Source of the DNA: Synergistales bacterium
GTDB lineage: Bacteria > Synergistota > Synergistia > Synergistales > Aminiphilaceae
Length of the DNA stretch: 54,597 nucleotides
Direction: 5' to 3'
Assembly (NCBI GenBank): GCA_021736445.1
Contig: JAIPGA010000007.1
Location: forward strand, 1 to 54,597
Shown: positions 1 to 54,597 of the stretch, piece by piece
Layout of the letters: each line of letters opens with the position of its first letter
Numbering within the stretch: position 1 is the first letter of the stretch
Translations under genes and position numbers: made by a program
The notes under the pieces: generated by a model
The model's database searches: none
What the model was told of the DNA's origin: nothing
What the model saw: only the letters and a program-made list of their open reading frames with translations

Positions 1-1
1 T

Positions 2-919
2 GTTGCGGGCTTCACCCCCGACGCCGAGTACCCCCTGATCAACGGCGAGAAGGGCATCATCATCGCCGGGATCGCCGCCCCCTTCCGGCCTGGCGAGGGC
101 GTTCAGGTAGAGTCGCTGCAGGGGGGCGTGGCCGCCAACTCCGTTCCCGATACGGCGGAGGCGGTGGTGTGTCTCCCCGAAGGCTGGGAGGGCCGTCTGC
201 GCCACACCGTGGAGAGCTGGAGGGGCCCCGAAGGAGCGAAGCTCGCCGCGGAGGAGCTCGGGGAAGGCCGTTCCCGTCTCCATATGCAGGGGGTCCCCTC
301 CCACGGGAGCCGTCCCGGGCAGGGCGTCAACGCCATCGCCCAGCTGGTGCGGGTGCTGCGTACCCTCGGTGTCGAGGGGGAGCAGCGGAGGGCCCTGGAC
401 GGTCTGGACCGGCTTGTCGGTACGGAGCACCATGGCGAGAGCCTGGGGGTCTGCCGCTACGACGACAGCTCCGGCTACACCTCGGTCTGCATGGGGATGG
501 CCCGGATGGAGGAAGGGGAACTGCAGGTCTCCATCAACCCCCGCTTCCCCGTCAGCCACAGCACCGCCGAGATGGTGCCCATCCTGGAGCGGTCCGCCGG
601 GGAAGCAGGCTTTTCCATCGACTTCCGGCGTGTCGACGAACCGCTCTACGTGCCGGAAGACGCCGAGCTGGTCCGGAAGCTGCTGGCGGCCTACCGGACC
701 GAGACCGGCCGGACCGACGACCGGCCCATGTGTATCGGCGGGGGGACCTACGCCAAGGCGATGCCGGGCATCCTGGCCTTCGGTCCCCTGATGCCCGGCG
801 AGCCCTCCAACATGCACGAGGCCGACGAATGCTGGTCTGTGGAGAGTATGGTTACCAGCACCAGGATCATGGCCGGAGCTATCGCCGCCCTGGCCGGCGG
901 GAACGGCCGGGAGGCGTGA
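2..919 (+). CDS. M20 family dipeptidase (PepV/Sapep-like), 3' part
   Basis: This is the C-terminal 305 residues of a zinc-dependent M20 dipeptidase; the start lies left of the window. The open frame begins at base 2 and reads GFTPDAEYPLINGEKG, a hallmark stretch of the PepV/Sapep group. The segment around residues 95-110 (HGSRPGQGVNAI) fits the start of the lid/dimerisation domain, and the C-terminal GGGTYAKAMPG and NMHEADE carry the conserved glycine-rich loop and a late metal-ligand histidine. Such enzymes cleave dipeptides in the cytoplasm, which fits a peptide-fermenting lifestyle. The stop overlaps the ATG of the next gene (TGATG), so the two are co-translated. The catalytic N-terminal zinc ligands are outside the window and cannot be checked. 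Confidence 0.9.
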   Translation, partial: VAGFTPDAEYPLINGEKGIIIAGIAAPFRPGEGVQVESLQGGVAANSVPDTAEAVVCLPEGWEGRLRHTVESWRGPEGAKLAAEELGEGRSRLHMQGVPSHGSRPGQGVNAIAQLVRVLRTLGVEGEQRRALDGLDRLVGTEHHGESLGVCRYDDSSGYTSVCMGMARMEEGELQVSINPRFPVSHSTAEMVPILERSAGEAGFSIDFRRVDEPLYVPEDAELVRKLLAAYRTETGRTDDRPMCIGGGTYAKAMPGILAFGPLMPGEPSNMHEADECWSVESMVTSTRIMAGAIAALAGGNGREA

Positions 920-1437
920 TGGGACGGAGGAAGGCCTTCGATCCCGCCCGGCCGCGCCCCTGGGTGCGCTTCTGGGCCCGCTGCGCGGACTACTCGCTCT
1001 TTTCCATGGTCTTCTTTCTCCTGCTCCTGTGGGGGCCCTTCGCGCTGTGGACGGCCCGGCTCCACCCCGTGCTCGTCAACGTGCTCTTTCTCGGTGTCTA
1101 CGTTCCGGTGGAGGCCTGGATGATCGGAACCTGGGGGACCACGCCGGGGAAGTGGCTTTTCCGGGTGAGGCTGGCCGCCCGGGGGGGCGATGTCGTTCCG
1201 GCCAATGCCTTCGCCCGGAGCTTCAAGGTCTGGTTCCGGGGGCTGGGCTTCGGGCTGCCATTTGTGCCGATTTTCACCTGCGTCGTGGCCTACCGGAGGC
1301 TGCAGCGCAACGGGGAGACCTCCTGGGATAGGGAGGAGGACTTCACTGTGGAGCACGGCCGGGTCGGCGCCCTCCGGATCGCCGGCGCCGTCCTCCTCTT
1401 TTTCCTGGTCGGAGCGGCCCGGCAGCATCTGGGGTAG
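919..1437 (+). CDS. RDD family membrane protein
   Basis: A 172-residue small membrane protein of the RDD family. The signature arginine and aspartates appear near residues 17-24 (RFWARCADYSL). Hydrophobic segments follow at about residues 25-45 and 50-70, then the typical GTTPGKWLFRVRL loop (about residues 76-88), another hydrophobic stretch near 115-130, and a last one at the C-terminus. RDD proteins have no single function; some are ion exchangers and many are uncharacterised. It starts at an ATG overlapping the dipeptidase stop by one base and probably shares its transcript. Whether it works with the dipeptidase cannot be told from the sequence. Confidence 0.82.
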   Translation: MGRRKAFDPARPRPWVRFWARCADYSLFSMVFFLLLLWGPFALWTARLHPVLVNVLFLGVYVPVEAWMIGTWGTTPGKWLFRVRLAARGGDVVPANAFARSFKVWFRGLGFGLPFVPIFTCVVAYRRLQRNGETSWDREEDFTVEHGRVGALRIAGAVLLFFLVGAARQHLG

Positions 1438-1450
1438 CTGTGGCGGGCGA

Positions 1451-2392
1451 TCAGCCGTAGAAGCGCAGCGCCCGCTCCATGATCCCCCAGAAGCGTTCCG
1501 TATCGAGGGAGACGCCTACCTCGGCGTTGGGCTCCTTTTCGGTGACGCCGAAGAGGTCGCAGCAGGTCCGGCCGTAGGTGTGTTCCCCCCGGAGTTCCAC
1601 CTCCACCGCGGCAGGGGCGAGTTCGGCCACGGCGGGGTCGATGAGCCAGGCCAGGGGGACGGGGTCGTGCAGCGGCGGTCCCTCCCAGCCGAAGCGGTGC
1701 CGCATCCGGTCGTCCATGAAGGTCACCAGGTCGCCGAAGAGCTCGGCCACAGGGTTCCCCAGGGCGCGCATGCGTGCCACCACCGCCGGGGTCGCCTGGG
1801 CCTGCCGGGTGATGTCCAGCCCCATCATCACCAGCGGCCTGCCGCAGGAGAAGACGATATGGGCCGCTTCGGGGTCGGCATGGATGTTGAACTCCGCCGA
1901 GGGCGTGGCGTTCCCCAGCCCGTAGGCCCCGCCCATGAGGACGATCTGTTCGATCCGCTCGACGATCCCGGGCTCCCTGCGGATGGCCGCCGCGATGTTG
2001 GTCAGCGGTCCGGTGGGCACCAGGGTGAGCCGCTCGGAGCTTGTGAGAAGCAGCTCGATGATGAGATCCACGGCGTGGCGCCGGTCGAGGCCGCAGGCCG
2101 GTCTGTCGAGATCGGCGCCGTCCAGGCCGCCGTCGCCGTGGACCTCCCCGGCGGTGATCTGCTCCCGCACCAGCGGCCGGTCCATACCGGCGGCTACAGG
2201 GATATCCCCCAGGCCGAGGACGGAGGCGAGGCGCAGCGTATTCGCCTCCGTTTTGTCCAGCGTCTGGTTGCCCGCCACCGCGGTGACGGCCCGGAGGTCC
2301 ACGGCCGGGTCGGCCCGGGCCAGCATCATGGCCACGGCGTCGTCGTGGCCGGGATCGACATCGAGGATGATCGGTACGGGGTCTGTGTGCAT
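1451..2392 (-). CDS. Inosine-uridine preferring nucleoside hydrolase family
   Basis: A 313-residue nucleoside N-ribohydrolase, which would split ribonucleosides into base and ribose for salvage. The N-terminal DVDPGHDDAVAMM (about residues 10-22) is the calcium-binding aspartate cluster that defines the family. TGPLTNIAAA and the downstream EFNIHADPEAA block are also diagnostic, and HDPVPLAWL near residue 240 supplies the late active-site histidine and aspartate. The start is an ATG with AAAGGAG about 7 bases upstream. It lies only 20 bases downstream of a membrane histidine kinase on the same strand, so the two are probably one transcript. Base specificity cannot be judged from sequence alone. 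Confidence 0.92.
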   Translation of the reverse strand: MHTDPVPIILDVDPGHDDAVAMMLARADPAVDLRAVTAVAGNQTLDKTEANTLRLASVLGLGDIPVAAGMDRPLVREQITAGEVHGDGGLDGADLDRPACGLDRRHAVDLIIELLLTSSERLTLVPTGPLTNIAAAIRREPGIVERIEQIVLMGGAYGLGNATPSAEFNIHADPEAAHIVFSCGRPLVMMGLDITRQAQATPAVVARMRALGNPVAELFGDLVTFMDDRMRHRFGWEGPPLHDPVPLAWLIDPAVAELAPAAVEVELRGEHTYGRTCCDLFGVTEKEPNAEVGVSLDTERFWGIMERALRFYG

Positions 2393-2412
2393 GGGGTCTC
2401 TCCTTTGCGGTT

Positions 2413-3711
2413 TTATGGGGCTGGCTGTCGCAGATGGGTCGGCCGTTGCTGATCCGCCCGGGGGAAGGCGATGTGTACCTCCGCCCCTTCTTCGGAATAC
2501 AGGTGGACCGTCCCCCGCAGCTGTTCGGCCAGAGCGTGGACGATGGTCAGCCCGAGATGTTCTTCGAAGCCCTCTTCGGGGAATCCCCTTCCGTTGTCCC
2601 GGATCTCGAGGATGTAGCTGTCGCCTTCTTCCAGCAGGGATATCCGGATCTGCCCCTCGGTCCGCTCCGCAAAGGCGTGCCGGAAGGCGTTGGAGACCAG
2701 CTCGTTGAGGATCAGACCGCAGGGGACGGCGATGCCGACGGGTACGGAGGCCGTATCGATCCTCCGGGTGACGGAGATATGCTGTTGCGGACCCAGACGG
2801 CTCTGCCGCAGGCGTTGCACCAGCTCGTCGACGAAGCGGTCCATATCGATGCTGGAAAAGGAGGGGTTCTGGTAGAGCAGGTTGTGGATCGAGGCCATGG
2901 CGAGGATGCGTTGGCGGCTCTCCCGGAGTGCCGCCTGGGCCTCCGGGGACAGCGTGGTGTCCGTCTGGAGGGTGAGCAGGCTGGAGATGACCTGGAGGTT
3001 GTTCCGCACCCGGTGGTGGACCTCCTTGAGCAGCATCTCCCGGTCGTCCAGGGAGTGACGGAGCTCCTCGGTCAGCGCATTTTCCCTGTTCAGCTGCTGT
3101 ATCAGGAGCGAGATCAGGCAGCCCACGGAGAAGACAGAGAGGATCTCTACAAGGAGGAAGGTCGCCCCGGTGGCGAACCATTCGTCGGGGAGGAAGGCGG
3201 CGCCGCTCGGCCAGGCCGGCGGCCGGACGGAAAAGTGCCACCCCAGGAGCAGGAACAGCAGCGCGCCGGCGCCTACGGCGGCCAGTCCCTTCCTGAGGCC
3301 CAGAAAGACGGTGGTGGCGATGGTGAAGGCGAAGAACCAGACTCGGCCGCTGCCTGTGGGGCCGACCTTCAGGAAGGCCACGGAGGCCAGCAGGAGGAAG
3401 ATCCCCAGCCCCCCGTAGATGCGCAGCGACAGCGGGAGCGTCCGGCGGAAGGCCAGGACGGCGAGCGTGATGTAGACGGCGGTGTAGACGGCTGCATTGG
3501 CGAACATCCCGTTGTTGAGCGCGGCGTAGATGCCGAGAAGGTAGGCAGGGAGTCCCGCGACGATCATGACGGTGTAGACGACACGGAGGATGCGTTCCCG
3601 CCAGAGGGCGAACCGCTGGTCCACAGAGAGCAGGGTCTCCTCGTCGGTGTCGATCCGCATGAGCGAATCGAAGAGTCGGCGGGTGGTGCTTCTGATCCAG
3701 TCTGGGCCCAC
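2413..3711 (-). CDS. Membrane sensor histidine kinase, HisKA_2/HATPase_c
   Basis: A sensor kinase of about 432 residues. The N-terminal half has about six hydrophobic segments (roughly residues 40-215) with little extracytoplasmic sequence, a MASE-like input domain. A short coiled linker leads to LLKEVHHRVRNNLQVISSLL, the phosphoacceptor box of the HisKA_2 class, whose histidine is in EVHHR. The ATPase domain follows, with an N-box (LILNELVSNAFRHAF) and G-box (EIRDNGRGFP). No response regulator lies nearby, so it is an orphan here. I chose a GTG start because a G-rich SD precedes it; an internal ATG at 3660 has none. The nucleoside hydrolase gene follows after 20 bases, an unusual partner. 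The signal sensed is unknown. Confidence 0.88.
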   Translation of the reverse strand: MGPDWIRSTTRRLFDSLMRIDTDEETLLSVDQRFALWRERILRVVYTVMIVAGLPAYLLGIYAALNNGMFANAAVYTAVYITLAVLAFRRTLPLSLRIYGGLGIFLLLASVAFLKVGPTGSGRVWFFAFTIATTVFLGLRKGLAAVGAGALLFLLLGWHFSVRPPAWPSGAAFLPDEWFATGATFLLVEILSVFSVGCLISLLIQQLNRENALTEELRHSLDDREMLLKEVHHRVRNNLQVISSLLTLQTDTTLSPEAQAALRESRQRILAMASIHNLLYQNPSFSSIDMDRFVDELVQRLRQSRLGPQQHISVTRRIDTASVPVGIAVPCGLILNELVSNAFRHAFAERTEGQIRISLLEEGDSYILEIRDNGRGFPEEGFEEHLGLTIVHALAEQLRGTVHLYSEEGAEVHIAFPRADQQRPTHLRQPAP

Positions 3712-3996
3712 AGAGGACCCCCCCTTCAAGAGTGGAAGGCGACAATCCTCACGCACGTCTTCCCTGGCGTGAATGGCCATGCAAATCCCCGCTGTGGTCG
3801 CGCTGCGTGCCGCCGCTTCTGGATGGACAAAGCCTACCAGAGCGTCCGCTTCCCCGCAATCCTCGGGAGAGCGGCGTGGAGCTGTGCCAGAATGCCCGGC
3901 GGGTCTCCTCCCTCTGGTACTGTTCAATCCGGCTGTGACGGTGTTTATTGCCATAGAAGGAAGCAGTTGATCATTCTGAAGCAGAAGGTGGGCGCG
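3712..3996. other. Divergent intergenic region
   Basis: This 285-base gap separates the divergent histidine kinase and AIR-synthase-related genes and must hold promoters for both. I see no convincing sigma-70 pair or gene. A weak plus-strand candidate (TTCAAT, 17 bases, TATTGC) lies around 3922-3950. Confidence 0.4.
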
Positions 3997-5004
3997 ATGT
4001 CGAAGTTTTCTCTCAAGACCCTGGAAGAGGTTGTGTTTCCCTATACGGACCAGGGGGCCCATGATCCGGCGGTGCTCCTCGGGGCAGCCTTCGGCGAGGA
4101 TGTGGCGATGACACAGGTGGGCGGCGATCTGCTGCTCTCCCACGTAGACCCCATTGTCGGTGCGGTGACCGGCATCGGATGGCTCGCCATGCATGTGGCC
4201 TGCAACGATATCGCCGCCTCCGGCGTGCCGCCCCGGTGGGCCCAGATTCTTGTGCTGGTGCCGGGAAAGGAAGACACAGAGCTGGTGGGCCGGATCATGG
4301 GTGAGGCGGAAGGCGCCGCCACGGAGATCGGCGTTTCCATCGTCGGCGGGCACACGGGGTATTCCTCCGGGGTGACCAGGCCGGTGGTGGCGGTGACGGC
4401 CATGGCCCCGGCGGAGGGGCGTCGGGTGGTGCGCACCGGCGGCGCCCGTCCCGGCGACCGTGTCGTCGTCACCCGCGGCGCCGGCGTGGAGGGGACCTCC
4501 ATCCTGGCGGCGGATTTCGCCGATGAGGGAAGGCGGTTCGGCCTCACCGAACAGGAGCTGGCCCAGGGCGCGGCGCTGGTGGAGGAGATCAGCGTGGTGG
4601 CCTCGGCCATGGTGCTCGCCGAGGAGGGCGCCACCGCCATGCATGATGTGACCCGCGGTGGGGTGCGGGAGACGGCCCTGGAGATGGCCACCCTCTCGGG
4701 GGTCCACCTGGAGCTCCAGGTAGAGCGGCTGCCGGAGCGTCCCATCATTGCGCGCTTCGCCGAGGCCTTCGGGTTCGATCCTCTGGGGATGCTTTCCTCC
4801 GGGTCTCTGGTGGCTGCCGTGCCGGCGGATCATGTGGACGATACGCTGCAACGTCTGGAAGCGCTCGGCATCCCCGCCGCAGATGTGGGGAAGGTCGCCG
4901 ATGGTGCGGGGCTCACCCTGGTGCGTGACGGCGTTGCGACGCACCACACCGAGATCCGCGCCGAGGAGGACGAGCTGGCGCGGATGTGGGCGGTCTTCCG
5001 GTAG
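3997..5004 (+). CDS. AIR synthase related protein (HypE/PurM-like fold)
   Basis: A 335-residue protein of the PurM/HypE/SelD superfamily, which binds ATP and activates a substrate by phosphorylation. The N-terminal domain has the aspartate-containing LLSHVDPIVG segment (about residues 46-55), and HVACNDIAASGVPPRW matches the conserved helix with a binding-site aspartate. The C-terminal domain shows HDVTRGGVRETALEMA and the glycine-rich GMLSSGSLVAAVP turn near residue 265. Hydrogenase-maturation HypE would sit with other hyp genes; none are here, so the cellular role is unknown. It starts at an ATG with an AAGGTG element about 5 bases upstream and stands alone on its strand. Confidence 0.82.
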   Translation: MSKFSLKTLEEVVFPYTDQGAHDPAVLLGAAFGEDVAMTQVGGDLLLSHVDPIVGAVTGIGWLAMHVACNDIAASGVPPRWAQILVLVPGKEDTELVGRIMGEAEGAATEIGVSIVGGHTGYSSGVTRPVVAVTAMAPAEGRRVVRTGGARPGDRVVVTRGAGVEGTSILAADFADEGRRFGLTEQELAQGAALVEEISVVASAMVLAEEGATAMHDVTRGGVRETALEMATLSGVHLELQVERLPERPIIARFAEAFGFDPLGMLSSGSLVAAVPADHVDDTLQRLEALGIPAADVGKVADGAGLTLVRDGVATHHTEIRAEEDELARMWAVFR

Positions 5005-5022
5005 ACCGTTTCCGTCCCGGCG

Positions 5023-5343
5023 TTACGGTTCCGTCGGGAAGGCCATTCTGTCGATCCGGTCCATGAGGAGCCTCCCCGGCATATGGTCGGGGAGGCTCCT
5101 GCCTACATCCAGGGTACTGATGACGCAGCGCCCGATGATATGCCGTCCCTCCCTCCCCCTGTCTTCCGTTTTGATCCCCCAGAGATTGTGGAGCGCCAGC
5201 GCCCTGCCGCGGTAGGCGCCCACGTAGAGCATGATGTGCCCGGGCATCCCCGGCAGTGCGGTACAGGTTGCCACAGGGAAGGTGTCCCGGTGTGTTCCCC
5301 GGAGCCTCCCGGTCGCCGGTTCCGCGGCTCGGAGGTGCTCCTA
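5023..5343 (-). pseudogene. NlpC/P60 peptidase C-terminal remnant
   Basis: On the minus strand an open stretch ending in TAA encodes about 85 residues that look like the end of an NlpC/P60 cell-wall peptidase. PGMPGHIMLYVG carries what would be the catalytic histidine, and ALHNLWGI and ISTLDVGRS follow as in the distal core. The upstream half with the catalytic cysteine (normally a DCSG-type motif) is absent, and a TAG closes the frame about 70 bases upstream of the similarity. It is best read as a decayed gene end. Alternatively it could be a short orphan reading frame with chance resemblance, which I think less likely. Confidence 0.6.
5066..5100. terminator. 13-bp perfect hairpin after the AIR-synthase gene
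   Basis: Two perfect 13-base arms (5066-5078 and 5088-5100) with a 9-base loop lie 61 bases after the plus-strand stop. No T-run follows. It could end the plus transcript, but it also falls in the coding remnant of the NlpC/P60 gene. Confidence 0.4.
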
Positions 5344-5529
5344 TCATACTCCTTTGTGACGCAGGCTGTGTTGCGTTTTCCCCGGATTCCCCGGTTTCCC
5401 CGCGGTGTGACGGTTCCTGTTGCGAAAATCCCGCCTTTCTGTCTGATGCAAAGCGGCGATAATTTGCTACAATGAAAGCATCGAGCGATAGGGTCATCCG
5501 GGAGGAACGCGAAGAGAGGGGTGCTCCAT

Positions 5530-8500
5530 ATGGCAAAGCGTCTGCTGGTGGTCTGTATGACGATAGCGGTTCTGGTGGGGTCGGTGCTGCCCGCTGCGGC
5601 GGCCGGGCCCGGACTGGTGGGGGGCATCGTGGATTTCTACAGCAAGCCCTCCACGTATCTGGTTCGTCTGGGGAGCGACGCCGACGCGCTCTACGAAAGG
5701 CTCCAGCAGTGGCGGCGCCAGTATCCCGACGCCCCGGTGGACGCGCCGTTGCTGCTCCCCGGGCGTATGCTCACCCCCCAGATGGCGGAGGAGCTGCGGG
5801 AGGCGCTGAAGGGGATCGACCCGGCGGCGCTGGAAGAGGTCGGCGTCACGGTGGACGGGAAGAACGGCGTCACCTTTGTGGGGGTGAACCTCAAGACCTT
5901 CTTCGACGAGGCCGTGAAGGGGGTGGATCTCTACAGGGGGCTGACCCAGGGCGACGAGGCCCAGGCGGTGCTCGGCCAGTACGCCCAGCATGTCTCCACC
6001 CTGGACGACGTGATGGACGCGGCGGGGCTCTACGTGGATGTCCAGAAGAAGGACAAGGAGATCGAAGAGGCCCAGCTCAGCGAGGGGCGGACCAGGGCCA
6101 TGCGCGGGGTGATCTTCGGCGCCACGGCCTACAAGAGCGTCACCCGGATCGGTCTGAAGGTGACGAAACTGGGGAATGTGCCGGTGGTGGGTTCCAAGGT
6201 CAAGGGCTTTCTCGACAGCTGCGCCGACGCCATCTTCGGCGGGTTCATGGCCTGGGCCGAGCGCCACCAGCGGGTGGACAACTGCATCGAGGACCCCATG
6301 AACTGCGATCTCGGCGGTTCCCGCCCCGGAGCGGACCATCCCGACGACACACGGAACGTGGCCCCCGGCGTGGTCTTCACCGGCCGGGGGGAGCGGGCCC
6401 TCTACGCCGGGGCGCGCCGGAAGGGCTACGACGTGATGACCTGGCTGCTGGCAGCGGACCGGGCGCTGGAGGGACACAGGGCCTACCAGGTGCCGGAGCT
6501 CGACCCGGTGGCCCGGGGGTTCATGCTGGACATGATCGGCGTCCTCGACGGCATGGCCATGCCGGAGGACGCCGCCTTCAGTGCCGAGGAGTGGCGGGAG
6601 AGCAAGGCATCCTACCGGGAGATCATGCTGCAGATGGCCACCGCACCGGATATCGCCGTCCTGGGCGGCGGCTCGGCCCGCGGGGTGTTGGCGCTGCTCT
6701 CGCAGACGGGACACCCGGCGACGCTGGTCCGGGGCTGGACGGACCCCTCGCTGCTGGCGCGGTTCCCCCTCCTGATCATCCCCTCCGGCGCACTGGACCA
6801 CTGGTCCACCTCACCCGTTCTGGCCGGAAGGCTGGCGGCCTATGTGGAGCAGGGCGGCACGCTGGTCTCCTTCACCCAGCCCCGGGGGAGGCTCTTCGGG
6901 ATGCTCCCCGGCGGTCTGGAGGGGTACGGCTGGGCGGAGGACCAGAGCTGTCACTTCGCTTCCGCCGCCATCACCCATACTGCCGGGGCCTTCGCCTCCC
7001 AGGAGGAGGAACACCCCGACGTCAGCGTAGACGGCTACTTCCTCCGCTATCCCCTGGCGGCGGAGATCTGGCTCACCAGAACGAAGAACGGCCAGCCCTG
7101 CATGCTGGCCTATCCCCTCGGTGCAGGGCGGGTGGTGGCCTCCACGCTCTTTCTGGACTGGGCGGAGGTGAACCACCAGGGGACGGAGAGCGAGTACCTC
7201 CTCTTCCGGGATACGGTGGACGCGGCACTGGCGGGAGAGGTGCCCGTCGCCGGCGGGGAGACCATCCCCCTCACCCTGGAGGTGCGCAACCTCTTCTTCG
7301 ACCCCTCCGTACGGGTGCAGGCCCGGATCACCGACGCTGAAGGCGTGCAGACCGCCCTGCCCGTGCAGGAGGCGGAGATTCCGCCCATGGAGACGGCCCG
7401 GGTGGATCTGGGCGGGGTCCCTCTCCCCCGTCCCGGGTACTTCAGACTCTCCTACTCGGTGGAGACCGCCGACGGGATCCACGCCGGGGACCACTACCAG
7501 GGCTACGTGGCCTGCCGGAATGTCCAGCCCCTGGCGGAGATCGACAGGAGGGGGGTGGACCTCTCCGTTCAGAGCGATCTGGATACCTATCTGCTCGGTA
7601 TGGAGGGGACCTTCACCATCCATCTGTGGAACCACGGCGACACGGACCGGAACCTCCGTGTGGACTACCGCTTCCCGCACAACCGTCGCTACGCCGAGGA
7701 CCGCGGCCTCTATCAGCAGAGTGTGGAGCGTACCGTGGCCGCAGACGGGGAGGAGCAGATCACCCTCACGCTGCCGGTGGTGAACAAGGACGGCATCGAC
7801 CGGCTCTGGGTCAAGGTCTACGACGCCGGGAGCGGCGAGCAGCTGGCCGCCGGCTCCAAGGGCTTCTACACCGAGGAGCCGGAGACGACGGCCGTCCTGT
7901 CCCCGGATATCGGCGACGGGCCCCTCCGCACCGGCGGCGCACTGCCCTTCACCTTCGCCTGGGCGAACCCCTACGGCGAGCCGGTGAACGCCACGCTCCG
8001 CTTCCAGGTGGTGGACAGCGCGGGCGGGGTCCTGGCCGAGACGGAGCGGTCCGCCCGGGTGGAGGAACGTTTCGAGGAGGAGGTGACGCTGGCGCTCCCG
8101 GATGAGGCCTTCTCCGGACAGGCCACGGTGCAGTGTTTCGTGGAGTCCGCCGGACGGGTGATCGGCCGGGGACAGGCCCACTTTCCTCTCCTCGGGCCGA
8201 CGCACGACTGTTCGGGCCGGGTGGTTGATCTCTTCAGCGGCGAGGCTGTGCCGGAGGCCCGTCTGGCCTTCCACCTGGGAGAGATGGTCTACGAGGCGGT
8301 GACGGACGCCGGGGGCGACTTCGCCGTGCGGCTCCCCGCCGGCGCCTTCAACCTGGAGATCACCGCCCCCGGCTACAACACCTTCGCAACGGCCGCGACA
8401 CTGGACTCCGCCTCCGGACAGGCCGGTCTCTGGCAGCTGGTGCCCAGGGGCGAGAGCGCCGGAACGGGGCGGGTCCACGGCGTGGTCCGCGACAAGGTGA

Positions 8501-11500
8501 CCGGACAGCCCGTTCCCTTCGCCGAGCTGGCGGTCCACGGCAAGCGGGACCTCTCCGTCACGGCCGACCGGAGCGGGCGCTACAGCATGGCCCTGCCTGC
8601 GGGGAGATACGATGTCCGCGTGGTCACCGAGGGGGTCCCCTCGGGCGAACAGTTCCGGCTGGAGGTTCTGGAGGGGCTCTCGCTGCGCTCCGATCTGGTG
8701 GTCCGCCGCGACGCCCTGCGTTTCGACGTGCGGGACGCCGTCACCGGCGAACCGCTCCCTGGAGCCACAGTGGTGCTGGAACACCGGCGCGACCGGGTCT
8801 CCTTCGACCACATCCCTTCGGCGGAGCGGGTCTTCCGGGTGGCCGCCCGGGGCGAGTGGAAGGCCCGGGTGCGCCGGGAGGGCTACCGGGAGCTGGAAAC
8901 GGAGCTCTACGCCAGCCGGCGTCCCACCACCCACAGCTTCTACCTCCGGAAGAAGGCATACCCCTTCACCCTTGTCTTCCGCTCATTCCTCGGCGATCTG
9001 CCCCTGGAAGGGGTCTCCCTCACGGTGGAGGAGAAGCGCGGCAAGGAGCGCCGGAGCCTCGCCACCGACGACCAGGGGCGAGTAACGGGCGAGCTCCCCG
9101 AGGGGCGGTGGGTGCTCAGGGCCGAGAAGCGGGGCTACCGGACGCTGGAGACGGAGCTCCGCCACGGTCCCTGGAGCGACGCGCCCCAGAATCACTACCT
9201 CCGCCGGGAGCGCTTCCCCTGCACCGTCAGGGTGCTGGGCTACGAATCCGGCGAAACGGTGAGCGGTGTCTCCCTCAGTCTGGAGCAGGCCCGCGGCGAC
9301 GGAGAGAGGGAGGCGACCACCGGCGTGGACGGCGAGGCCGGCTTCGATCTCGCCCCGGGCCGCTGGAAGATCGCCTTCGAACGCGACGGCTACCGACAGC
9401 AGGAGACCGAGTTCTTCCACAGCGCCAATGCCCGGGGACGCACCGACACCTACTATCTCCTGGAGGAGCGCACCGGCACGCTGCCGCTGGAGGTCCGGGA
9501 TCTGGTGACCGGCGAGTTGCTGCCGGATGTGCAGATCGCCCTGCGGCATCGGTGGAACGACCAGGAGGAGATCACAAAGAGCGACGTCGAAGGGAGGGCG
9601 GCGTTCGACACCTCCGAAGGGCGGATCTCCCTGGTCTTCGACCGGGAGGGCTACCGCAAGCTGGAGACGGAGTGTTTCTACAGCCACCGTGACGAGACGC
9701 TGCGCACCTTCTACCTGCATCCCGCGGAGCGGACGCTTCCGCTGCAGGTGGCGCATCTCCAGACCGAGGAGCCGCTGGAGGGGGTGCAGGTCCTGGTCCG
9801 CAGCGGGAACGAGTGGGTCTCCCGGGGCGCCACCGACGCAGACGGGAGGGTGACCCTGCGGCTTGCCAACGGACGGCAGCAGCTTCGCTTCCTCAAGGAG
9901 GGCTTTATCCAGCAGGAGACGGAGTTCTTCCTCCAGAGCGCCTCTCCCCCGCCGGAGCGCCGGCGGGTCTACCTCATCGAACACCGCACACCCTTTGTCG
10001 GACGGGTGGTGGACCATGCCGGCACCCCCATTCCGGACGTGGAGGTGCTGCTGCAGCAGGGGAAGGACGAGAAGAAGCTGATCCGCACCGGCCCCGACGG
10101 GGGCTTTACCGAGGAGCTGCTCCTCGGTCGCTACGAGGTGCAGCTGTCGGCTGAAGGCTATCTCCCGGGGAAGACCCAGATCTATGCTGGCCGGGCCCAG
10201 GAGCCCGGCGAGTGGCGCTTTGTGCTGGAGCGGAAGGACGCCGAGCCCCGGGAGGGCAGGGGCAACGTGATCTACCACCTCTACGACGCCGTCACCGGGG
10301 AGCCGCTGGAGGGATTCAGCTACCGCCACGGCGGCTGGCACAGCGCAGCGGGCGCCACGGTGCGTCTCGAGGCGGACGGGGGCAACCACCGGACCCAGTT
10401 CAACGCCCCGGGCTACCACGACAGCGGCACCTTCTACCCCGCCACCTATCCCGGGATGACCTGCCGCCGCCGCATCTTCCTCTGGCCCAAAGACGGCGAG
10501 ACAGTCTACACCGTGCGGGACGCCCTTACCGGCAACAAGCTGGACCGCTTCTGGGGCTTCACCGAACGGGACAAGTGGCGGATCCGTGTGGGCGGCATCC
10601 TGCGCCGTCCGGCGGACTACGGGAAGGAGCGGCTGCAGATCAACGCCCCGGGCTACCACGGGACGGACTATTTCTACCCCGCCGGGTATCCGGGTCGGAG
10701 GGTGGCCCGCCAGATCTATCTCACGCCGAAGGAGGGGCGTATCATCTACCACCTCTACGACGCCCTCACCCTGGAACGGCTCCCCCTCTTTGCGGGCTAC
10801 CACCAGCGGGGCGACTGGCGTCCCGTGGAGGGCGGCGTCATGACCGTCACCGCCGAGCCCGGCCACAAGCGGACCGACTTCAACGCCACCGGGTACCATG
10901 GGACAGGCGCCTTCTACCCGGAGACCGTGCCGGGAAGGACGCTGGAGCGCTCCATCTACCTCTGGCCCACCACCGGAGCGATCCGTTTTACGGTGCACGA
11001 CGCCCTCACCGGCGACCCTGTCGAGCCGGTCTCCACCTACTTCGACCGCCGGGACTGGGGCGATTCGCCGGCGGCCTTTACGGAAGAGGGCGACGACGAC
11101 AACCACCGGACGGAGATCAACCACGTGGACTACCACGACACCGGCGCCTTCTACCCCCGGCCCTATCCGGGCCGTCTGGTCAGCAGGGACATCGCTCTCT
11201 GGCCGCGTCTGGGGACCGTCACCGTCCGTCCGGTGGACGCCCTGACAGGGAAGGTCATCGGTCCGGTGAGCTCCTTCTGGGATCCCCGGAACTGGCGGCG
11301 CGCCACCGGCGTCTTTACCGTGGAGGGCGGTGACGACAACGAGCGGATGGAGATCAACATGCCGGGTCACCACGGCATCGGGGCCTTCTATCCCAGGGCC
11401 TATCCCGGCAAGGATGTCACCCGCACCTACGCCCTCTGGCCGAGCCGCGGCGCCCAGCATATCCGGGTGCTGGACCTCCTGACAGGCGAACCGGTGGAAA

Positions 11501-13380
11501 ACGCCGGGGCCGATCTCTACGGGCAGGGCGGCTGGCGGCTCTTCGGCGGCGGAACGACGGCCGCGCTGGGCGACGGCAACCGGCGGCTCAATGTGGTGGC
11601 GCCGGGCTACCTCGATGCGGGGGACTGGCATCCCCCGATCTTCGGCGGTCGGGAACTCCTGCGGGAGCTCTATCTCGTTCCCGAAAAACAGGAGAGCCGG
11701 GTCACCGTGAAGGTCACAGACAGCGTTACCGGCAAGCCGCTGGCGGGCGCCCGGGTCTACGAGGGGGGCGACCTCCGGGGGCGCACCGGCTTTGACGGCG
11801 AGGTGCGCCTCACCACAGAAACGCGCTTCGACCGCCGGCGCTACCGGGCCGAGGCCGAGGGCTACCACCGCCGCGACCTCACCGCCAATGTGGCGGGAAA
11901 TCAGGAATCGGTGCTGGTGACCATCCCCCTGGACGAACGGATCGGCCGGGGCAAGGGCTCCGTGGCCGTTTCGGTGGCTGCATCCGGGGGCGCGGCGCTG
12001 GACCAGGCCGAGGTGACCCTCAGGAAGGGGTCCGACACGCACACCTCGCTTTCCACCTCAGCGGGACAGGCGAGCTTCAGCGACATCGAGACGGGGATCT
12101 ACACCCTTTCGGTGAGCCGTGAGGGCTACCTGCCGGAGAGCCGGAGGGTGGCGCTGCGGCCGGAGCGCCGACCCAGGGTGTCGCTGCGGCTGGAAGCCCT
12201 GGAGGCCAGTGGGCGTCCGGAGCCCTTCACCCCGGTTATCGCGGCCCTGGAGGGCCCTGCAACGCTGCGCGCCGGCGAGACAGGACGCTGCCGGCTGGTG
12301 GTGGAGAACCGCGGCGACCTCTCCGGGCACCCCCGCTGTGTCCTGGAGGCGCCGGGCATCCCCAGGCAGGAGCGCCCTCTGTCGCTCCGTCCCGGCGAGA
12401 GCCGGGAGCTCCTCTTCAACCTGGAGATCCCGGCCGACGCCCCGGGCGGCAATCTGCCGCTGCGCTTCTCCGTGGGCGGGGTGGAACGGACCTTCACGGT
12501 CGTCGTGGACGCCAGGCCCGTCGAGGTGACCCCCAGGCTGGACAAGCCCTTCTACCGACCCGGGGAGACGGCCTCGCTGGAGCTCGCCGTCCACCTGGAG
12601 GACAACAGCGAGCCGATTCCCCTCTTCTGGCGGGTGACCTTCGGCGGCTTCACCGACAGGGGATCCTTTGTCCTGACCTCCGAGGACACCACGGTGACGG
12701 TGCCGGAGATCCCCGTCTCCTTCAGGGGGAGCAAGCTTGTCTACGGCCTCTACTATGAGAACGGCAGCGCCATCGTGCTGGACGCCCTCTACGTGAATCC
12801 CGCCACGGGCATCCGCATCCGGAGCGACCGACAGCGCTACGAATCCGGTGAAGAGGTGACGCTGTTTCTCAACGGGAAGCCGGATTCGGCGGTGTTGCTG
12901 GAGAGCCCGCTCTTCGAAGGGGAAGCCCGGGTTCCGCTCTCTGCGGAGGGCTCCGGCACCTATGCCTTCTATCTCCCCCACCGGGTTGCCACGGGGAGCT
13001 ACCCAGTCCGGGTCGGCGGCCTGCCCATGCTCAATGTCGATGTGGCCGGTATGGGAGTGACCCTCCGGGATCAGCGTCTTCTGCCCCCGGAGATCCCGGA
13101 AACCGCCCTCTCCGATGAGGTGGGCAGACAGGAGTACACCGTCGCGCTGGAGCTGGACAGCCCGATGCCGATGCGCCTGGACTGGGAGATCTACGCCGAG
13201 GGCGTCGGCGGCAGCGAACGGGTCGGCCACGGCCGGCGCGATCTGGAGGAGGGCCGGCAGGTGCAGGAGTTTGTGCTCACCCTGGAGGCGGAACGCTACC
13301 GGCTCCTCCGCTTCAAGGGCTACACCGACACCGCCCTGGGCCGCGAGCTCATGCTGGGTGTGCCCCTGAGTCTCCGGTAG
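5530..13380 (+). CDS. Giant secreted multi-repeat beta-sandwich protein
   Basis: A 2616-residue exported protein of unknown function. A signal peptide (MAKRLLVVCMTIAVL to AAAA, about residues 1-25) starts it. Residues about 30-370 match nothing I recognise. About 372-566 resemble a class-I glutamine-amidotransferase-like flavodoxin fold (AVLGGGSARGVLALL, then LLIIPSGALDHW), without an evident catalytic cysteine. Beta-sandwich modules follow, then two carboxypeptidase-regulatory-like domains (about 895-1060), array A (1063-1577, six units), array B (1578-2056, six units), two more such domains (2057-2230) and NEW3/CARDB-like modules to the end. There is no C-terminal membrane anchor or sortase motif. 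The ATG at 5530 is preferred because GAGAGGGG precedes it; an in-frame GTG lies at 5521. It is flanked by its own hairpin terminator and is probably monocistronic. A periplasmic or surface scaffold or adhesin is a guess. Confidence 0.85.
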   Translation: MAKRLLVVCMTIAVLVGSVLPAAAAGPGLVGGIVDFYSKPSTYLVRLGSDADALYERLQQWRRQYPDAPVDAPLLLPGRMLTPQMAEELREALKGIDPAALEEVGVTVDGKNGVTFVGVNLKTFFDEAVKGVDLYRGLTQGDEAQAVLGQYAQHVSTLDDVMDAAGLYVDVQKKDKEIEEAQLSEGRTRAMRGVIFGATAYKSVTRIGLKVTKLGNVPVVGSKVKGFLDSCADAIFGGFMAWAERHQRVDNCIEDPMNCDLGGSRPGADHPDDTRNVAPGVVFTGRGERALYAGARRKGYDVMTWLLAADRALEGHRAYQVPELDPVARGFMLDMIGVLDGMAMPEDAAFSAEEWRESKASYREIMLQMATAPDIAVLGGGSARGVLALLSQTGHPATLVRGWTDPSLLARFPLLIIPSGALDHWSTSPVLAGRLAAYVEQGGTLVSFTQPRGRLFGMLPGGLEGYGWAEDQSCHFASAAITHTAGAFASQEEEHPDVSVDGYFLRYPLAAEIWLTRTKNGQPCMLAYPLGAGRVVASTLFLDWAEVNHQGTESEYLLFRDTVDAALAGEVPVAGGETIPLTLEVRNLFFDPSVRVQARITDAEGVQTALPVQEAEIPPMETARVDLGGVPLPRPGYFRLSYSVETADGIHAGDHYQGYVACRNVQPLAEIDRRGVDLSVQSDLDTYLLGMEGTFTIHLWNHGDTDRNLRVDYRFPHNRRYAEDRGLYQQSVERTVAADGEEQITLTLPVVNKDGIDRLWVKVYDAGSGEQLAAGSKGFYTEEPETTAVLSPDIGDGPLRTGGALPFTFAWANPYGEPVNATLRFQVVDSAGGVLAETERSARVEERFEEEVTLALPDEAFSGQATVQCFVESAGRVIGRGQAHFPLLGPTHDCSGRVVDLFSGEAVPEARLAFHLGEMVYEAVTDAGGDFAVRLPAGAFNLEITAPGYNTFATAATLDSASGQAGLWQLVPRGESAGTGRVHGVVRDKVTGQPVPFAELAVHGKRDLSVTADRSGRYSMALPAGRYDVRVVTEGVPSGEQFRLEVLEGLSLRSDLVVRRDALRFDVRDAVTGEPLPGATVVLEHRRDRVSFDHIPSAERVFRVAARGEWKARVRREGYRELETELYASRRPTTHSFYLRKKAYPFTLVFRSFLGDLPLEGVSLTVEEKRGKERRSLATDDQGRVTGELPEGRWVLRAEKRGYRTLETELRHGPWSDAPQNHYLRRERFPCTVRVLGYESGETVSGVSLSLEQARGDGEREATTGVDGEAGFDLAPGRWKIAFERDGYRQQETEFFHSANARGRTDTYYLLEERTGTLPLEVRDLVTGELLPDVQIALRHRWNDQEEITKSDVEGRAAFDTSEGRISLVFDREGYRKLETECFYSHRDETLRTFYLHPAERTLPLQVAHLQTEEPLEGVQVLVRSGNEWVSRGATDADGRVTLRLANGRQQLRFLKEGFIQQETEFFLQSASPPPERRRVYLIEHRTPFVGRVVDHAGTPIPDVEVLLQQGKDEKKLIRTGPDGGFTEELLLGRYEVQLSAEGYLPGKTQIYAGRAQEPGEWRFVLERKDAEPREGRGNVIYHLYDAVTGEPLEGFSYRHGGWHSAAGATVRLEADGGNHRTQFNAPGYHDSGTFYPATYPGMTCRRRIFLWPKDGETVYTVRDALTGNKLDRFWGFTERDKWRIRVGGILRRPADYGKERLQINAPGYHGTDYFYPAGYPGRRVARQIYLTPKEGRIIYHLYDALTLERLPLFAGYHQRGDWRPVEGGVMTVTAEPGHKRTDFNATGYHGTGAFYPETVPGRTLERSIYLWPTTGAIRFTVHDALTGDPVEPVSTYFDRRDWGDSPAAFTEEGDDDNHRTEINHVDYHDTGAFYPRPYPGRLVSRDIALWPRLGTVTVRPVDALTGKVIGPVSSFWDPRNWRRATGVFTVEGGDDNERMEINMPGHHGIGAFYPRAYPGKDVTRTYALWPSRGAQHIRVLDLLTGEPVENAGADLYGQGGWRLFGGGTTAALGDGNRRLNVVAPGYLDAGDWHPPIFGGRELLRELYLVPEKQESRVTVKVTDSVTGKPLAGARVYEGGDLRGRTGFDGEVRLTTETRFDRRRYRAEAEGYHRRDLTANVAGNQESVLVTIPLDERIGRGKGSVAVSVAASGGAALDQAEVTLRKGSDTHTSLSTSAGQASFSDIETGIYTLSVSREGYLPESRRVALRPERRPRVSLRLEALEASGRPEPFTPVIAALEGPATLRAGETGRCRLVVENRGDLSGHPRCVLEAPGIPRQERPLSLRPGESRELLFNLEIPADAPGGNLPLRFSVGGVERTFTVVVDARPVEVTPRLDKPFYRPGETASLELAVHLEDNSEPIPLFWRVTFGGFTDRGSFVLTSEDTTVTVPEIPVSFRGSKLVYGLYYENGSAIVLDALYVNPATGIRIRSDRQRYESGEEVTLFLNGKPDSAVLLESPLFEGEARVPLSAEGSGTYAFYLPHRVATGSYPVRVGGLPMLNVDVAGMGVTLRDQRLLPPEIPETALSDEVGRQEYTVALELDSPMPMRLDWEIYAEGVGGSERVGHGRRDLEEGRQVQEFVLTLEAERYRLLRFKGYTDTALGRELMLGVPLSLR
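8716..10260 (+). repeat. Array A: six ~81-91-residue coding repeats
   Basis: Six consecutive units start near 8716, 8959, 9214, 9475, 9730 and 9988. Each is a carboxypeptidase-regulatory-like fold: a V-x-D-x-x-TGE-x-L opening strand, a DG-turn, then an R-E-GYR-x-LETE-x-F-type close and an aromatic FYL-type end. Units are diverged, so duplication is not recent. Confidence 0.8.
10261..11695 (+). repeat. Array B: six ~78-82-residue coding repeats
   Basis: Six units start near 10261, 10495, 10735, 10975, 11212 and 11449. Each opens with a Y-x-V-x-DALTG-type strand and has a central W, then an N-x-x-GYHGTGAFYP-type motif, YPGR and an I-x-LWP close. The array directly abuts array A, but the consensus is different. 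Confidence 0.85.
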
Positions 13381-13409
13381 GCAACAGTCGAAGAGATGCA
13401 CGCACCACG

Positions 13410-13442
13410 GCGCGCCCGCGACGTACTACGTCGCGGGCGCGC
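13410..13442. terminator. Hairpin terminator after the giant gene
   Basis: Two perfect 16-base GC-rich arms (13410-13425 and 13427-13442) lie 30 bases after the stop of the giant gene. There is no T-tract, so termination is inferred from position and stem strength. Confidence 0.55.
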
Positions 13443-13554
13443 TGCTGTCCTTCCCGAAGGGATCGGCCCCAGCGCTTTCCTCTTCTCCGCTGTCGTGGGA
13501 CAATACAGCAGGAAAGCGGGTGTGTGATTGCCCGCCGGGAGGTGACAGGGGGAC

Positions 13555-14331
13555 ATGAATGGCAGACAGAAACGCATCGGACTGGCGCTGGGAGGCGGCG
13601 CGGTGCTGGGTGGGGCCCATATCGGCGTGATCCGTGCGCTGGAGGAGGCGTCGATCCCCATACACGCCCTGGCCGGAACGAGCATCGGCGCCCTGGTCGG
13701 CGCGCTCTATGCCTTTGGCAAGAGCTGGGAAGAGCTGCTGGAGATCGCCGAAGAGATCGACTGGTTTTCCGTCTCCCGCTTCGCGCCCTCCCAGTACGGG
13801 TTGCTCTCCAACGAACGGATCCGCGATGTCATGCACCGCGCTCTCGGCGAGGTGACCATCGAGGAGGCTCCGATTCCCATGGCCATTGTGGCCGCCGACA
13901 TCGGTTCGGGGGAGAAGGTGGTGCTCCGCCAGGGCGACGTGGGCGACGCCGTCATGGCCAGTACCTGTATCCCCGGGGTCTTCGCCCCGGTGACCATGAA
14001 CGACAGGATGCTCATCGACGGCGGCCTGGTGGAGAATGTGCCGGTCCACTCCCTCCGGCGGCTCTGCGTTGACAGGACCATCGGTGTGGACCTCTACGCC
14101 CGCCACCGGCTGAGCAAACCGGGCAATATCATCGAGCTGCTGCACAATGTCGCCAGCGTCAAGCTGATCCACGCCTCCACACTGGAGCGGTCGCCGGTGG
14201 ATCTGCTGATCGCCCCGGATCTCTCCGATTTCAACGCCTTCGACACCGACCAGCTCCCGCAGCTGGTCGAAGAAGGCTACCGGGAGGCCCGGAAGCGCCT
14301 TCCGCTTCTCCTGGAAGGGGAGTCCCTGTAG
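13555..14331 (+). CDS. Patatin-like phospholipase (RssA/YlbK type)
   Basis: A 258-residue patatin-fold serine hydrolase. GLALGGGAVLGGAHIGV (about residues 9-25) is the oxyanion glycine loop, GTSIG (about 42-46) holds the nucleophile serine, and DGGLVENVP near residue 160 gives the catalytic aspartate of the Ser-Asp dyad. Length and layout match bacterial single-domain patatins of the RssA group, which are cytoplasmic lipid acyl hydrolases of uncertain substrate. There is no signal peptide. The ATG has an AGGGGG SD. The isochorismatase-like gene follows after 80 bases and could share its transcript. Confidence 0.9.
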   Translation: MNGRQKRIGLALGGGAVLGGAHIGVIRALEEASIPIHALAGTSIGALVGALYAFGKSWEELLEIAEEIDWFSVSRFAPSQYGLLSNERIRDVMHRALGEVTIEEAPIPMAIVAADIGSGEKVVLRQGDVGDAVMASTCIPGVFAPVTMNDRMLIDGGLVENVPVHSLRRLCVDRTIGVDLYARHRLSKPGNIIELLHNVASVKLIHASTLERSPVDLLIAPDLSDFNAFDTDQLPQLVEEGYREARKRLPLLLEGESL

Positions 14332-14411
14332 AGCCTGGAGAAACGTCCGTCGAGCTGTCCTGGTTGCGGGGGCGAACGCTATGCTTGTTCTATTGCAGGA
14401 GGTGTCTTGCC

Positions 14412-15065
14412 GTGGATGAAGCCACAATGCCTGTATGGCACCGTGCCGCCATGTTGACGGTGGATGTGCAGCGGGAGTTCTTCCGGGACGGGAAGCGTGC
14501 CCGTCCGGAGAACGAACCGCTCCGTGCGGTTCTGGGGCTGCTTGTGGAGGCCTTCCGGTCGGCGGGGCTGCCCGTTGTCCATGTGGTGCGGCTCTATCTG
14601 CCCGACGGGAGCAACGCCGACCGCTGTCGGAGGGATGCCCTCCGTCGGGGGGAGGTCTATCTGGAGCCGGGGACGGAGGGTGTCCGGCTGATCGAGGAGC
14701 TGCAGCCCCGTCGAGAGGTGCGGCTGGAGGAGGGGCTCCTGCTGCGGGGCGGCGTCCAGCGGCTGGGAGCGAAGGAGTTCGTGGTCTTCAAGCCGCGCTT
14801 CGGCGCCTTCTACAGAACGCCCCTGGAGGGGCTGCTGGGCCGTCTCGGGGTGACTACCCTGGCGGTCTGCGGCTCCAACTATCCCAACTGCCCCCGTACG
14901 ACCCTCTATGAGGCCAGCGAACGGGATTTTCGGATCGCCGCCGTGACGGACGGCCTCTCCCGGATGGAGGAAAAGGACCGCCGCGAGCTCGCCGCCATCG
15001 GGGTGCATCCTTTGCGTGCACAGGAGATTGCGGACGCCTTGAAGGGAACGGCGGAGACTGTATAG
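14412..15065 (+). CDS. Isochorismatase-family cysteine hydrolase
   Basis: A 217-residue protein of the isochorismatase/nicotinamidase fold. The expected triad is visible: aspartate in LTVDVQREFF (about residue 18), lysine in FVVFKPRFGAFYRTPL (about residue 125), and cysteine in the YPNCPRTTLYEAS segment near residue 155. Members hydrolyse amides or vinyl ethers; the substrate here is unknown. I chose the GTG start because AGGAGGTG lies 7 bases upstream; ATGs further in have no SD. A nicotinamidase role is conceivable given the niaR-niaP pair in the window, but nothing in the motif supports it specifically. Confidence 0.85.
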   Translation: MDEATMPVWHRAAMLTVDVQREFFRDGKRARPENEPLRAVLGLLVEAFRSAGLPVVHVVRLYLPDGSNADRCRRDALRRGEVYLEPGTEGVRLIEELQPRREVRLEEGLLLRGGVQRLGAKEFVVFKPRFGAFYRTPLEGLLGRLGVTTLAVCGSNYPNCPRTTLYEASERDFRIAAVTDGLSRMEEKDRRELAAIGVHPLRAQEIADALKGTAETV

Positions 15066-15291
15066 CGCGGGGTATCCCGGCGCTGTTCGAGAGAGCCTGT
15101 GCGGATACGGCGGAAGGTCGTCCGGCAGCCGGTGTGGTGCGCCGTGCGACCTTCTACGTTGTCTCTGTGACGTCATGTGGCCGGATTGGTCAGTAGGTCA
15201 AATAAGGGGCATTCGGTACGAATTCCGCCCGAAAACGGCATTATCTGTCCATAACAAGCCGCCAGCGCCTGAAATTGACCTTATCTGATCT
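15066..15291. other. Intergenic region before hsp20
   Basis: No gene is visible on the plus strand here. An 8-base inverted repeat (15113-15120 with 15147-15154) may help end the upstream transcript. The 3' tail of the minus-strand DUF ORF enters at 15241. Confidence 0.4.
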
Positions 15292-16899
15292 TTGACTAAA
15301 ACTAACCAATAGGCTATGATGACCCTGCAAACGAAGGAGAGAGCTCCTTCGCAAAACAGCGATCAAGGAGGGAGTTCCAAGATGAGACAGCTGCAGAGGT
15401 ATCGTAGACCGTCGATGTTTACCATTCCGGAAGTGGAGGATATGTTCAAGAGCGTTTCGGATGTGTTCTCCATGGCGAACAGGGAGTTCCCCATGGAGAT
15501 GTACGAGGAGGACAATGCACTCGTTGTCTCCATCGATGCGCCTGGGTACAAGCCCGAGGATATCGAGATCCGTTCCTTCGCCGACAAGCTCTTCGTGAAG
15601 GCGAAAGAGGAAGTCGAAGAGGAGTGCGACGAAAGCGAGGCGCGGACCTACCACTGCCGGAAACGCCGTTCGGCGTTGAACTACAGCATCAATCTTCCGC
15701 TGGAGGTCAACCCCGACAATGTGAAGGCCACTGTGAAAAACGGTGTTGTATCTGTACGTCTCCCCAAGAAAGAGGAGCAGGTCGGCAAGGTCGTCGAGGT
15801 CGAAGGCGAGGAGTAGTCCCCGAACGGCTCCCATGCGGATAACAAGACAGGCGAAATCCTCTCCGATCAAGCGCCGGATGAGGGCGTTGCGGGCTTCCTT
15901 CAGCTTGTCCCCCTGATCGCTCAGCTTGTCCACGGTGATCCCCTTCTCCGTGATGAGGGGCTTCAGACTGGAGGCCAGCAGCGGTGAGGTCACCTCGATG
16001 CTTGCCGGGCACGCCTCCTGTTCGATGCAGAAACCGGCGAAGCGCTCGAGGATACGTTGACCGATCTCCTCGTCGGGGCCGACCATGTCGGCACCGACGA
16101 GTGCCCCGTCCTCCCTGTCGATAGCGATCATCGTGAGCGGGGAGTAGGGGCGCAGGGGGTCCTCGTTGATCTGCGCGGGGGTGACGAAGGTGTCGACCTG
16201 CCAGCTCCCCGTCCCTTCCGGGAAGAGGTTCAGCGCCTTCTTCGCCTGGTCGGTCAGTACGGTTTCCGGAGCGAGATAGGGGCCGGCGTCAACGGCGCCG
16301 CGCCGCCGCGTTTCTTTCCATTGCCCCGTTTCTTTCTCCTGCTGCATTACCAGGAGGTATTCGGCCGATTCGCCGCGGAGCGAGAGCTCCTCGTTGCGCA
16401 CCCTTCCGGCCACCGCCAGCGCTTCCTCCAGGGTGAGCGCCAGGTCCTCGGCCTCCTGCGAGTTCAGCCAGCGGTCACTCTGCAGCGGCAGCTGGGAGCG
16501 GAACTGGGGGATGCCCAGTTCGCTCTCTCCACCGCTTCCGTGTTCCACCAGCGTGGCCCGGTCCCGCTCGGAGAGCATGCGCTCCGGTGCGAAGAGGAGC
16601 AGCAGATGGTCCAGCGTGAGCTGGAACTCCAGGGTCTGGCGGGTATGCCCCCGCTGTGCCAGCATGTAGTTGACCAGTCCGCGGTCGCCTCTGTAGACGG
16701 CGAAGCCGAAGATCTTGCCTGCCTTCCCCAGGAAGGTGCAGTAGTTGACTTGATCGGACACCGGCGAATGAACACCGAAGATGTCGCCGTCGGCCATCCA
16801 CTCCCAGGGGGCTGCTTCACGCAGCTGTTCCGTCAGCTGATAGAGTCGTTGCCACTGCTTCCCGCCGGGTGTGTCCTCTGTCACCCTGTTGTCGGTCAT
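15241..16899 (-). CDS. Uncharacterised protein (DUF6930/DUF7309-like), probably read-through
   Basis: An open frame of 552 residues from an ATG with AAGGTGG 6 bases upstream. The first ~355 residues look like a soluble alpha/beta protein with an acidic helical stretch and an RPYSPLTMIAIDREDGALVGADMV segment, resembling uncharacterised DUF6930/DUF7309-type proteins; I give no function. The last ~197 residues are encoded antisense to the complete hsp20 gene and read like translated complement (FLFRLHEELV). The natural end is probably near 15830, where a stop seems to have been lost; all three minus-strand frames are open across 15800-15850. A convergent, overlapping pair of transcripts is implied. 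Confidence refers to the N-terminal part. Confidence 0.6.
   Translation of the reverse strand: MTDNRVTEDTPGGKQWQRLYQLTEQLREAAPWEWMADGDIFGVHSPVSDQVNYCTFLGKAGKIFGFAVYRGDRGLVNYMLAQRGHTRQTLEFQLTLDHLLLLFAPERMLSERDRATLVEHGSGGESELGIPQFRSQLPLQSDRWLNSQEAEDLALTLEEALAVAGRVRNEELSLRGESAEYLLVMQQEKETGQWKETRRRGAVDAGPYLAPETVLTDQAKKALNLFPEGTGSWQVDTFVTPAQINEDPLRPYSPLTMIAIDREDGALVGADMVGPDEEIGQRILERFAGFCIEQEACPASIEVTSPLLASSLKPLITEKGITVDKLSDQGDKLKEARNALIRRLIGEDFACLVIRMGAVRGLLLAFDLDDLADLLLFLGETYRYNTVFHSGLHIVGVDLQRKIDAVVQRRTAFPAVVGPRLAFVALLFDFLFRLHEELVGEGTDLDILGLVPRRIDGDNECIVLLVHLHGELPVRHGEHIRNALEHILHFRNGKHRRSTIPLQLSHLGTPSLIAVLRRSSLLRLQGHHSLLVSFSQRSDKVNFRRWRLVMDR
15292..15320 (+). promoter_or_regulatory. Sigma-70 promoter of hsp20
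   Basis: TTGACT (15292-15297), a 17-base spacer and TATGAT (15315-15320) give a near-consensus promoter about 62 bases before the hsp20 start codon. I see no CIRCE-type inverted repeat. Confidence 0.8.
15382..15816 (+). CDS. Small heat shock protein Hsp20/alpha-crystallin
   Basis: A 144-residue ATP-independent holdase chaperone. The alpha-crystallin domain occupies about residues 35-135: EMYEEDNALVVSIDAPGYKPEDIEI opens it, and NPDNVKATVKNGVVSVRLPK holds the closing strand with the usual A-x-x-x-NGVL-type box. The N-terminal region is short and the C-terminal tail is acidic. The ATG has AAGGAGGG about 9 bases upstream, and the promoter at 15292-15320 is strong. The whole gene lies antisense to the 3' portion of the neighbouring minus-strand ORF. 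Confidence 0.95.
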   Translation: MRQLQRYRRPSMFTIPEVEDMFKSVSDVFSMANREFPMEMYEEDNALVVSIDAPGYKPEDIEIRSFADKLFVKAKEEVEEECDESEARTYHCRKRRSALNYSINLPLEVNPDNVKATVKNGVVSVRLPKKEEQVGKVVEVEGEE

Positions 16900-17006
16900 G
16901 GTCAGCCACCTTTCGGCCCTCTCCATCTGTGGAGGAGGAGGGCGCGGAATGCTCTACTCTCTTCCGGGGCATTGTATGACAATCCGGCAACGTTGACAAA
17001 CAGCTT

Positions 17007-17035
17007 TTCACAGGAAGCCCGCGCTGTATTACAAT
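17007..17035 (+). promoter_or_regulatory. Sigma-70 promoter of the B3/4-PLD-EEP operon
   Basis: TTCACA (17007-17012), a 17-base spacer and TACAAT (17030-17035) sit 50 bases before the B3/4 start codon. A nearby TTGACA at about 16993 is badly spaced for this -10. Confidence 0.7.
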
Positions 17036-17084
17036 ACAGGAGCGGGATGCAAGATGACCGTCCTGCGGAAGGGGTGCAGGAACG

Positions 17085-17780
17085 ATGGAATGCCACATTG
17101 CGCAAACATTCCGGGAGCTCTTCCCGGAAGCCCATATAGGTGTCGTGGTTGTGCGGGGTATCGCCAATCATGCATCGGACCCTGCGGCGGCCATGCTGCG
17201 GGAGGCCTGCGAACGGGTAGGCGCGCAGTACAGGGGTGTCCCCCTGGCCGAAGACCCGCACATCGCCCCCTGGAGGGAGGCCTACAGGGCCTTCGGGGCG
17301 CCAAAGGGGGTCCGATCCTCCATCGAGAGCCTGCTCAGGAGGGTTCGCAAAGGAAAGCCCATTCCCTCCATCAATCCGCTGGTGGATATCTACAATGCCG
17401 TATCCCTGGAATACCGGCTTCCCTGCGGCGGCGAGGATCTGGACGCCCTGCAGGGAAGTCTGGAGCTCGCCAGGGCCAGGGGCGACGAACCCTTTGTTCC
17501 GCTGGGCGAAAAGGAGAACGACCCGCCCGCCCCGGGCGAGGTGATCTACCGGGATGAAGCCGGTGCCGTCTGCCGCTGCTGGAACTGGCGTGAGGCGGAG
17601 CGCACCAGGCTGACCCCCGAAACCACCGATGCCGTGCTGGTGGCGGAATCCCCCGGCGGCGGTACGGAGCTCCCCGAAACCCTGGCGGAACTGGAGCGCC
17701 GGGTGGTGTCGCTGCTGGGAGGTACCACAGCGTCACGGGTTCTGACACGGGACGAACCGCACTGGGACTGCGACCGCTGA
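17085..17780 (+). CDS. B3/4 domain protein (PheT editing-domain-like)
   Basis: A 231-residue stand-alone B3/4 protein, related to the editing domain of phenylalanyl-tRNA synthetase beta. Typical features are the central SIESLLRRVRKGKPIPSINP stretch with the LVDIYNAVSLEYRLPCGGEDLD block (about residues 100-140), then a region ending near residue 215. Family members are thought to hydrolyse mischarged or free aminoacyl compounds, but most are uncharacterised. The ATG has GCAGGA close upstream. It is the first gene of a probable three-gene operon, 55 bases ahead of the PLD-VTT gene. The contextual link to lipid-type hydrolases is unexplained. Confidence 0.85.
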   Translation: MECHIAQTFRELFPEAHIGVVVVRGIANHASDPAAAMLREACERVGAQYRGVPLAEDPHIAPWREAYRAFGAPKGVRSSIESLLRRVRKGKPIPSINPLVDIYNAVSLEYRLPCGGEDLDALQGSLELARARGDEPFVPLGEKENDPPAPGEVIYRDEAGAVCRCWNWREAERTRLTPETTDAVLVAESPGGGTELPETLAELERRVVSLLGGTTASRVLTRDEPHWDCDR

Positions 17781-17835
17781 TGGAGAGGGACGGCGTTTCT
17801 CCGTTCCCGAGGAAGGGGGTGCCGGGAGGACCGTG

Positions 17836-19998
17836 ATGACCACAGAGGATCCATTCTTCGTAGAGGGCCGGAACTGCTGGAAGCGAGCCTTCGCCCACCG
17901 CCTGGCCTTTCTGGTGGATGGCGATGCCTACTTCTCGGCCGTTGTCTCGGTGCTGCAGCGCGCCAGACGCTCCATCTTCATCGTCGGCTGGGAGATGGAC
18001 AGCCGGGTGCCGCTGTTGCGAGGCCCGGAGGCCGGACGGTCCCGCTACCGGCTGAGCGAATTCCTCAACACCCTGGCGGCGAAAAAGCCGGAACTCCATA
18101 TCTATGTGCTGCTCTGGGATTTCTCCATGATCTACGCCCTGGAGCGGGAGAATTTCCCCGTCTTCCGTCTGGGCTGGAAGACCCACCGCAGGGTGCACTT
18201 CCACCTCGACGGCGAACACCCCGTGGGGGCCTCGCACCACCAGAAGATCGTCGTGGCCGATGGCGCCGTGGCCTTCACCGGCGGACTGGACCTCACCCGC
18301 CGCCGCTGGGACACGCCGGAGCACCCTTTCGAGCAGCCCCTCCGGAGGGATCCCGGCGGGAAGACCTATGGCCCCTTCCACGATGTCCAGGCCATGGCCG
18401 ACGGCGAGGTGGCCCGTCATCTGGAGGAGCTGGCCCGGGAGCGGTGGTACCGGGCTACGGGGGAGCGCCCCAGGCGGATGGGGCCCACCGGCAGGGACAT
18501 CTGGCCCCGCCGGATCGAACCGGAGATCACCGACGCCGGCGTTGCCGTAGCGCGGACCATGCCGGCGCACAGCGCATATCCCGAAATCCGCGAGGTGGAG
18601 GCCCTCTGTGGGGATATCCTCCGTGCCGCGAAGGGGTATATCTATATCGAGAACCAGTATCTCACCTCCACCCTGGTGGAGGAGATCCTCACCGACCATC
18701 TCCAGTCGCCCCAGGGTCCGGATATCCTCCTGATGCTGGCGCAGCACGATTTCGGTCTTCTCGAACAGGGGGCCATGGGCGGTCTGGGTTCGCGTCTTCT
18801 CCAGCGCCTCCTGGAGGCCGACCGCTATGGCCGATTGAAGGTCTGCTTCCCCGTAGTCCGGGGCGGTGAAGGACAGGAGGCGGCGATCAAGGTGCACTCC
18901 AAGGTGCTCATCGTCGACGATGCCCTGCTGCGGGTAGGGACCTCCAACATGAACAACCGCTCCATGGGGCTCGACACGGAGTGCGATCTGGCGCTGGAGG
19001 CCTGGAGCGATCCGCGGCTGGAGGAGTCGATCCGGGCGTTCCGGAACCGTCTGATCGGTGAACATCTCGATGTCTCCCCGGAGGCGCTCCAGAAGGCGGT
19101 GGAGCGCGAGGGATCGCTGCTGCGGGGGATCGCCTCGCTGCCCTGGGGGGAGCGCAAGTATGTCTACCCCATGGAGGTCGACGTTCCCCGCTGGTTCGAT
19201 GTGGTGCCGCTGAACGAGGAGCTTCTCGATCCCGAGCGGCCGGTGACCAAGGAGGAGATCCTCGAGAAATTCCTGCCCGAACCTGGGCGGGAAGGGGCGC
19301 AGCGGGGCCCGTTGCTGCAGCTTCTGCTCTTCGCCGCCCTGCTTGGGGGGATGGCCCTGGCCTGGCGCTATACGGGACTCCAGGAGGTTGTCAACCTGGA
19401 GGAGGTGATCCGCTGGGTACAGCGGGCGCAGGGGTTGCCCGGCTCCAATGCCGCGGTGATCGGGGTCTTCCTGCTGGGCAGCCTGACGGCCTTTCCGCTG
19501 ACCCTGCTGATCGTCGCCACCGCCTTCGTCTTCGATTCCTTCCATGCCTTCACGCTGGCCATGACGGGCAGCCTGGCGGGGGCCTACGCCAGCTATATGC
19601 TGGGGCACAAGATGGGCCGGGACATGGTCCGCCGGCTGGCCGGACAGCGGATCAACCGGCTGAGCCGAAGGCTGGCGCGGCAGGGCATCGCCGCCGTGGC
19701 GGTCATCCGGCTGCTTCCTCTCGCTCCCTTCACGATCATCAATGTGGTGGCCGGGGCGTCGCACATCAACCTCCGGGACTTCATGCTCGGCAGTCTGCTG
19801 GGGTTGGTGCCGGGTGTGGCGGCCATGACGATCTTCACCGAGCAGCTCCGGAATGTGATGATGCATCCCACCCCCGGGAATATCCTCGGCCTGCTGGGCA
19901 TCGCCTTCGGTGTCGGCGGGATGGGATATCTGCTGCGGCGCCTGCTGAACCGCCGGGAGGAGAAGAAGCGCGCCCGTGAGGCCCGGGGGATGCGATGA
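17836..19998 (+). CDS. Phospholipase D-like/VTT domain fusion membrane protein
   Basis: A 720-residue fusion. The N-terminal ~480 residues carry two PLD motifs: ASHHQKIVVADGAVAFTGG near residue 135 and KVHSKVLIVDDALLRVGTSN near 355, both H-x-K-x4-D, so phosphatidyl-transfer or phosphodiesterase chemistry is expected. A hydrophobic segment near 490-510 leads to a VTT/SNARE-associated (DedA-type) membrane domain at about 530-700 with FPLTLLIVATAFVF and the glycine-rich ASYMLGHKMGR helix, ending in a basic tail. The arrangement suggests lipid turnover at the membrane or cardiolipin-synthase-like chemistry. The ATG follows GGGAGGA by 5 bases; a GTG directly before it is an alternative. The next gene overlaps the stop (ATGA). 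Confidence 0.88.
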   Translation: MTTEDPFFVEGRNCWKRAFAHRLAFLVDGDAYFSAVVSVLQRARRSIFIVGWEMDSRVPLLRGPEAGRSRYRLSEFLNTLAAKKPELHIYVLLWDFSMIYALERENFPVFRLGWKTHRRVHFHLDGEHPVGASHHQKIVVADGAVAFTGGLDLTRRRWDTPEHPFEQPLRRDPGGKTYGPFHDVQAMADGEVARHLEELARERWYRATGERPRRMGPTGRDIWPRRIEPEITDAGVAVARTMPAHSAYPEIREVEALCGDILRAAKGYIYIENQYLTSTLVEEILTDHLQSPQGPDILLMLAQHDFGLLEQGAMGGLGSRLLQRLLEADRYGRLKVCFPVVRGGEGQEAAIKVHSKVLIVDDALLRVGTSNMNNRSMGLDTECDLALEAWSDPRLEESIRAFRNRLIGEHLDVSPEALQKAVEREGSLLRGIASLPWGERKYVYPMEVDVPRWFDVVPLNEELLDPERPVTKEEILEKFLPEPGREGAQRGPLLQLLLFAALLGGMALAWRYTGLQEVVNLEEVIRWVQRAQGLPGSNAAVIGVFLLGSLTAFPLTLLIVATAFVFDSFHAFTLAMTGSLAGAYASYMLGHKMGRDMVRRLAGQRINRLSRRLARQGIAAVAVIRLLPLAPFTIINVVAGASHINLRDFMLGSLLGLVPGVAAMTIFTEQLRNVMMHPTPGNILGLLGIAFGVGGMGYLLRRLLNRREEKKRAREARGMR

Positions 19999-20717
19999 GT
20001 GCCGACGAGGTGCGCGCCCCGGTGCTGCGGACGGTGACCTACAACCTCTATCAGACGATCCGCAGGGAAGGCCGATACAGCGTGGAGCAGGTTCCCGAGG
20101 TGCTCAGGGAGATCCGTGCCGGGATCATCGGGCTGCAGGAGGTGGAGCTCCACGGCTGGGAGACCGCCGAGCTGCCCCACTTTCTGGAGGCGCTGCCGGG
20201 CATGGAGGTGATCTTCGGCCCCACCATCCTCTGGCGGCGCAGCGGATTCGGCAATGTGCTGGTCTCGGCCTATCCGGTGCGGGAGGTGAAGCGTTACGAT
20301 ATCAGCGTCAGGACCAGGGAGCCGCGGGGGGCCATCGACGCGTTGGTCGACACGGAGGGCCAGACCGTCCGGGTGGTGGTGACCCACCTGGGACTGCGCG
20401 CCGGGGAACGGGCGGAACAGGTGGAGATGCTGCTGGAGATCCTCCGGAGCGGTTCCGGCGATCCGACGCTGCTCATGGGGGACTGCAACGGCTGGCACCC
20501 CACCAAGGGCGGACTGCAGCGCCTGACCACCTGGTTCACCGAGCGTTCCCTCCGGCGGACCTTCCCGGCGCGCCTGCCGCTGTTGCCTCTGGACCGGATC
20601 TACCTCCGCTCCCAGCGCTACCGTCTGCGGTGTTACGCCCACCGATCGCGTCTCTCCCGGCGGCTCTCGGACCATCTGCCGCTGGTGGGGGAGCTCCTTC
20701 CGGTCAGCGGGGGATGA
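19995..20717 (+). CDS. Endonuclease/exonuclease/phosphatase (EEP) family protein
   Basis: A 240-residue metal-dependent phosphoesterase. All EEP landmarks are present in order: TYNL with the metal-site asparagine near residue 16, LQEVE with the glutamate near 46, VVTHLGL with the histidine near 132, MGDCNGW near 160 and SDHLPL near 230. Substrates in this superfamily range from nucleic acids to phosphoinositides and sphingomyelin. Because the gene overlaps the PLD-VTT stop by four bases, action on a lipid phosphodiester made or cut by that enzyme is attractive, but this is inference. Its 3' end overlaps the convergent FCD regulator by 14 bases. Confidence 0.88.
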   Translation: MSADEVRAPVLRTVTYNLYQTIRREGRYSVEQVPEVLREIRAGIIGLQEVELHGWETAELPHFLEALPGMEVIFGPTILWRRSGFGNVLVSAYPVREVKRYDISVRTREPRGAIDALVDTEGQTVRVVVTHLGLRAGERAEQVEMLLEILRSGSGDPTLLMGDCNGWHPTKGGLQRLTTWFTERSLRRTFPARLPLLPLDRIYLRSQRYRLRCYAHRSRLSRRLSDHLPLVGELLPVSGG

Positions 20718-21456
20718 CCCGGGGTGTGCCGTCTCCCAGCTCTTCGGCCCTGCGGTAGTGGTGCTCCACGTCGCTGGCGAGATTGTCGATATGGCGCAGC
20801 ATGGCCTGTTCGGCCCCTTCGGGGTTCCGCTGGATGATGGCCTGGAGGATGGGGCCGTGGTCCCCGCCGATACGGGTGGAGCCGAACCGCCGGATGTGGG
20901 CGATGGCCTGCTGGAGCTCTCCGTCCTGGCGCACCAGCCTCATGGACGCCAGCAGGATGAGGTTTTTCCCCGCCTTGGCGACGGCTTCGTGGAACTTCCT
21001 GTCCAGAAAGGTGATCCGGTCCTCGTCTTCCTGACCGTTCAGGAGCTCCACGAAGCTGCGGATCTCGGTGATGTCCTCGCTGTCCGCCTGCAGTGCGGCG
21101 AGGCGGGCGCACTCCCGCTCGATGGCACGGCGGGCCACCAGCGAATCGAGGATCTTCTTCGGCCCCCTGGTGTTGAGTCGGTCCAGCAGCTCCTGGGCCA
21201 GGCTGTTGCGTTCGCTGAGGCTCTGCAGCTCCCGGAGCTTCTCGCTTCCCGCATCGGTGAGGCGGCGTCCACGGTTGCCCTCCCGCCGGGCGAAGCCCTT
21301 CTGCTCGAGCTCCCAGAGGATCCTTCCGGCGGTGGCGATGCTGACCTTCCTCTTCTTCCCGGCCAGGGCCGCCTGGAGTGCCCCTGCGCCAATGGGTGCC
21401 TTCGATGCCTTCAGGACCTGGAGGGTTTCGAATTCCTGCTGCGTCAGTTCGTCCAT
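20704..21456 (-). CDS. FCD-domain transcriptional regulator with atypical winged helix
   Basis: A 250-residue regulator. The C-terminal ~150 residues form an FCD ligand domain with the expected metal-site pattern: D-x-x-x-H in LDRKFHEAVAKAG, then GGDHGPILQAI and LRHIDN. The N-terminal ~75 residues are not the usual GntR reader; they are a winged helix (LTQQEFETLQVL, then ATAGRILWELEQKGF and a RGRRLTDAG wing) closer to the NrpR/RNase R type. FCD proteins bind carboxylates or related small molecules and generally repress. The ATG has AAGGAGGGG close upstream. It sits alone between two plus-strand operons, so its target is unclear. The partial gene at 54356 has a similar N-terminus. Confidence 0.82.
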   Translation of the reverse strand: MDELTQQEFETLQVLKASKAPIGAGALQAALAGKKRKVSIATAGRILWELEQKGFARREGNRGRRLTDAGSEKLRELQSLSERNSLAQELLDRLNTRGPKKILDSLVARRAIERECARLAALQADSEDITEIRSFVELLNGQEDEDRITFLDRKFHEAVAKAGKNLILLASMRLVRQDGELQQAIAHIRRFGSTRIGGDHGPILQAIIQRNPEGAEQAMLRHIDNLASDVEHHYRRAEELGDGTPRVIPR

Positions 21457-21633
21457 AGGGTCCCCTCCTTTTCCGTTGCCCATGTGATGGCCCTACTGTG
21501 AGGCAAGGGGGGCGATTGCGCAACGCACTCATCAAAGACGATTTGTGGTATAGGGATGATCGGCGGATGATACAATCCTGTGGCGGGAATCTGCACCGAC
21601 TCGACACCTGAAAACGAAGGAGCGCATACAACG

Positions 21634-22263
21634 ATGCCGGAATTGCTTGCCCTGGGGGGCTGGACCATGTGGGGGATCGCCCTCTGCAGCGTCCTCGCCC
21701 TGGCCCTCTTTTTGGAACGCCTCTGGGTTTTGACCCGCGAAGGCCGTCAGGTCCGCGCGCTGCGTACCGCCTGGATCGACGGTGCGGTGACGCGGGAGGA
21801 GGTGGAACGGACGCTCGCGGCGATGCCGGAGGGCCGCTCCCACTGGCTCTGCTGGCTGCTCCGCGCGGCCCTGGCAGACCACCGGTCGGTGAGTCCCGAG
21901 GCCTTGCGCGAGCTGATGGACCAGTACAGGGAGGCGGCGCTGACCTCCTGGGAAAAGGGGCTCGACCTCCTGGCCACCCTGGCCAGGATCACGCCGCTGC
22001 TCGGACTCCTGGGAACGGTGCTTGGGATGATCGATGTCTTCATGCAGCTCCCCGAGAGCGGCATGGGGAACTACAACGAACTGGCGGCGGGCATCTGGAA
22101 GGCGCTGCTCACCACAGCGGCCGGTCTCTCGGTGGCGATCCCCGTCATGCTGGGCCACGCCTTTCTCGGCAGTCGGGTGGAACGGATCAGCGAGGATCTG
22201 GGCGCCCTCTCGCGGACCCTCTGGCGGACACTGGTGCGCACCGCCGCTGACGAGGAGGCGTGA
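21634..22263 (+). CDS. MotA/TolQ/ExbB proton channel family protein
   Basis: A 209-residue inner-membrane subunit of a TonB/Tol energy-transducing channel. One N-terminal membrane helix (WTMWGIALCSVLALALFLERLWVL, about residues 8-32), a cytoplasmic loop of about 70 residues, then two helices near 110-130 and 150-175 with the conserved ARITPLLGLLGTVLGMIDVF and TTAAGLSVAIPVMLGH stretches. It passes protons with the TolR/ExbD partner encoded next. The ATG has AAGGAGC about 11 bases upstream. It is first in a three-gene set with exbD/tolR and tonB. No outer-membrane receptor lies in the window. Confidence 0.93.
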   Translation: MPELLALGGWTMWGIALCSVLALALFLERLWVLTREGRQVRALRTAWIDGAVTREEVERTLAAMPEGRSHWLCWLLRAALADHRSVSPEALRELMDQYREAALTSWEKGLDLLATLARITPLLGLLGTVLGMIDVFMQLPESGMGNYNELAAGIWKALLTTAAGLSVAIPVMLGHAFLGSRVERISEDLGALSRTLWRTLVRTAADEEA

Positions 22264-22264
22264 C

Positions 22265-22648
22265 GTGCGCAGGCGGAGACGGCTGGAACCGGCCATCGAA
22301 CTGACCTCCCTGGTGGATGTGCTCTTTCTGCTGATCATCTTCTTTGTACTCACCACCACCTTCGCCCAGGGCGGCGTTCCCGTGTCGCTGCCCGGCGGAA
22401 GCCCCGAAGAACGGGCGCCGGAGGATGTGACCACGGTGACCCTCGACGCGGCTGGGCAGCTCTATCTGGACGGCGATCCCCTGGATACGGCCGCACTGGC
22501 CGGCCGTATCGGCGGGGCGACGGCAGAGACAACCCTCCGCCTCCGGGCCGATGGAGCCGTCCCCTACGGCAGGGTCATGGAGGTCTTCCACGTGTTGCAG
22601 CACAGCGGGCGGGGCACCGTGCTGCTCGTGGTGGAGGACGTGGACTGA
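22265..22648 (+). CDS. ExbD/TolR family biopolymer transport protein
   Basis: A 127-residue partner of the preceding channel protein. A short basic cytoplasmic start (RRRRRLEPAIELTSLVDV) leads into the single membrane helix LFLLIIFFVLTTTF, whose preceding aspartate in SLVDV is the conserved proton-path residue. The rest is the small periplasmic domain ending in LLVVEDVD. The start is a GTG one base after the TolQ stop, with GAGGAGGC upstream in the TolQ coding end, so the two are translationally coupled. Confidence 0.92.
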   Translation: MRRRRRLEPAIELTSLVDVLFLLIIFFVLTTTFAQGGVPVSLPGGSPEERAPEDVTTVTLDAAGQLYLDGDPLDTAALAGRIGGATAETTLRLRADGAVPYGRVMEVFHVLQHSGRGTVLLVVEDVD

Positions 22649-22651
22649 GCT

Positions 22652-23650
22652 GTGCGTCTCTTTCTGCTCTGCCTTGCCATCTCGCTGTCCCTCCACGGCA
22701 TACTGTTTCTCCATTGGCCCGCTCCCTCTCCGGAACAGAGCCCCGCCGGCGCGACGATGCGTCTCGTGGCGGCGACGCGACGACTAGCGTCGCCGGAGCC
22801 GCCTGAACCCCGGGAGCAGGCACCCCCTGCCCCGGAACAGCCGGCTCCCCGGCAGGAGACGCCGGAGACGCCGCTGTTGCCTGGCGCGGCCCTGACCGAC
22901 GCCAGCCCGGACCATCCGCCCACACCGACCATGATGCCGAGCCCCACAGCGATGCCGACACCCACACCGACAGCAATGCCCACCCCGACACCGGCGCCGA
23001 CGGCTACGCCTGTTCCCACCGCCACGCCCACGCCTGTGCCCTCGCCGACACCTACGCCGCAACCATCGCCGACACCGGTACCCACTGCCGCGCCGCAACC
23101 GACACCGGCGCCGACAGCCACCCCGCAGCCCACGGCGACGCCGGTCCCCACAGCCACCCCGGTACCGACACCCCGGCCCGGCATTACGGCGGTACCGATC
23201 CCCTCGGTGGTGCCGTTGGCGCCCCAGGACACGCCGCAGACGGGTGATGACCCCCTGCTGCAGGATGGGGCAACAGAGGGGAAGGAATCCGGAACGCAGG
23301 GCGGCGCCGACCAGGAATCCTCCGAAAGCGACACGAAGGGGAGCGGCGGAAGCGGCGATGCGGCCGGGAGCGGCGGTGGTGCCGACGGCGACGCCTGGTC
23401 CGCCGAACCGCTCCAGGCCCCGGAACCCTCCTATCCGCCGCTGGCCCGGCGGATGGGGCAGGAGGGAACGGTGTTGCTGGAGATCCATATCGCCGGAGAC
23501 GGCGCGGTCAGCCGGGTCTCCGTCACCGAGAGCAGCGGCCACAAGGCTCTGGACAGGGCCGCCGTCAAGGCGGTGCGCCGGTGGGCCTTTGCCCCGCCTG
23601 AAACCGAACAGACCATCACCCTTCCTGTTTCCTTTGTCCTGGACCAATAG
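22652..23650 (+). CDS. TonB family energy transducer
   Basis: A 332-residue TonB-like protein. A membrane anchor ([20 protein letters not shown]) opens it, and a very long Pro/Thr/Ala linker follows (about residues 45-180). Then comes an acidic Gly/Ser-rich stretch and the C-terminal TonB domain (about 255-332), with [21 protein letters not shown] at its start and [11 protein letters not shown] near the end. The linker would span the periplasm. It starts at a GTG three bases after the TolR stop. It implies outer-membrane receptors elsewhere in the genome and thus a diderm envelope. Confidence 0.93.
22916..23181 (+). repeat. Pro-Thr linker repeat within tonB
   Basis: About 265 bases of degenerate C-rich repeats encode [13 protein letters not shown]-type units. 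Such tracts are prone to length change by slippage. Confidence 0.75.
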
Positions 23651-23655
23651 AGAAT

Positions 23656-23736
23656 CCGCGTCTCCCCTGAGGAGGGGAGGCGCGGTACATGACGGGAGGC
23701 CCCGGGTATCCAGACGTTGATTCCCGGGGCCTCCCG
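23656..23736. terminator. Two tandem hairpins after tonB
   Basis: The first hairpin pairs 23656-23668 with 23673-23685 (one G-T pair, 4-base loop). The second pairs 23693-23706 with 23723-23736 perfectly (14 bp, 16-base loop). They lie right after the tonB stop; no long T-run follows. Confidence 0.6.
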
Positions 23737-23856
23737 CGTTGTACCGGCATATCTCACACGGTCGGGAGGGATGTGTGGTGACGATTCCGACAGAGGAGCC
23801 CCAGTTTGTGGGTGGAGCGGTTGATCTACACTGATCTTTGATGTTCGCTTCCCGCC

Positions 23857-23903
23857 CCCACCCTGTGCTATACTTGCTAGTAGCAGACATAGCACAGGGT
23901 GGG
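23857..23903. promoter_or_regulatory. Extended dyad operator over the niaR promoter
   Basis: A perfect 15-base inverted repeat (arms 23857-23871 and 23889-23903) is centred on 23880, with an inner palindrome at 23875-23885 on the same centre. A -10-like TATACT (23869-23874) overlaps the left arm, and the right arm contains the GGGTGGG SD of niaR. NiaR proteins repress their own niacin genes, so autoregulation here is the natural reading. Confidence 0.65.
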
Positions 23904-23910
23904 ATGGAGG

Positions 23911-24444
23911 ATGGGACGGGAGCAACGCCTGCAACAGTTGAAGCAGATGCTCCAGGAGCGTGAGGAACCGGTTTCGGGGGCGGCGTTGGCGAGGTATCTC
24001 GACGTGAGCCGGCAGGCCATCGTGCAGGATGTAGCGCTGTTGAAAAGCCGGGGCGAACCGGTCCGGACCACGCCGCGGGGCTACCGCTACGACCGCTCCG
24101 GCGGGACCCCCAAACGGCTGATTGCCGTCCGGCACGGTACCGACGAGATCGGCGAAGAACTGATGGCCATTGTGGGAATGGGGGCGAAGGTGGTGGATGT
24201 CCTGGTGGAGCATCAGATCTACGGTGAGCTGCGGGGCAACATCGACGTAGCCGACCGGGAGGATGTGCTGCGTTTTCTCTCGCTGCTCGAAGCCGGCGGC
24301 AACAACCCGTTGCTGACCCTCTCCGGCGGGGTGCATCTGCACACCCTGGAGGCGGACAGCGAGGAGACGCTCGATGGAGTGGAGCGGCGGCTCGACGAGA
24401 TGGGCATTCTGCTCCACGGTCAAGGAAGGGGTGACAGCGAGTGA
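23911..24444 (+). CDS. niaR: NiaR-type transcription repressor (HTH_11 + 3H)
   Basis: A 177-residue repressor of niacin metabolism. The N-terminal ~60 residues are a helix-turn-helix of the BirA-like HTH_11 type (PVSGAALARYLDVSRQAIVQDV). The C-terminal 3H domain has its three conserved histidine areas: RHGTDEIGEEL near residue 75, VEHQIYGELRG near 100 and GGVHLHTLE near 145; these bind metal and nicotinic acid. The ATG at 23911 has GGGTGGG upstream. It overlaps the following transporter by four bases (GTGA), a pairing typical of niaR with the niacin importer niaP. Autoregulation through the dyad at 23857-23903 is likely. Confidence 0.85.
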   Translation: MGREQRLQQLKQMLQEREEPVSGAALARYLDVSRQAIVQDVALLKSRGEPVRTTPRGYRYDRSGGTPKRLIAVRHGTDEIGEELMAIVGMGAKVVDVLVEHQIYGELRGNIDVADREDVLRFLSLLEAGGNNPLLTLSGGVHLHTLEADSEETLDGVERRLDEMGILLHGQGRGDSE

Positions 24445-25706
24445 AGATCGACAGCTATATCGACAGCTATGTTGCACAGCGTGAGGGGAAACGGGCCCGG
24501 ATGGTCACGGGGTTTGCCTGGGGGTTTGTCGCCGCCGGGGTGATGATCTTCGCCTTCACGCTGCCCGATATCATCGACGAGTGGCAGCTCAAGGGCGCCC
24601 GGGCCGGGGAGATCGTCGGGCGTACCTTCCTGGGGATGCTGGTGGGGGCCCTCACCGGCGGCGCGGCGGCGGACCGCTGGGGGCGTCGCTTCGTGGCGGG
24701 GCTCTTCTCCCTGCTCGGCGGTCTGGCCAGCCTTGGCGCCGCTCTGGCGCCTTCTCCCGACGCACTGGGCTGGTGGCGCTTTGCGGCGGGGATCGCCTTC
24801 GGCGGTCTGGGACCGGTGCTCTTCGCCTATCTCTGCGATCTCAGCGGTCGGGAGAACCGGGGGCGTATCCTGGTACTGCTCGAGTCCTGCTGGGCCTTGG
24901 GTTCCATCGCCGTGGGTCTCTGGACGCTCTCGGCCGGTGCGCTCTGGGGATGGCGGGTGGCGATGCTCTTTCCGGCGGCGCTGGCCGTGGTGGCCCTCCC
25001 CTTTTTCACCGGACCGGAGAGTCCGCGCTATCTCTTTATGAAGGGGCGGAACGTGCTGCTGGAGCGCCGGTACGGCGCCGTCCCGGACGAGGGCGACACC
25101 GGGCAGGGGGGCTCGGCGCTGGAGCTCTTCCGGGGTCGGTATGTCAGGGTCTTCCTGGTGCTGCTCTACGGATGGGCGGCGATCTCCTTTTCCTACTATG
25201 CGCTCTTCCTCTGGCTGCCCAATATCTTCGCGACCTCGGGCGTCACCATCACCACCGCCAAATGGTTCACCTTCTTCGTGATGGTGGCCCAGCTGCCGGG
25301 GTACCTCACCGCCGCCTGGTCCATCGAACGCTTCGGCCGCAAGCGCTCCCTCGGTGTCTACGCCGTGGGGACCGGCCTGGCGGCGCTGCTCTTCCTCAGT
25401 GTTGAGAGCTCCTGGGCCTTTTTGGCGGCGGCGCTGGTGATCTCCGTCTTCTGTCTGGGAACCTGGGGCGTGCTCTACGCCTACACGCCCGAGCTCTTCC
25501 CCACCCATCTCCGGGGGAGCGCCGCGGGGATCACCGGGGCGTCGGCCCGGGCCACGGGCATCGTGGCGCCGCTCTTTACGGGATGGATCCTGGATCAGGG
25601 GGGCGGCATCGCCGTTCCGCTGATCGTGGTGGCGGTGATCATGCTCATCGCCGGCGTGCTGGGGGCCTCTGTCTGCCCGGAGACCCGCCGGGAGGACATC
25701 TGGTAG
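24441..25706 (+). CDS. niaP: MFS transporter, probable niacin permease NiaP
   Basis: A 421-residue major facilitator protein with about 12 membrane segments. The signature loop GGAAADRWGRRF after helix 2 and the repeat ERFGRKRSLG in the second half are diagnostic. Residues SPRYLFMKGR after helix 6 match the SV2/sugar-porter branch in which NiaP sits. Substrate assignment to nicotinate or nicotinamide rests mainly on the four-base overlap with niaR; other aromatic acid substrates of this branch are possible. It starts at a GTG, and a T-tailed hairpin follows, so the operon is niaR-niaP only. Confidence 0.72.
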   Translation: MKIDSYIDSYVAQREGKRARMVTGFAWGFVAAGVMIFAFTLPDIIDEWQLKGARAGEIVGRTFLGMLVGALTGGAAADRWGRRFVAGLFSLLGGLASLGAALAPSPDALGWWRFAAGIAFGGLGPVLFAYLCDLSGRENRGRILVLLESCWALGSIAVGLWTLSAGALWGWRVAMLFPAALAVVALPFFTGPESPRYLFMKGRNVLLERRYGAVPDEGDTGQGGSALELFRGRYVRVFLVLLYGWAAISFSYYALFLWLPNIFATSGVTITTAKWFTFFVMVAQLPGYLTAAWSIERFGRKRSLGVYAVGTGLAALLFLSVESSWAFLAAALVISVFCLGTWGVLYAYTPELFPTHLRGSAAGITGASARATGIVAPLFTGWILDQGGGIAVPLIVVAVIMLIAGVLGASVCPETRREDIW

Positions 25707-25730
25707 GAGGCAGCAGGGGTTGTGACGGAT

Positions 25731-25769
25731 GGCGCGGTATCCCCCGGTGGCGGGGGAGCCGCGCCTTTT
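25731..25769 (+). terminator. Rho-independent terminator after niaP
   Basis: A GC-rich stem of about 15 bp with a one-base bulge and a 4-base loop is followed by TTTT, 25 bases after the niaP stop. Confidence 0.8.
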
Positions 25770-25796
25770 GCATTCCAGGGTTGCTTGTGCTTTAAT
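25768..25796 (+). promoter_or_regulatory. Sigma-70 promoter of the osmoprotectant ABC operon
   Basis: TTGCAT (25768-25773), a 17-base spacer and TTTAAT (25791-25796) lie 56 bases before the binding-protein start, directly after the niaP terminator. Confidence 0.6.
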
Positions 25797-25852
25797 AAGC
25801 GCGGTGGTTCGTTAAAGTCGTTACAGAAGAGTGTCGGGAAGGGGTGCACAGA

Positions 25853-26779
25853 ATGAAACGGAGTATGGTTGCTTTTGTTATTGCGGTGGCGATGATAACG
25901 GCGTGCCCGGCCGGCGTGGTCCAGGCTGCCGGGGAGCCGGTGGTGCTGGCGTCGAAGATCGACACCGAGGGGGCGTTGCTGGGCAACATGATGAAGCTTC
26001 TTATGGAGGACGCGGGGATCCCGGTGGAGAACCGGATCTCCCTGGGCCCCACCAATGTGGTGCGCAAGGCGATCCGCACCGGGGAGATCGATCTCTACCC
26101 GGAGTACACCGGCAACGGGGCCTACTTTTTCAACGACACCGGTACGGAGGTCTGGAAGGATCCCGAGCAGGGCTACCGGACGGTGAAGCGGCTCGACGCC
26201 GAGGCCAACGATCTGGTCTGGCTTGAGCCGGCGCCGTCGAACAACACCTGGGCCATCGCCGTCCGGATGGACCTGGCGGAACGGGAAGGGCTGGAGACGC
26301 TGGACGACCTGGCCGCCTACATCAACGAGGGAGGCCGGTTCAAACTGGCCTGTTCCGAGGAGTTCGTCACCCGCCCCGGGACGCTGCCGGCCTTCGAGAA
26401 GACCTACGGCTTCTCGCTGGACAAGGAGCAGCTGCTGATCCTCTCCGGAGGCAACACCGCCCAGACCGAACAGGCCGCAGCGCGGGGGACCAGCGGCGTC
26501 AACGCCGCCATGGCCTACGGCACCGACGGCGCCCTGTCGGCACTGAACCTGCGGGTGCTGGAGGACAACAGGAATGTCCAGCCTGTCTACGAACCGGCGC
26601 CGCTGGTACGGGCCGAAACGCTGGAGGCCTATCCGCAGCTGGAGGAGCTCTTCGCGCCGGTCTTCGCCTCGCTGGACCTCACCACGCTGCAACGGCTCAA
26701 CGCCGCCATCGCCGTGCAGGGCAGGGATCCCGAAGCGGTGGCCCGGGAGTACCTCCGGCAGGAAGGGTTTCTTCCCTAA
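25853..26779 (+). CDS. Glycine betaine/choline-type ABC substrate-binding protein
   Basis: A 308-residue exported binding protein of the OpuAC/OsmF (YehZ) group. The N-terminus is a signal peptide with MITAC, which could act as a lipobox; a conventional cleavage after VQA is the alternative. ASKIDTEGALLGNMMKLLMEDAG (about residues 33-55) and GEIDLYPEYTGNGAYFF (about 80-96) are family landmarks; the latter contributes ligand-binding aromatics. The ATG has AAGGGG about 9 bases upstream. Two permease genes follow, but no ATPase gene, so the importer is incomplete in this operon. The ligand could be a quaternary amine, yet this group includes weak binders with other roles. Confidence 0.88.
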   Translation: MKRSMVAFVIAVAMITACPAGVVQAAGEPVVLASKIDTEGALLGNMMKLLMEDAGIPVENRISLGPTNVVRKAIRTGEIDLYPEYTGNGAYFFNDTGTEVWKDPEQGYRTVKRLDAEANDLVWLEPAPSNNTWAIAVRMDLAEREGLETLDDLAAYINEGGRFKLACSEEFVTRPGTLPAFEKTYGFSLDKEQLLILSGGNTAQTEQAAARGTSGVNAAMAYGTDGALSALNLRVLEDNRNVQPVYEPAPLVRAETLEAYPQLEELFAPVFASLDLTTLQRLNAAIAVQGRDPEAVAREYLRQEGFLP

Positions 26780-26836
26780 CCCTTTGTCCACTGTAGCCTC
26801 TCGATGAATCCTGTGGCGGGAAGAAGGGCGGTCCCT

Positions 26837-28024
26837 GTGCCGAATGCCCAGCGTCGTTTCCGGATCGACAAGGTGGCTCTCTCTGCGGTTGCGCTGGGGA
26901 TCCTCTCGCTGTTGTCCCTCCCGGTGCTGACCGTCAGGGCCTCCCGGCTCTCGGCGGGGGAACCGCTGTTCCTGCGGGAGGTCGCGGGGCTCCCCTCCAT
27001 CATGTTGCTCTGCGCCGGGTGGGGGATCCTGCTGCTGCACGTGAACCACCGCCACCACAGTCGCGGCTGGTCCCGGAGGGCCCAGCTGGCAGCGGTGCTG
27101 ATGGTGCTGGGGACACTGTTGCTGTTGGGGGAGTGGGCGTCGTCGCTGATCCCGCCGGACCGGCCCTACACCCGGGTCTCCATCGCCTCCGGCGGGTGGC
27201 TGCAGCTTGCGGCGGGGGTGGTCTTCGTCTTTTCGGCCTGCACCCGTCTGGGGAACGACCGGGCCTGTCTGTTCCTCAAGGGGATGCTCGCCGCCGGTGT
27301 GGTGCTGCTCTTTCTCTCCGGGGCCATGGAGGGGCTGTCGATCATGCGGGAGCTGGCCAACAAGGAAGCGCGCTTCCTGGCGGAGCTGCGGCGCCATCTC
27401 GCCCTGGTGGGCGGTGCGGTGAGTGCGGGAACCACTGTGGGGGTGCCGCTGGGGATTCTGGTGCAGCGCCGCCCCCGTTTCCGCCGGGTGGTGCTTCCCG
27501 CCGTCCATCTTGTCCAGACCGTCCCCAGCCTGGCCCTCTTCGGGCTGTTCATGACGCCGCTGGCGCTCGCGGCGGCGGCCTGGCCGCTGCTCCGGAGTCT
27601 GAATGTCGGCGGCATCGGCTGGGCGCCGGCCTTCCTTGCCCTGGCGCTCTATTCGCTTTTACCCATTGTCCGGAACACCTACGCCGCCTTCGACAGCGTG
27701 CCGCCCTTTCTCAAGCAGGCCGGCAGAGGCATGGGGATGAACGTGGTCCAGCTTTTTGGGAGGGTGGAGGTGCCGCTGGCGCTGCCGGTGGTCCTGGCGG
27801 GAGTGCGGACCTCGGCGGTCCAGGCGGTGGGCAACACCGCCGTGGCGGCGCTCATCGGAGCCGGCGGACTGGGCAGCTTCATCTTCCAGGGGCTCGGCGA
27901 GGCCGCGCCGGATCTGATCCTCCTGGGGGCGTTGCCCATCATCCTTCTGGCGGTGCTGGTCGACCGGGGGATGCAGCTGGCGACACGTCTGGTCTCGCCG
28001 CGGGTGCGGCCGGGGGGTGAATGA
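26837..28024 (+). CDS. ABC transporter permease (YehY-like)
   Basis: A 395-residue permease, large for the family. The N-terminal ~190 residues add about four membrane segments. The C-terminal ~200 residues are the classic binding-protein-dependent permease domain with AVSAGTTVGVPLGILV, a VQTVPSLALFGLF helix and the cytoplasmic coupling segment AGRGMGMNVVQLFGRVEVPLALP. The extra N-terminal membrane domain matches the YehY branch of osmoprotectant importers. The GTG at 26837 has AAGAAGGG 8 bases upstream; an in-frame ATG at 26804 lacks an SD and would add 11 residues. It lies between the binding protein and a second permease. Confidence 0.87.
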   Translation: MPNAQRRFRIDKVALSAVALGILSLLSLPVLTVRASRLSAGEPLFLREVAGLPSIMLLCAGWGILLLHVNHRHHSRGWSRRAQLAAVLMVLGTLLLLGEWASSLIPPDRPYTRVSIASGGWLQLAAGVVFVFSACTRLGNDRACLFLKGMLAAGVVLLFLSGAMEGLSIMRELANKEARFLAELRRHLALVGGAVSAGTTVGVPLGILVQRRPRFRRVVLPAVHLVQTVPSLALFGLFMTPLALAAAAWPLLRSLNVGGIGWAPAFLALALYSLLPIVRNTYAAFDSVPPFLKQAGRGMGMNVVQLFGRVEVPLALPVVLAGVRTSAVQAVGNTAVAALIGAGGLGSFIFQGLGEAAPDLILLGALPIILLAVLVDRGMQLATRLVSPRVRPGGE

Positions 28025-28025
28025 G

Positions 28026-28751
28026 ATGACGGGGCGCCGATCCAGCTGTCTCTTCGGCCTTTTCCTGGTTGCGGCCGTCCTGTCGCTGCTTTTGGTCTTC
28101 CCGGGATTCTGGGAACACCTCGGCCGATGGCTCTTCCCCGGAGAAGCGCGCTATCTCTACCAGCGGGAGAGTGCGGCCGTGCTGGTCCGGCAGCATCTCT
28201 TCTATGTGCTGCTCTCCTGCGGAGCGGCGGTGGCCGTGGGGATGACCCTGGGGGTTGTGGTGACCCGTCCCTTCGGCAGCGACTTCCGGGATCTGGTGAA
28301 CAGCGCCGCCTCCATGGGGCAGACCTTTCCCCCCGTGGCGGTGCTGGCCCTCAGCGTTCCCCTCCTGGGTTTCGGCACGCCGCCGCTGCTGCTGGCGCTG
28401 GTGCTCTACAGTGTGCTGCCGGTGGTCCGCAACACCATCGCCGGGATCGAGAGCGTCGACCCGGTGCTGACGGAGGCGGCCCGGGGCCTGGGGATGGGGC
28501 CCTGGCAGGTGCTGGCCAGGGTGGAGCTGCCGCTCTCCCTGGGGATCATCATGGCGGGCGTGCGGACCGCGGCGATCATCAACGTGGGGACGGCCACCCT
28601 GGGCGCCACGGTGGGTGCCGGCGGACTGGGCGTTCCCATCATCTCCGGTCTGGTGAACGACAACCCCGCCCTGATCCTCCAGGGGGCCCTGCTGGCGGCG
28701 CTGCTGGCGATCCTTGTGGATCGGGCGCTTGACCTGGTGGAGCGGCGATGA
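28026..28751 (+). CDS. ABC transporter permease (YehW/OpuCB-like)
   Basis: A 241-residue permease with about five or six membrane helices. The coupling segment AARGLGMGPWQVLARVELPLSLG and the preceding VLYSVLPVVRNTIAGIE are typical of glycine-betaine-type permeases. It would pair with the larger permease encoded just upstream (one base between stop and the chosen GTGA/ATG region). ATG 28026 is preferred since GGGGGGTGA lies 7 bases upstream. A T-tailed hairpin after it ends the operon, confirming that no ATPase gene follows. Confidence 0.9.
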   Translation: MTGRRSSCLFGLFLVAAVLSLLLVFPGFWEHLGRWLFPGEARYLYQRESAAVLVRQHLFYVLLSCGAAVAVGMTLGVVVTRPFGSDFRDLVNSAASMGQTFPPVAVLALSVPLLGFGTPPLLLALVLYSVLPVVRNTIAGIESVDPVLTEAARGLGMGPWQVLARVELPLSLGIIMAGVRTAAIINVGTATLGATVGAGGLGVPIISGLVNDNPALILQGALLAALLAILVDRALDLVERR

Positions 28752-28808
28752 CGGGCTGCAGGGCTTTGCCGGGGATTGCGCCGGAATCGCGAATACAGAT
28801 GGACCCTG

Positions 28809-28834
28809 CGGCAACACGTAGTGTTGTCGTTTTT
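28809..28834 (+). terminator. Rho-independent terminator of the ABC operon
   Basis: A 9-bp stem (28809-28817 with 28821-28829, one G-T pair) with a 3-base loop is followed by TTTTT, 58 bases after the last permease stop. Confidence 0.75.
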
Positions 28835-28842
28835 GGTATAGT

Positions 28843-28872
28843 TTGGAAAATAGTCCAGAGATATACTATAAT
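28843..28872 (+). promoter_or_regulatory. Sigma-70 promoter of tdh-kbl
   Basis: TTGGAA (28843-28848), an 18-base spacer and a perfect TATAAT (28867-28872) lie 69 bases before the tdh start, just after the preceding terminator. Confidence 0.7.
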
Positions 28873-28940
28873 AAGGATGGAGAAGCGAGCTTTTTGTCGC
28901 AACCGGTTGATCTGATCTGTGCACGGAAAGGGGTGAGCCG

Positions 28941-29918
28941 ATGAAACGGATTCTTGTTGACGGGGCCTTCGGGCAGATCGGCGTCGAGCTGGTCCGGAGG
29001 TTGCGGGAGGTCTACGGGGCTTCCGGTGTGCTGGCCACCAGCATCCGGGACAAGGGGATCGATCTGGGGGACGGTCCCTTCGCGCTGCTGGATGTCCGGG
29101 ACCCATCCCGGATGGCCGAGCTGGTGCAGCGCCACAGGGCGGATACCATCATCCATCTTGCCGGCATCCTCTCGGCCAGGGCCGAAGAGCAGCCCCAGCC
29201 GGCCTGGGATGTGAATGTCAACGGGCTGAAGGTTGCCCTGGAGGTGGCCCGCCGGGAGGACTGTTCCCTCTTTTTCCCCAGCTCCATCGCCGCCTTCGGC
29301 GGCGCCACGCCGAAGCGCAGGACCCCGCAGGATACCATCCAGCGGCCCTCCACCATCTACGGGATCGCCAAACTGACCGGCGAACTGCTCTGTGACTACT
29401 ACCACAGCAGATACGGCGTGGACACCCGGGGGGTGCGCTTCCCGGGACTGATCTCCTGCGTCACGCCCCCGGGCGGGGGCACCACCGACTACGCCGTGTG
29501 GATCTTCTACGAGGCCTTGCAAAGGGGGCGGTACAGCTCCTTTATCGCGCCGGGGACCTCCATGGACATGATGTACATGCCCGACGCCCTGGACAGCGTC
29601 ATCCAGCTGATGGAGGCGGATCCCTCGGGGCTGGTCCACCGGAACGCCTTCAACGTCACCGCCATGAGCTTCGCTCCCGAGGAGCTGGCCGCGGCGATCC
29701 GGCGCCGCCTCCCGGAATTCGTCATGGACTATGACGTAGACCCGGCCCGCCAGGCCATCGCCGATTCCTGGCCGGACTCGCTGGACGACAGCGCCGCCCG
29801 CGAGGAGTGGGGCTGGAATCCCCGGTACGACCTGGAGGCCATGACCGACGACATGCTCAGGCGGCTTTCCGCGAAGCTCGACATCCCGATTGATGGGAAC
29901 CCACAGGGAGGTGCGTAG
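28941..29918 (+). CDS. L-threonine 3-dehydrogenase, SDR/epimerase type
   Basis: A 325-residue NAD-dependent dehydrogenase of the extended SDR fold. The Rossmann motif is DGAFGQIGVELV near residue 7, and the catalytic pair is YGIAK near residue 140 with upstream SSIAAFG supplying the serine/threonine. TSMDMMYMPDALDS matches the SDR-type threonine dehydrogenases rather than sugar epimerases. It would oxidise L-threonine to 2-amino-3-ketobutyrate. The next gene, one base downstream, encodes the CoA-dependent lyase that uses this unstable product, which strongly supports the call. The ATG has AAAGGGG upstream. Confidence 0.88.
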   Translation: MKRILVDGAFGQIGVELVRRLREVYGASGVLATSIRDKGIDLGDGPFALLDVRDPSRMAELVQRHRADTIIHLAGILSARAEEQPQPAWDVNVNGLKVALEVARREDCSLFFPSSIAAFGGATPKRRTPQDTIQRPSTIYGIAKLTGELLCDYYHSRYGVDTRGVRFPGLISCVTPPGGGTTDYAVWIFYEALQRGRYSSFIAPGTSMDMMYMPDALDSVIQLMEADPSGLVHRNAFNVTAMSFAPEELAAAIRRRLPEFVMDYDVDPARQAIADSWPDSLDDSAAREEWGWNPRYDLEAMTDDMLRRLSAKLDIPIDGNPQGGA

Positions 29919-29919
29919 G

Positions 29920-31140
29920 ATGCTGGACAGACTGGAACAGCGTTTGCGGCAGGATCTCGCGGCCCTCCGCGAGGAGGGACGCGACAAGGGCGCGGAAGCG
30001 GTGATCGTGGGCGTCAGAAAGCCCGAGGGTCCCAGCGGCCCGCGGTACCTCATCGAGGGCTACGGCGACCGTCCCTTCATCCGGATGAACGCCAACGCCT
30101 ATCTGGGGATGGGTCTCCGCGAGGAGCTGCACACCGCGGAATCCGAGGAAGCGGCCCGATCCGGTGTCGGCCCCGGGGCCGTGCGGTTCATCTCCGGTAC
30201 CTTCGAGGCCCACCGGCGGCTGGAGAAAAGGATCGCCGCCTTCCACGGCCGGGAGGAGGCCATCATCTTCAACGCCGCCTACACCACCGTCGGCGGCGTG
30301 CTGACCTCGCTGCTGGACAAGGAGACGGCGGTCATCAGCGACGAGCTCAACCACAACTGCATCATCAACGCCATCCGGATGGCCCGGCCCGGGAGCAAGG
30401 CCATCTACCGCCACAACAGCGTGGCCGAACTGGAAGAGAAGATCAGGGAGGCCGAAGGAGCCCGGCGTCTGGTGGTGGTCACCGACGGCATCTTCAGCAT
30501 GCGGGGCGACCACGCGCCGCTGGCGGAGCTCCAGCGCATGGTGGACAGCTACAGCGACGGCTTTCCCGAGGGCGCGCTGCTCATGGTGGACGATTCCCAC
30601 GGCGTGGGCGCCTTCGGGGCCACCGGACGGGGCACCGAGGAGCACACCGGCGCACGGGTGGACCTGCTGGTGGGGACCCTGGGCAAGGCCTTCGGCGTCA
30701 ACGGCGGCTATCTCGCCGCCTCAGAGACGGTGGTCACCTACCTCCGCGAGAAGGCGCCCATGTACATCTACTCCAACCCCGTTTCTCCCGGCGAGGCCGC
30801 CGCGGCGACCACCGCCATCGATCTCCTGGACAGCGACAGAGGCCAGGCGGTGCTCGACCATCTCAAGGCCATGACCGGGCGCTTCGAGGCGGGGCTGCAG
30901 AAGCTGGGCTTCGAGGTCATCGAAGGGGAGCACCCGGTGGTGCCGCTGATGGTGCGGGACACGCGGAAGACCGCCGAACTGGTCAAGTGGCTCACCGACC
31001 ACGGCGTCCTGGCCACGGGGCTCAACTACCCCGTGGTCCCCGCCGGCGACGAGGAGATCCGCTTCCAGGTCTGCGCCGACCACACCGAGGCCGATATCGA
31101 CAGCGTGCTGGGCGTTCTGGAGGCATACCCAGAAAGATAA
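29920..31140 (+). CDS. kbl: Glycine C-acetyltransferase (2-amino-3-ketobutyrate CoA ligase)
   Basis: A 406-residue PLP enzyme of the alpha-oxoamine synthase family. It would convert 2-amino-3-ketobutyrate plus CoA to glycine and acetyl-CoA. Visible landmarks are NANAYLGMG near residue 50, SGVGPGAVRFISGTFEAHRRLE (about 85-105), the cofactor-binding VDDSHGVGAFGATGRGT (about 225-241) and GTLGKAFGVNGGY, whose lysine forms the Schiff base (about residue 254). Length is normal. The ATG at 29920 has AGGGAGGTG 6 bases upstream. It follows the threonine dehydrogenase by one base. Related enzymes such as KBL-like aminoketone synthases are excluded mainly by context. Confidence 0.92.
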   Translation: MLDRLEQRLRQDLAALREEGRDKGAEAVIVGVRKPEGPSGPRYLIEGYGDRPFIRMNANAYLGMGLREELHTAESEEAARSGVGPGAVRFISGTFEAHRRLEKRIAAFHGREEAIIFNAAYTTVGGVLTSLLDKETAVISDELNHNCIINAIRMARPGSKAIYRHNSVAELEEKIREAEGARRLVVVTDGIFSMRGDHAPLAELQRMVDSYSDGFPEGALLMVDDSHGVGAFGATGRGTEEHTGARVDLLVGTLGKAFGVNGGYLAASETVVTYLREKAPMYIYSNPVSPGEAAAATTAIDLLDSDRGQAVLDHLKAMTGRFEAGLQKLGFEVIEGEHPVVPLMVRDTRKTAELVKWLTDHGVLATGLNYPVVPAGDEEIRFQVCADHTEADIDSVLGVLEAYPER

Positions 31141-31274
31141 GAAGCAACTGTTGTCTCCGGATGTGGTTCTTCGGGGTTGCAACCGGTGACATGTGGGGGA
31201 TTGCTCGATACGGCGTGCGGTGCGTTCGATACTTTCAAGGTCACCGCCGCCGTTGCCCTGAACCTTTGCCGATG

Positions 31275-31570
31275 TCACAGCTCACGCTGATCAACCAAAG
31301 ACCAGAGAAGGCCCGCTATGTACACAGAGGGACGATAGCAATCTGACTGTAATTCCTCTCTTCGATGTCTCGGTTTCGGCCCATAGGCCCACCTTAGATC
31401 TTCCATGCGGGAAAGCCGTTTGGGCTCGAAGGGTGCCCCCTTTGCTGTCGTTGCCTGACCGGGGTCGAGGATGTGGGTGCTTTCGGAAATGCAAGGCTGG
31501 CACTTGAAGCAGTCCACCACAGCATTGACGGCTCGGGTCTGTAAATCCTGAGGTTTAATTTCAGCTTCAT
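31275..31570 (-). pseudogene. Type III restriction enzyme (Res) N-terminal remnant
   Basis: An ATG overlaps the rhuM stop (ATGA) and reads MKLKLN, then a frameshift leads into PQDLQTRAVNAVVDCF and CISESTHILDPGQ, which resemble the opening of type III restriction Res subunits (usually MKLKF, then QTxAVNAVVDCF). The similarity runs to about RLSRMEDL, and the frame then continues without recognisable sequence to a TGA at 31275. Less than a tenth of a normal ~900-residue Res remains, and the helicase and nuclease domains are gone. The identification comes from remembered family N-termini and would need a search. Confidence 0.6.
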
Positions 31571-32604
31571 TCTTTCCCCTCTTCGATCTCCTTGATTACC
31601 CGGTCGAAGTCGCTTTCGAAGAGCTGGTCCTGGACGAAGCGATAGGCCTCAAATTCTGTTTCCGCCTTTTCTTTGGCGATACGAGCTGTTATTTTGCCGC
31701 TGTTGTAAAGGATGTCCCGATTGTCGAACTCGAGAAACAGATCAAGACGTTGAGCCCAATCCTCCATGGTCATGGGGATCTTCCGCCGGGCACGTTCCTC
31801 GGCGAGGTCAAGGTAGGCATTGACAATACGTCCCAGGGATGCCAGTTCTTCACGATTCAGGTAATTCTTGGCAACCGAGACGTCGGATTTCAGGATTTTA
31901 CCGTCAGGGGCATTCTTCCAGGAGGTGAGCCCCATGTGTTCTTTGTTGCGGTCTGCCCGTTCTGCGATGAGTTCTGCTGCGGTATGCCCGTGAATGGCGA
32001 AATGGAGTTTATTCTGCACTTTGGCAAAGAACTCTCGGGTCGTCGGGGCATCCTTATTGTAGTCCACACTGGTGGCGTAGATATCGGTGATCTTCTGGTA
32101 GAATCGCCGTTCGCTGAGCCGGATTTCCCGAATCTCTTCCAGCAGTCGTTCGAAGTAGTCCTCTCCCAGAAAAGCCCCGTTCTCCATCCTTTCTCTGTCC
32201 AGGACATACCCCCGGATAGCGAAGGCGCTCAGTACCTTGGTGGCCCACTGCCGGAACTGTGTTGCCCGTATCGAATTGACGCGATAGCCCACAGAGATGA
32301 TGACGTCCAGGTTGTAGTAGGTCACCTTCCTTGCAACTTCCCGGGCGCCCTCCTGTCGAACTGTCCGGAATTTCCGGATAGTTGACTCCTCCGTCAATTC
32401 CCCCGATGCGTAAATGTTTTTGAGGTGCTCGCTGATGGTGCGGACATTCACATCGAACAGTGTGGCCATGAGTTTCTGGGTCAGCCAGATGGTCTTGTCC
32501 TGGCAGCGGACCTCGATGCTCTCGGAACCGGCCTGGGCGGTGAAGGTCAGAAACTCGGCCGTACTGTTGCGGATCAGTTTTTTTTCGCTTTCTTCGGCGG
32601 TCAT
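31567..32604 (-). CDS. rhuM: Virulence RhuM family protein
   Basis: A 345-residue cytoplasmic RhuM protein. The N-terminal IWLTQKLMATLFDVNVRTISEHLKNIYASGEL is the family's DNA-binding-like helix-turn-helix. SVGYRVNSIRATQFRQWATKVL and RRFYQKITDIYATSVDYNKDAPTTREFFAKVQNKLHFA follow in the normal order, and the length is full. The molecular function is unknown; homologues often lie beside or within restriction-modification loci. Here it is still coupled by ATGA overlaps to the stump of a type III mod upstream and the stump of res downstream, so it has outlived its locus. Its base composition is more AT-rich than its neighbours, consistent with horizontal origin. Confidence 0.9.
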   Translation of the reverse strand: MTAEESEKKLIRNSTAEFLTFTAQAGSESIEVRCQDKTIWLTQKLMATLFDVNVRTISEHLKNIYASGELTEESTIRKFRTVRQEGAREVARKVTYYNLDVIISVGYRVNSIRATQFRQWATKVLSAFAIRGYVLDRERMENGAFLGEDYFERLLEEIREIRLSERRFYQKITDIYATSVDYNKDAPTTREFFAKVQNKLHFAIHGHTAAELIAERADRNKEHMGLTSWKNAPDGKILKSDVSVAKNYLNREELASLGRIVNAYLDLAEERARRKIPMTMEDWAQRLDLFLEFDNRDILYNSGKITARIAKEKAETEFEAYRFVQDQLFESDFDRVIKEIEEGKE

Positions 32605-32699
32605 AGCGTTTTCACCTCGGTGGAAGGGGAGAGTGCCTTGAAAAATTGTTCGACGCTGATCTTCATGCTGTTGTTGGAGTAGCCTGCGTCGCTGTGTCT
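32601..32699 (-). pseudogene. Type III methyltransferase (Mod) C-terminal remnant
   Basis: The last 33 codons of a reading frame end in a TGA that overlaps the rhuM ATG. The residues include GYSNNSMKISVEQFF and LSPSTEVKTL, which resemble the conserved C-terminus of type III adenine methyltransferases. The frame is cut at 32699 exactly where an IS21-type end begins, so the insertion or a later deletion removed the rest of mod. Confidence 0.6.
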
Positions 32700-33060
32700 T
32701 GTGCTACCCCCAAATCCCCAGGTTGCAAAGGTTTTCCCCAGTGGTTGGATGGGGATTTCTACCTACGTCTTGGTGCGCATCTCGGTGCGAATGAGCGAAT
32801 CCCGCACCCGGTTGCTTGGGCCATCGAAAAGCAGCAGATAACTGTGGTGTGTCGACCTGTTGATGATGGCTGCCTTGAAGCCGTAAGATTCCTTGAAGTG
32901 CAGGAAGTCCTCCGTCAGCTCCCGCCCACTGCTCCTTGAGAACGGCGGTAACGATGGTGGAACGGTTGTCGAACCAGAGACGACTGGGTACGCCTCCCAG
33001 GTGCTCAAAAAACCTCCGCATACCGTTCCACCCCTTTGCGTTATGCAACAAACACAGTCT
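32700..33060 (-). mobile_element. Internally deleted IS21-family element
   Basis: The left boundary is an IS21-type terminal repeat at 32700-32719 (TGTGCTACCCCCAAATCCCC), with related subterminal repeats to about 32755. Inside, the minus strand encodes IstA-like RRFFEHLGGVPSRLWFDN and, after a frameshift near 32930, RELTEDFLHFKESYGFKAA. This runs straight into IstB-like THHSYLLLFDGPSNRV and a stop at 32763. The middle of istA and most of istB are missing, and no matching right-hand repeat was found, so the element is dead. Confidence 0.72.
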
Positions 33061-33188
33061 CCAGTATTCGTTAGAATACCATATATCGAAGAGATTGCGG
33101 GAACGTTATCGAGTGGTGCACGTCGTCGGTGGTATCGCTCAGTGCCGGCATTTGGTTTGACATTCCAGCGATGCTCGCATAAGCATAC

Positions 33189-33217
33189 TTGACAGCAGGG
33201 GGTGCCTTGGGTAGATT
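33189..33217 (+). promoter_or_regulatory. Sigma-70 promoter of glutaminase
   Basis: A consensus TTGACA (33189-33194), a 17-base spacer and TAGATT (33212-33217) lie 36 bases before the chosen start codon. Confidence 0.7.
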
Positions 33218-33253
33218 GCCGTGCATCACGAGAGGAACGAGGTGGCGACAATC

Positions 33254-34171
33254 ATGCAGGAAACACTCCATTCCATAGCCGACCGGTGCCGGGGGCTGCA
33301 CCGGCAAGGCACGGTCGCACGGTACATCCCCGAACTGGCCAAGGCTCCTGCCGATCTCTTTGCGCTCTCCGCGGCGGATGTCTCGGGGGAGCGCTGGTCC
33401 GCAGGCCGGTTTGAGCATCCCTTTACGATGCAGTCCATCTCCAAGGTGGTGACCCTCCTTCTGGCTCTGACCGAGCTGGGCGAGGAAGAGGTCTTCCGAC
33501 ATGTGGGGCGCAACCCCTCGTCGGATCCCTTCAACTCCATCATGCGTCTGGAGATGGCTGATCCCCACCGGCCCCAGAATCCGCTGATCAACGCCGGGGC
33601 GATCGCGGTCACCTCCCTGCTGCCCTTCCCCGGTGCGGAGGAGCGCTCCCGGGCCATCCTCTCCTTTGCCCGCCGTCTGACCGGCAATCCCGCGCTCGCC
33701 GTCGACGACGGGACCTTCCGGTCCGAGCGGGAGACCGGCGACAGAAACCGGTCGCTTGCCTATTTCCTGAAGAGTCTGGGGAATCTGGAAGGGGATCCCT
33801 GTGAGGTGCTGGAGGCCTATTTCAGGCAGTGCAGCATCCTGGTGACCACGGAGGACCTGGCGATGCTCGGGGCCACCCTTGCTTCCGGCGGCGTCTGTCC
33901 CGCCACGGGGGAGCGGGTGGTCGCCCCGCGGGCCTGCCGGATCGCGCTTGCCCTGATGGTCACCTGCGGCCTCTACGATGGCTCCGGGGAGTTCGCCGTA
34001 CGGGTCGGGCTCCCGGCGAAGAGCGGCGTGGCCGGAGGGATCGTCGCTGTGGTGCCGGAACGTATGGGGATCGCCGTCTGCGGGCCGGCGCTCGATGGGC
34101 GGGGGAACTCCGTGAGCGGCATGCGGGCCCTCGAGTTGCTCTCGGAGGAGCGCAGCCTCCGGGTCTTCTGA
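33254..34171 (+). CDS. glsA: Glutaminase (GlsA family)
   Basis: A 305-residue glutaminase of the beta-lactamase-like serine hydrolase fold, making glutamate and ammonia from glutamine. FTMQSISKVVTLLLAL (about residues 58-73) carries the catalytic Ser-x-x-Lys. NPLINAGAIAVTSLL near residue 110 and AKSGVAGGIVAVVPE near 255 are further family blocks with active-site asparagine and Lys-Ser residues. The ATG at 33254 has GAGGTGG about 8 bases upstream; a GTG at 33242 is an alternative. The gene has its own promoter and a terminator, so it is monocistronic. It fits glutamine fermentation. Confidence 0.95.
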   Translation: MQETLHSIADRCRGLHRQGTVARYIPELAKAPADLFALSAADVSGERWSAGRFEHPFTMQSISKVVTLLLALTELGEEEVFRHVGRNPSSDPFNSIMRLEMADPHRPQNPLINAGAIAVTSLLPFPGAEERSRAILSFARRLTGNPALAVDDGTFRSERETGDRNRSLAYFLKSLGNLEGDPCEVLEAYFRQCSILVTTEDLAMLGATLASGGVCPATGERVVAPRACRIALALMVTCGLYDGSGEFAVRVGLPAKSGVAGGIVAVVPERMGIAVCGPALDGRGNSVSGMRALELLSEERSLRVF

Positions 34172-34207
34172 GGAGGTCCGCCTGCGGAAGGTTGGTCTCC
34201 TTGGTGC

Positions 34208-34279
34208 GGTTGCCCTGCCCCTCAGGGAAAGCAGGGCAACCGGGGAGAGGGGTGCGCTCCAGGCATCCCTCTCCCCGGT
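34208..34279. terminator. Two hairpins between convergent glsA and glcD
   Basis: The first pairs 34208-34218 with 34231-34241. The second is a perfect 13-bp stem (34239-34251 with 34267-34279) followed on the plus strand by TTTT, and probably ends transcripts from both sides. The two overlap by three bases. Confidence 0.75.
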
Positions 34280-34301
34280 TTTGGAAGGCAAGCGGACGCC
34301 G

Positions 34302-35732
34302 TCAGTCCTCCGGGGCGATCTTTCCGGGGTTGAGGATGCCCTGGGGGTCGAAGGCGGCCTTGACCCTGCGGATCAGGTCGATCTGGGCCCCGTCGAGGAA
34401 GAAGGGCAGCGCGCCGCTCCGTTTGAGCCCCACGCCGTGTTCGCCGGTGAGGGTGCCGCCGAGCTCCCTGGTGATCCCGTAGAGCTCGGTGCGGGTCGCC
34501 GCCAGCCGTTCCTTCCAGCCGGCATGCTGCTCGGTGTCGAAGACGGTGATGTGGATGTTGCCGTCGCCAACGTGGCCGTAGGAGACGAAGGACTGTCCGT
34601 GCGCTGCGGTTACCTCCTCGATGGCTGCCATGAGTTCCGGGATCCGGCTGGAGGGGACCACCAGGTCCTCGTTGAGGTTGTCCTTCGGGCGGATGGCCCA
34701 GACCGCCTCGGGGACGCTCTTGCGGGTCTTCCAGAGCTTGTCCCGGGTGTTTTTGTTGTCCGCCACGTAGACCTCCAGCGCCCCCTGGGCCAGGCAGAGG
34801 TCGCCGATCCGCTCGTACTCGTCGGCCAGCGATTCGCTGTCGTTGCCCTCCAGCTGGATGATCAGGTGCGCGCCGGCCTCGCTGTAGGGGATGGGCGTAT
34901 TGAGGTAGTCCTCGGTGATCCGCAGCGACCGCCCGTCGATGAATTCGATGGACGAGGGGAGCACCCGCCCCTCGGTCATGATCTGCGGAGCGAAGGCCAT
35001 GGCGCTTCGGATGTCGGCGAAGGGCACCAGCAGGTCCACCGTATGCCGGGGAAGCGGCAGCAGCTTGAGGATCACCTTGGTGACCACCGCCAGCGTCCCC
35101 TCGGAGCCCACCAGGAGATGGACGAAGTCGTAGCCCGTCACGTCCTTCCGCCGTTTGCCGCCGAACCAGGTGACCGACCCGTCGGGGAGGACCGCTTCCA
35201 GCCCCAGCACGTTGGCCCCGGTGGCGCCGTACTTGATCACCTTGTTGCCGCCGGCGTTCTCCGCCACGTTGCCGCCGATATAGGAGGCATCGCCGCTGCA
35301 GGGGTCGCCGGCGTAGAGGAGTCCCTCCCGGGCCGCGGCGGCGGTGATCTCGGCGGTGACCACCCCGGGTTCCGCCGTGACGGTGAGGTTCTCCCTGTCC
35401 ACCTCGAGGATACGGTTCATCTTCTCGAAGGAGAGGACGATCCCCCCGTAGCGTGGCACCGCCCCGCCGGAGAGCCCCGTCCCCGCGCCCCGGGGGGTGA
35501 CGGGGATGCGGTGCTCCGAGGCGTACCGCAGGATGGCCGCCACGTGCTCCGCGGATTCCGGGAAGACCAGCAGGTCGGCGCAGTAGTCCTCTGTCCAGAC
35601 GGTGGGCTCCACCTCGTCCAGAGAGTAGCTCCGGAGCTTCTCCCGGTCGGTGGCCACATTGTGGGCTCCGATGAGCCGGCCCAGCTCCTCCTCCGTCTGG
35701 GACGTCACCGGGTTGAACCCTCTAGCTGTCAT
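34302..35732 (-). CDS. FAD-linked 2-hydroxyacid dehydrogenase (GlcD/LctD type)
   Basis: A 476-residue flavoprotein. The N-terminal FAD-binding domain shows VTPRGAGTGLSGGAVPRYGGIVLSF (about residues 78-102) and GDPCSGDASYIGGNVAENAGG near 145-165. The C-terminal FAD-oxidase domain shows YGHVGDGNIHITVF near residue 395 and GTLTGEHGVGLKR near 440. Family members oxidise D- or L-lactate, glycolate or 2-hydroxyglutarate. It overlaps the end of etfA by 11 bases, in the order etfB-etfA-dehydrogenase found in the lct operon of Acetobacterium, so it probably passes electrons to EtfAB. The ATG has GAGGGGTGAG upstream. The exact hydroxyacid cannot be read from sequence. Confidence 0.9.
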   Translation of the reverse strand: MTARGFNPVTSQTEEELGRLIGAHNVATDREKLRSYSLDEVEPTVWTEDYCADLLVFPESAEHVAAILRYASEHRIPVTPRGAGTGLSGGAVPRYGGIVLSFEKMNRILEVDRENLTVTAEPGVVTAEITAAAAREGLLYAGDPCSGDASYIGGNVAENAGGNKVIKYGATGANVLGLEAVLPDGSVTWFGGKRRKDVTGYDFVHLLVGSEGTLAVVTKVILKLLPLPRHTVDLLVPFADIRSAMAFAPQIMTEGRVLPSSIEFIDGRSLRITEDYLNTPIPYSEAGAHLIIQLEGNDSESLADEYERIGDLCLAQGALEVYVADNKNTRDKLWKTRKSVPEAVWAIRPKDNLNEDLVVPSSRIPELMAAIEEVTAAHGQSFVSYGHVGDGNIHITVFDTEQHAGWKERLAATRTELYGITRELGGTLTGEHGVGLKRSGALPFFLDGAQIDLIRRVKAAFDPQGILNPGKIAPED

Positions 35733-36747
35733 GGTCCTCACCCCTCTTTGCGCGGATAGCGGCGGTCAGCCGCGGGAGGATGTCGAAGAGATCGCCGCAG
35801 AGTCCCACGTCGGCGATCCGGAAGATCGGTGCCTCAGGGTCCTTGTTGACCGCCACGATGGTCTCGGCGGTCTGCATGCCCGCCATGTGCTGCACCGAAC
35901 CGGAGATCCCCGCGGCGAGGTAGAACCGGGGGGAGACCACCTTGCCCGAGAGCCCCACCTGGTGGGGGTAGGAGATCCACTTGGATTCCACCGTCGGCCG
36001 GGAGGCCCCGATCCCGGCGCCGATCTCGCCGGCGAGCTGTTCCAGCAGGGCGAAGTGTTCCGGGGCGTGCAGGCCCTTCCCCCCGGCGACGACGCACTCC
36101 AGATCCTGGATGTCTGTTTCGCCCGCTTCGAGTTGCTCCACGCCGTGGTCGGCGATGGGGCTTCCCAGCAGCCCTTCCGGCAGCTCCGGCCGTTCGATGT
36201 CGCCGGCCGGCTCCGTCGGATGGGGGGCCCGAAAGGTCCTGGGCCGCACGGTGGCCATCTGGGGGAGATGGTCGGGGGTCTTGATGGTGGCCATCACGTT
36301 GCCGCCGATGGTCGGGCACGTCTGGAGGAGCAGCCCCGTTTCGCCTTCGATGGAGAGCCCCGTGCAGTCCGCCGTGAGCCCCGTATCCAGCAGCGCCGCC
36401 AGCGCCGGCATGAAGGAGCGCCCCGAGGTGGTGGCTGGCGCCAGGAGGATCTCCGGCGGCCCGGCGGCGAAGAGGTGGTGCAGGATACGTGCCGTTCGCC
36501 GGGGATCGAAGGCGGCGAGCTGTTCGTCCTCCACCAGCAGCACGCTGTCGGCGCCGTAGCGGAGCGGTTCGCCCCCATCGCCTTCCAGGGGCGGACCGAC
36601 CAGCGCCACCGTCAACGGGGCGCCCAGGGTGTCGGCGAGCTCCCGGCCCTTCCCGGCGAGCTCGAAGGTGACCGGGTGGATCCGGCCCCGGCGCACCTCG
36701 CCCACCACGGCCACGCCGCATGTCTGTTGTCCTTCCCTTCGTCGCAT
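35722..36747 (-). CDS. etfA: Electron transfer flavoprotein alpha subunit
   Basis: A 341-residue EtfA. The C-terminal FAD domain is clear: CVVAGGKGL near residue 220, then SRPTVESKWISYPHQVGLSGKVVSPRFYLAAGISGSVQHMAGM and IVAVNKDPEAPIFRIADVGLCGDL. It lacks the N-terminal ferredoxin-like extension present in the lactate-linked EtfA of Acetobacterium woodii. The ATG has AAGGAGAG 6 bases upstream. It lies 18 bases after etfB and overlaps glcD. Together the three would oxidise a 2-hydroxyacid and deliver electrons onward; whether the complex couples to NAD with ferredoxin is open. Confidence 0.94.
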   Translation of the reverse strand: MRRREGQQTCGVAVVGEVRRGRIHPVTFELAGKGRELADTLGAPLTVALVGPPLEGDGGEPLRYGADSVLLVEDEQLAAFDPRRTARILHHLFAAGPPEILLAPATTSGRSFMPALAALLDTGLTADCTGLSIEGETGLLLQTCPTIGGNVMATIKTPDHLPQMATVRPRTFRAPHPTEPAGDIERPELPEGLLGSPIADHGVEQLEAGETDIQDLECVVAGGKGLHAPEHFALLEQLAGEIGAGIGASRPTVESKWISYPHQVGLSGKVVSPRFYLAAGISGSVQHMAGMQTAETIVAVNKDPEAPIFRIADVGLCGDLFDILPRLTAAIRAKRGEDHDS

Positions 36748-36765
36748 AGCTCTCTCCTTCCGCTG

Positions 36766-37551
36766 CTAGAGCAGCGCCTTCTCCCGGAGGATGGCCACCA
36801 CCCGCTCCAGGCCCCTGTCGAGATCCCTGCCTCTGTAGAATTCGGTGCTCCGGGTCAGTGTGGGTTTCTCGATATGGACGACTCTGGTGGGCGAACCTTT
36901 CAGTCCGGATTGCTCCGTTTGGAGACCCAGACCCGCCGCCGTGCGGTTGGGGATGTCGCAGCGCCGGGCCTGCTTCTTGCCGGCCAGTGTGGGCATGGAG
37001 GGGTCGTTGAGGTCGTGGAGGACGGTGAGCAGACAGGGGAGCGGCAGGCTCTGCCGGTGGAAGCCCTCCTCGACGCTTCTGGTGATCTCCACCTGGTTTC
37101 CCTCCAGGGCGAGACCGCTCACGAAGGTGGCGAAGGGCAGGTCCAGCATGGTGGCCACCTCGGGGCCCACCTGCCCCGTCTCGCCGTCGGTGGCCTTCTC
37201 TCCGGCCAGGATCAGATCGAAGGGACCGTCACGGCGGAGCGCCGCGGCCAGGGCGAAGCTCGTGGACCAGGTGTCCGATCCGGCGAAGGCGCGGTCGCTC
37301 AGAAGCACCGCCCGGTCGGCGCCGAGGGCCGTCGCCTCCCGAAGGGCGGTCTCCGCCTGGGGCGGCCCCATGGAATAGACCGAGAGTTGCGCGCCTTTTC
37401 CCCGTTTCAGCTGCAGCCCTGCCTCCAGGGCGTTGAGATCCAGAGGGTTGATGATATTGCCCACACCCTCCCGGATCATTGTTCCCCGTTCCGGGTCCAT
37501 CCGGACCTCGTCGGTGTCGGGGACCTGTTTGATCAGTACGGCGATGTGCAT
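36766..37551 (-). CDS. etfB: Electron transfer flavoprotein beta subunit
   Basis: A 261-residue EtfB. The start MHIAVLIKQVPDTDEVRMDPERGT, NIINPLDLNALEAGL near residue 35, and AGEKATDGETGQVGPEVATML (about 113-133) are standard nucleotide-binding elements. TEFYRGRDL closes the protein near residue 240 as in family members. The ATG has GGAGGTG about 4 bases upstream. It is the first gene of the etfB-etfA-glcD operon, whose promoter must lie in the 205-base gap shared with the divergent GntR-type regulator. Confidence 0.94.
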   Translation of the reverse strand: MHIAVLIKQVPDTDEVRMDPERGTMIREGVGNIINPLDLNALEAGLQLKRGKGAQLSVYSMGPPQAETALREATALGADRAVLLSDRAFAGSDTWSTSFALAAALRRDGPFDLILAGEKATDGETGQVGPEVATMLDLPFATFVSGLALEGNQVEITRSVEEGFHRQSLPLPCLLTVLHDLNDPSMPTLAGKKQARRCDIPNRTAAGLGLQTEQSGLKGSPTRVVHIEKPTLTRSTEFYRGRDLDRGLERVVAILREKALL

Positions 37552-37756
37552 GCGTCACCTCCATGCTTCTCCCCGGATGGGGTACCGTATCCCAGTGGTT
37601 CGACTGTCGTTGCAAAATAGTACAACATGGGCTATAGTTGTGTCCAGCGAAGTTGTGCGATAATTTGGGCGATATCCCGGTTCAATGCGGGTTGACGGGG
37701 ACGAGAAGGGAAAATCGTCTGTGTACAATTTATTTTAAAACACTAAAGGGGCTGTC
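37552..37756. promoter_or_regulatory. Shared divergent control region, etfB / GntR regulator
   Basis: This AT-richer 205-base gap must hold both promoters. A GATAAT near 37669 is a -10 candidate for the regulator. Several short ACAAC/GTTGT half-dyads (about 37622-37641) could be GntR operator parts. No single site is convincing. Confidence 0.5.
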
Positions 37757-38410
37757 ATGTCCAGAGGATCGCAGACACTGACCGAACAATCCTACCGCAG
37801 AATCCGCAACCGCATCCTGGCGGGGCAGTATCCCTCGGGGACGGCCCTCCGTGAGGAGGCGCTCTCCCGCGATCTCGCCACCAGCCGGACACCGGTGCGG
37901 GCAGCGCTGAAACGTCTCGAGTCGGAAGGCCTGCTCGAACAGGTAGAGGGGCGGGTGCTCCGGGTGCCCCGGATGACCATGGAAGATATGGATGAGACCT
38001 TTGTGGCCCGCCGGCTGGTGGAGGGGAAGATCGCCGAGCTGGCTGCGGACCGCGCGACGGCGGAGGAATTCCGCAGGCTGCGTCAGTACATCGACGACGA
38101 GCAGGAGGCGGCCCGTACGGGGGAGACAGGCTTTGTCCTCAACATGGACAGGCTCTTCCACGGGACGCTGGCCAAGGTGGCGGGCAATCCCCTGCTCGGG
38201 GAGTTCCAGGGGCGGATCAGCACCAAGGTGACGCTCTTCCTGGTGCTCAGCGGTACCCTGGAGGAGGCCATGATCAGCAGGGCGCTTGACGAACACCAGC
38301 AGCTCCTTGCCGCACTGGAAGCACGGGCTCCTTCGTCGGCGCGGCAGGTCATGGTGCGGCATCTGGACAATGTGCTTGTCCGTCTCCGGGAAGCTGTATC
38401 CGGGGCGTAG
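37757..38410 (+). CDS. GntR family regulator, FCD type
   Basis: A 217-residue regulator. The N-terminal GntR winged helix (YRRIRNRILAGQYPSGTALREEALSRDLATSRTPVRAALKRLESEGLL, about residues 13-60) is textbook. The C-terminal FCD ligand domain includes VARRLVEGKIAELAA near residue 83, a D-x-x-x-H metal pair in MDRLFHGTLAKVAGNP near 133, and later histidines in DEHQQLLAAL and VRHLDN. It lies divergent from etfB-etfA-glcD and 143 bases upstream of the dctP gene, so it most likely controls one or both with a hydroxyacid ligand, in the manner of LldR/LctA. The ATG has AAAGGGG 6 bases upstream. Confidence 0.92.
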   Translation: MSRGSQTLTEQSYRRIRNRILAGQYPSGTALREEALSRDLATSRTPVRAALKRLESEGLLEQVEGRVLRVPRMTMEDMDETFVARRLVEGKIAELAADRATAEEFRRLRQYIDDEQEAARTGETGFVLNMDRLFHGTLAKVAGNPLLGEFQGRISTKVTLFLVLSGTLEEAMISRALDEHQQLLAALEARAPSSARQVMVRHLDNVLVRLREAVSGA

Positions 38411-38553
38411 AGGGCATTGGCGCGACAGAGCGGTACTGCGCTGTGGAAGGGGGTGGTCCCGGCGGTTCGGAAGCGAAGGGCGGAAATGTCATAAGGGAAG
38501 AGAGTGGTGCGGAGCCTGCCGGGCTCCGAAAGATGAAGGGAGGAGATTTCCCT

Positions 38554-39582
38554 ATGAAACGGATAGCGCTTATTGGTCTGGTTGTTGTCCTTGTGCTGAG
38601 TCTCTCCGGCGCCGCCTTTGCGGCGAAAACGCTGAAGCTTGCCAACGCCGGCCCCGCCGACCCGAAGGACCGCACGGTGATCGCCGTCGATGTCTTCAAG
38701 AACTACGTGGAGAACAAGACCAACGGCGAACTGGAGGTCCAGGCCTTCCACGCCTCGCAGCTGGGCAACGAGAAGGAGATCCTGGAAGGTCTGAAGATGG
38801 GCACCATCGAGCTGGGGACCATCACCACCGGCCCGATCCCCACGCTGTTCAAACCGATCATGGTCTTCGACATCCCCTACCTCTTTCCCAACAAGTACGT
38901 GGCCTGGGAGGTGCTGGACGGTCCCTTCGGCGAGAAACTCATGGACAAGATGCTCGAGGAGACGGGCATCAGGAGTCTGGCCATCAGCGAGAACGGCTAC
39001 CGGCACTTCTTCACCGGCGACGCCGTGATCCACTCCCCCGAGGACATGGAGGGCCTCAAACTCCGCACCATGGAGAACCCCGCCCACATGAAGATGGTGG
39101 AGGCCCTCGGCGCGTCGCCGACGCCCATCGCCTTCGGCGAGCTCTACATGGCCCTCCAGCAGGACGTGGTGGACGGTGCCGAATGTCCCATCACGCTGAT
39201 CAACAACATGAAGTTCTACGAGGTCCAGGAGAACACCGTGCTCGACGGCCACCTGTACAACCCGCTGATCATGTTCATCAACAACGGTGTCTGGAAAAGC
39301 CTCAGCGAGAGCCAGCAGCAGGCGGTCTTCGAGGGCGCCCAGCTCTTCAAGATCACCCAGCGCGCCCTGACGGAGCGCCAGGTGCAGACGGGCATCCAGC
39401 ATCTGAAAGACGAGGGTATGGCAGTCTATGTCCCCACACCGGAGGAGAAGGCCCAGTTCCGCGAGCTCTCCCAGCCCGCCGTCCTGACCTATGTCCGGGA
39501 GCAGATCGGCGACAAGTGGGTGGACGAGGTGATCGCAGCGGTCGACGAGGCCTCTGCCAAAGAGATGCAGCTGTTGAAATAG
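38554..39582 (+). CDS. TRAP transporter substrate-binding protein, DctP family
   Basis: A 342-residue periplasmic binding protein with a clear signal peptide (about residues 1-23, ending AAFAA). NELEVQ-type domain residues follow, then VFDIPYLFPNKYVAWEVLDGPFGEKL (about 107-132) and DMEGLKLRTMENPAHMKMVEALGASPTPIAFGELYMALQQDVVDGAE (about 162-210). That last stretch is the DctP signature with the carboxylate-binding arginine in KLRTM. The ATG has GGGAGGAG about 8 bases upstream. A terminator-like hairpin before dctQ likely keeps expression of this gene above that of the membrane subunits. Context with a GlcD/EtfAB operon suggests a 2-hydroxycarboxylate ligand. Confidence 0.93.
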   Translation: MKRIALIGLVVVLVLSLSGAAFAAKTLKLANAGPADPKDRTVIAVDVFKNYVENKTNGELEVQAFHASQLGNEKEILEGLKMGTIELGTITTGPIPTLFKPIMVFDIPYLFPNKYVAWEVLDGPFGEKLMDKMLEETGIRSLAISENGYRHFFTGDAVIHSPEDMEGLKLRTMENPAHMKMVEALGASPTPIAFGELYMALQQDVVDGAECPITLINNMKFYEVQENTVLDGHLYNPLIMFINNGVWKSLSESQQQAVFEGAQLFKITQRALTERQVQTGIQHLKDEGMAVYVPTPEEKAQFRELSQPAVLTYVREQIGDKWVDEVIAAVDEASAKEMQLLK

Positions 39583-39603
39583 CCTGATACGAAAAACCTT
39601 GCA

Positions 39604-39630
39604 GGGCGGGGTGTCTCCCCGCCCTTTTTT
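39604..39630 (+). terminator. Intra-operon terminator between dctP and dctQ
   Basis: An 8-bp perfect GC stem (39604-39611 with 39617-39624) and 5-base loop are followed by six Ts. It lies 21 bases after dctP and 22 before dctQ, and would partially uncouple binding-protein and permease expression. Confidence 0.82.
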
Positions 39631-39652
39631 ACAATGGTAAGGGGGTGGCTCC

Positions 39653-40201
39653 GTGGCGTTCCTCCAGAGACTGAACCGTCTCTTTGACAGAATCGCGTCG
39701 GTGCTCGTGATCTCGCTGATGGCCGTGATGGGCGTGGTGGCCTTTACGGCGGTGGTCTTCCGGTTTGTCCTCCATTCGCCCCTGACCTGGACCGAGGAGT
39801 CGGCCCGGTACATGATGATCTGGGTGACCTTCATGGGCGCCGGGCTGGCCATGCGGCAGCGCCGGCATATCGGGGTGACCATCGTGGTCCAGCGCCTGCC
39901 GGCGTCGCTCCAGCGTACCGTCAACATGTTCGCCGAAATCGTGATGATCGCCTTTATGGGCGTGCTGCTCTACCAGGGGCTGAACCTCACCTACCAGCTG
40001 CGGACACAGGTTTCGCCGGCCATGAACTTCCCCATGATCATCCCCTATCTGGCCGTGCCGGCGGGGGCGCTCTACCTGATGACGGCAATCCTGGAGTTCT
40101 TCCTGGATCGTTCCGCCGGTGCGCTCTCCACGGCGGATACGGAGCTGGAGCGGCAGAACTACGGGGAACCAGAGCAGGACAACGAGGAGGATAGGCCATG
40201 A
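39653..40201 (+). CDS. TRAP transporter small permease, DctQ family
   Basis: A 182-residue membrane protein with four hydrophobic segments (about residues 15-37, 48-65, 90-110 and 128-150). TWTEESARYMMIWVTFMGAGLAMRQRRHIGV near residues 45-75 is the DctQ signature. It complexes with the large permease DctM encoded next; the start codon of dctM overlaps its stop (ATGA). It starts at a GTG with GGGGGTGG upstream. Confidence 0.92.
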   Translation: MAFLQRLNRLFDRIASVLVISLMAVMGVVAFTAVVFRFVLHSPLTWTEESARYMMIWVTFMGAGLAMRQRRHIGVTIVVQRLPASLQRTVNMFAEIVMIAFMGVLLYQGLNLTYQLRTQVSPAMNFPMIIPYLAVPAGALYLMTAILEFFLDRSAGALSTADTELERQNYGEPEQDNEEDRP

Positions 40202-41478
40202 TGACATTGATGGTAGTGACCTTCGTGGTCTGTTTCGTCATCGGCATCCCGCTGGCCATGGTGCTGGGGATCACCGGGCTGCTGGTGATCGTCGCCATGG
40301 GGGTGCCCATGCAGCTGGCGGCGCAGCGCATGTTCACCGGGCTTGACTCTTTTCCGCTCATGGCGGTGCCCTTTTTCATCCTCGCCGGTGATCTGATGAA
40401 CCGCGGCGGCACCACGGTGCGCCTCATCCAGTTCGCCAACAGCCTGGTGGGGCACATCACCGGCGGGCTGGCCCACGCCAACGTGGTGGCCAACATGCTC
40501 TTTGCCGGGATCAGCGGCTCCGCCGTGGCCGACGCCTCGGCCATCGGCTCCATCATGATCCCCGCCATGGAGAAAAACGGGTACCACAAGGATTTCAGCG
40601 CCGCCCTCACCTCGTCGGCGGCGACCATCGGGCCGATCATCCCGCCCAGCATCATCATGGTGATCTACGGTGTCTCCGTGGGGGTCTCCGTAGGCGGGCT
40701 CTTTGCGGCCGGCTTCATTCCCGGCGTGATGATGGGACTTGGACTCATGGTGGTGGTCTACTTCGAGGCCCGGAAGCGCAACTACGCCAGCTTCGGGAGC
40801 TTCTCCCTCGCCCGGGTGGGGAGCGAGTTCAAGGGTGCCATCTGGGCGCTGCTGGCGCCGCTGATCATCATCGGAGGGATCCTGGGCGGCGTCTTCACGC
40901 CTACCGAGGCGGCCGCCGTAGCGGTGGTCTACTCCTTTTTCATCGGCAAATTCGTCTACCGGGAGCTCTCCTGGAGGGATATCCCCGCCGTGCTCAAAAA
41001 CAGCGGCATCACCACCTCGGCGGTGCTGCTGATCATCGCCATGGCCAACATCTTCGCCTGGGTGATCGCCGCCAACATGATCCCCCAGAAGCTGGCGGGC
41101 GTCTTTCTTTCCATCTCCGACAACCCCTATGTCTTTCTCATTATCATCAACATCTTTCTCCTCATGGTGGGGATGATCATGGAGACCGGCGCGGCGATCA
41201 TCCTGCTGGCGCCGATCCTGGCACCCATCGCCGTGCAGCTGGGCATCAACCCGCTGCATTTCGGTTTCATGATGGTGCTCAACCTGGCCATCGGGATGGC
41301 CACGCCGCCCGTCGGGGTCTGCCTCTTCGTCAGCTGCGGTCTCACCGGCCTCAGCCTGGAGCAGATCTCCAAGGCGGTCTTCCGGTTCATCGCCGTCATG
41401 CTGGTGATTCTGCTGATCGTCACCTACGTGGAGCAGATCTCCCTGGTTCTGCCGCGGCTGCTCGGGTTTATCCAGTAG
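40198..41478 (+). CDS. TRAP transporter large permease, DctM family
   Basis: A 426-residue permease with about 11-12 membrane segments, the sodium-driven transport subunit. FILAGDLMNRGGTTVRLIQFANSLVGHITGGLAHANVVANMLFAGISGSAVADASAIG (about residues 58-116) and the TIGPIIPPSIIMVIYG block are diagnostic. The C-terminal half has the mirrored TPPVGVCLFVSCGLTGL near residue 365. Two ATGs in tandem (40198 and 40201) could each start it; GAGGAT lies upstream. It completes DctP-DctQ-DctM with the genes just before it and is followed by a hairpin shared with the convergent lyase gene. Confidence 0.95.
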   Translation: MMTLMVVTFVVCFVIGIPLAMVLGITGLLVIVAMGVPMQLAAQRMFTGLDSFPLMAVPFFILAGDLMNRGGTTVRLIQFANSLVGHITGGLAHANVVANMLFAGISGSAVADASAIGSIMIPAMEKNGYHKDFSAALTSSAATIGPIIPPSIIMVIYGVSVGVSVGGLFAAGFIPGVMMGLGLMVVVYFEARKRNYASFGSFSLARVGSEFKGAIWALLAPLIIIGGILGGVFTPTEAAAVAVVYSFFIGKFVYRELSWRDIPAVLKNSGITTSAVLLIIAMANIFAWVIAANMIPQKLAGVFLSISDNPYVFLIIINIFLLMVGMIMETGAAIILLAPILAPIAVQLGINPLHFGFMMVLNLAIGMATPPVGVCLFVSCGLTGLSLEQISKAVFRFIAVMLVILLIVTYVEQISLVLPRLLGFIQ

Positions 41479-41509
41479 GTTGGTGTCGCTGGAGGGGTTG
41501 ACGAAGGCC

Positions 41510-41541
41510 GATGTTCCCGGGAGCTTGCTCCCGGGAACATC
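41510..41541. terminator. Bidirectional hairpin between dctM and the PrpB-like gene
   Basis: A perfect 14-bp stem (41510-41523 with 41528-41541) with a 4-base loop lies between the two converging genes and could terminate both. The T-rich flank is weak. Confidence 0.7.
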
Positions 41542-41556
41542 CAGATGAGGGATTGA

Positions 41557-42447
41557 TTATTCGACAAATTTGGGGAGGTACTCCTGTTCCAGAGAGCGGT
41601 AGTGGTGGTAGCCGATCAGCTCCTTGAATTCGTCGAAACCGGCGACGAGGTCGGTCCGGCCTTCAGCCAGACGGTCGCCGGTGATGGCCTGGAGATAGTT
41701 TTGCATCCCCTTGATGGCGGCGAAGAGCGGCCCTACGGGGATGCTGATGCGACCGACACCCATGGCGCGAAGGGTCTCGATGGCCACAAGCGGTGTCTTG
41801 CCTCCCACCACGGCGTCGAAGAGGTTGATGCTTACCGGTGCCCCGATGTCGCGGATGGCACGTTTGATCTGTTCTTCCGAACGGGGAGCCTCCACAAAGA
41901 TCAGATCGGCGCCGGCTTCGGCATAGGCCTTGCCGCGGTCGATGGCTGCCTCGATCCCTTCCACGGCGATAGCGTCGGTACGGGCGTTGATGACGAAGTC
42001 GCTGTCCAGTTCGTCGGCGGCCCTGCGGCAGGCGACGATCTTTTTCACCATTTCCTCGGGGGGAACAATCTGTTTCCCCTCCATATGCCCGCAGCGCTTG
42101 GGGAAGACCTGGTCCTCGATGTTCATGCCCCCGGCGCCTGCCTTGATGAACTCCCGGGTTACCCGCCGGGCGTTGATGGCGTTGCCGAAGCCCGTGTCGG
42201 CATCGAACATGACAGGGACGGAGACGGCATCGACGATATTCCTGGAAAACTGCAACGCTTCGTTGAACGACAGAAAGGCCATGTCGGGCAAGCCCAGATA
42301 GGAGGCGGCGAGCCCGAACCCGCTGACCTGAAGAGCCTTGAAGCCATACTGCTCGATCAGTTTGGCCGAGATCGCGTCGTGTGCCCCGGGACAGACCAGT
42401 GCCTGCCGCGCTTCCACCAGTTGTTTGAGCTGTGTGGTCATTCTCAT
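41557..42447 (-). CDS. Isocitrate lyase/PEP mutase family lyase (PrpB-like)
   Basis: A 296-residue C-C lyase of the methylisocitrate lyase branch. VMFDADTGFGNAINA near residue 80 carries the magnesium-site aspartates. NIEDQVFPKRCGHMEGKQI near residue 110 has the KRCGH catalytic cysteine motif found in 2-methylisocitrate lyase, 2,3-dimethylmalate lyase and isocitrate lyase. FVINARTDA and the closing helices are normal. The expected reaction gives pyruvate (or glyoxylate) plus a second acid. It is the last gene of the long minus-strand operon, 129 bases after the Ig-like gene, where LeuCD-like and MmgE/PrpD genes could supply its substrate. Methylisocitrate and dimethylmalate both remain possible. 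Confidence 0.88.
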   Translation of the reverse strand: MRMTTQLKQLVEARQALVCPGAHDAISAKLIEQYGFKALQVSGFGLAASYLGLPDMAFLSFNEALQFSRNIVDAVSVPVMFDADTGFGNAINARRVTREFIKAGAGGMNIEDQVFPKRCGHMEGKQIVPPEEMVKKIVACRRAADELDSDFVINARTDAIAVEGIEAAIDRGKAYAEAGADLIFVEAPRSEEQIKRAIRDIGAPVSINLFDAVVGGKTPLVAIETLRAMGVGRISIPVGPLFAAIKGMQNYLQAITGDRLAEGRTDLVAGFDEFKELIGYHHYRSLEQEYLPKFVE

Positions 42448-42575
42448 ATCGGTTTCCCCGCTTTCACCTGTATTCTCTGTTGCGCCACAAGGGAGGGGAG
42501 AACGGCTACGCTCTCCCCTCCCGTCCGCTACTCTCCATTCAGGGAAGGTGCGTTACATCCTCCCTCCCGCCGTTG

Positions 42576-42962
42576 TTACTCCTTGGGGAGAACCGTGAGG
42601 CTTGTGGTGGCTTTTGAACCCTGCTCCCCCACTGCCGTAATCGTATATGTCCCCGGATCGATATAGACCTTCGGGATCCCGCCGCGCGGCTCGAGGACGA
42701 AGCTGCCGTCGCTGTCCGCTTCTACGATTCCTCCGGTACCCGCCTCGCCGAAGGAGTAGTTGACGTCGCCGACATCCATAATCACGCGCACCTTCTCCCC
42801 GGCGTTGAAGCCGGTACCGGTGAAGACCAGCTTTGTTCCCGGCGTTCCTTCCGGGGGATCCACCTTGATCGTCGGTGCGTCGGCGGCGAAGGCGGTGCCG
42901 AAGAGCAGTGTGACACAGAACAGGGCAAGGATTGCCGTGATACCTGACCGAACGTGATGCAT
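42576..42962 (-). CDS. Small secreted Ig-like (IPT/TIG-type) protein
   Basis: A 128-residue exported protein. A signal peptide (about residues 1-27, ending TAFAA) is followed by one beta-sandwich: TIKVDPPEGTPGTKLVFTGTGFNAGEKVRVIMD is the classic IPT/TIG opening with its GTGF turn, and GTYTITAVGEQGSKATTSLTVLP closes it. Its ATG overlaps the permease stop by one base (TAATG), so it is translated with the TAXI transporter. I know no standard TRAP component of this type; it may be an accessory to binding-protein docking or a cell-envelope protein. Function unknown. Confidence 0.85.
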   Translation of the reverse strand: MHHVRSGITAILALFCVTLLFGTAFAADAPTIKVDPPEGTPGTKLVFTGTGFNAGEKVRVIMDVGDVNYSFGEAGTGGIVEADSDGSFVLEPRGGIPKVYIDPGTYTITAVGEQGSKATTSLTVLPKE

Positions 42963-44941
42963 TACCGTTTCACCTCTTCCTGTGGTGATGATGGACGGCT
43001 CTGTGCCGTCCTGTGGTTTGTCCCGTGTGTTGTCATCGCTGCCGGTCCGACGGATACGGCGGCTGAGCGCTTGATGAGACGTTCGACCAGAAGACCGATT
43101 CCGGTACAGACCAGGCCGATGACAGCGTAGATGTTGCTGGGGAAGAGCAGGAAGATCCCACCGGCAACAAACAGCATGCGTATGGGGAGATTGAACCTGC
43201 TCTCCGCATGGCCGAAGAACCCGTAGGAGATCACGAATGCACCCAGGGCGCCGCTTCCCGCCGTGTAGAGGATCCTGATCAGGTTTGGCACCCGGCCGAC
43301 CATGGCGGGATTGAGGACAAAGCAGAAGGGAACGATGAAGGCCACCACGCCGAGCCGGACGGCGTTGAGGCCGGTTCGGAACCAGTCCCCGCCGGCGATG
43401 CCCGCTGCGACGATGGCCTGTGTGCAGGTTGGTGGCGTCACCCCTCCCAGCAGGGCCCAGTAGATGAAAAAGAGATGGGCCGCTACCGGGTCCACGCCGA
43501 GACGGAGCAGCGGCGGAACGAGAATGGAGAGGCAGAGGACGTAGGTGGGTACGACAGGCAGGGATGTCCCCAGGAGGAAGGGCACGATGCTGGCTATGAG
43601 CAACGCCAGGATGAGACTCTCGCTCCCCATGGCCATGATCAGCCCGCTGAGTTTGGGGGCGATCCCCGTGATGCCGATCATGTTGACCAGCACGTTCACG
43701 GCCACCAGAATCGGGATGATCCGGGCGAGGCCGATGCTCCCGTCCTTCAGTGCGTAGGCCAGATCGTGCAGCGTGGTGGCGATGCCCTTCACGGGCGTGT
43801 CCAGCAGGAGCGTAAGGATTACGCTGGAGAGACAGGCGTAGAAACCCGCATAGAGAAGCGGCCTGCCGATTCCGATCAGAACGAGCAGCGTTCCCGTGGG
43901 GATCACCAGCACCGACAGCCGACGGAAGGTCAGCACGTCCTTCCAGCGGGGGATCTCCTCCTCGGGGAGTGACGCCAGTCCGGCGCGGACCGTCCGGAAA
44001 TGCACCCCGCCGAAGACCCCGATGTAGTACATCAGGCAGGGGATGCTGGCGTAGCCGATGATCTTGAGGTAGGAGATGCCCAGGAACTCGGCCATCATGA
44101 ACGCCGTGACGCTCATGATGGGGGGCGTGATCCCGCCTCCAGTGGAAGCGATCGCCTCTACGGCCCCGGCGAAGTTGGGATGGTAGCCGAGTCGCTTCAT
44201 CAGGGGGATGGTGTAGTTCCCCGTGACGGAGACATTGGCGACCCCGCTTCCGGAGATGCTGCCGAAGAGGGCGCTGGCCACCACCGCCGCCTTGGCCGGT
44301 CCGCCCCGGAGTCTCCCGGTGAGCGCCAGGGCGATGTCGATGAAGGTGCGTCCGCCGCCGCTGGCTGTCAGAAGGGCTCCGAAGATGATGAACATGGAGA
44401 TGAAGGTGGCCGACATTCCGGTGACACTGCCGAAGAGTCCCAGCGGCGAGTAGTAGCTGGTGTTCAGAACATACCGCAGTGTGATCCCCCGGAGCTTCCA
44501 CATGCCCGGGAACAGATCCCCAGCCATGATATAGACGAAGAGCAGCACCACCATGATGGGGATCGCCCATCCCACGGTCCGGCGTGCCGCATCGAGCACA
44601 ATGAGAAGCAGTGCTACGCCGAGAACCAGATCGAAGGTACCGGCCTCTCCGGGTCGCATATAGATGCTGGTGGCGTTGAAATAGATGTTGATGTTGGCGG
44701 CGAAGACAACGGCGATGGTAAAGAGATCCCACCAGGAAAGGCGGTCTTCTTCCGCTTTTTTACTGAAGGGGAAGGCGAGCAGCGCCAGCGAGAGTCCCAG
44801 CGCCACGTGCATCGCCCTGAGCTGGAGGTCGAGGAGAGGAACGAAAATAGGGACGGAAAGCTGCACCAGAGCAAAGACCAGCGCTCCCCAGAAAAGCAAT
44901 CGGTGACGGTTTTCCAGAAGGATTGCAAGACCCTGCGACAT
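42962..44941 (-). CDS. TRAP transporter fused permease, TAXI (4TM/12TM) type
   Basis: A 659-residue fused membrane subunit combining the small and large TRAP permease domains. The N-terminal ~115 residues have about four helices. The large domain begins near residue 120 with hydrophobic repeats, including ASALFGSISGSGVANVSVTGNYTIPLMKRLGYHPNFAGAVEAIASTGGGITPPIMSVTAFMMAEFLGISY, the TAXI-class equivalent of the DctM signature. GVTPPTCTQAIVAAGIAGG lies in the second half. It pairs with the TAXI binding protein encoded 116 bases upstream. The ATG has GGGAGATC about 9 bases upstream. Solute is inferred to be a carboxylate. Confidence 0.93.
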   Translation of the reverse strand: MSQGLAILLENRHRLLFWGALVFALVQLSVPIFVPLLDLQLRAMHVALGLSLALLAFPFSKKAEEDRLSWWDLFTIAVVFAANINIYFNATSIYMRPGEAGTFDLVLGVALLLIVLDAARRTVGWAIPIMVVLLFVYIMAGDLFPGMWKLRGITLRYVLNTSYYSPLGLFGSVTGMSATFISMFIIFGALLTASGGGRTFIDIALALTGRLRGGPAKAAVVASALFGSISGSGVANVSVTGNYTIPLMKRLGYHPNFAGAVEAIASTGGGITPPIMSVTAFMMAEFLGISYLKIIGYASIPCLMYYIGVFGGVHFRTVRAGLASLPEEEIPRWKDVLTFRRLSVLVIPTGTLLVLIGIGRPLLYAGFYACLSSVILTLLLDTPVKGIATTLHDLAYALKDGSIGLARIIPILVAVNVLVNMIGITGIAPKLSGLIMAMGSESLILALLIASIVPFLLGTSLPVVPTYVLCLSILVPPLLRLGVDPVAAHLFFIYWALLGGVTPPTCTQAIVAAGIAGGDWFRTGLNAVRLGVVAFIVPFCFVLNPAMVGRVPNLIRILYTAGSGALGAFVISYGFFGHAESRFNLPIRMLFVAGGIFLLFPSNIYAVIGLVCTGIGLLVERLIKRSAAVSVGPAAMTTHGTNHRTAQSRPSSPQEEVKR

Positions 44942-45057
44942 GATCTGATCTCCCGTTTCATTCAGTCTGTCTGCGTGCCGACCGCCCCCGAGGGATGCCG
45001 TATACGCAGATCACCGGGTTCACTCCGTGTCCGAGTGTCCGGCCGGACGCATCTGTT

Positions 45058-46083
45058 CTACTGCTGCGGTTCGTATTCCGGCGGGATGAAGCGTTCCGGA
45101 ACGTCGATCCCCTGTTCCTTCGCGTACTGTACCAGGCCGGCATGAGCCGGGATCTCTCCACCCGGTGCGGCGTATTTGAAGTAGTCCTCCACGGGCTTCC
45201 AGCCCTTTACGCCGGAGTAGGCGTCGGCGATCTTGTCGAAGTTCTCCACATAGGTCTTGATCATGTGGTAGCCGGTCTCCTGCGAGATCCGCGGTGTCGC
45301 CACAGCGCCCACAATGGGACACTCTTCCCAAATGGGGCCGACCTCGGGGAGCTGCTTGATCTTGCCTTTGGGCGTTTCCAGAAAGTTGAGATAGGGGTAG
45401 GTCTCGCGGACCTTCTCGATATTCTCCTTTTTGAATCCGATAGCGGTAATGGGTGTGGTGAGGTTCACTTCGATGAGCGAGGAGTCGATGGCGTTGATGG
45501 AGCTGGACTTCTGGAGCCCCACGATCCTGCCCTGCTTGAGAAGGTTGATGGCGTCCCCGTAGGCCGCGGGAAGGAAGTCGATCTCCGTTCCCAGAACCTC
45601 GTCGATCTTCATCATGTACCCCGCACCGGACGAACCGGGGATGCCGGGGCTGAACCGCTTGCCTGCGAGATCGGAGAAATACTCGACGCCGGAATCCTTG
45701 CGGACATAGACACGGTCGGCGATGATATTCCGCACGAAGAGCCAGCGTACTTCCTTCCACTGTTCGCCCTCGAAGGTGTCCATCCCCTTGTACATCTGCA
45801 TGGCCGAGGGGAGGTCGACACAGAGGGCAAAATCAAAGATGCCGTCGTGCATCCTCCGCAGATTGTCCAGGGCTGCACCGCTTTCGACGACGGTGACATT
45901 GACGCCGATATCGGCCTTGTTCATCACCGAAGCCGTGGCCACACACCAGGAGTAGAGGCCGGATGTGGACGAGGTGCTGCCCATATTCAGATATTGGGTA
46001 TCCCGCGCCATTCCCGCCGTAGCGCTCAAAGCGAAGACCGCTACAATAACCAGCAGCGCCAATAGGAACTTGTTCCGTGTCAT
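45058..46083 (-). CDS. TAXI family TRAP substrate-binding protein
   Basis: A 341-residue periplasmic protein with a signal peptide (MTRNKFLLALLVIVAVFALSA, cleavage after about residue 25). YLNMGSTSSTSGLYSWCVATASVMNK near residues 31-56 is the TAXI-class opening (normally IGTGGTGGTYYPIG), here altered with serines in place of several glycines. GIPGSSGAGYMMKIDEVLG near residue 145 and GRIVGLQKSSSI are further blocks. The ATG has AAGGAGGG about 10 bases upstream. It feeds the fused permease encoded next. The altered opening motif may reflect a specialised ligand. Confidence 0.92.
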   Translation of the reverse strand: MTRNKFLLALLVIVAVFALSATAGMARDTQYLNMGSTSSTSGLYSWCVATASVMNKADIGVNVTVVESGAALDNLRRMHDGIFDFALCVDLPSAMQMYKGMDTFEGEQWKEVRWLFVRNIIADRVYVRKDSGVEYFSDLAGKRFSPGIPGSSGAGYMMKIDEVLGTEIDFLPAAYGDAINLLKQGRIVGLQKSSSINAIDSSLIEVNLTTPITAIGFKKENIEKVRETYPYLNFLETPKGKIKQLPEVGPIWEECPIVGAVATPRISQETGYHMIKTYVENFDKIADAYSGVKGWKPVEDYFKYAAPGGEIPAHAGLVQYAKEQGIDVPERFIPPEYEPQQ

Positions 46084-46212
46084 TCTGAGTAACCCTCCTT
46101 GCATGTCTTTGGTCGGAAACCTGTGCTTTAGAACCGTCCGTACCACGCAACCGCCTCTGTATCCGACTGGAAAACCGGGCACTGCATCACTCCTTTCATG
46201 GCATCGCTCTCT

Positions 46213-46731
46213 CTATGTTTGCAATCTCTGGCCTGTAACGAAGTCGCCGTGCCGTTTGAGGTATGGAACCAGTCCGCCTTCGTCGAGGATGGCGACCATG
46301 ATGGGGGGGAGCGGTTCCACGCGGTAGGTCCTGTTTTGGCTGTGGTTGGTTACATTTCCTGCTTCAATGTCCAGGCTGAGCCTGTCGCCGGCCTCGATAT
46401 CCCGGGTGTCGCAGAGCAGGGCCGGCAGGCCGAGGTTGATGGCGTTGCGAAAGAAGATCCGGGCGAAGGAACGGGCCAGAACGGCACCGACGCCGGCGTG
46501 TTTCAGGGCGATGGGTGCCTGTTCCCTGGAGGAACCGCAGCCGAAGTTCCGCCCGGCCGCCACCAGATCCCCTTCGCCGCATTTGCGGGCGAACCCGGGA
46601 TCGATATCCTCGAAGAGATGGTCGGCGAGACTGGAGTAGTCGAGTGTCTTCGTGTACTTTCCGGCGATGATGTAGTCGGTGTTGATATCGTCACCGAAGA
46701 TATGGGCGTTACCGACAATCCGTTTTGCCAT
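46213..46731 (-). CDS. Aconitase-superfamily hydro-lyase, small subunit (LeuD-like)
   Basis: A 172-residue swivel subunit. AHIFGDDINTDYIIAGKYTKTLD (about residues 9-31) is the substrate-binding loop of LeuD/HacB/DmdB types. AGRNFGCGSSREQAPIAL near residues 59-76 is the signature block with the active-site serine-arginine pair, and SFARIFFRNAINLGLP follows. It forms the enzyme with the LeuC-like subunit, whose stop overlaps this ATG by one base (TGATG). No leucine biosynthesis genes are near, and the PrpB-like lyase and PrpD paralogues in the same operon point to catabolism instead. Confidence 0.92.
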   Translation of the reverse strand: MAKRIVGNAHIFGDDINTDYIIAGKYTKTLDYSSLADHLFEDIDPGFARKCGEGDLVAAGRNFGCGSSREQAPIALKHAGVGAVLARSFARIFFRNAINLGLPALLCDTRDIEAGDRLSLDIEAGNVTNHSQNRTYRVEPLPPIMVAILDEGGLVPYLKRHGDFVTGQRLQT

Positions 46732-48002
46732 CAGTGCCGCACCCCCTTGACGTCGAAGCCCCGCGGGTCACGTATTCTGCCCTCTACGGCCGAGGCGGCG
46801 CAGGTGGCCGGCGAGGCCAGGTAGATGGCGGCTTTGTTGTTGCCCATACGTCCTTTGAAGTTCCGGTTTGCGGTGGAGAGCACGGTTTCGCCGTCGCCGG
46901 GGATCCCCAGGTGGGTCCCCGGGCAGGGGCCGCAGCCGGGAGGCATTATGACGGCCCCTGCCTTCAGGAAGGTCTCCAACAGACCTTCCGCGGCGGCTGA
47001 CTGAAAGATCTTGCGCGAGGCAGGACAGATCAGGAGCCGCACCCCTTCCGCGACCTGACGGGATGCCAGATAGCGTGCCGCCGTCCGAAGGTCTTCCAGG
47101 CGTCCGTTGGTGCAGGTCCCGATGAATACCTGCTGTACCGGGGTGCCCTCCACATCTGTGACGGGGGCGACATTGTCCACGGTGTGTGGTTTGGCGATCT
47201 GGGGCGCTATGGAGCCGGCATCGAGGTCCAGGGTCGCGGCGTACTCAGCGTCGGGGTCGCTTGCCACCGGTGTGCCCCCTCTGTGTCCCAGCGAAGCCCG
47301 CCACTCTCTGAGTACCCGGTCGGCGGGCATGATGCCGGCCTTGGCACCGCACTCGATGCTCATGTTGGCCATGGTCAGCCGCTCGGGAACGGGCAGGGAG
47401 TCAATGGCTTCCCCGGAAAACTCCAGGGCCAGATAATCGGCGCCGCCGGAACCGATCCTGCCGATGGTGGCCAGCATGAGATCCTTGCCCGTAACCACCG
47501 GGTGGGGTTCCCCGTGGTAGCGGAGTTTCATCGTCTGGGGTACCTTCAGCCACAGCTTCCCCGTCAGGAAGACGCCGCTCATGTCGGTGGAGCCGATACC
47601 AAAGGAGAGGGCGTTCAGCGCCCCGTAGGTACAGGTATGGGAGTCCGTACCGACGGCGAACTGCCCCGGCGCCGCCAGGCCTTCTTCCACCACGATTTGA
47701 TGGCAGACGCCCTCGCCGACGTCGTAGAGCCTGATGCCCTGCGCCGAGGCGAACTCCCGGATCATGGAATGCAGCCCGCTGACCCGTTCGTTCGGGCTGG
47801 GGGTAGCGTGATCCAGGATGAAAACGATCCGCTCAGGGTGGCTGACGCGTTCCGTTCCGAATTCGCGGAACGCCCTGATGGCGATCGGTCCGGTACTGTC
47901 GTGACTCATGGCAAGGTCCACCGAGACCACAGCGTAGTCTCCGGCGACGACATCCTGTCCGCAGTGGGCGCCGATGATCTGTTCAACCGCGGTTTTCCCC
48001 AT
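46731..48002 (-). CDS. Aconitase-superfamily hydro-lyase, large subunit (LeuC-like)
   Basis: A 423-residue iron-sulfur hydro-lyase subunit. The cluster cysteines are in FIGTCTNGRLEDL (near residue 300) and PPGCGPCPGTHLG (near 360). VGTDSHTCTYGALNALSFGIGSTDM near residue 115 and LDHATPSPNE near 62 are family blocks. The length fits the LeuC/DmdA/HacA group rather than full-length aconitase. With the small subunit it would interconvert 2- and 3-hydroxy acids via the enoate: isopropylmalate, homoaconitate, dimethylmalate or methylcitrate types are all possible. Context favours a catabolic hydroxy acid. The ATG has GGAGGGAAG about 6 bases upstream. Confidence 0.92.
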   Translation of the reverse strand: MGKTAVEQIIGAHCGQDVVAGDYAVVSVDLAMSHDSTGPIAIRAFREFGTERVSHPERIVFILDHATPSPNERVSGLHSMIREFASAQGIRLYDVGEGVCHQIVVEEGLAAPGQFAVGTDSHTCTYGALNALSFGIGSTDMSGVFLTGKLWLKVPQTMKLRYHGEPHPVVTGKDLMLATIGRIGSGGADYLALEFSGEAIDSLPVPERLTMANMSIECGAKAGIMPADRVLREWRASLGHRGGTPVASDPDAEYAATLDLDAGSIAPQIAKPHTVDNVAPVTDVEGTPVQQVFIGTCTNGRLEDLRTAARYLASRQVAEGVRLLICPASRKIFQSAAAEGLLETFLKAGAVIMPPGCGPCPGTHLGIPGDGETVLSTANRNFKGRMGNNKAAIYLASPATCAASAVEGRIRDPRGFDVKGVRH

Positions 48003-48036
48003 GTTCTTCCCTCCTGCCTCCAGATCCGCCCGGAGC

Positions 48037-49422
48037 CTACGATCCGGTACCGAGAAGTCCCGTGAACGCCGTGACCGAATCGAGCTCTTCCATATTCCGC
48101 ACGGTGGTGATGATCCGTTCCTGCCGCTCCGGTTCCGGAAAGGCCCTGCCGGCCAGTGACGTAAACTTGTAACGCAGTTCCGCCTCCGTGAAGGGGTTGT
48201 TGGGGTGTCCCTTCGGGTAGGTCTCCCTGAGATTGAAGATCCGGCCGTCCGCGGTTTCCACATCCACCTTGACGGTATAGCGGTAGGCCCGGGGCAGGTT
48301 TTCGATCTCCTCGTCGTCCACAACCTCTACCTTTCTGGCCAGCTCAAGGATTCTGGGATCCCTGATCTTTTCCTCGGTGAACTGGTCGATGAAGGCATTT
48401 CCCTCAAGGAGGGTGACGGCGCAGACATAGGGATGACTCAGCTGGGCGGCCACAACGCTGGTGATGGCGTCGGCGTCCACGGAGTACTTTCTGGTGATGC
48501 TGGTAGTGTGGGCCGTGACCTTCTTGATATCCTCCGGACCGATATCGGGGTGTTCCTCCCGGAAGCGCCTGAGAGCCCCGATGGTGGTGTGTTTGCTCCG
48601 GCAGGTGGAGTACATCTTGAGGCCGATGCCCATCAGTTCCCAGCGGGTGCCCAGATCACCGCATATCCGGTCCTTGTCGTAGACGTCGTCGGTGAAGCAG
48701 TTGTAGAATCCGCCGAACTTGTTTTCAAAGACATCGGTGATCCCGGTGAAGCCGTTTTTCGCCAGCTGAGCACCGAGGATGGCGCCTTCGGAGCTCTTGG
48801 AGGGTACGATTCGTTTGGCCATGGCCGAAAACTGAACGGCCTGCAGTCCGCCGGCCCAGTTGCCGGCGATGCCCATGGCGTTCATCATCTGTTCGGTGTT
48901 CAGCCCAAGCATGTGCCCCACGCCTGCGGTGGAGCCGAAGGGGCAGCAGGATCCGGTGTTGTTGAATCCCTGGTGGGCGATCTCCATGCCCACCGGCGCC
49001 GCGACGCGGCAGGAGATCTCGAAGGCCAGAGCTGCTGCGGTGAGGAAGTCCTTGCCGGAGAGATTCCCCATCATCTCGGCAAAGGCGGTGATGCAGCCCA
49101 GGACACCGGTGGAGACGTGGATGATGCCGTCGGTATGGGTGTCGTCAAGTTCGAAGGAGTTGATGGCCGAACCGTTGAGCATCATGGCCATCAGTACAGA
49201 GGTCTTGTCTCCTGTTCCCCAGATGCTGGATTCCTTTCGGTCCGTGGTGGCCGTCAGGGTATCCCGGTAGATCTGCATCCACGGTGTGGTGGAGCCGAAG
49301 AGGCCGCAGCCGTATCCGTCGAGCAGGACGATCTTCAGATGGTCCAGTACCTCTGCGGGGATGTCCTCGTACTTCAGGTTCGCCGCGAATGCGGAGAGCT
49401 CTTCATTGATGGTCCGTGCCAT
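48037..49422 (-). CDS. MmgE/PrpD family protein, paralogue 1
   Basis: A 461-residue MmgE/PrpD protein; the family includes 2-methylcitrate dehydratase, cis-aconitate decarboxylase and iminodisuccinate epimerase. Residues about 90-106 read ELDDTHTDGIIHVSTG, where relatives have HPG, and near residue 155 GFNNTGSCCPFG replaces the usual GFHxTG histidine with asparagine. LKMYSTCRSKHTTIGAL is retained near residue 275. The changed pocket suggests a different substrate or reaction from its two neighbours. The 3' end of paralogue 2 overlaps this gene by 20 bases; AAGGAGC precedes the ATG. The LeuC-like gene follows after 34 bases. Confidence 0.9.
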   Translation of the reverse strand: MARTINEELSAFAANLKYEDIPAEVLDHLKIVLLDGYGCGLFGSTTPWMQIYRDTLTATTDRKESSIWGTGDKTSVLMAMMLNGSAINSFELDDTHTDGIIHVSTGVLGCITAFAEMMGNLSGKDFLTAAALAFEISCRVAAPVGMEIAHQGFNNTGSCCPFGSTAGVGHMLGLNTEQMMNAMGIAGNWAGGLQAVQFSAMAKRIVPSKSSEGAILGAQLAKNGFTGITDVFENKFGGFYNCFTDDVYDKDRICGDLGTRWELMGIGLKMYSTCRSKHTTIGALRRFREEHPDIGPEDIKKVTAHTTSITRKYSVDADAITSVVAAQLSHPYVCAVTLLEGNAFIDQFTEEKIRDPRILELARKVEVVDDEEIENLPRAYRYTVKVDVETADGRIFNLRETYPKGHPNNPFTEAELRYKFTSLAGRAFPEPERQERIITTVRNMEELDSVTAFTGLLGTGS

Positions 49423-50827
49423 GATGTCTGCTCCTTTCGCTTCTTGTTGTGTCCCTATCGGGAGATCCAGGCGCGAGCAGAGCGGTCAGCGGCGTTACGG
49501 AAGAGGCTTCTTCCATTGCCATGGTTTGCTCGATCAGGTTGTCCTGGATGTCCGCCGTCACCGGTCCTGCCGTGATCTCCCGGAACTTCCCGAAGAGCTC
49601 TTCCCGGCTCATGGGGTTTTCCGGAGAGCCCTTGGCATGGTCCACACGGTGGCGGTAGCGCGTTCCTTCGGTTGTCTCCACCTCAACGGCCATGGAGCGC
49701 GGATTTGGGTAGTTCCGCTGGATTTCCGGGTCGACCTCGATCTGTACCTTCTTTGCGATCTCCGGGATACGGGGGTCCCTGACCGCCTCCTCGGCGTAGG
49801 CGTCGAGTCCCGCGTGGCCCCAGAGCAGCACCGCCGCCAGGCCGTACTGGATGCTCAGACGGGCGTGGAGTACGGAGTGGACCTCCGGGATGTCCGATCC
49901 CTGCTTTGCGTTTCTGTGGGTCCGGATCCTGATGGCCTTGATCCCCTCCGGGAAGAGCGGTTGTTCGTCCAGGATGTGCTGCATGGCCTCCACGGCGAAG
50001 TGGACGTAGCGGCAGGAGCAGAAGGGTTTGACGTAGATTCGCCGCAGATGCCAGTCGCTTCCCAGTTGATCGGTGATCGTTTCAGGCCGTGCTTCGTCGG
50101 CGAAGCAGTGGCAGAATCCCAGCTTTCCTTCGACGACCTGCTTCGGTCCCGTGCATCCCTTGGCGGCGAGCCGTGCGGCGAGGATCCCGTTCTTCGCCGC
50201 GTTGCCCGGGTGGAGGTGCTTGACCAGCGAGCCCTCGATCTCGTACTGGTTGATCCCCGAGGCCAGGCTTCCCGCCAGCCCAAAGGCGTTGGCGAGCTCT
50301 TCGGCCGACAGGCCCAGCAGCTTTCCAGCGGCGGTGGTGGTGCCGAAGGCGGCCACCGTTCCCGTGGGGTGGAAACCCCGAAGATAGTGGGAAGGATTGA
50401 TGGCGGTGCCGATACGTAGTGACGTCTCGTACCCGGCAATGATGGCTTCCAGGAGTTCGCGTCCGCTTAAGGAGCGTTCCTCGGCGAGAGCGAGGGCTGT
50501 AGGTACGATGGACGAACCGGGGTGGTAGGTGGCGTGCTTGGATCCGTCGTCCAGTTCCAGAGCGTGGGCCATCATTCCGCCTGCCAGTGCGGCGGTAGCT
50601 GCATTTGTCTGTCCGGCAACCCCGGCGACGGTGCAGCGTCCCCGTTCTCCCAGGTCTTCTGCATAGCTTCGCGCGATTCTGCCGGTCTCCGACTTGTGGC
50701 AGCCGGCGAGCAAAGCCCCCAGTGTGTCCAGGAGGCAGCGTTTGCCCAGATCGACGGTGTCCCGCGGAAGGCTGTCCAGCTGCAGGTCTTCCGCAAAGGC
50801 GGCGAGTTCTTCGGCTATCGTCGCCAC
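49403..50827 (-). CDS. MmgE/PrpD family protein, paralogue 2
   Basis: A 474-residue MmgE/PrpD protein with canonical motifs: ELDDGSKHATYHPGSSIVP near residue 90, GFHPTGTVAAFGTTTAAGKLLGL near 150 and VKPFCSCRYVHFAVEAMQ near 272. Intact HPG and GFHPTG histidines make it the best candidate here for a true dehydratase or decarboxylase. It starts at a GTG 5 bases after DUF4387, with GGGAGGCG upstream, and overlaps paralogue 1 by 20 bases. The C-terminal ~15 residues are basic and hydrophilic, which may be a run-on tail rather than domain. Confidence 0.9.
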   Translation of the reverse strand: MATIAEELAAFAEDLQLDSLPRDTVDLGKRCLLDTLGALLAGCHKSETGRIARSYAEDLGERGRCTVAGVAGQTNAATAALAGGMMAHALELDDGSKHATYHPGSSIVPTALALAEERSLSGRELLEAIIAGYETSLRIGTAINPSHYLRGFHPTGTVAAFGTTTAAGKLLGLSAEELANAFGLAGSLASGINQYEIEGSLVKHLHPGNAAKNGILAARLAAKGCTGPKQVVEGKLGFCHCFADEARPETITDQLGSDWHLRRIYVKPFCSCRYVHFAVEAMQHILDEQPLFPEGIKAIRIRTHRNAKQGSDIPEVHSVLHARLSIQYGLAAVLLWGHAGLDAYAEEAVRDPRIPEIAKKVQIEVDPEIQRNYPNPRSMAVEVETTEGTRYRHRVDHAKGSPENPMSREELFGKFREITAGPVTADIQDNLIEQTMAMEEASSVTPLTALLAPGSPDRDTTRSERSRHHGTDHQ

Positions 50828-50832
50828 GGCCG

Positions 50833-51159
50833 TTACGCCTCCCAGGGGATCTCGAGGCTGAACAGGGGGGCGTACTGCTGGCAGCCGTAGACGTCGGTCT
50901 CGCCGGGGCCTCCGCTGGTCAGGGGACGGCGGAAGTTCGCCTTGATCCCCATGCCGGGGTCGAAATACATGAAGTTGAGCACCTTCTCCTCCGGTACGTT
51001 ATAGGCCTGTGCCACGGCCTTCCGGTCGATAACCCCGCTTTCCTTGACCCGGTTGTAGATCTCCCGGTCGTCGAAGATGATCTCCAGCGTTACCATGAAA
51101 CTGCCGGCGTTCTTGCTCCTGATGGTCCGTGCGAGTTCGCAGATGTTTTTGGTCTTCAT
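50833..51159 (-). CDS. DUF4387 (AtuA-like) small protein
   Basis: A 108-residue protein of the DUF4387 family. KTKNICELARTIRSKNAGSFMVTLEIIFDD opens it in the family manner, and VLNFMYFDPGMGIKANFRRPLTSGGPGETDVYGCQQYAPL holds the conserved C-terminal block. Similar sequence is fused to the C-terminus of some AtuA proteins, so this looks like the second subunit of the AtuA-like protein encoded two genes upstream. ATG 51159 overlaps the stop of paralogue 3 (ATGA) and has GGGAGG about 10 bases upstream. Function unknown. Confidence 0.85.
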   Translation of the reverse strand: MKTKNICELARTIRSKNAGSFMVTLEIIFDDREIYNRVKESGVIDRKAVAQAYNVPEEKVLNFMYFDPGMGIKANFRRPLTSGGPGETDVYGCQQYAPLFSLEIPWEA

Positions 51160-52559
51160 GGCCTGCAATACCTCCCGAACAGGGTCACAATCTCCTTGTA
51201 GTCCGTGCTTTCCGGCGGGGCCTCCACCACCTGTTCCCAGAGTTCCGCCAGGAAAGAAGGGGGATACCAGTGGGCGAGCATGGCGCCCAGCTTGTTGTAG
51301 AGTTCGTTGTCGTCCACGGGGTTCTCCGGCTCTCCCTTCGCCACGGGGATCGCTTTTTGAAAACGTCTGCCGTCACGGAGGACGACGTCGATCCTCGCTC
51401 CCCGTTCTTCCGGATACCGGGCGTCCATCTCCGCGTCGATGCGGATCTCTACTTTTTCCGCCACCGCCTGAAGCCACGGATCTGCGAGCGTAGCCTCTCC
51501 GTAGTCGGAGAGGGTGACATTCCCCCGGTCGAAGGCGAGGGCCACCGAAAAGGGGAGGCTGAACATGGCCTGCTCGTAGCTCTGGGGGCAGTGGATATGT
51601 CCCACCTCCGCGGCTCCGAGACTGTAGGTCCATACGGTCACGCCTGCGATATCCTCCAGGGTTGGTTGCAGTTCCCTGTAGGCCTCTCTGGCAAGATCGA
51701 TGGTGGCGTGGCAGTGCCTGCAGGTGGGGTAGAGTTTGGTGTAGGTCTGGAGGATCTCCCACCGCTCGCCCAGTTCGCCGACCAGGGCGGACTCGCTGTA
51801 TTCGCTTCCCGACATGGCCTTGAGCCACCCATGTTCCCCCTCGAAGAGGGAGCGGGGGCTCCCCGCGCCGCGGCGGGCCAGCTCCGCCGCCAGGATTCCC
51901 GACTGGGCGGACCGTCCCGGCTGAAGCGGCTTGGATGAGGGGTGGTCGTGGAGCATCTCCTGGAGACCGGCGCTCTGCAGTCCGCCGAAGGAGATGGCGA
52001 AGGCGGTCCGTTCCGCGTCCAGCCCGGCGATGGATGCGGCGGCGGCCGCCGCGCCGAGGCTCCCGCAGGTGCCTGTGGAGTGGAATCCCCGCCGGAGGTG
52101 GGAGGGGTTGATCGCCCTGGCCGCCCGGAGCATCACCTCGTAGCCTGTGACGATGGCCCCAAGGATCTCCGGGAATGCGGCGCTGTCCCGCTCGCCCGCC
52201 GCCAGGGCCGCAGGGCATACCGCGACGGCAGGATGGCTGGTGCCCCACCGGTGTCCGTCGTCCAGTTCGATGGCGTGCCCCATGACCCCCATTCCCAGGG
52301 CGGCGTTGCCGGCGGGCAGCAGGACATCCTCGCCGAGCAGGGTGGCTTCGGGGCGGCCGCCCTGCTCGATGAGCCAGGGGTTGAGCACCCTGGCCAGCGG
52401 GCCTTCCCGATATCCCACAGCCAGCTCACTCAGGAAGTCCACCAGAACACGACGGGCTTTCCGCCGAACCTCTTCCGGAAACGACAGATAGCTTCTTCCC
52501 TCGAAATACCCTGCCAATCGCTGCAGATAGAAGGGGGCCCGAGTCTCGGTCGCTGTCAT
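51156..52559 (-). CDS. MmgE/PrpD family protein, paralogue 3
   Basis: A 467-residue MmgE/PrpD protein. Motifs are IELDDGHRWGTSHPAVAVCP near residue 95, GFHSTGTCGSLGAAAAAASIAGL near 152 and TKLYPTCRHCHATIDLARE near 275. The key histidines are kept, but HPA replaces HPG. It lies between the AtuA-like gene (11 bases) and DUF4387 (4-base overlap), so it may act with that pair. The ATG has AAGGGA about 8 bases upstream. Dehydratase, decarboxylase and epimerase roles are all possible. Confidence 0.9.
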   Translation of the reverse strand: MTATETRAPFYLQRLAGYFEGRSYLSFPEEVRRKARRVLVDFLSELAVGYREGPLARVLNPWLIEQGGRPEATLLGEDVLLPAGNAALGMGVMGHAIELDDGHRWGTSHPAVAVCPAALAAGERDSAAFPEILGAIVTGYEVMLRAARAINPSHLRRGFHSTGTCGSLGAAAAAASIAGLDAERTAFAISFGGLQSAGLQEMLHDHPSSKPLQPGRSAQSGILAAELARRGAGSPRSLFEGEHGWLKAMSGSEYSESALVGELGERWEILQTYTKLYPTCRHCHATIDLAREAYRELQPTLEDIAGVTVWTYSLGAAEVGHIHCPQSYEQAMFSLPFSVALAFDRGNVTLSDYGEATLADPWLQAVAEKVEIRIDAEMDARYPEERGARIDVVLRDGRRFQKAIPVAKGEPENPVDDNELYNKLGAMLAHWYPPSFLAELWEQVVEAPPESTDYKEIVTLFGRYCRP

Positions 52560-52570
52560 GATGGATTCCC

Positions 52571-53956
52571 TTACCCGTTCACCGTCTCGAAGGTGTAGCG
52601 GAAGATCTCGCTGTCCAGGGGGTTTTCCAGAGTGAGCAGATGGTCCACTGTCCACCTGTAGCACTTGTTCCTGGGATAGAGCGGCTCGTCGGTGATCAGC
52701 CCCACCGATCCGCCGGAGGAATTCATCTGGCCGGGGTAGCTCATGTAGAAGAGCCGGAACTTGGCACACTTTGCCACCGATGTGGCCAGCTCCTCGTCCA
52801 TGGAGATCACCTCGATCACCACGGCGGCCTCGTGGCTTTCCGTCCGTTCCACCGGTTCGAGATCTTTCATGATGGCGTTTTTCCCGTAGACATGGAGGAA
52901 GAGCTCGTACTGACCTTCCCTTTCGGCGCCGATGATCTGCGAGACCTTGGTGCGGGTGTCCGCGAGGATCCCATCGAGGTTGGCAATGGCCCGGGTGTCC
53001 CGTATGCCTACGAGGTGGTAGACCCGGGATCCCACCAGGCCGGCCCCTTCCAGCTTGACCTTGTAGCTCCCGTCTTCGGAGGGGACAAAGACGCTGTCGT
53101 AGACCCCGGTGATACGGTCTGTCTCGGCGACATACCGGGTTCCGTGCATGTCCAGCGTTCCGCCGGGGGCGCCCTGGATGAACGGGTCGGTCCGTTCGTA
53201 CATGGAGTGGGCGGCCACGCTGTGCGGGGTGGCCCGTTGCCGGGGATGCATGGGTTCGATGGTGAAATGGTCTTCTTTGACTGTAGCGATAACGGACTCC
53301 TTGACCATCTGGGGCCAACAGACCAGGGAGGCGCACTCCGCTGCCTTGCCCATGTGGAGGCTGATGCCTCGGGGGAAGCCCCTGTAGATCGGATAGGCCG
53401 CCAGGACCGCATCATCGCAGGCCCGTCCGGCGATTACGACATCCGCCCCCTGTTCGAGGGCGTGGATGATCTGCTCGACACCCATGCTTGCTGTCATGTT
53501 GCTGGTGCTGTCCAGCACCTCGTCGGTGAGCTCGTAGTCGGCACCCAGAGGCTCCGTTTTGCCCTGGTACATCCGTTTCCGAATGGCCTCGATATCCACC
53601 TGGGAGTAGATGCAGGCCATGGTAAAGGGTGCCAGCTTATGTTCTTCGGCGATCTCCCGGATCAATCCGGCGTAGAGATCCACACCTCTGTCCGTCCCCG
53701 TGGTGCTGCAGGATCCGACGATGAAGGGGACGTTCTTTTTCCGGCTCTCGATCAAGGAAACCTTGAGATCGTGACGCTCCCATTCGATGGGGTTATGCGC
53801 CATATCGGCGCCGAGGAAGGTCGGTCCGGCATCGGCCGTACCGGCGTCTGCCGCGAAACAGTCGATATCGTGCTGCACGCCTTTGTAGAATGATTTCTCC
53901 TCGATGATGTTATCTCCGAGGTTCCCTGTAGAAACAAGAAGCGAGATCTTGTCCAT
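52571..53956 (-). CDS. Acyclic terpene utilization AtuA-like protein (DUF1446)
   Basis: A 461-residue DUF1446 protein. SLLVSTGNLGDNIIEEKSFYKG opens it; PFIVGSCSTTGTDRGVDLY near residue 75, GVEQIIHALEQGADVVIAGRACDDAVLAAYPIYRG near 160-195 and FPRGISLHMGKAAECASLVC near 195-215 are conserved family blocks. It matches the AtuA core without the C-terminal extension, which is supplied separately by the DUF4387 gene. AtuA is required for citronellol/geraniol use in Pseudomonas, but its reaction is unknown; most homologues lie in unrelated catabolic clusters. It is the first gene of the operon, 66 bases after the predicted transcription start near 54015. The ATG has AAGGGGG upstream. Confidence 0.88.
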   Translation of the reverse strand: MDKISLLVSTGNLGDNIIEEKSFYKGVQHDIDCFAADAGTADAGPTFLGADMAHNPIEWERHDLKVSLIESRKKNVPFIVGSCSTTGTDRGVDLYAGLIREIAEEHKLAPFTMACIYSQVDIEAIRKRMYQGKTEPLGADYELTDEVLDSTSNMTASMGVEQIIHALEQGADVVIAGRACDDAVLAAYPIYRGFPRGISLHMGKAAECASLVCWPQMVKESVIATVKEDHFTIEPMHPRQRATPHSVAAHSMYERTDPFIQGAPGGTLDMHGTRYVAETDRITGVYDSVFVPSEDGSYKVKLEGAGLVGSRVYHLVGIRDTRAIANLDGILADTRTKVSQIIGAEREGQYELFLHVYGKNAIMKDLEPVERTESHEAAVVIEVISMDEELATSVAKCAKFRLFYMSYPGQMNSSGGSVGLITDEPLYPRNKCYRWTVDHLLTLENPLDSEIFRYTFETVNG

Positions 53957-53988
53957 CTTCTATGCCCCCTTGCTGCGGAATCCATGTC

Positions 53989-54012
53989 AAAACGGAAGTC
54001 CATTTCCGTTTT
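53989..54012. promoter_or_regulatory. Palindromic operator candidate at the operon start
   Basis: A perfect 9-base inverted repeat (53989-53997 and 54004-54012) with a 6-base centre lies just inside the predicted transcription start of the minus-strand operon. A partial copy (CGGAAGTCC-x-TTTCC) recurs at about 54219-54233. Confidence 0.6.
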
Positions 54013-54021
54013 CTGGAAACG

Positions 54022-54050
54022 AATGTACATCGCTTTTCGTGGGCTGTCAA
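54022..54050 (-). promoter_or_regulatory. Sigma-70 promoter of the AtuA/PrpD/LeuCD/TAXI operon
   Basis: On the minus strand, TTGACA (54050-54045), a 17-base spacer and TACATT (54027-54022) form a near-consensus promoter, giving a start near 54015. Confidence 0.8.
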
Positions 54051-54355
54051 GGGTTTTCCGAAGAAAAATCGCGCTTCGTTTGCCCCGATCGCCATTTTTT
54101 TATTAAATCCACTTCAAAATGGGCTCTTTTTGGTTGTTCGGGTGGTTTTTCTTTTGGTGAGTAGCAGATTGCAGGAAAAGCCGAAATGGGTGCTGCATGA
54201 GGGGTGTGCCTTGCATTTCGGAAGTCCGTTTCCTTGTTTTGGCTGTTCAAACCGTTGGGAATCGGGTACACTACCTCCATTGATTGGAGGCTCTGCAGCG
54301 AGCATCCTTTCTGCCTGTCATGCCCACAACGAATTCGTATAACGGAGGAAGACCG
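54051..54355. other. AT-rich divergent intergenic region
   Basis: No gene is visible in these 305 bases. They hold an 8-base inverted repeat (54181-54188 with 54214-54221), the second CGGAAGTCC-type motif (about 54219-54233) and a 6-bp hairpin near 54276-54290. The plus-strand promoter for the next gene is not clear. Confidence 0.5.
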
Positions 54356-54597
54356 ATGAAACAGAGCTATCCGCCGACGCAGGTGGAGATCCTGCGGGTT
54401 CTCTACTTCTCCGAAAGCTCCCAGAACGCCGTAGACCTCCAGAACACCCTGGCCATGCGGGACATGCCCCTTGACCCGAGGACAGTCCGCTATCACCTCT
54501 CAAGTCTTGAGGAGTTGGGCCTTATCGAACGCTCCGGCAAACGAAGGGTGGAGCTGACGGAGAAGGGGATCGAAGAGGCCAAGATGCTCTTTGTCTT
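54356..54597 (+). CDS. Winged-helix transcriptional regulator, 5' part
   Basis: The first 80 codons of a regulator cut by the window end. QVEILRVLYFSESSQNAVDLQNTL, then DPRTVRYHLSSLEELGLIERSGKRRVELTEKGIEEAK, form a winged helix of the NrpR/RNase R (HTH_12-like) kind with a clear recognition helix. The same fold opens the FCD regulator at 20704-21456, so a C-terminal FCD or NrpR-type ligand domain may follow beyond the window. It diverges from the long minus-strand operon, and the palindromes between them are probable binding sites. The ATG has GGAGGA about 6 bases upstream. Confidence 0.8.
   Translation, partial: MKQSYPPTQVEILRVLYFSESSQNAVDLQNTLAMRDMPLDPRTVRYHLSSLEELGLIERSGKRRVELTEKGIEEAKMLFV

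Follow-up and report, generated by a model that had tools for sequence, protein, structure and literature searches.

The window analysed here, a 54,597-nucleotide contig from a Synergistota bacterium, encodes a giant protein of 2616 amino acids with two arrays of repeated units, A and B, lying back to back. The original prediction had found the motif of array B unlike any beta-sandwich family that could be named, and had pictured the two arrays as a rigid rod built by stepwise duplication. This raises two questions: what domain does array B consist of, and what kind of protein is built from these parts?

Export signal, array A and overall build

The giant protein is encoded by a single open reading frame that occurs once in its genome (Table 1), with an in-frame GTG 9 bases upstream of the start, at 5521. 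Its Sec-type signal peptide is the sole strong hydrophobic segment in all 2616 residues, and the hydrophobicity of the whole protein reveals no C-terminal anchor or transmembrane segment. Thus, the expectation of an exported protein with no anchor stands. A sortase signal is absent, SLH and outer-membrane domains were not observed, and no NCBIfam model reaches its cut-off against the protein.

Table 1. Features of the giant protein and its gene (positions in the window; aa, residues of the protein)
Feature	Position	Strand	Basis
Coding sequence of the giant exported protein (2616 aa)	5530..13380	+	ORF, single copy in genome
Signal peptide MAKRLLVVCMTIAVLVGSVLPAAAA, SPase I type, without lipobox at the cleavage site	5530..5604	+	Sequence; sole strong hydrophobic peak
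PGADHPDD motif, conserved, predicted disordered (aa 266-273)	6313..6348	+	D269 and D272 in 20/20 relatives; pLDDT <50
Head with a class-I amidotransferase-like / GH42 domain-B-like fold (aa ~375-570); motifs TQPRG (FAQQHG in relatives), GYGWAEDQSC, VDGYFLRYP, RTKNGQPCM	6652..7239	+	Model, Z 17.5 to 8hx9 and 17.4 to 5xb7; alignment
Beta domains following the head, Ig/macroglobulin-like (aa ~571-892)	7240..8205	+	Model; weak A2M/C3 MG-domain profile matches
Pair of canonical CarboxypepD_reg units preceding array A (aa ~895, ~982)	8212..8715	+	Pfam PF13620
Array A, six units of the GYRxLETE type, transthyretin-like (aa 1063-1570)	8716..10239	+	Pfam, unit profiles
Array B, six units of the GYHGTGAFYPxxYPGR type, diverged transthyretin-like (aa 1579-2055)	10264..11694	+	Unit profiles, A-B profile alignment, model
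Pair of transthyretin-like units following array B (aa ~2056, ~2143)	11695..12195	+	Pfam CarboxypepD_reg/PEGA
C-terminal Ig/MG2-like region, without anchor	12235..13377	+	Weak MG2, A2M_BRD and NPCBM_assoc matches below curated cut-offs; no TM segment

The Pfam family CarboxypepD_reg (PF13620) matches the whole protein in 10 stretches (E 2.5e-79, 262 bits against a cut-off of 32.3), and in array A and the flanking units single stretches exceed the curated cut-off. By its sequence profile, array A consists of consecutive carboxypeptidase-regulatory-like (transthyretin-like) units, which start at aa 1063, 1146, 1231, 1318, 1403 and 1487 (spacing 83-87); the sixth carries GYLPGKTQ in place of GYRxLETE. 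Array B abuts it, with units starting at aa 1579, 1657, 1737, 1817, 1896 and 1975 (spacing 78-81).

Identity and copy number of array B

Curated sequence families miss array B despite its known fold. A Pfam search of the region at E values up to 10 reported no family, PF13620 included, and a sequence search of the array B profile against PDB chains gave no match. The repeats are nevertheless far beyond chance, since a search with a profile of the six window units picked up three other proteins, each with five or six units (E 4e-12 to 5e-24). Comparison of the B and A profiles was weak when six units each were used (38%) and decisive with 22 and 27 units: with units drawn from four proteins, the profiles aligned over their full length at 97.3% (E 1.7e-11, score 57.7), whereas the reversed profile scored 11.0 and the best of 100 column shuffles 16.2. 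Units B2-B4, modelled with AlphaFold2 from a nine-row alignment, reached a pLDDT of 88.1 and a pTM of 0.69. In this model the central unit can be overlaid on human carboxypeptidase D's transthyretin-like domain (5aq0) with Z 11.9 and 1.8 A over 79 residues of the 81-residue chain, and the match to the corresponding domain of the duck enzyme (1qmu) has Z 11.6.

Because the A-B alignment rises above its controls and the model superposes on known domains, array B is, as judged by profile and predicted structure, a diverged subfamily of array A's transthyretin-like domain. Asp, Trp, Gly and Pro are invariant at its unit positions 8, 27, 66 and 77. The idea of an unnameable family is thereby overturned, and an apparently unknown fold gives way to a carboxypeptidase-regulatory-like subfamily that sequence libraries had missed. 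Other parts of the original prediction fare better: its two abutting six-unit arrays are supported by the unit starts and by the recovery of units in relatives, and the high pLDDT of the B2-B4 model agrees with units that fold separately as beta domains. The extent of the arrays needs amending, as two units before A and two after B bring the run to about 16 transthyretin-like units, not 12. A rigid rod is still something that we infer, because the geometry between units is only moderately certain at this pTM.

How did the arrays arise? There are six A and six B units in the window protein and in that of locus L011, and five and five in those of L008 and L007. Equality thus recurs, but six copies per array are not universal, and the equal counts amount to one contrast between two lineages; equality alone shows no constraint. 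In a pair of close species, units at the same position are most alike (83%, against a mean of 69%), whereas across families the window and L011 units tend to cluster with others of their own protein, at weak to moderate support. Units 2-5 of L011 are near-identical, at up to 94%. Based upon these three observations, the array sequences fit tandem duplication followed by turnover, which lends partial support to the stepwise duplication originally proposed.

The head domain, its relatives and their gene neighbourhoods

Near the N-terminus lies a domain that we call the head. Pfam has no match in the first 894 residues, and no family in Pfam or NCBIfam, enzyme families included, covers the head. 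A model of aa 262-895 from 20 sequences (pLDDT 82.6) gives the head the class-I glutamine amidotransferase fold that had been predicted to precede the arrays, with Z 17.5 to a GATase-containing synthase (8hx9) and Z 17.4 to a GH42 enzyme (5xb7); GH164 and related glycosidases are further fold neighbours. In an amidotransferase, the elbow that follows the GG-strand would carry a nucleophilic Cys (GxCxG), but the corresponding column, aa 449, located by strand order and motif rather than by superposed coordinates, holds T, S, A or G in 20/20 relatives. Thus, the head is probably no longer an amidotransferase. In the same 20 relatives the polar residues D269, D272, Q450, D471, C474, D501, R517, N520 and D543 are invariant; from their conservation, they may form a catalytic or binding site, in which case the head would not be inert. 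The PGxDxPDD motif at window 6313-6348 is predicted to be disordered, yet is kept from bacteria to archaea.

The head is the best-conserved part of the protein across distant relatives, and its motifs PGxDxPDD and GYGWxEDQSC are common to many bacteria and archaea. A contig scan that used the whole-protein alignment, with its patterns falling in the head, found 27 loci with a head, in Synergistaceae, Paenibacillus, Methanosarcina, a haloarchaeon, Deltaproteobacteria, Nitrospirota, Chloroflexota, Aminicenantes and others; viral contigs encode no relative. In other bacterial and archaeal relatives, this head is combined with different beta domains or with propellers (MG2, CARDB, NHL, FG-GAP). 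Among 188 Synergistota genomes, six carry array B and exactly these six match the head strongly; three more match the head alignment only weakly and in part. Eleven of 12 other head-bearing genomes lack array B, and the twelfth has a single weak match. Array B was seen in Synergistaceae only, and always with the head, although outside the profile-searched genomes the contig scan would have missed a head-less array B, the array B alignment alone having no sufficiently conserved stretch. A second genomic match to the array B DNA pattern, at L001, sits in a radical-SAM-like gene and is a chance match.

Some relatives differ in build. The giant proteins at L007:6014-15370 and L008:7979-16588 have about 600 extra residues N-terminal to the head, with the motif EKEFLNSGSAPKTPxSDxDxTExKPG; this region has no Pfam match in the L007 protein, the one searched, and the L007 protein ends in a TPR-like tail. 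The copy in genome G047 (L074:4864-13469) is split across several reading frames, by assembly error or decay. A TPR protein is encoded directly upstream of the giant gene at L007 (5088-6122), at L008 (6224-7997) and in G047, preceded in the latter two by an M48 peptidase; no counterpart of either was found beside the window gene. In the window, a patatin-like phospholipase gene lies directly downstream on the same strand (13555-14331). On the minus strand, 15241-16926 encodes a protein that contains the uncharacterised domains DUF7309 and DUF6930, and 17371-19866 is an 831-aa reading frame without a Pfam match, whose status as a gene is uncertain. We found no conserved gene partner common to the window and its relatives that would constrain the function.

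Possible roles and known systems

The reading that we favour, and think probable, is a Sec-exported multidomain stalk, in which a pseudoenzyme-like head is followed by about 16 transthyretin-like units and by Ig/macroglobulin-like domains, with A and B as tandem-expanded subfamilies. The protein would leave the cytoplasm by Sec export and would carry its amidotransferase-fold head near the N-terminus, joined to the long beta-domain chain; arrays A and B, expanded by tandem duplication, would set the length of the stalk. Its shape would be extended and its place the cell envelope or the outside of the cell, where it could act as a scaffold or adhesin, and the role of the head may be structural or adhesive. 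The absent anchor is compatible with a periplasmic, surface-bound or secreted fate, and adhesin, scaffold and envelope-connector roles are indistinguishable from the present sequence and models.

Alternatively, the head could be an active secreted enzyme or a module that binds, for example, glycans through its invariant EDQSC/DGYF/RxxN cluster, with the arrays serving solely to display or target the head. At least eight polar positions kept in all 20 bacterial and archaeal relatives, the conservation of the head over all other parts, and its glycosidase fold neighbours argue for such activity. In GH42 enzymes, however, the domain that matches the head is not the catalytic barrel, and the giant protein has no barrel; together with the missing amidotransferase Cys and the lack of a Pfam or NCBIfam enzyme match, this makes an active head unlikely. 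We give still less credence, and consider very unlikely, the combined proposal that the head is an unrecognised, widespread family with a functional site of its own (the PGxDxPDD tail and GYGWxEDQSC) and that side-by-side packing of rods holds A and B equal in Synergistaceae (6/6 or 5/5), equal copy number then being a structural constraint.

Two further readings concern the stalk itself. Instead of an adhesin, the protein could be a connector or an S-layer-like structural component of the diderm envelope. Its very large size, its beta-rod build and its having a signal peptide only would suit such a role, and the transthyretin-like part weakly matches the NCBIfam model of an anammox S-layer glycoprotein; yet that match scores 35.5 against a cut-off of 1400 bits and involves generic repeats only, SLH and outer-membrane domains were not seen, and strong head matches in 6/188 Synergistota genomes are too few for a common envelope component. 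We regard this role as quite unlikely. That array B units, and possibly those of A, are intramolecularly cross-linked adhesin domains is highly improbable, even though TIE, a multidomain surface protein, is the top Foldseek match of the B2-B4 model and CnaB/SpaA-type pilin domains are also among the best structural matches: no Lys column reaches 50% among 27 array B units (highest 12/27), so that, judged by Lys columns, the conserved Lys that would accompany an Asn/Asp and an acidic partner is missing, and unit by unit the carboxypeptidase transthyretin-like domains match better.

The stalk that we favour thus consists of parts mostly of known type, joined to a head whose family and job are undescribed; a literature search found no description of the protein or its family. 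This broad, unannotated head family of giant exported proteins spans Synergistota, Paenibacillus, Deltaproteobacteria and methanogens, and its invariant residues are testable. Compared with class-I amidotransferases and domain B of GH42 beta-galactosidases, the head is alike in fold, but has its own motifs, no Cys at the expected nucleophile position and no glycosidase barrel. The TIE and CnaB surface proteins and pilins of Gram-positive bacteria are likewise exported and built of tandem beta-sandwich units of similar fold, but the giant protein belongs to a diderm phylum, has no sortase signal and lacks the conserved isopeptide Lys in array B. Another close likeness is to the carboxypeptidase regulatory-like domain (PF13620/PF13715) and the transthyretin-like domain of metallocarboxypeptidase D. 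Although no carboxypeptidase is attached and array B has a motif of its own (an invariant Trp and GxFYPxxxPGR) that Pfam does not detect, array A and its flanks match this domain in profile and array B matches it in fold.
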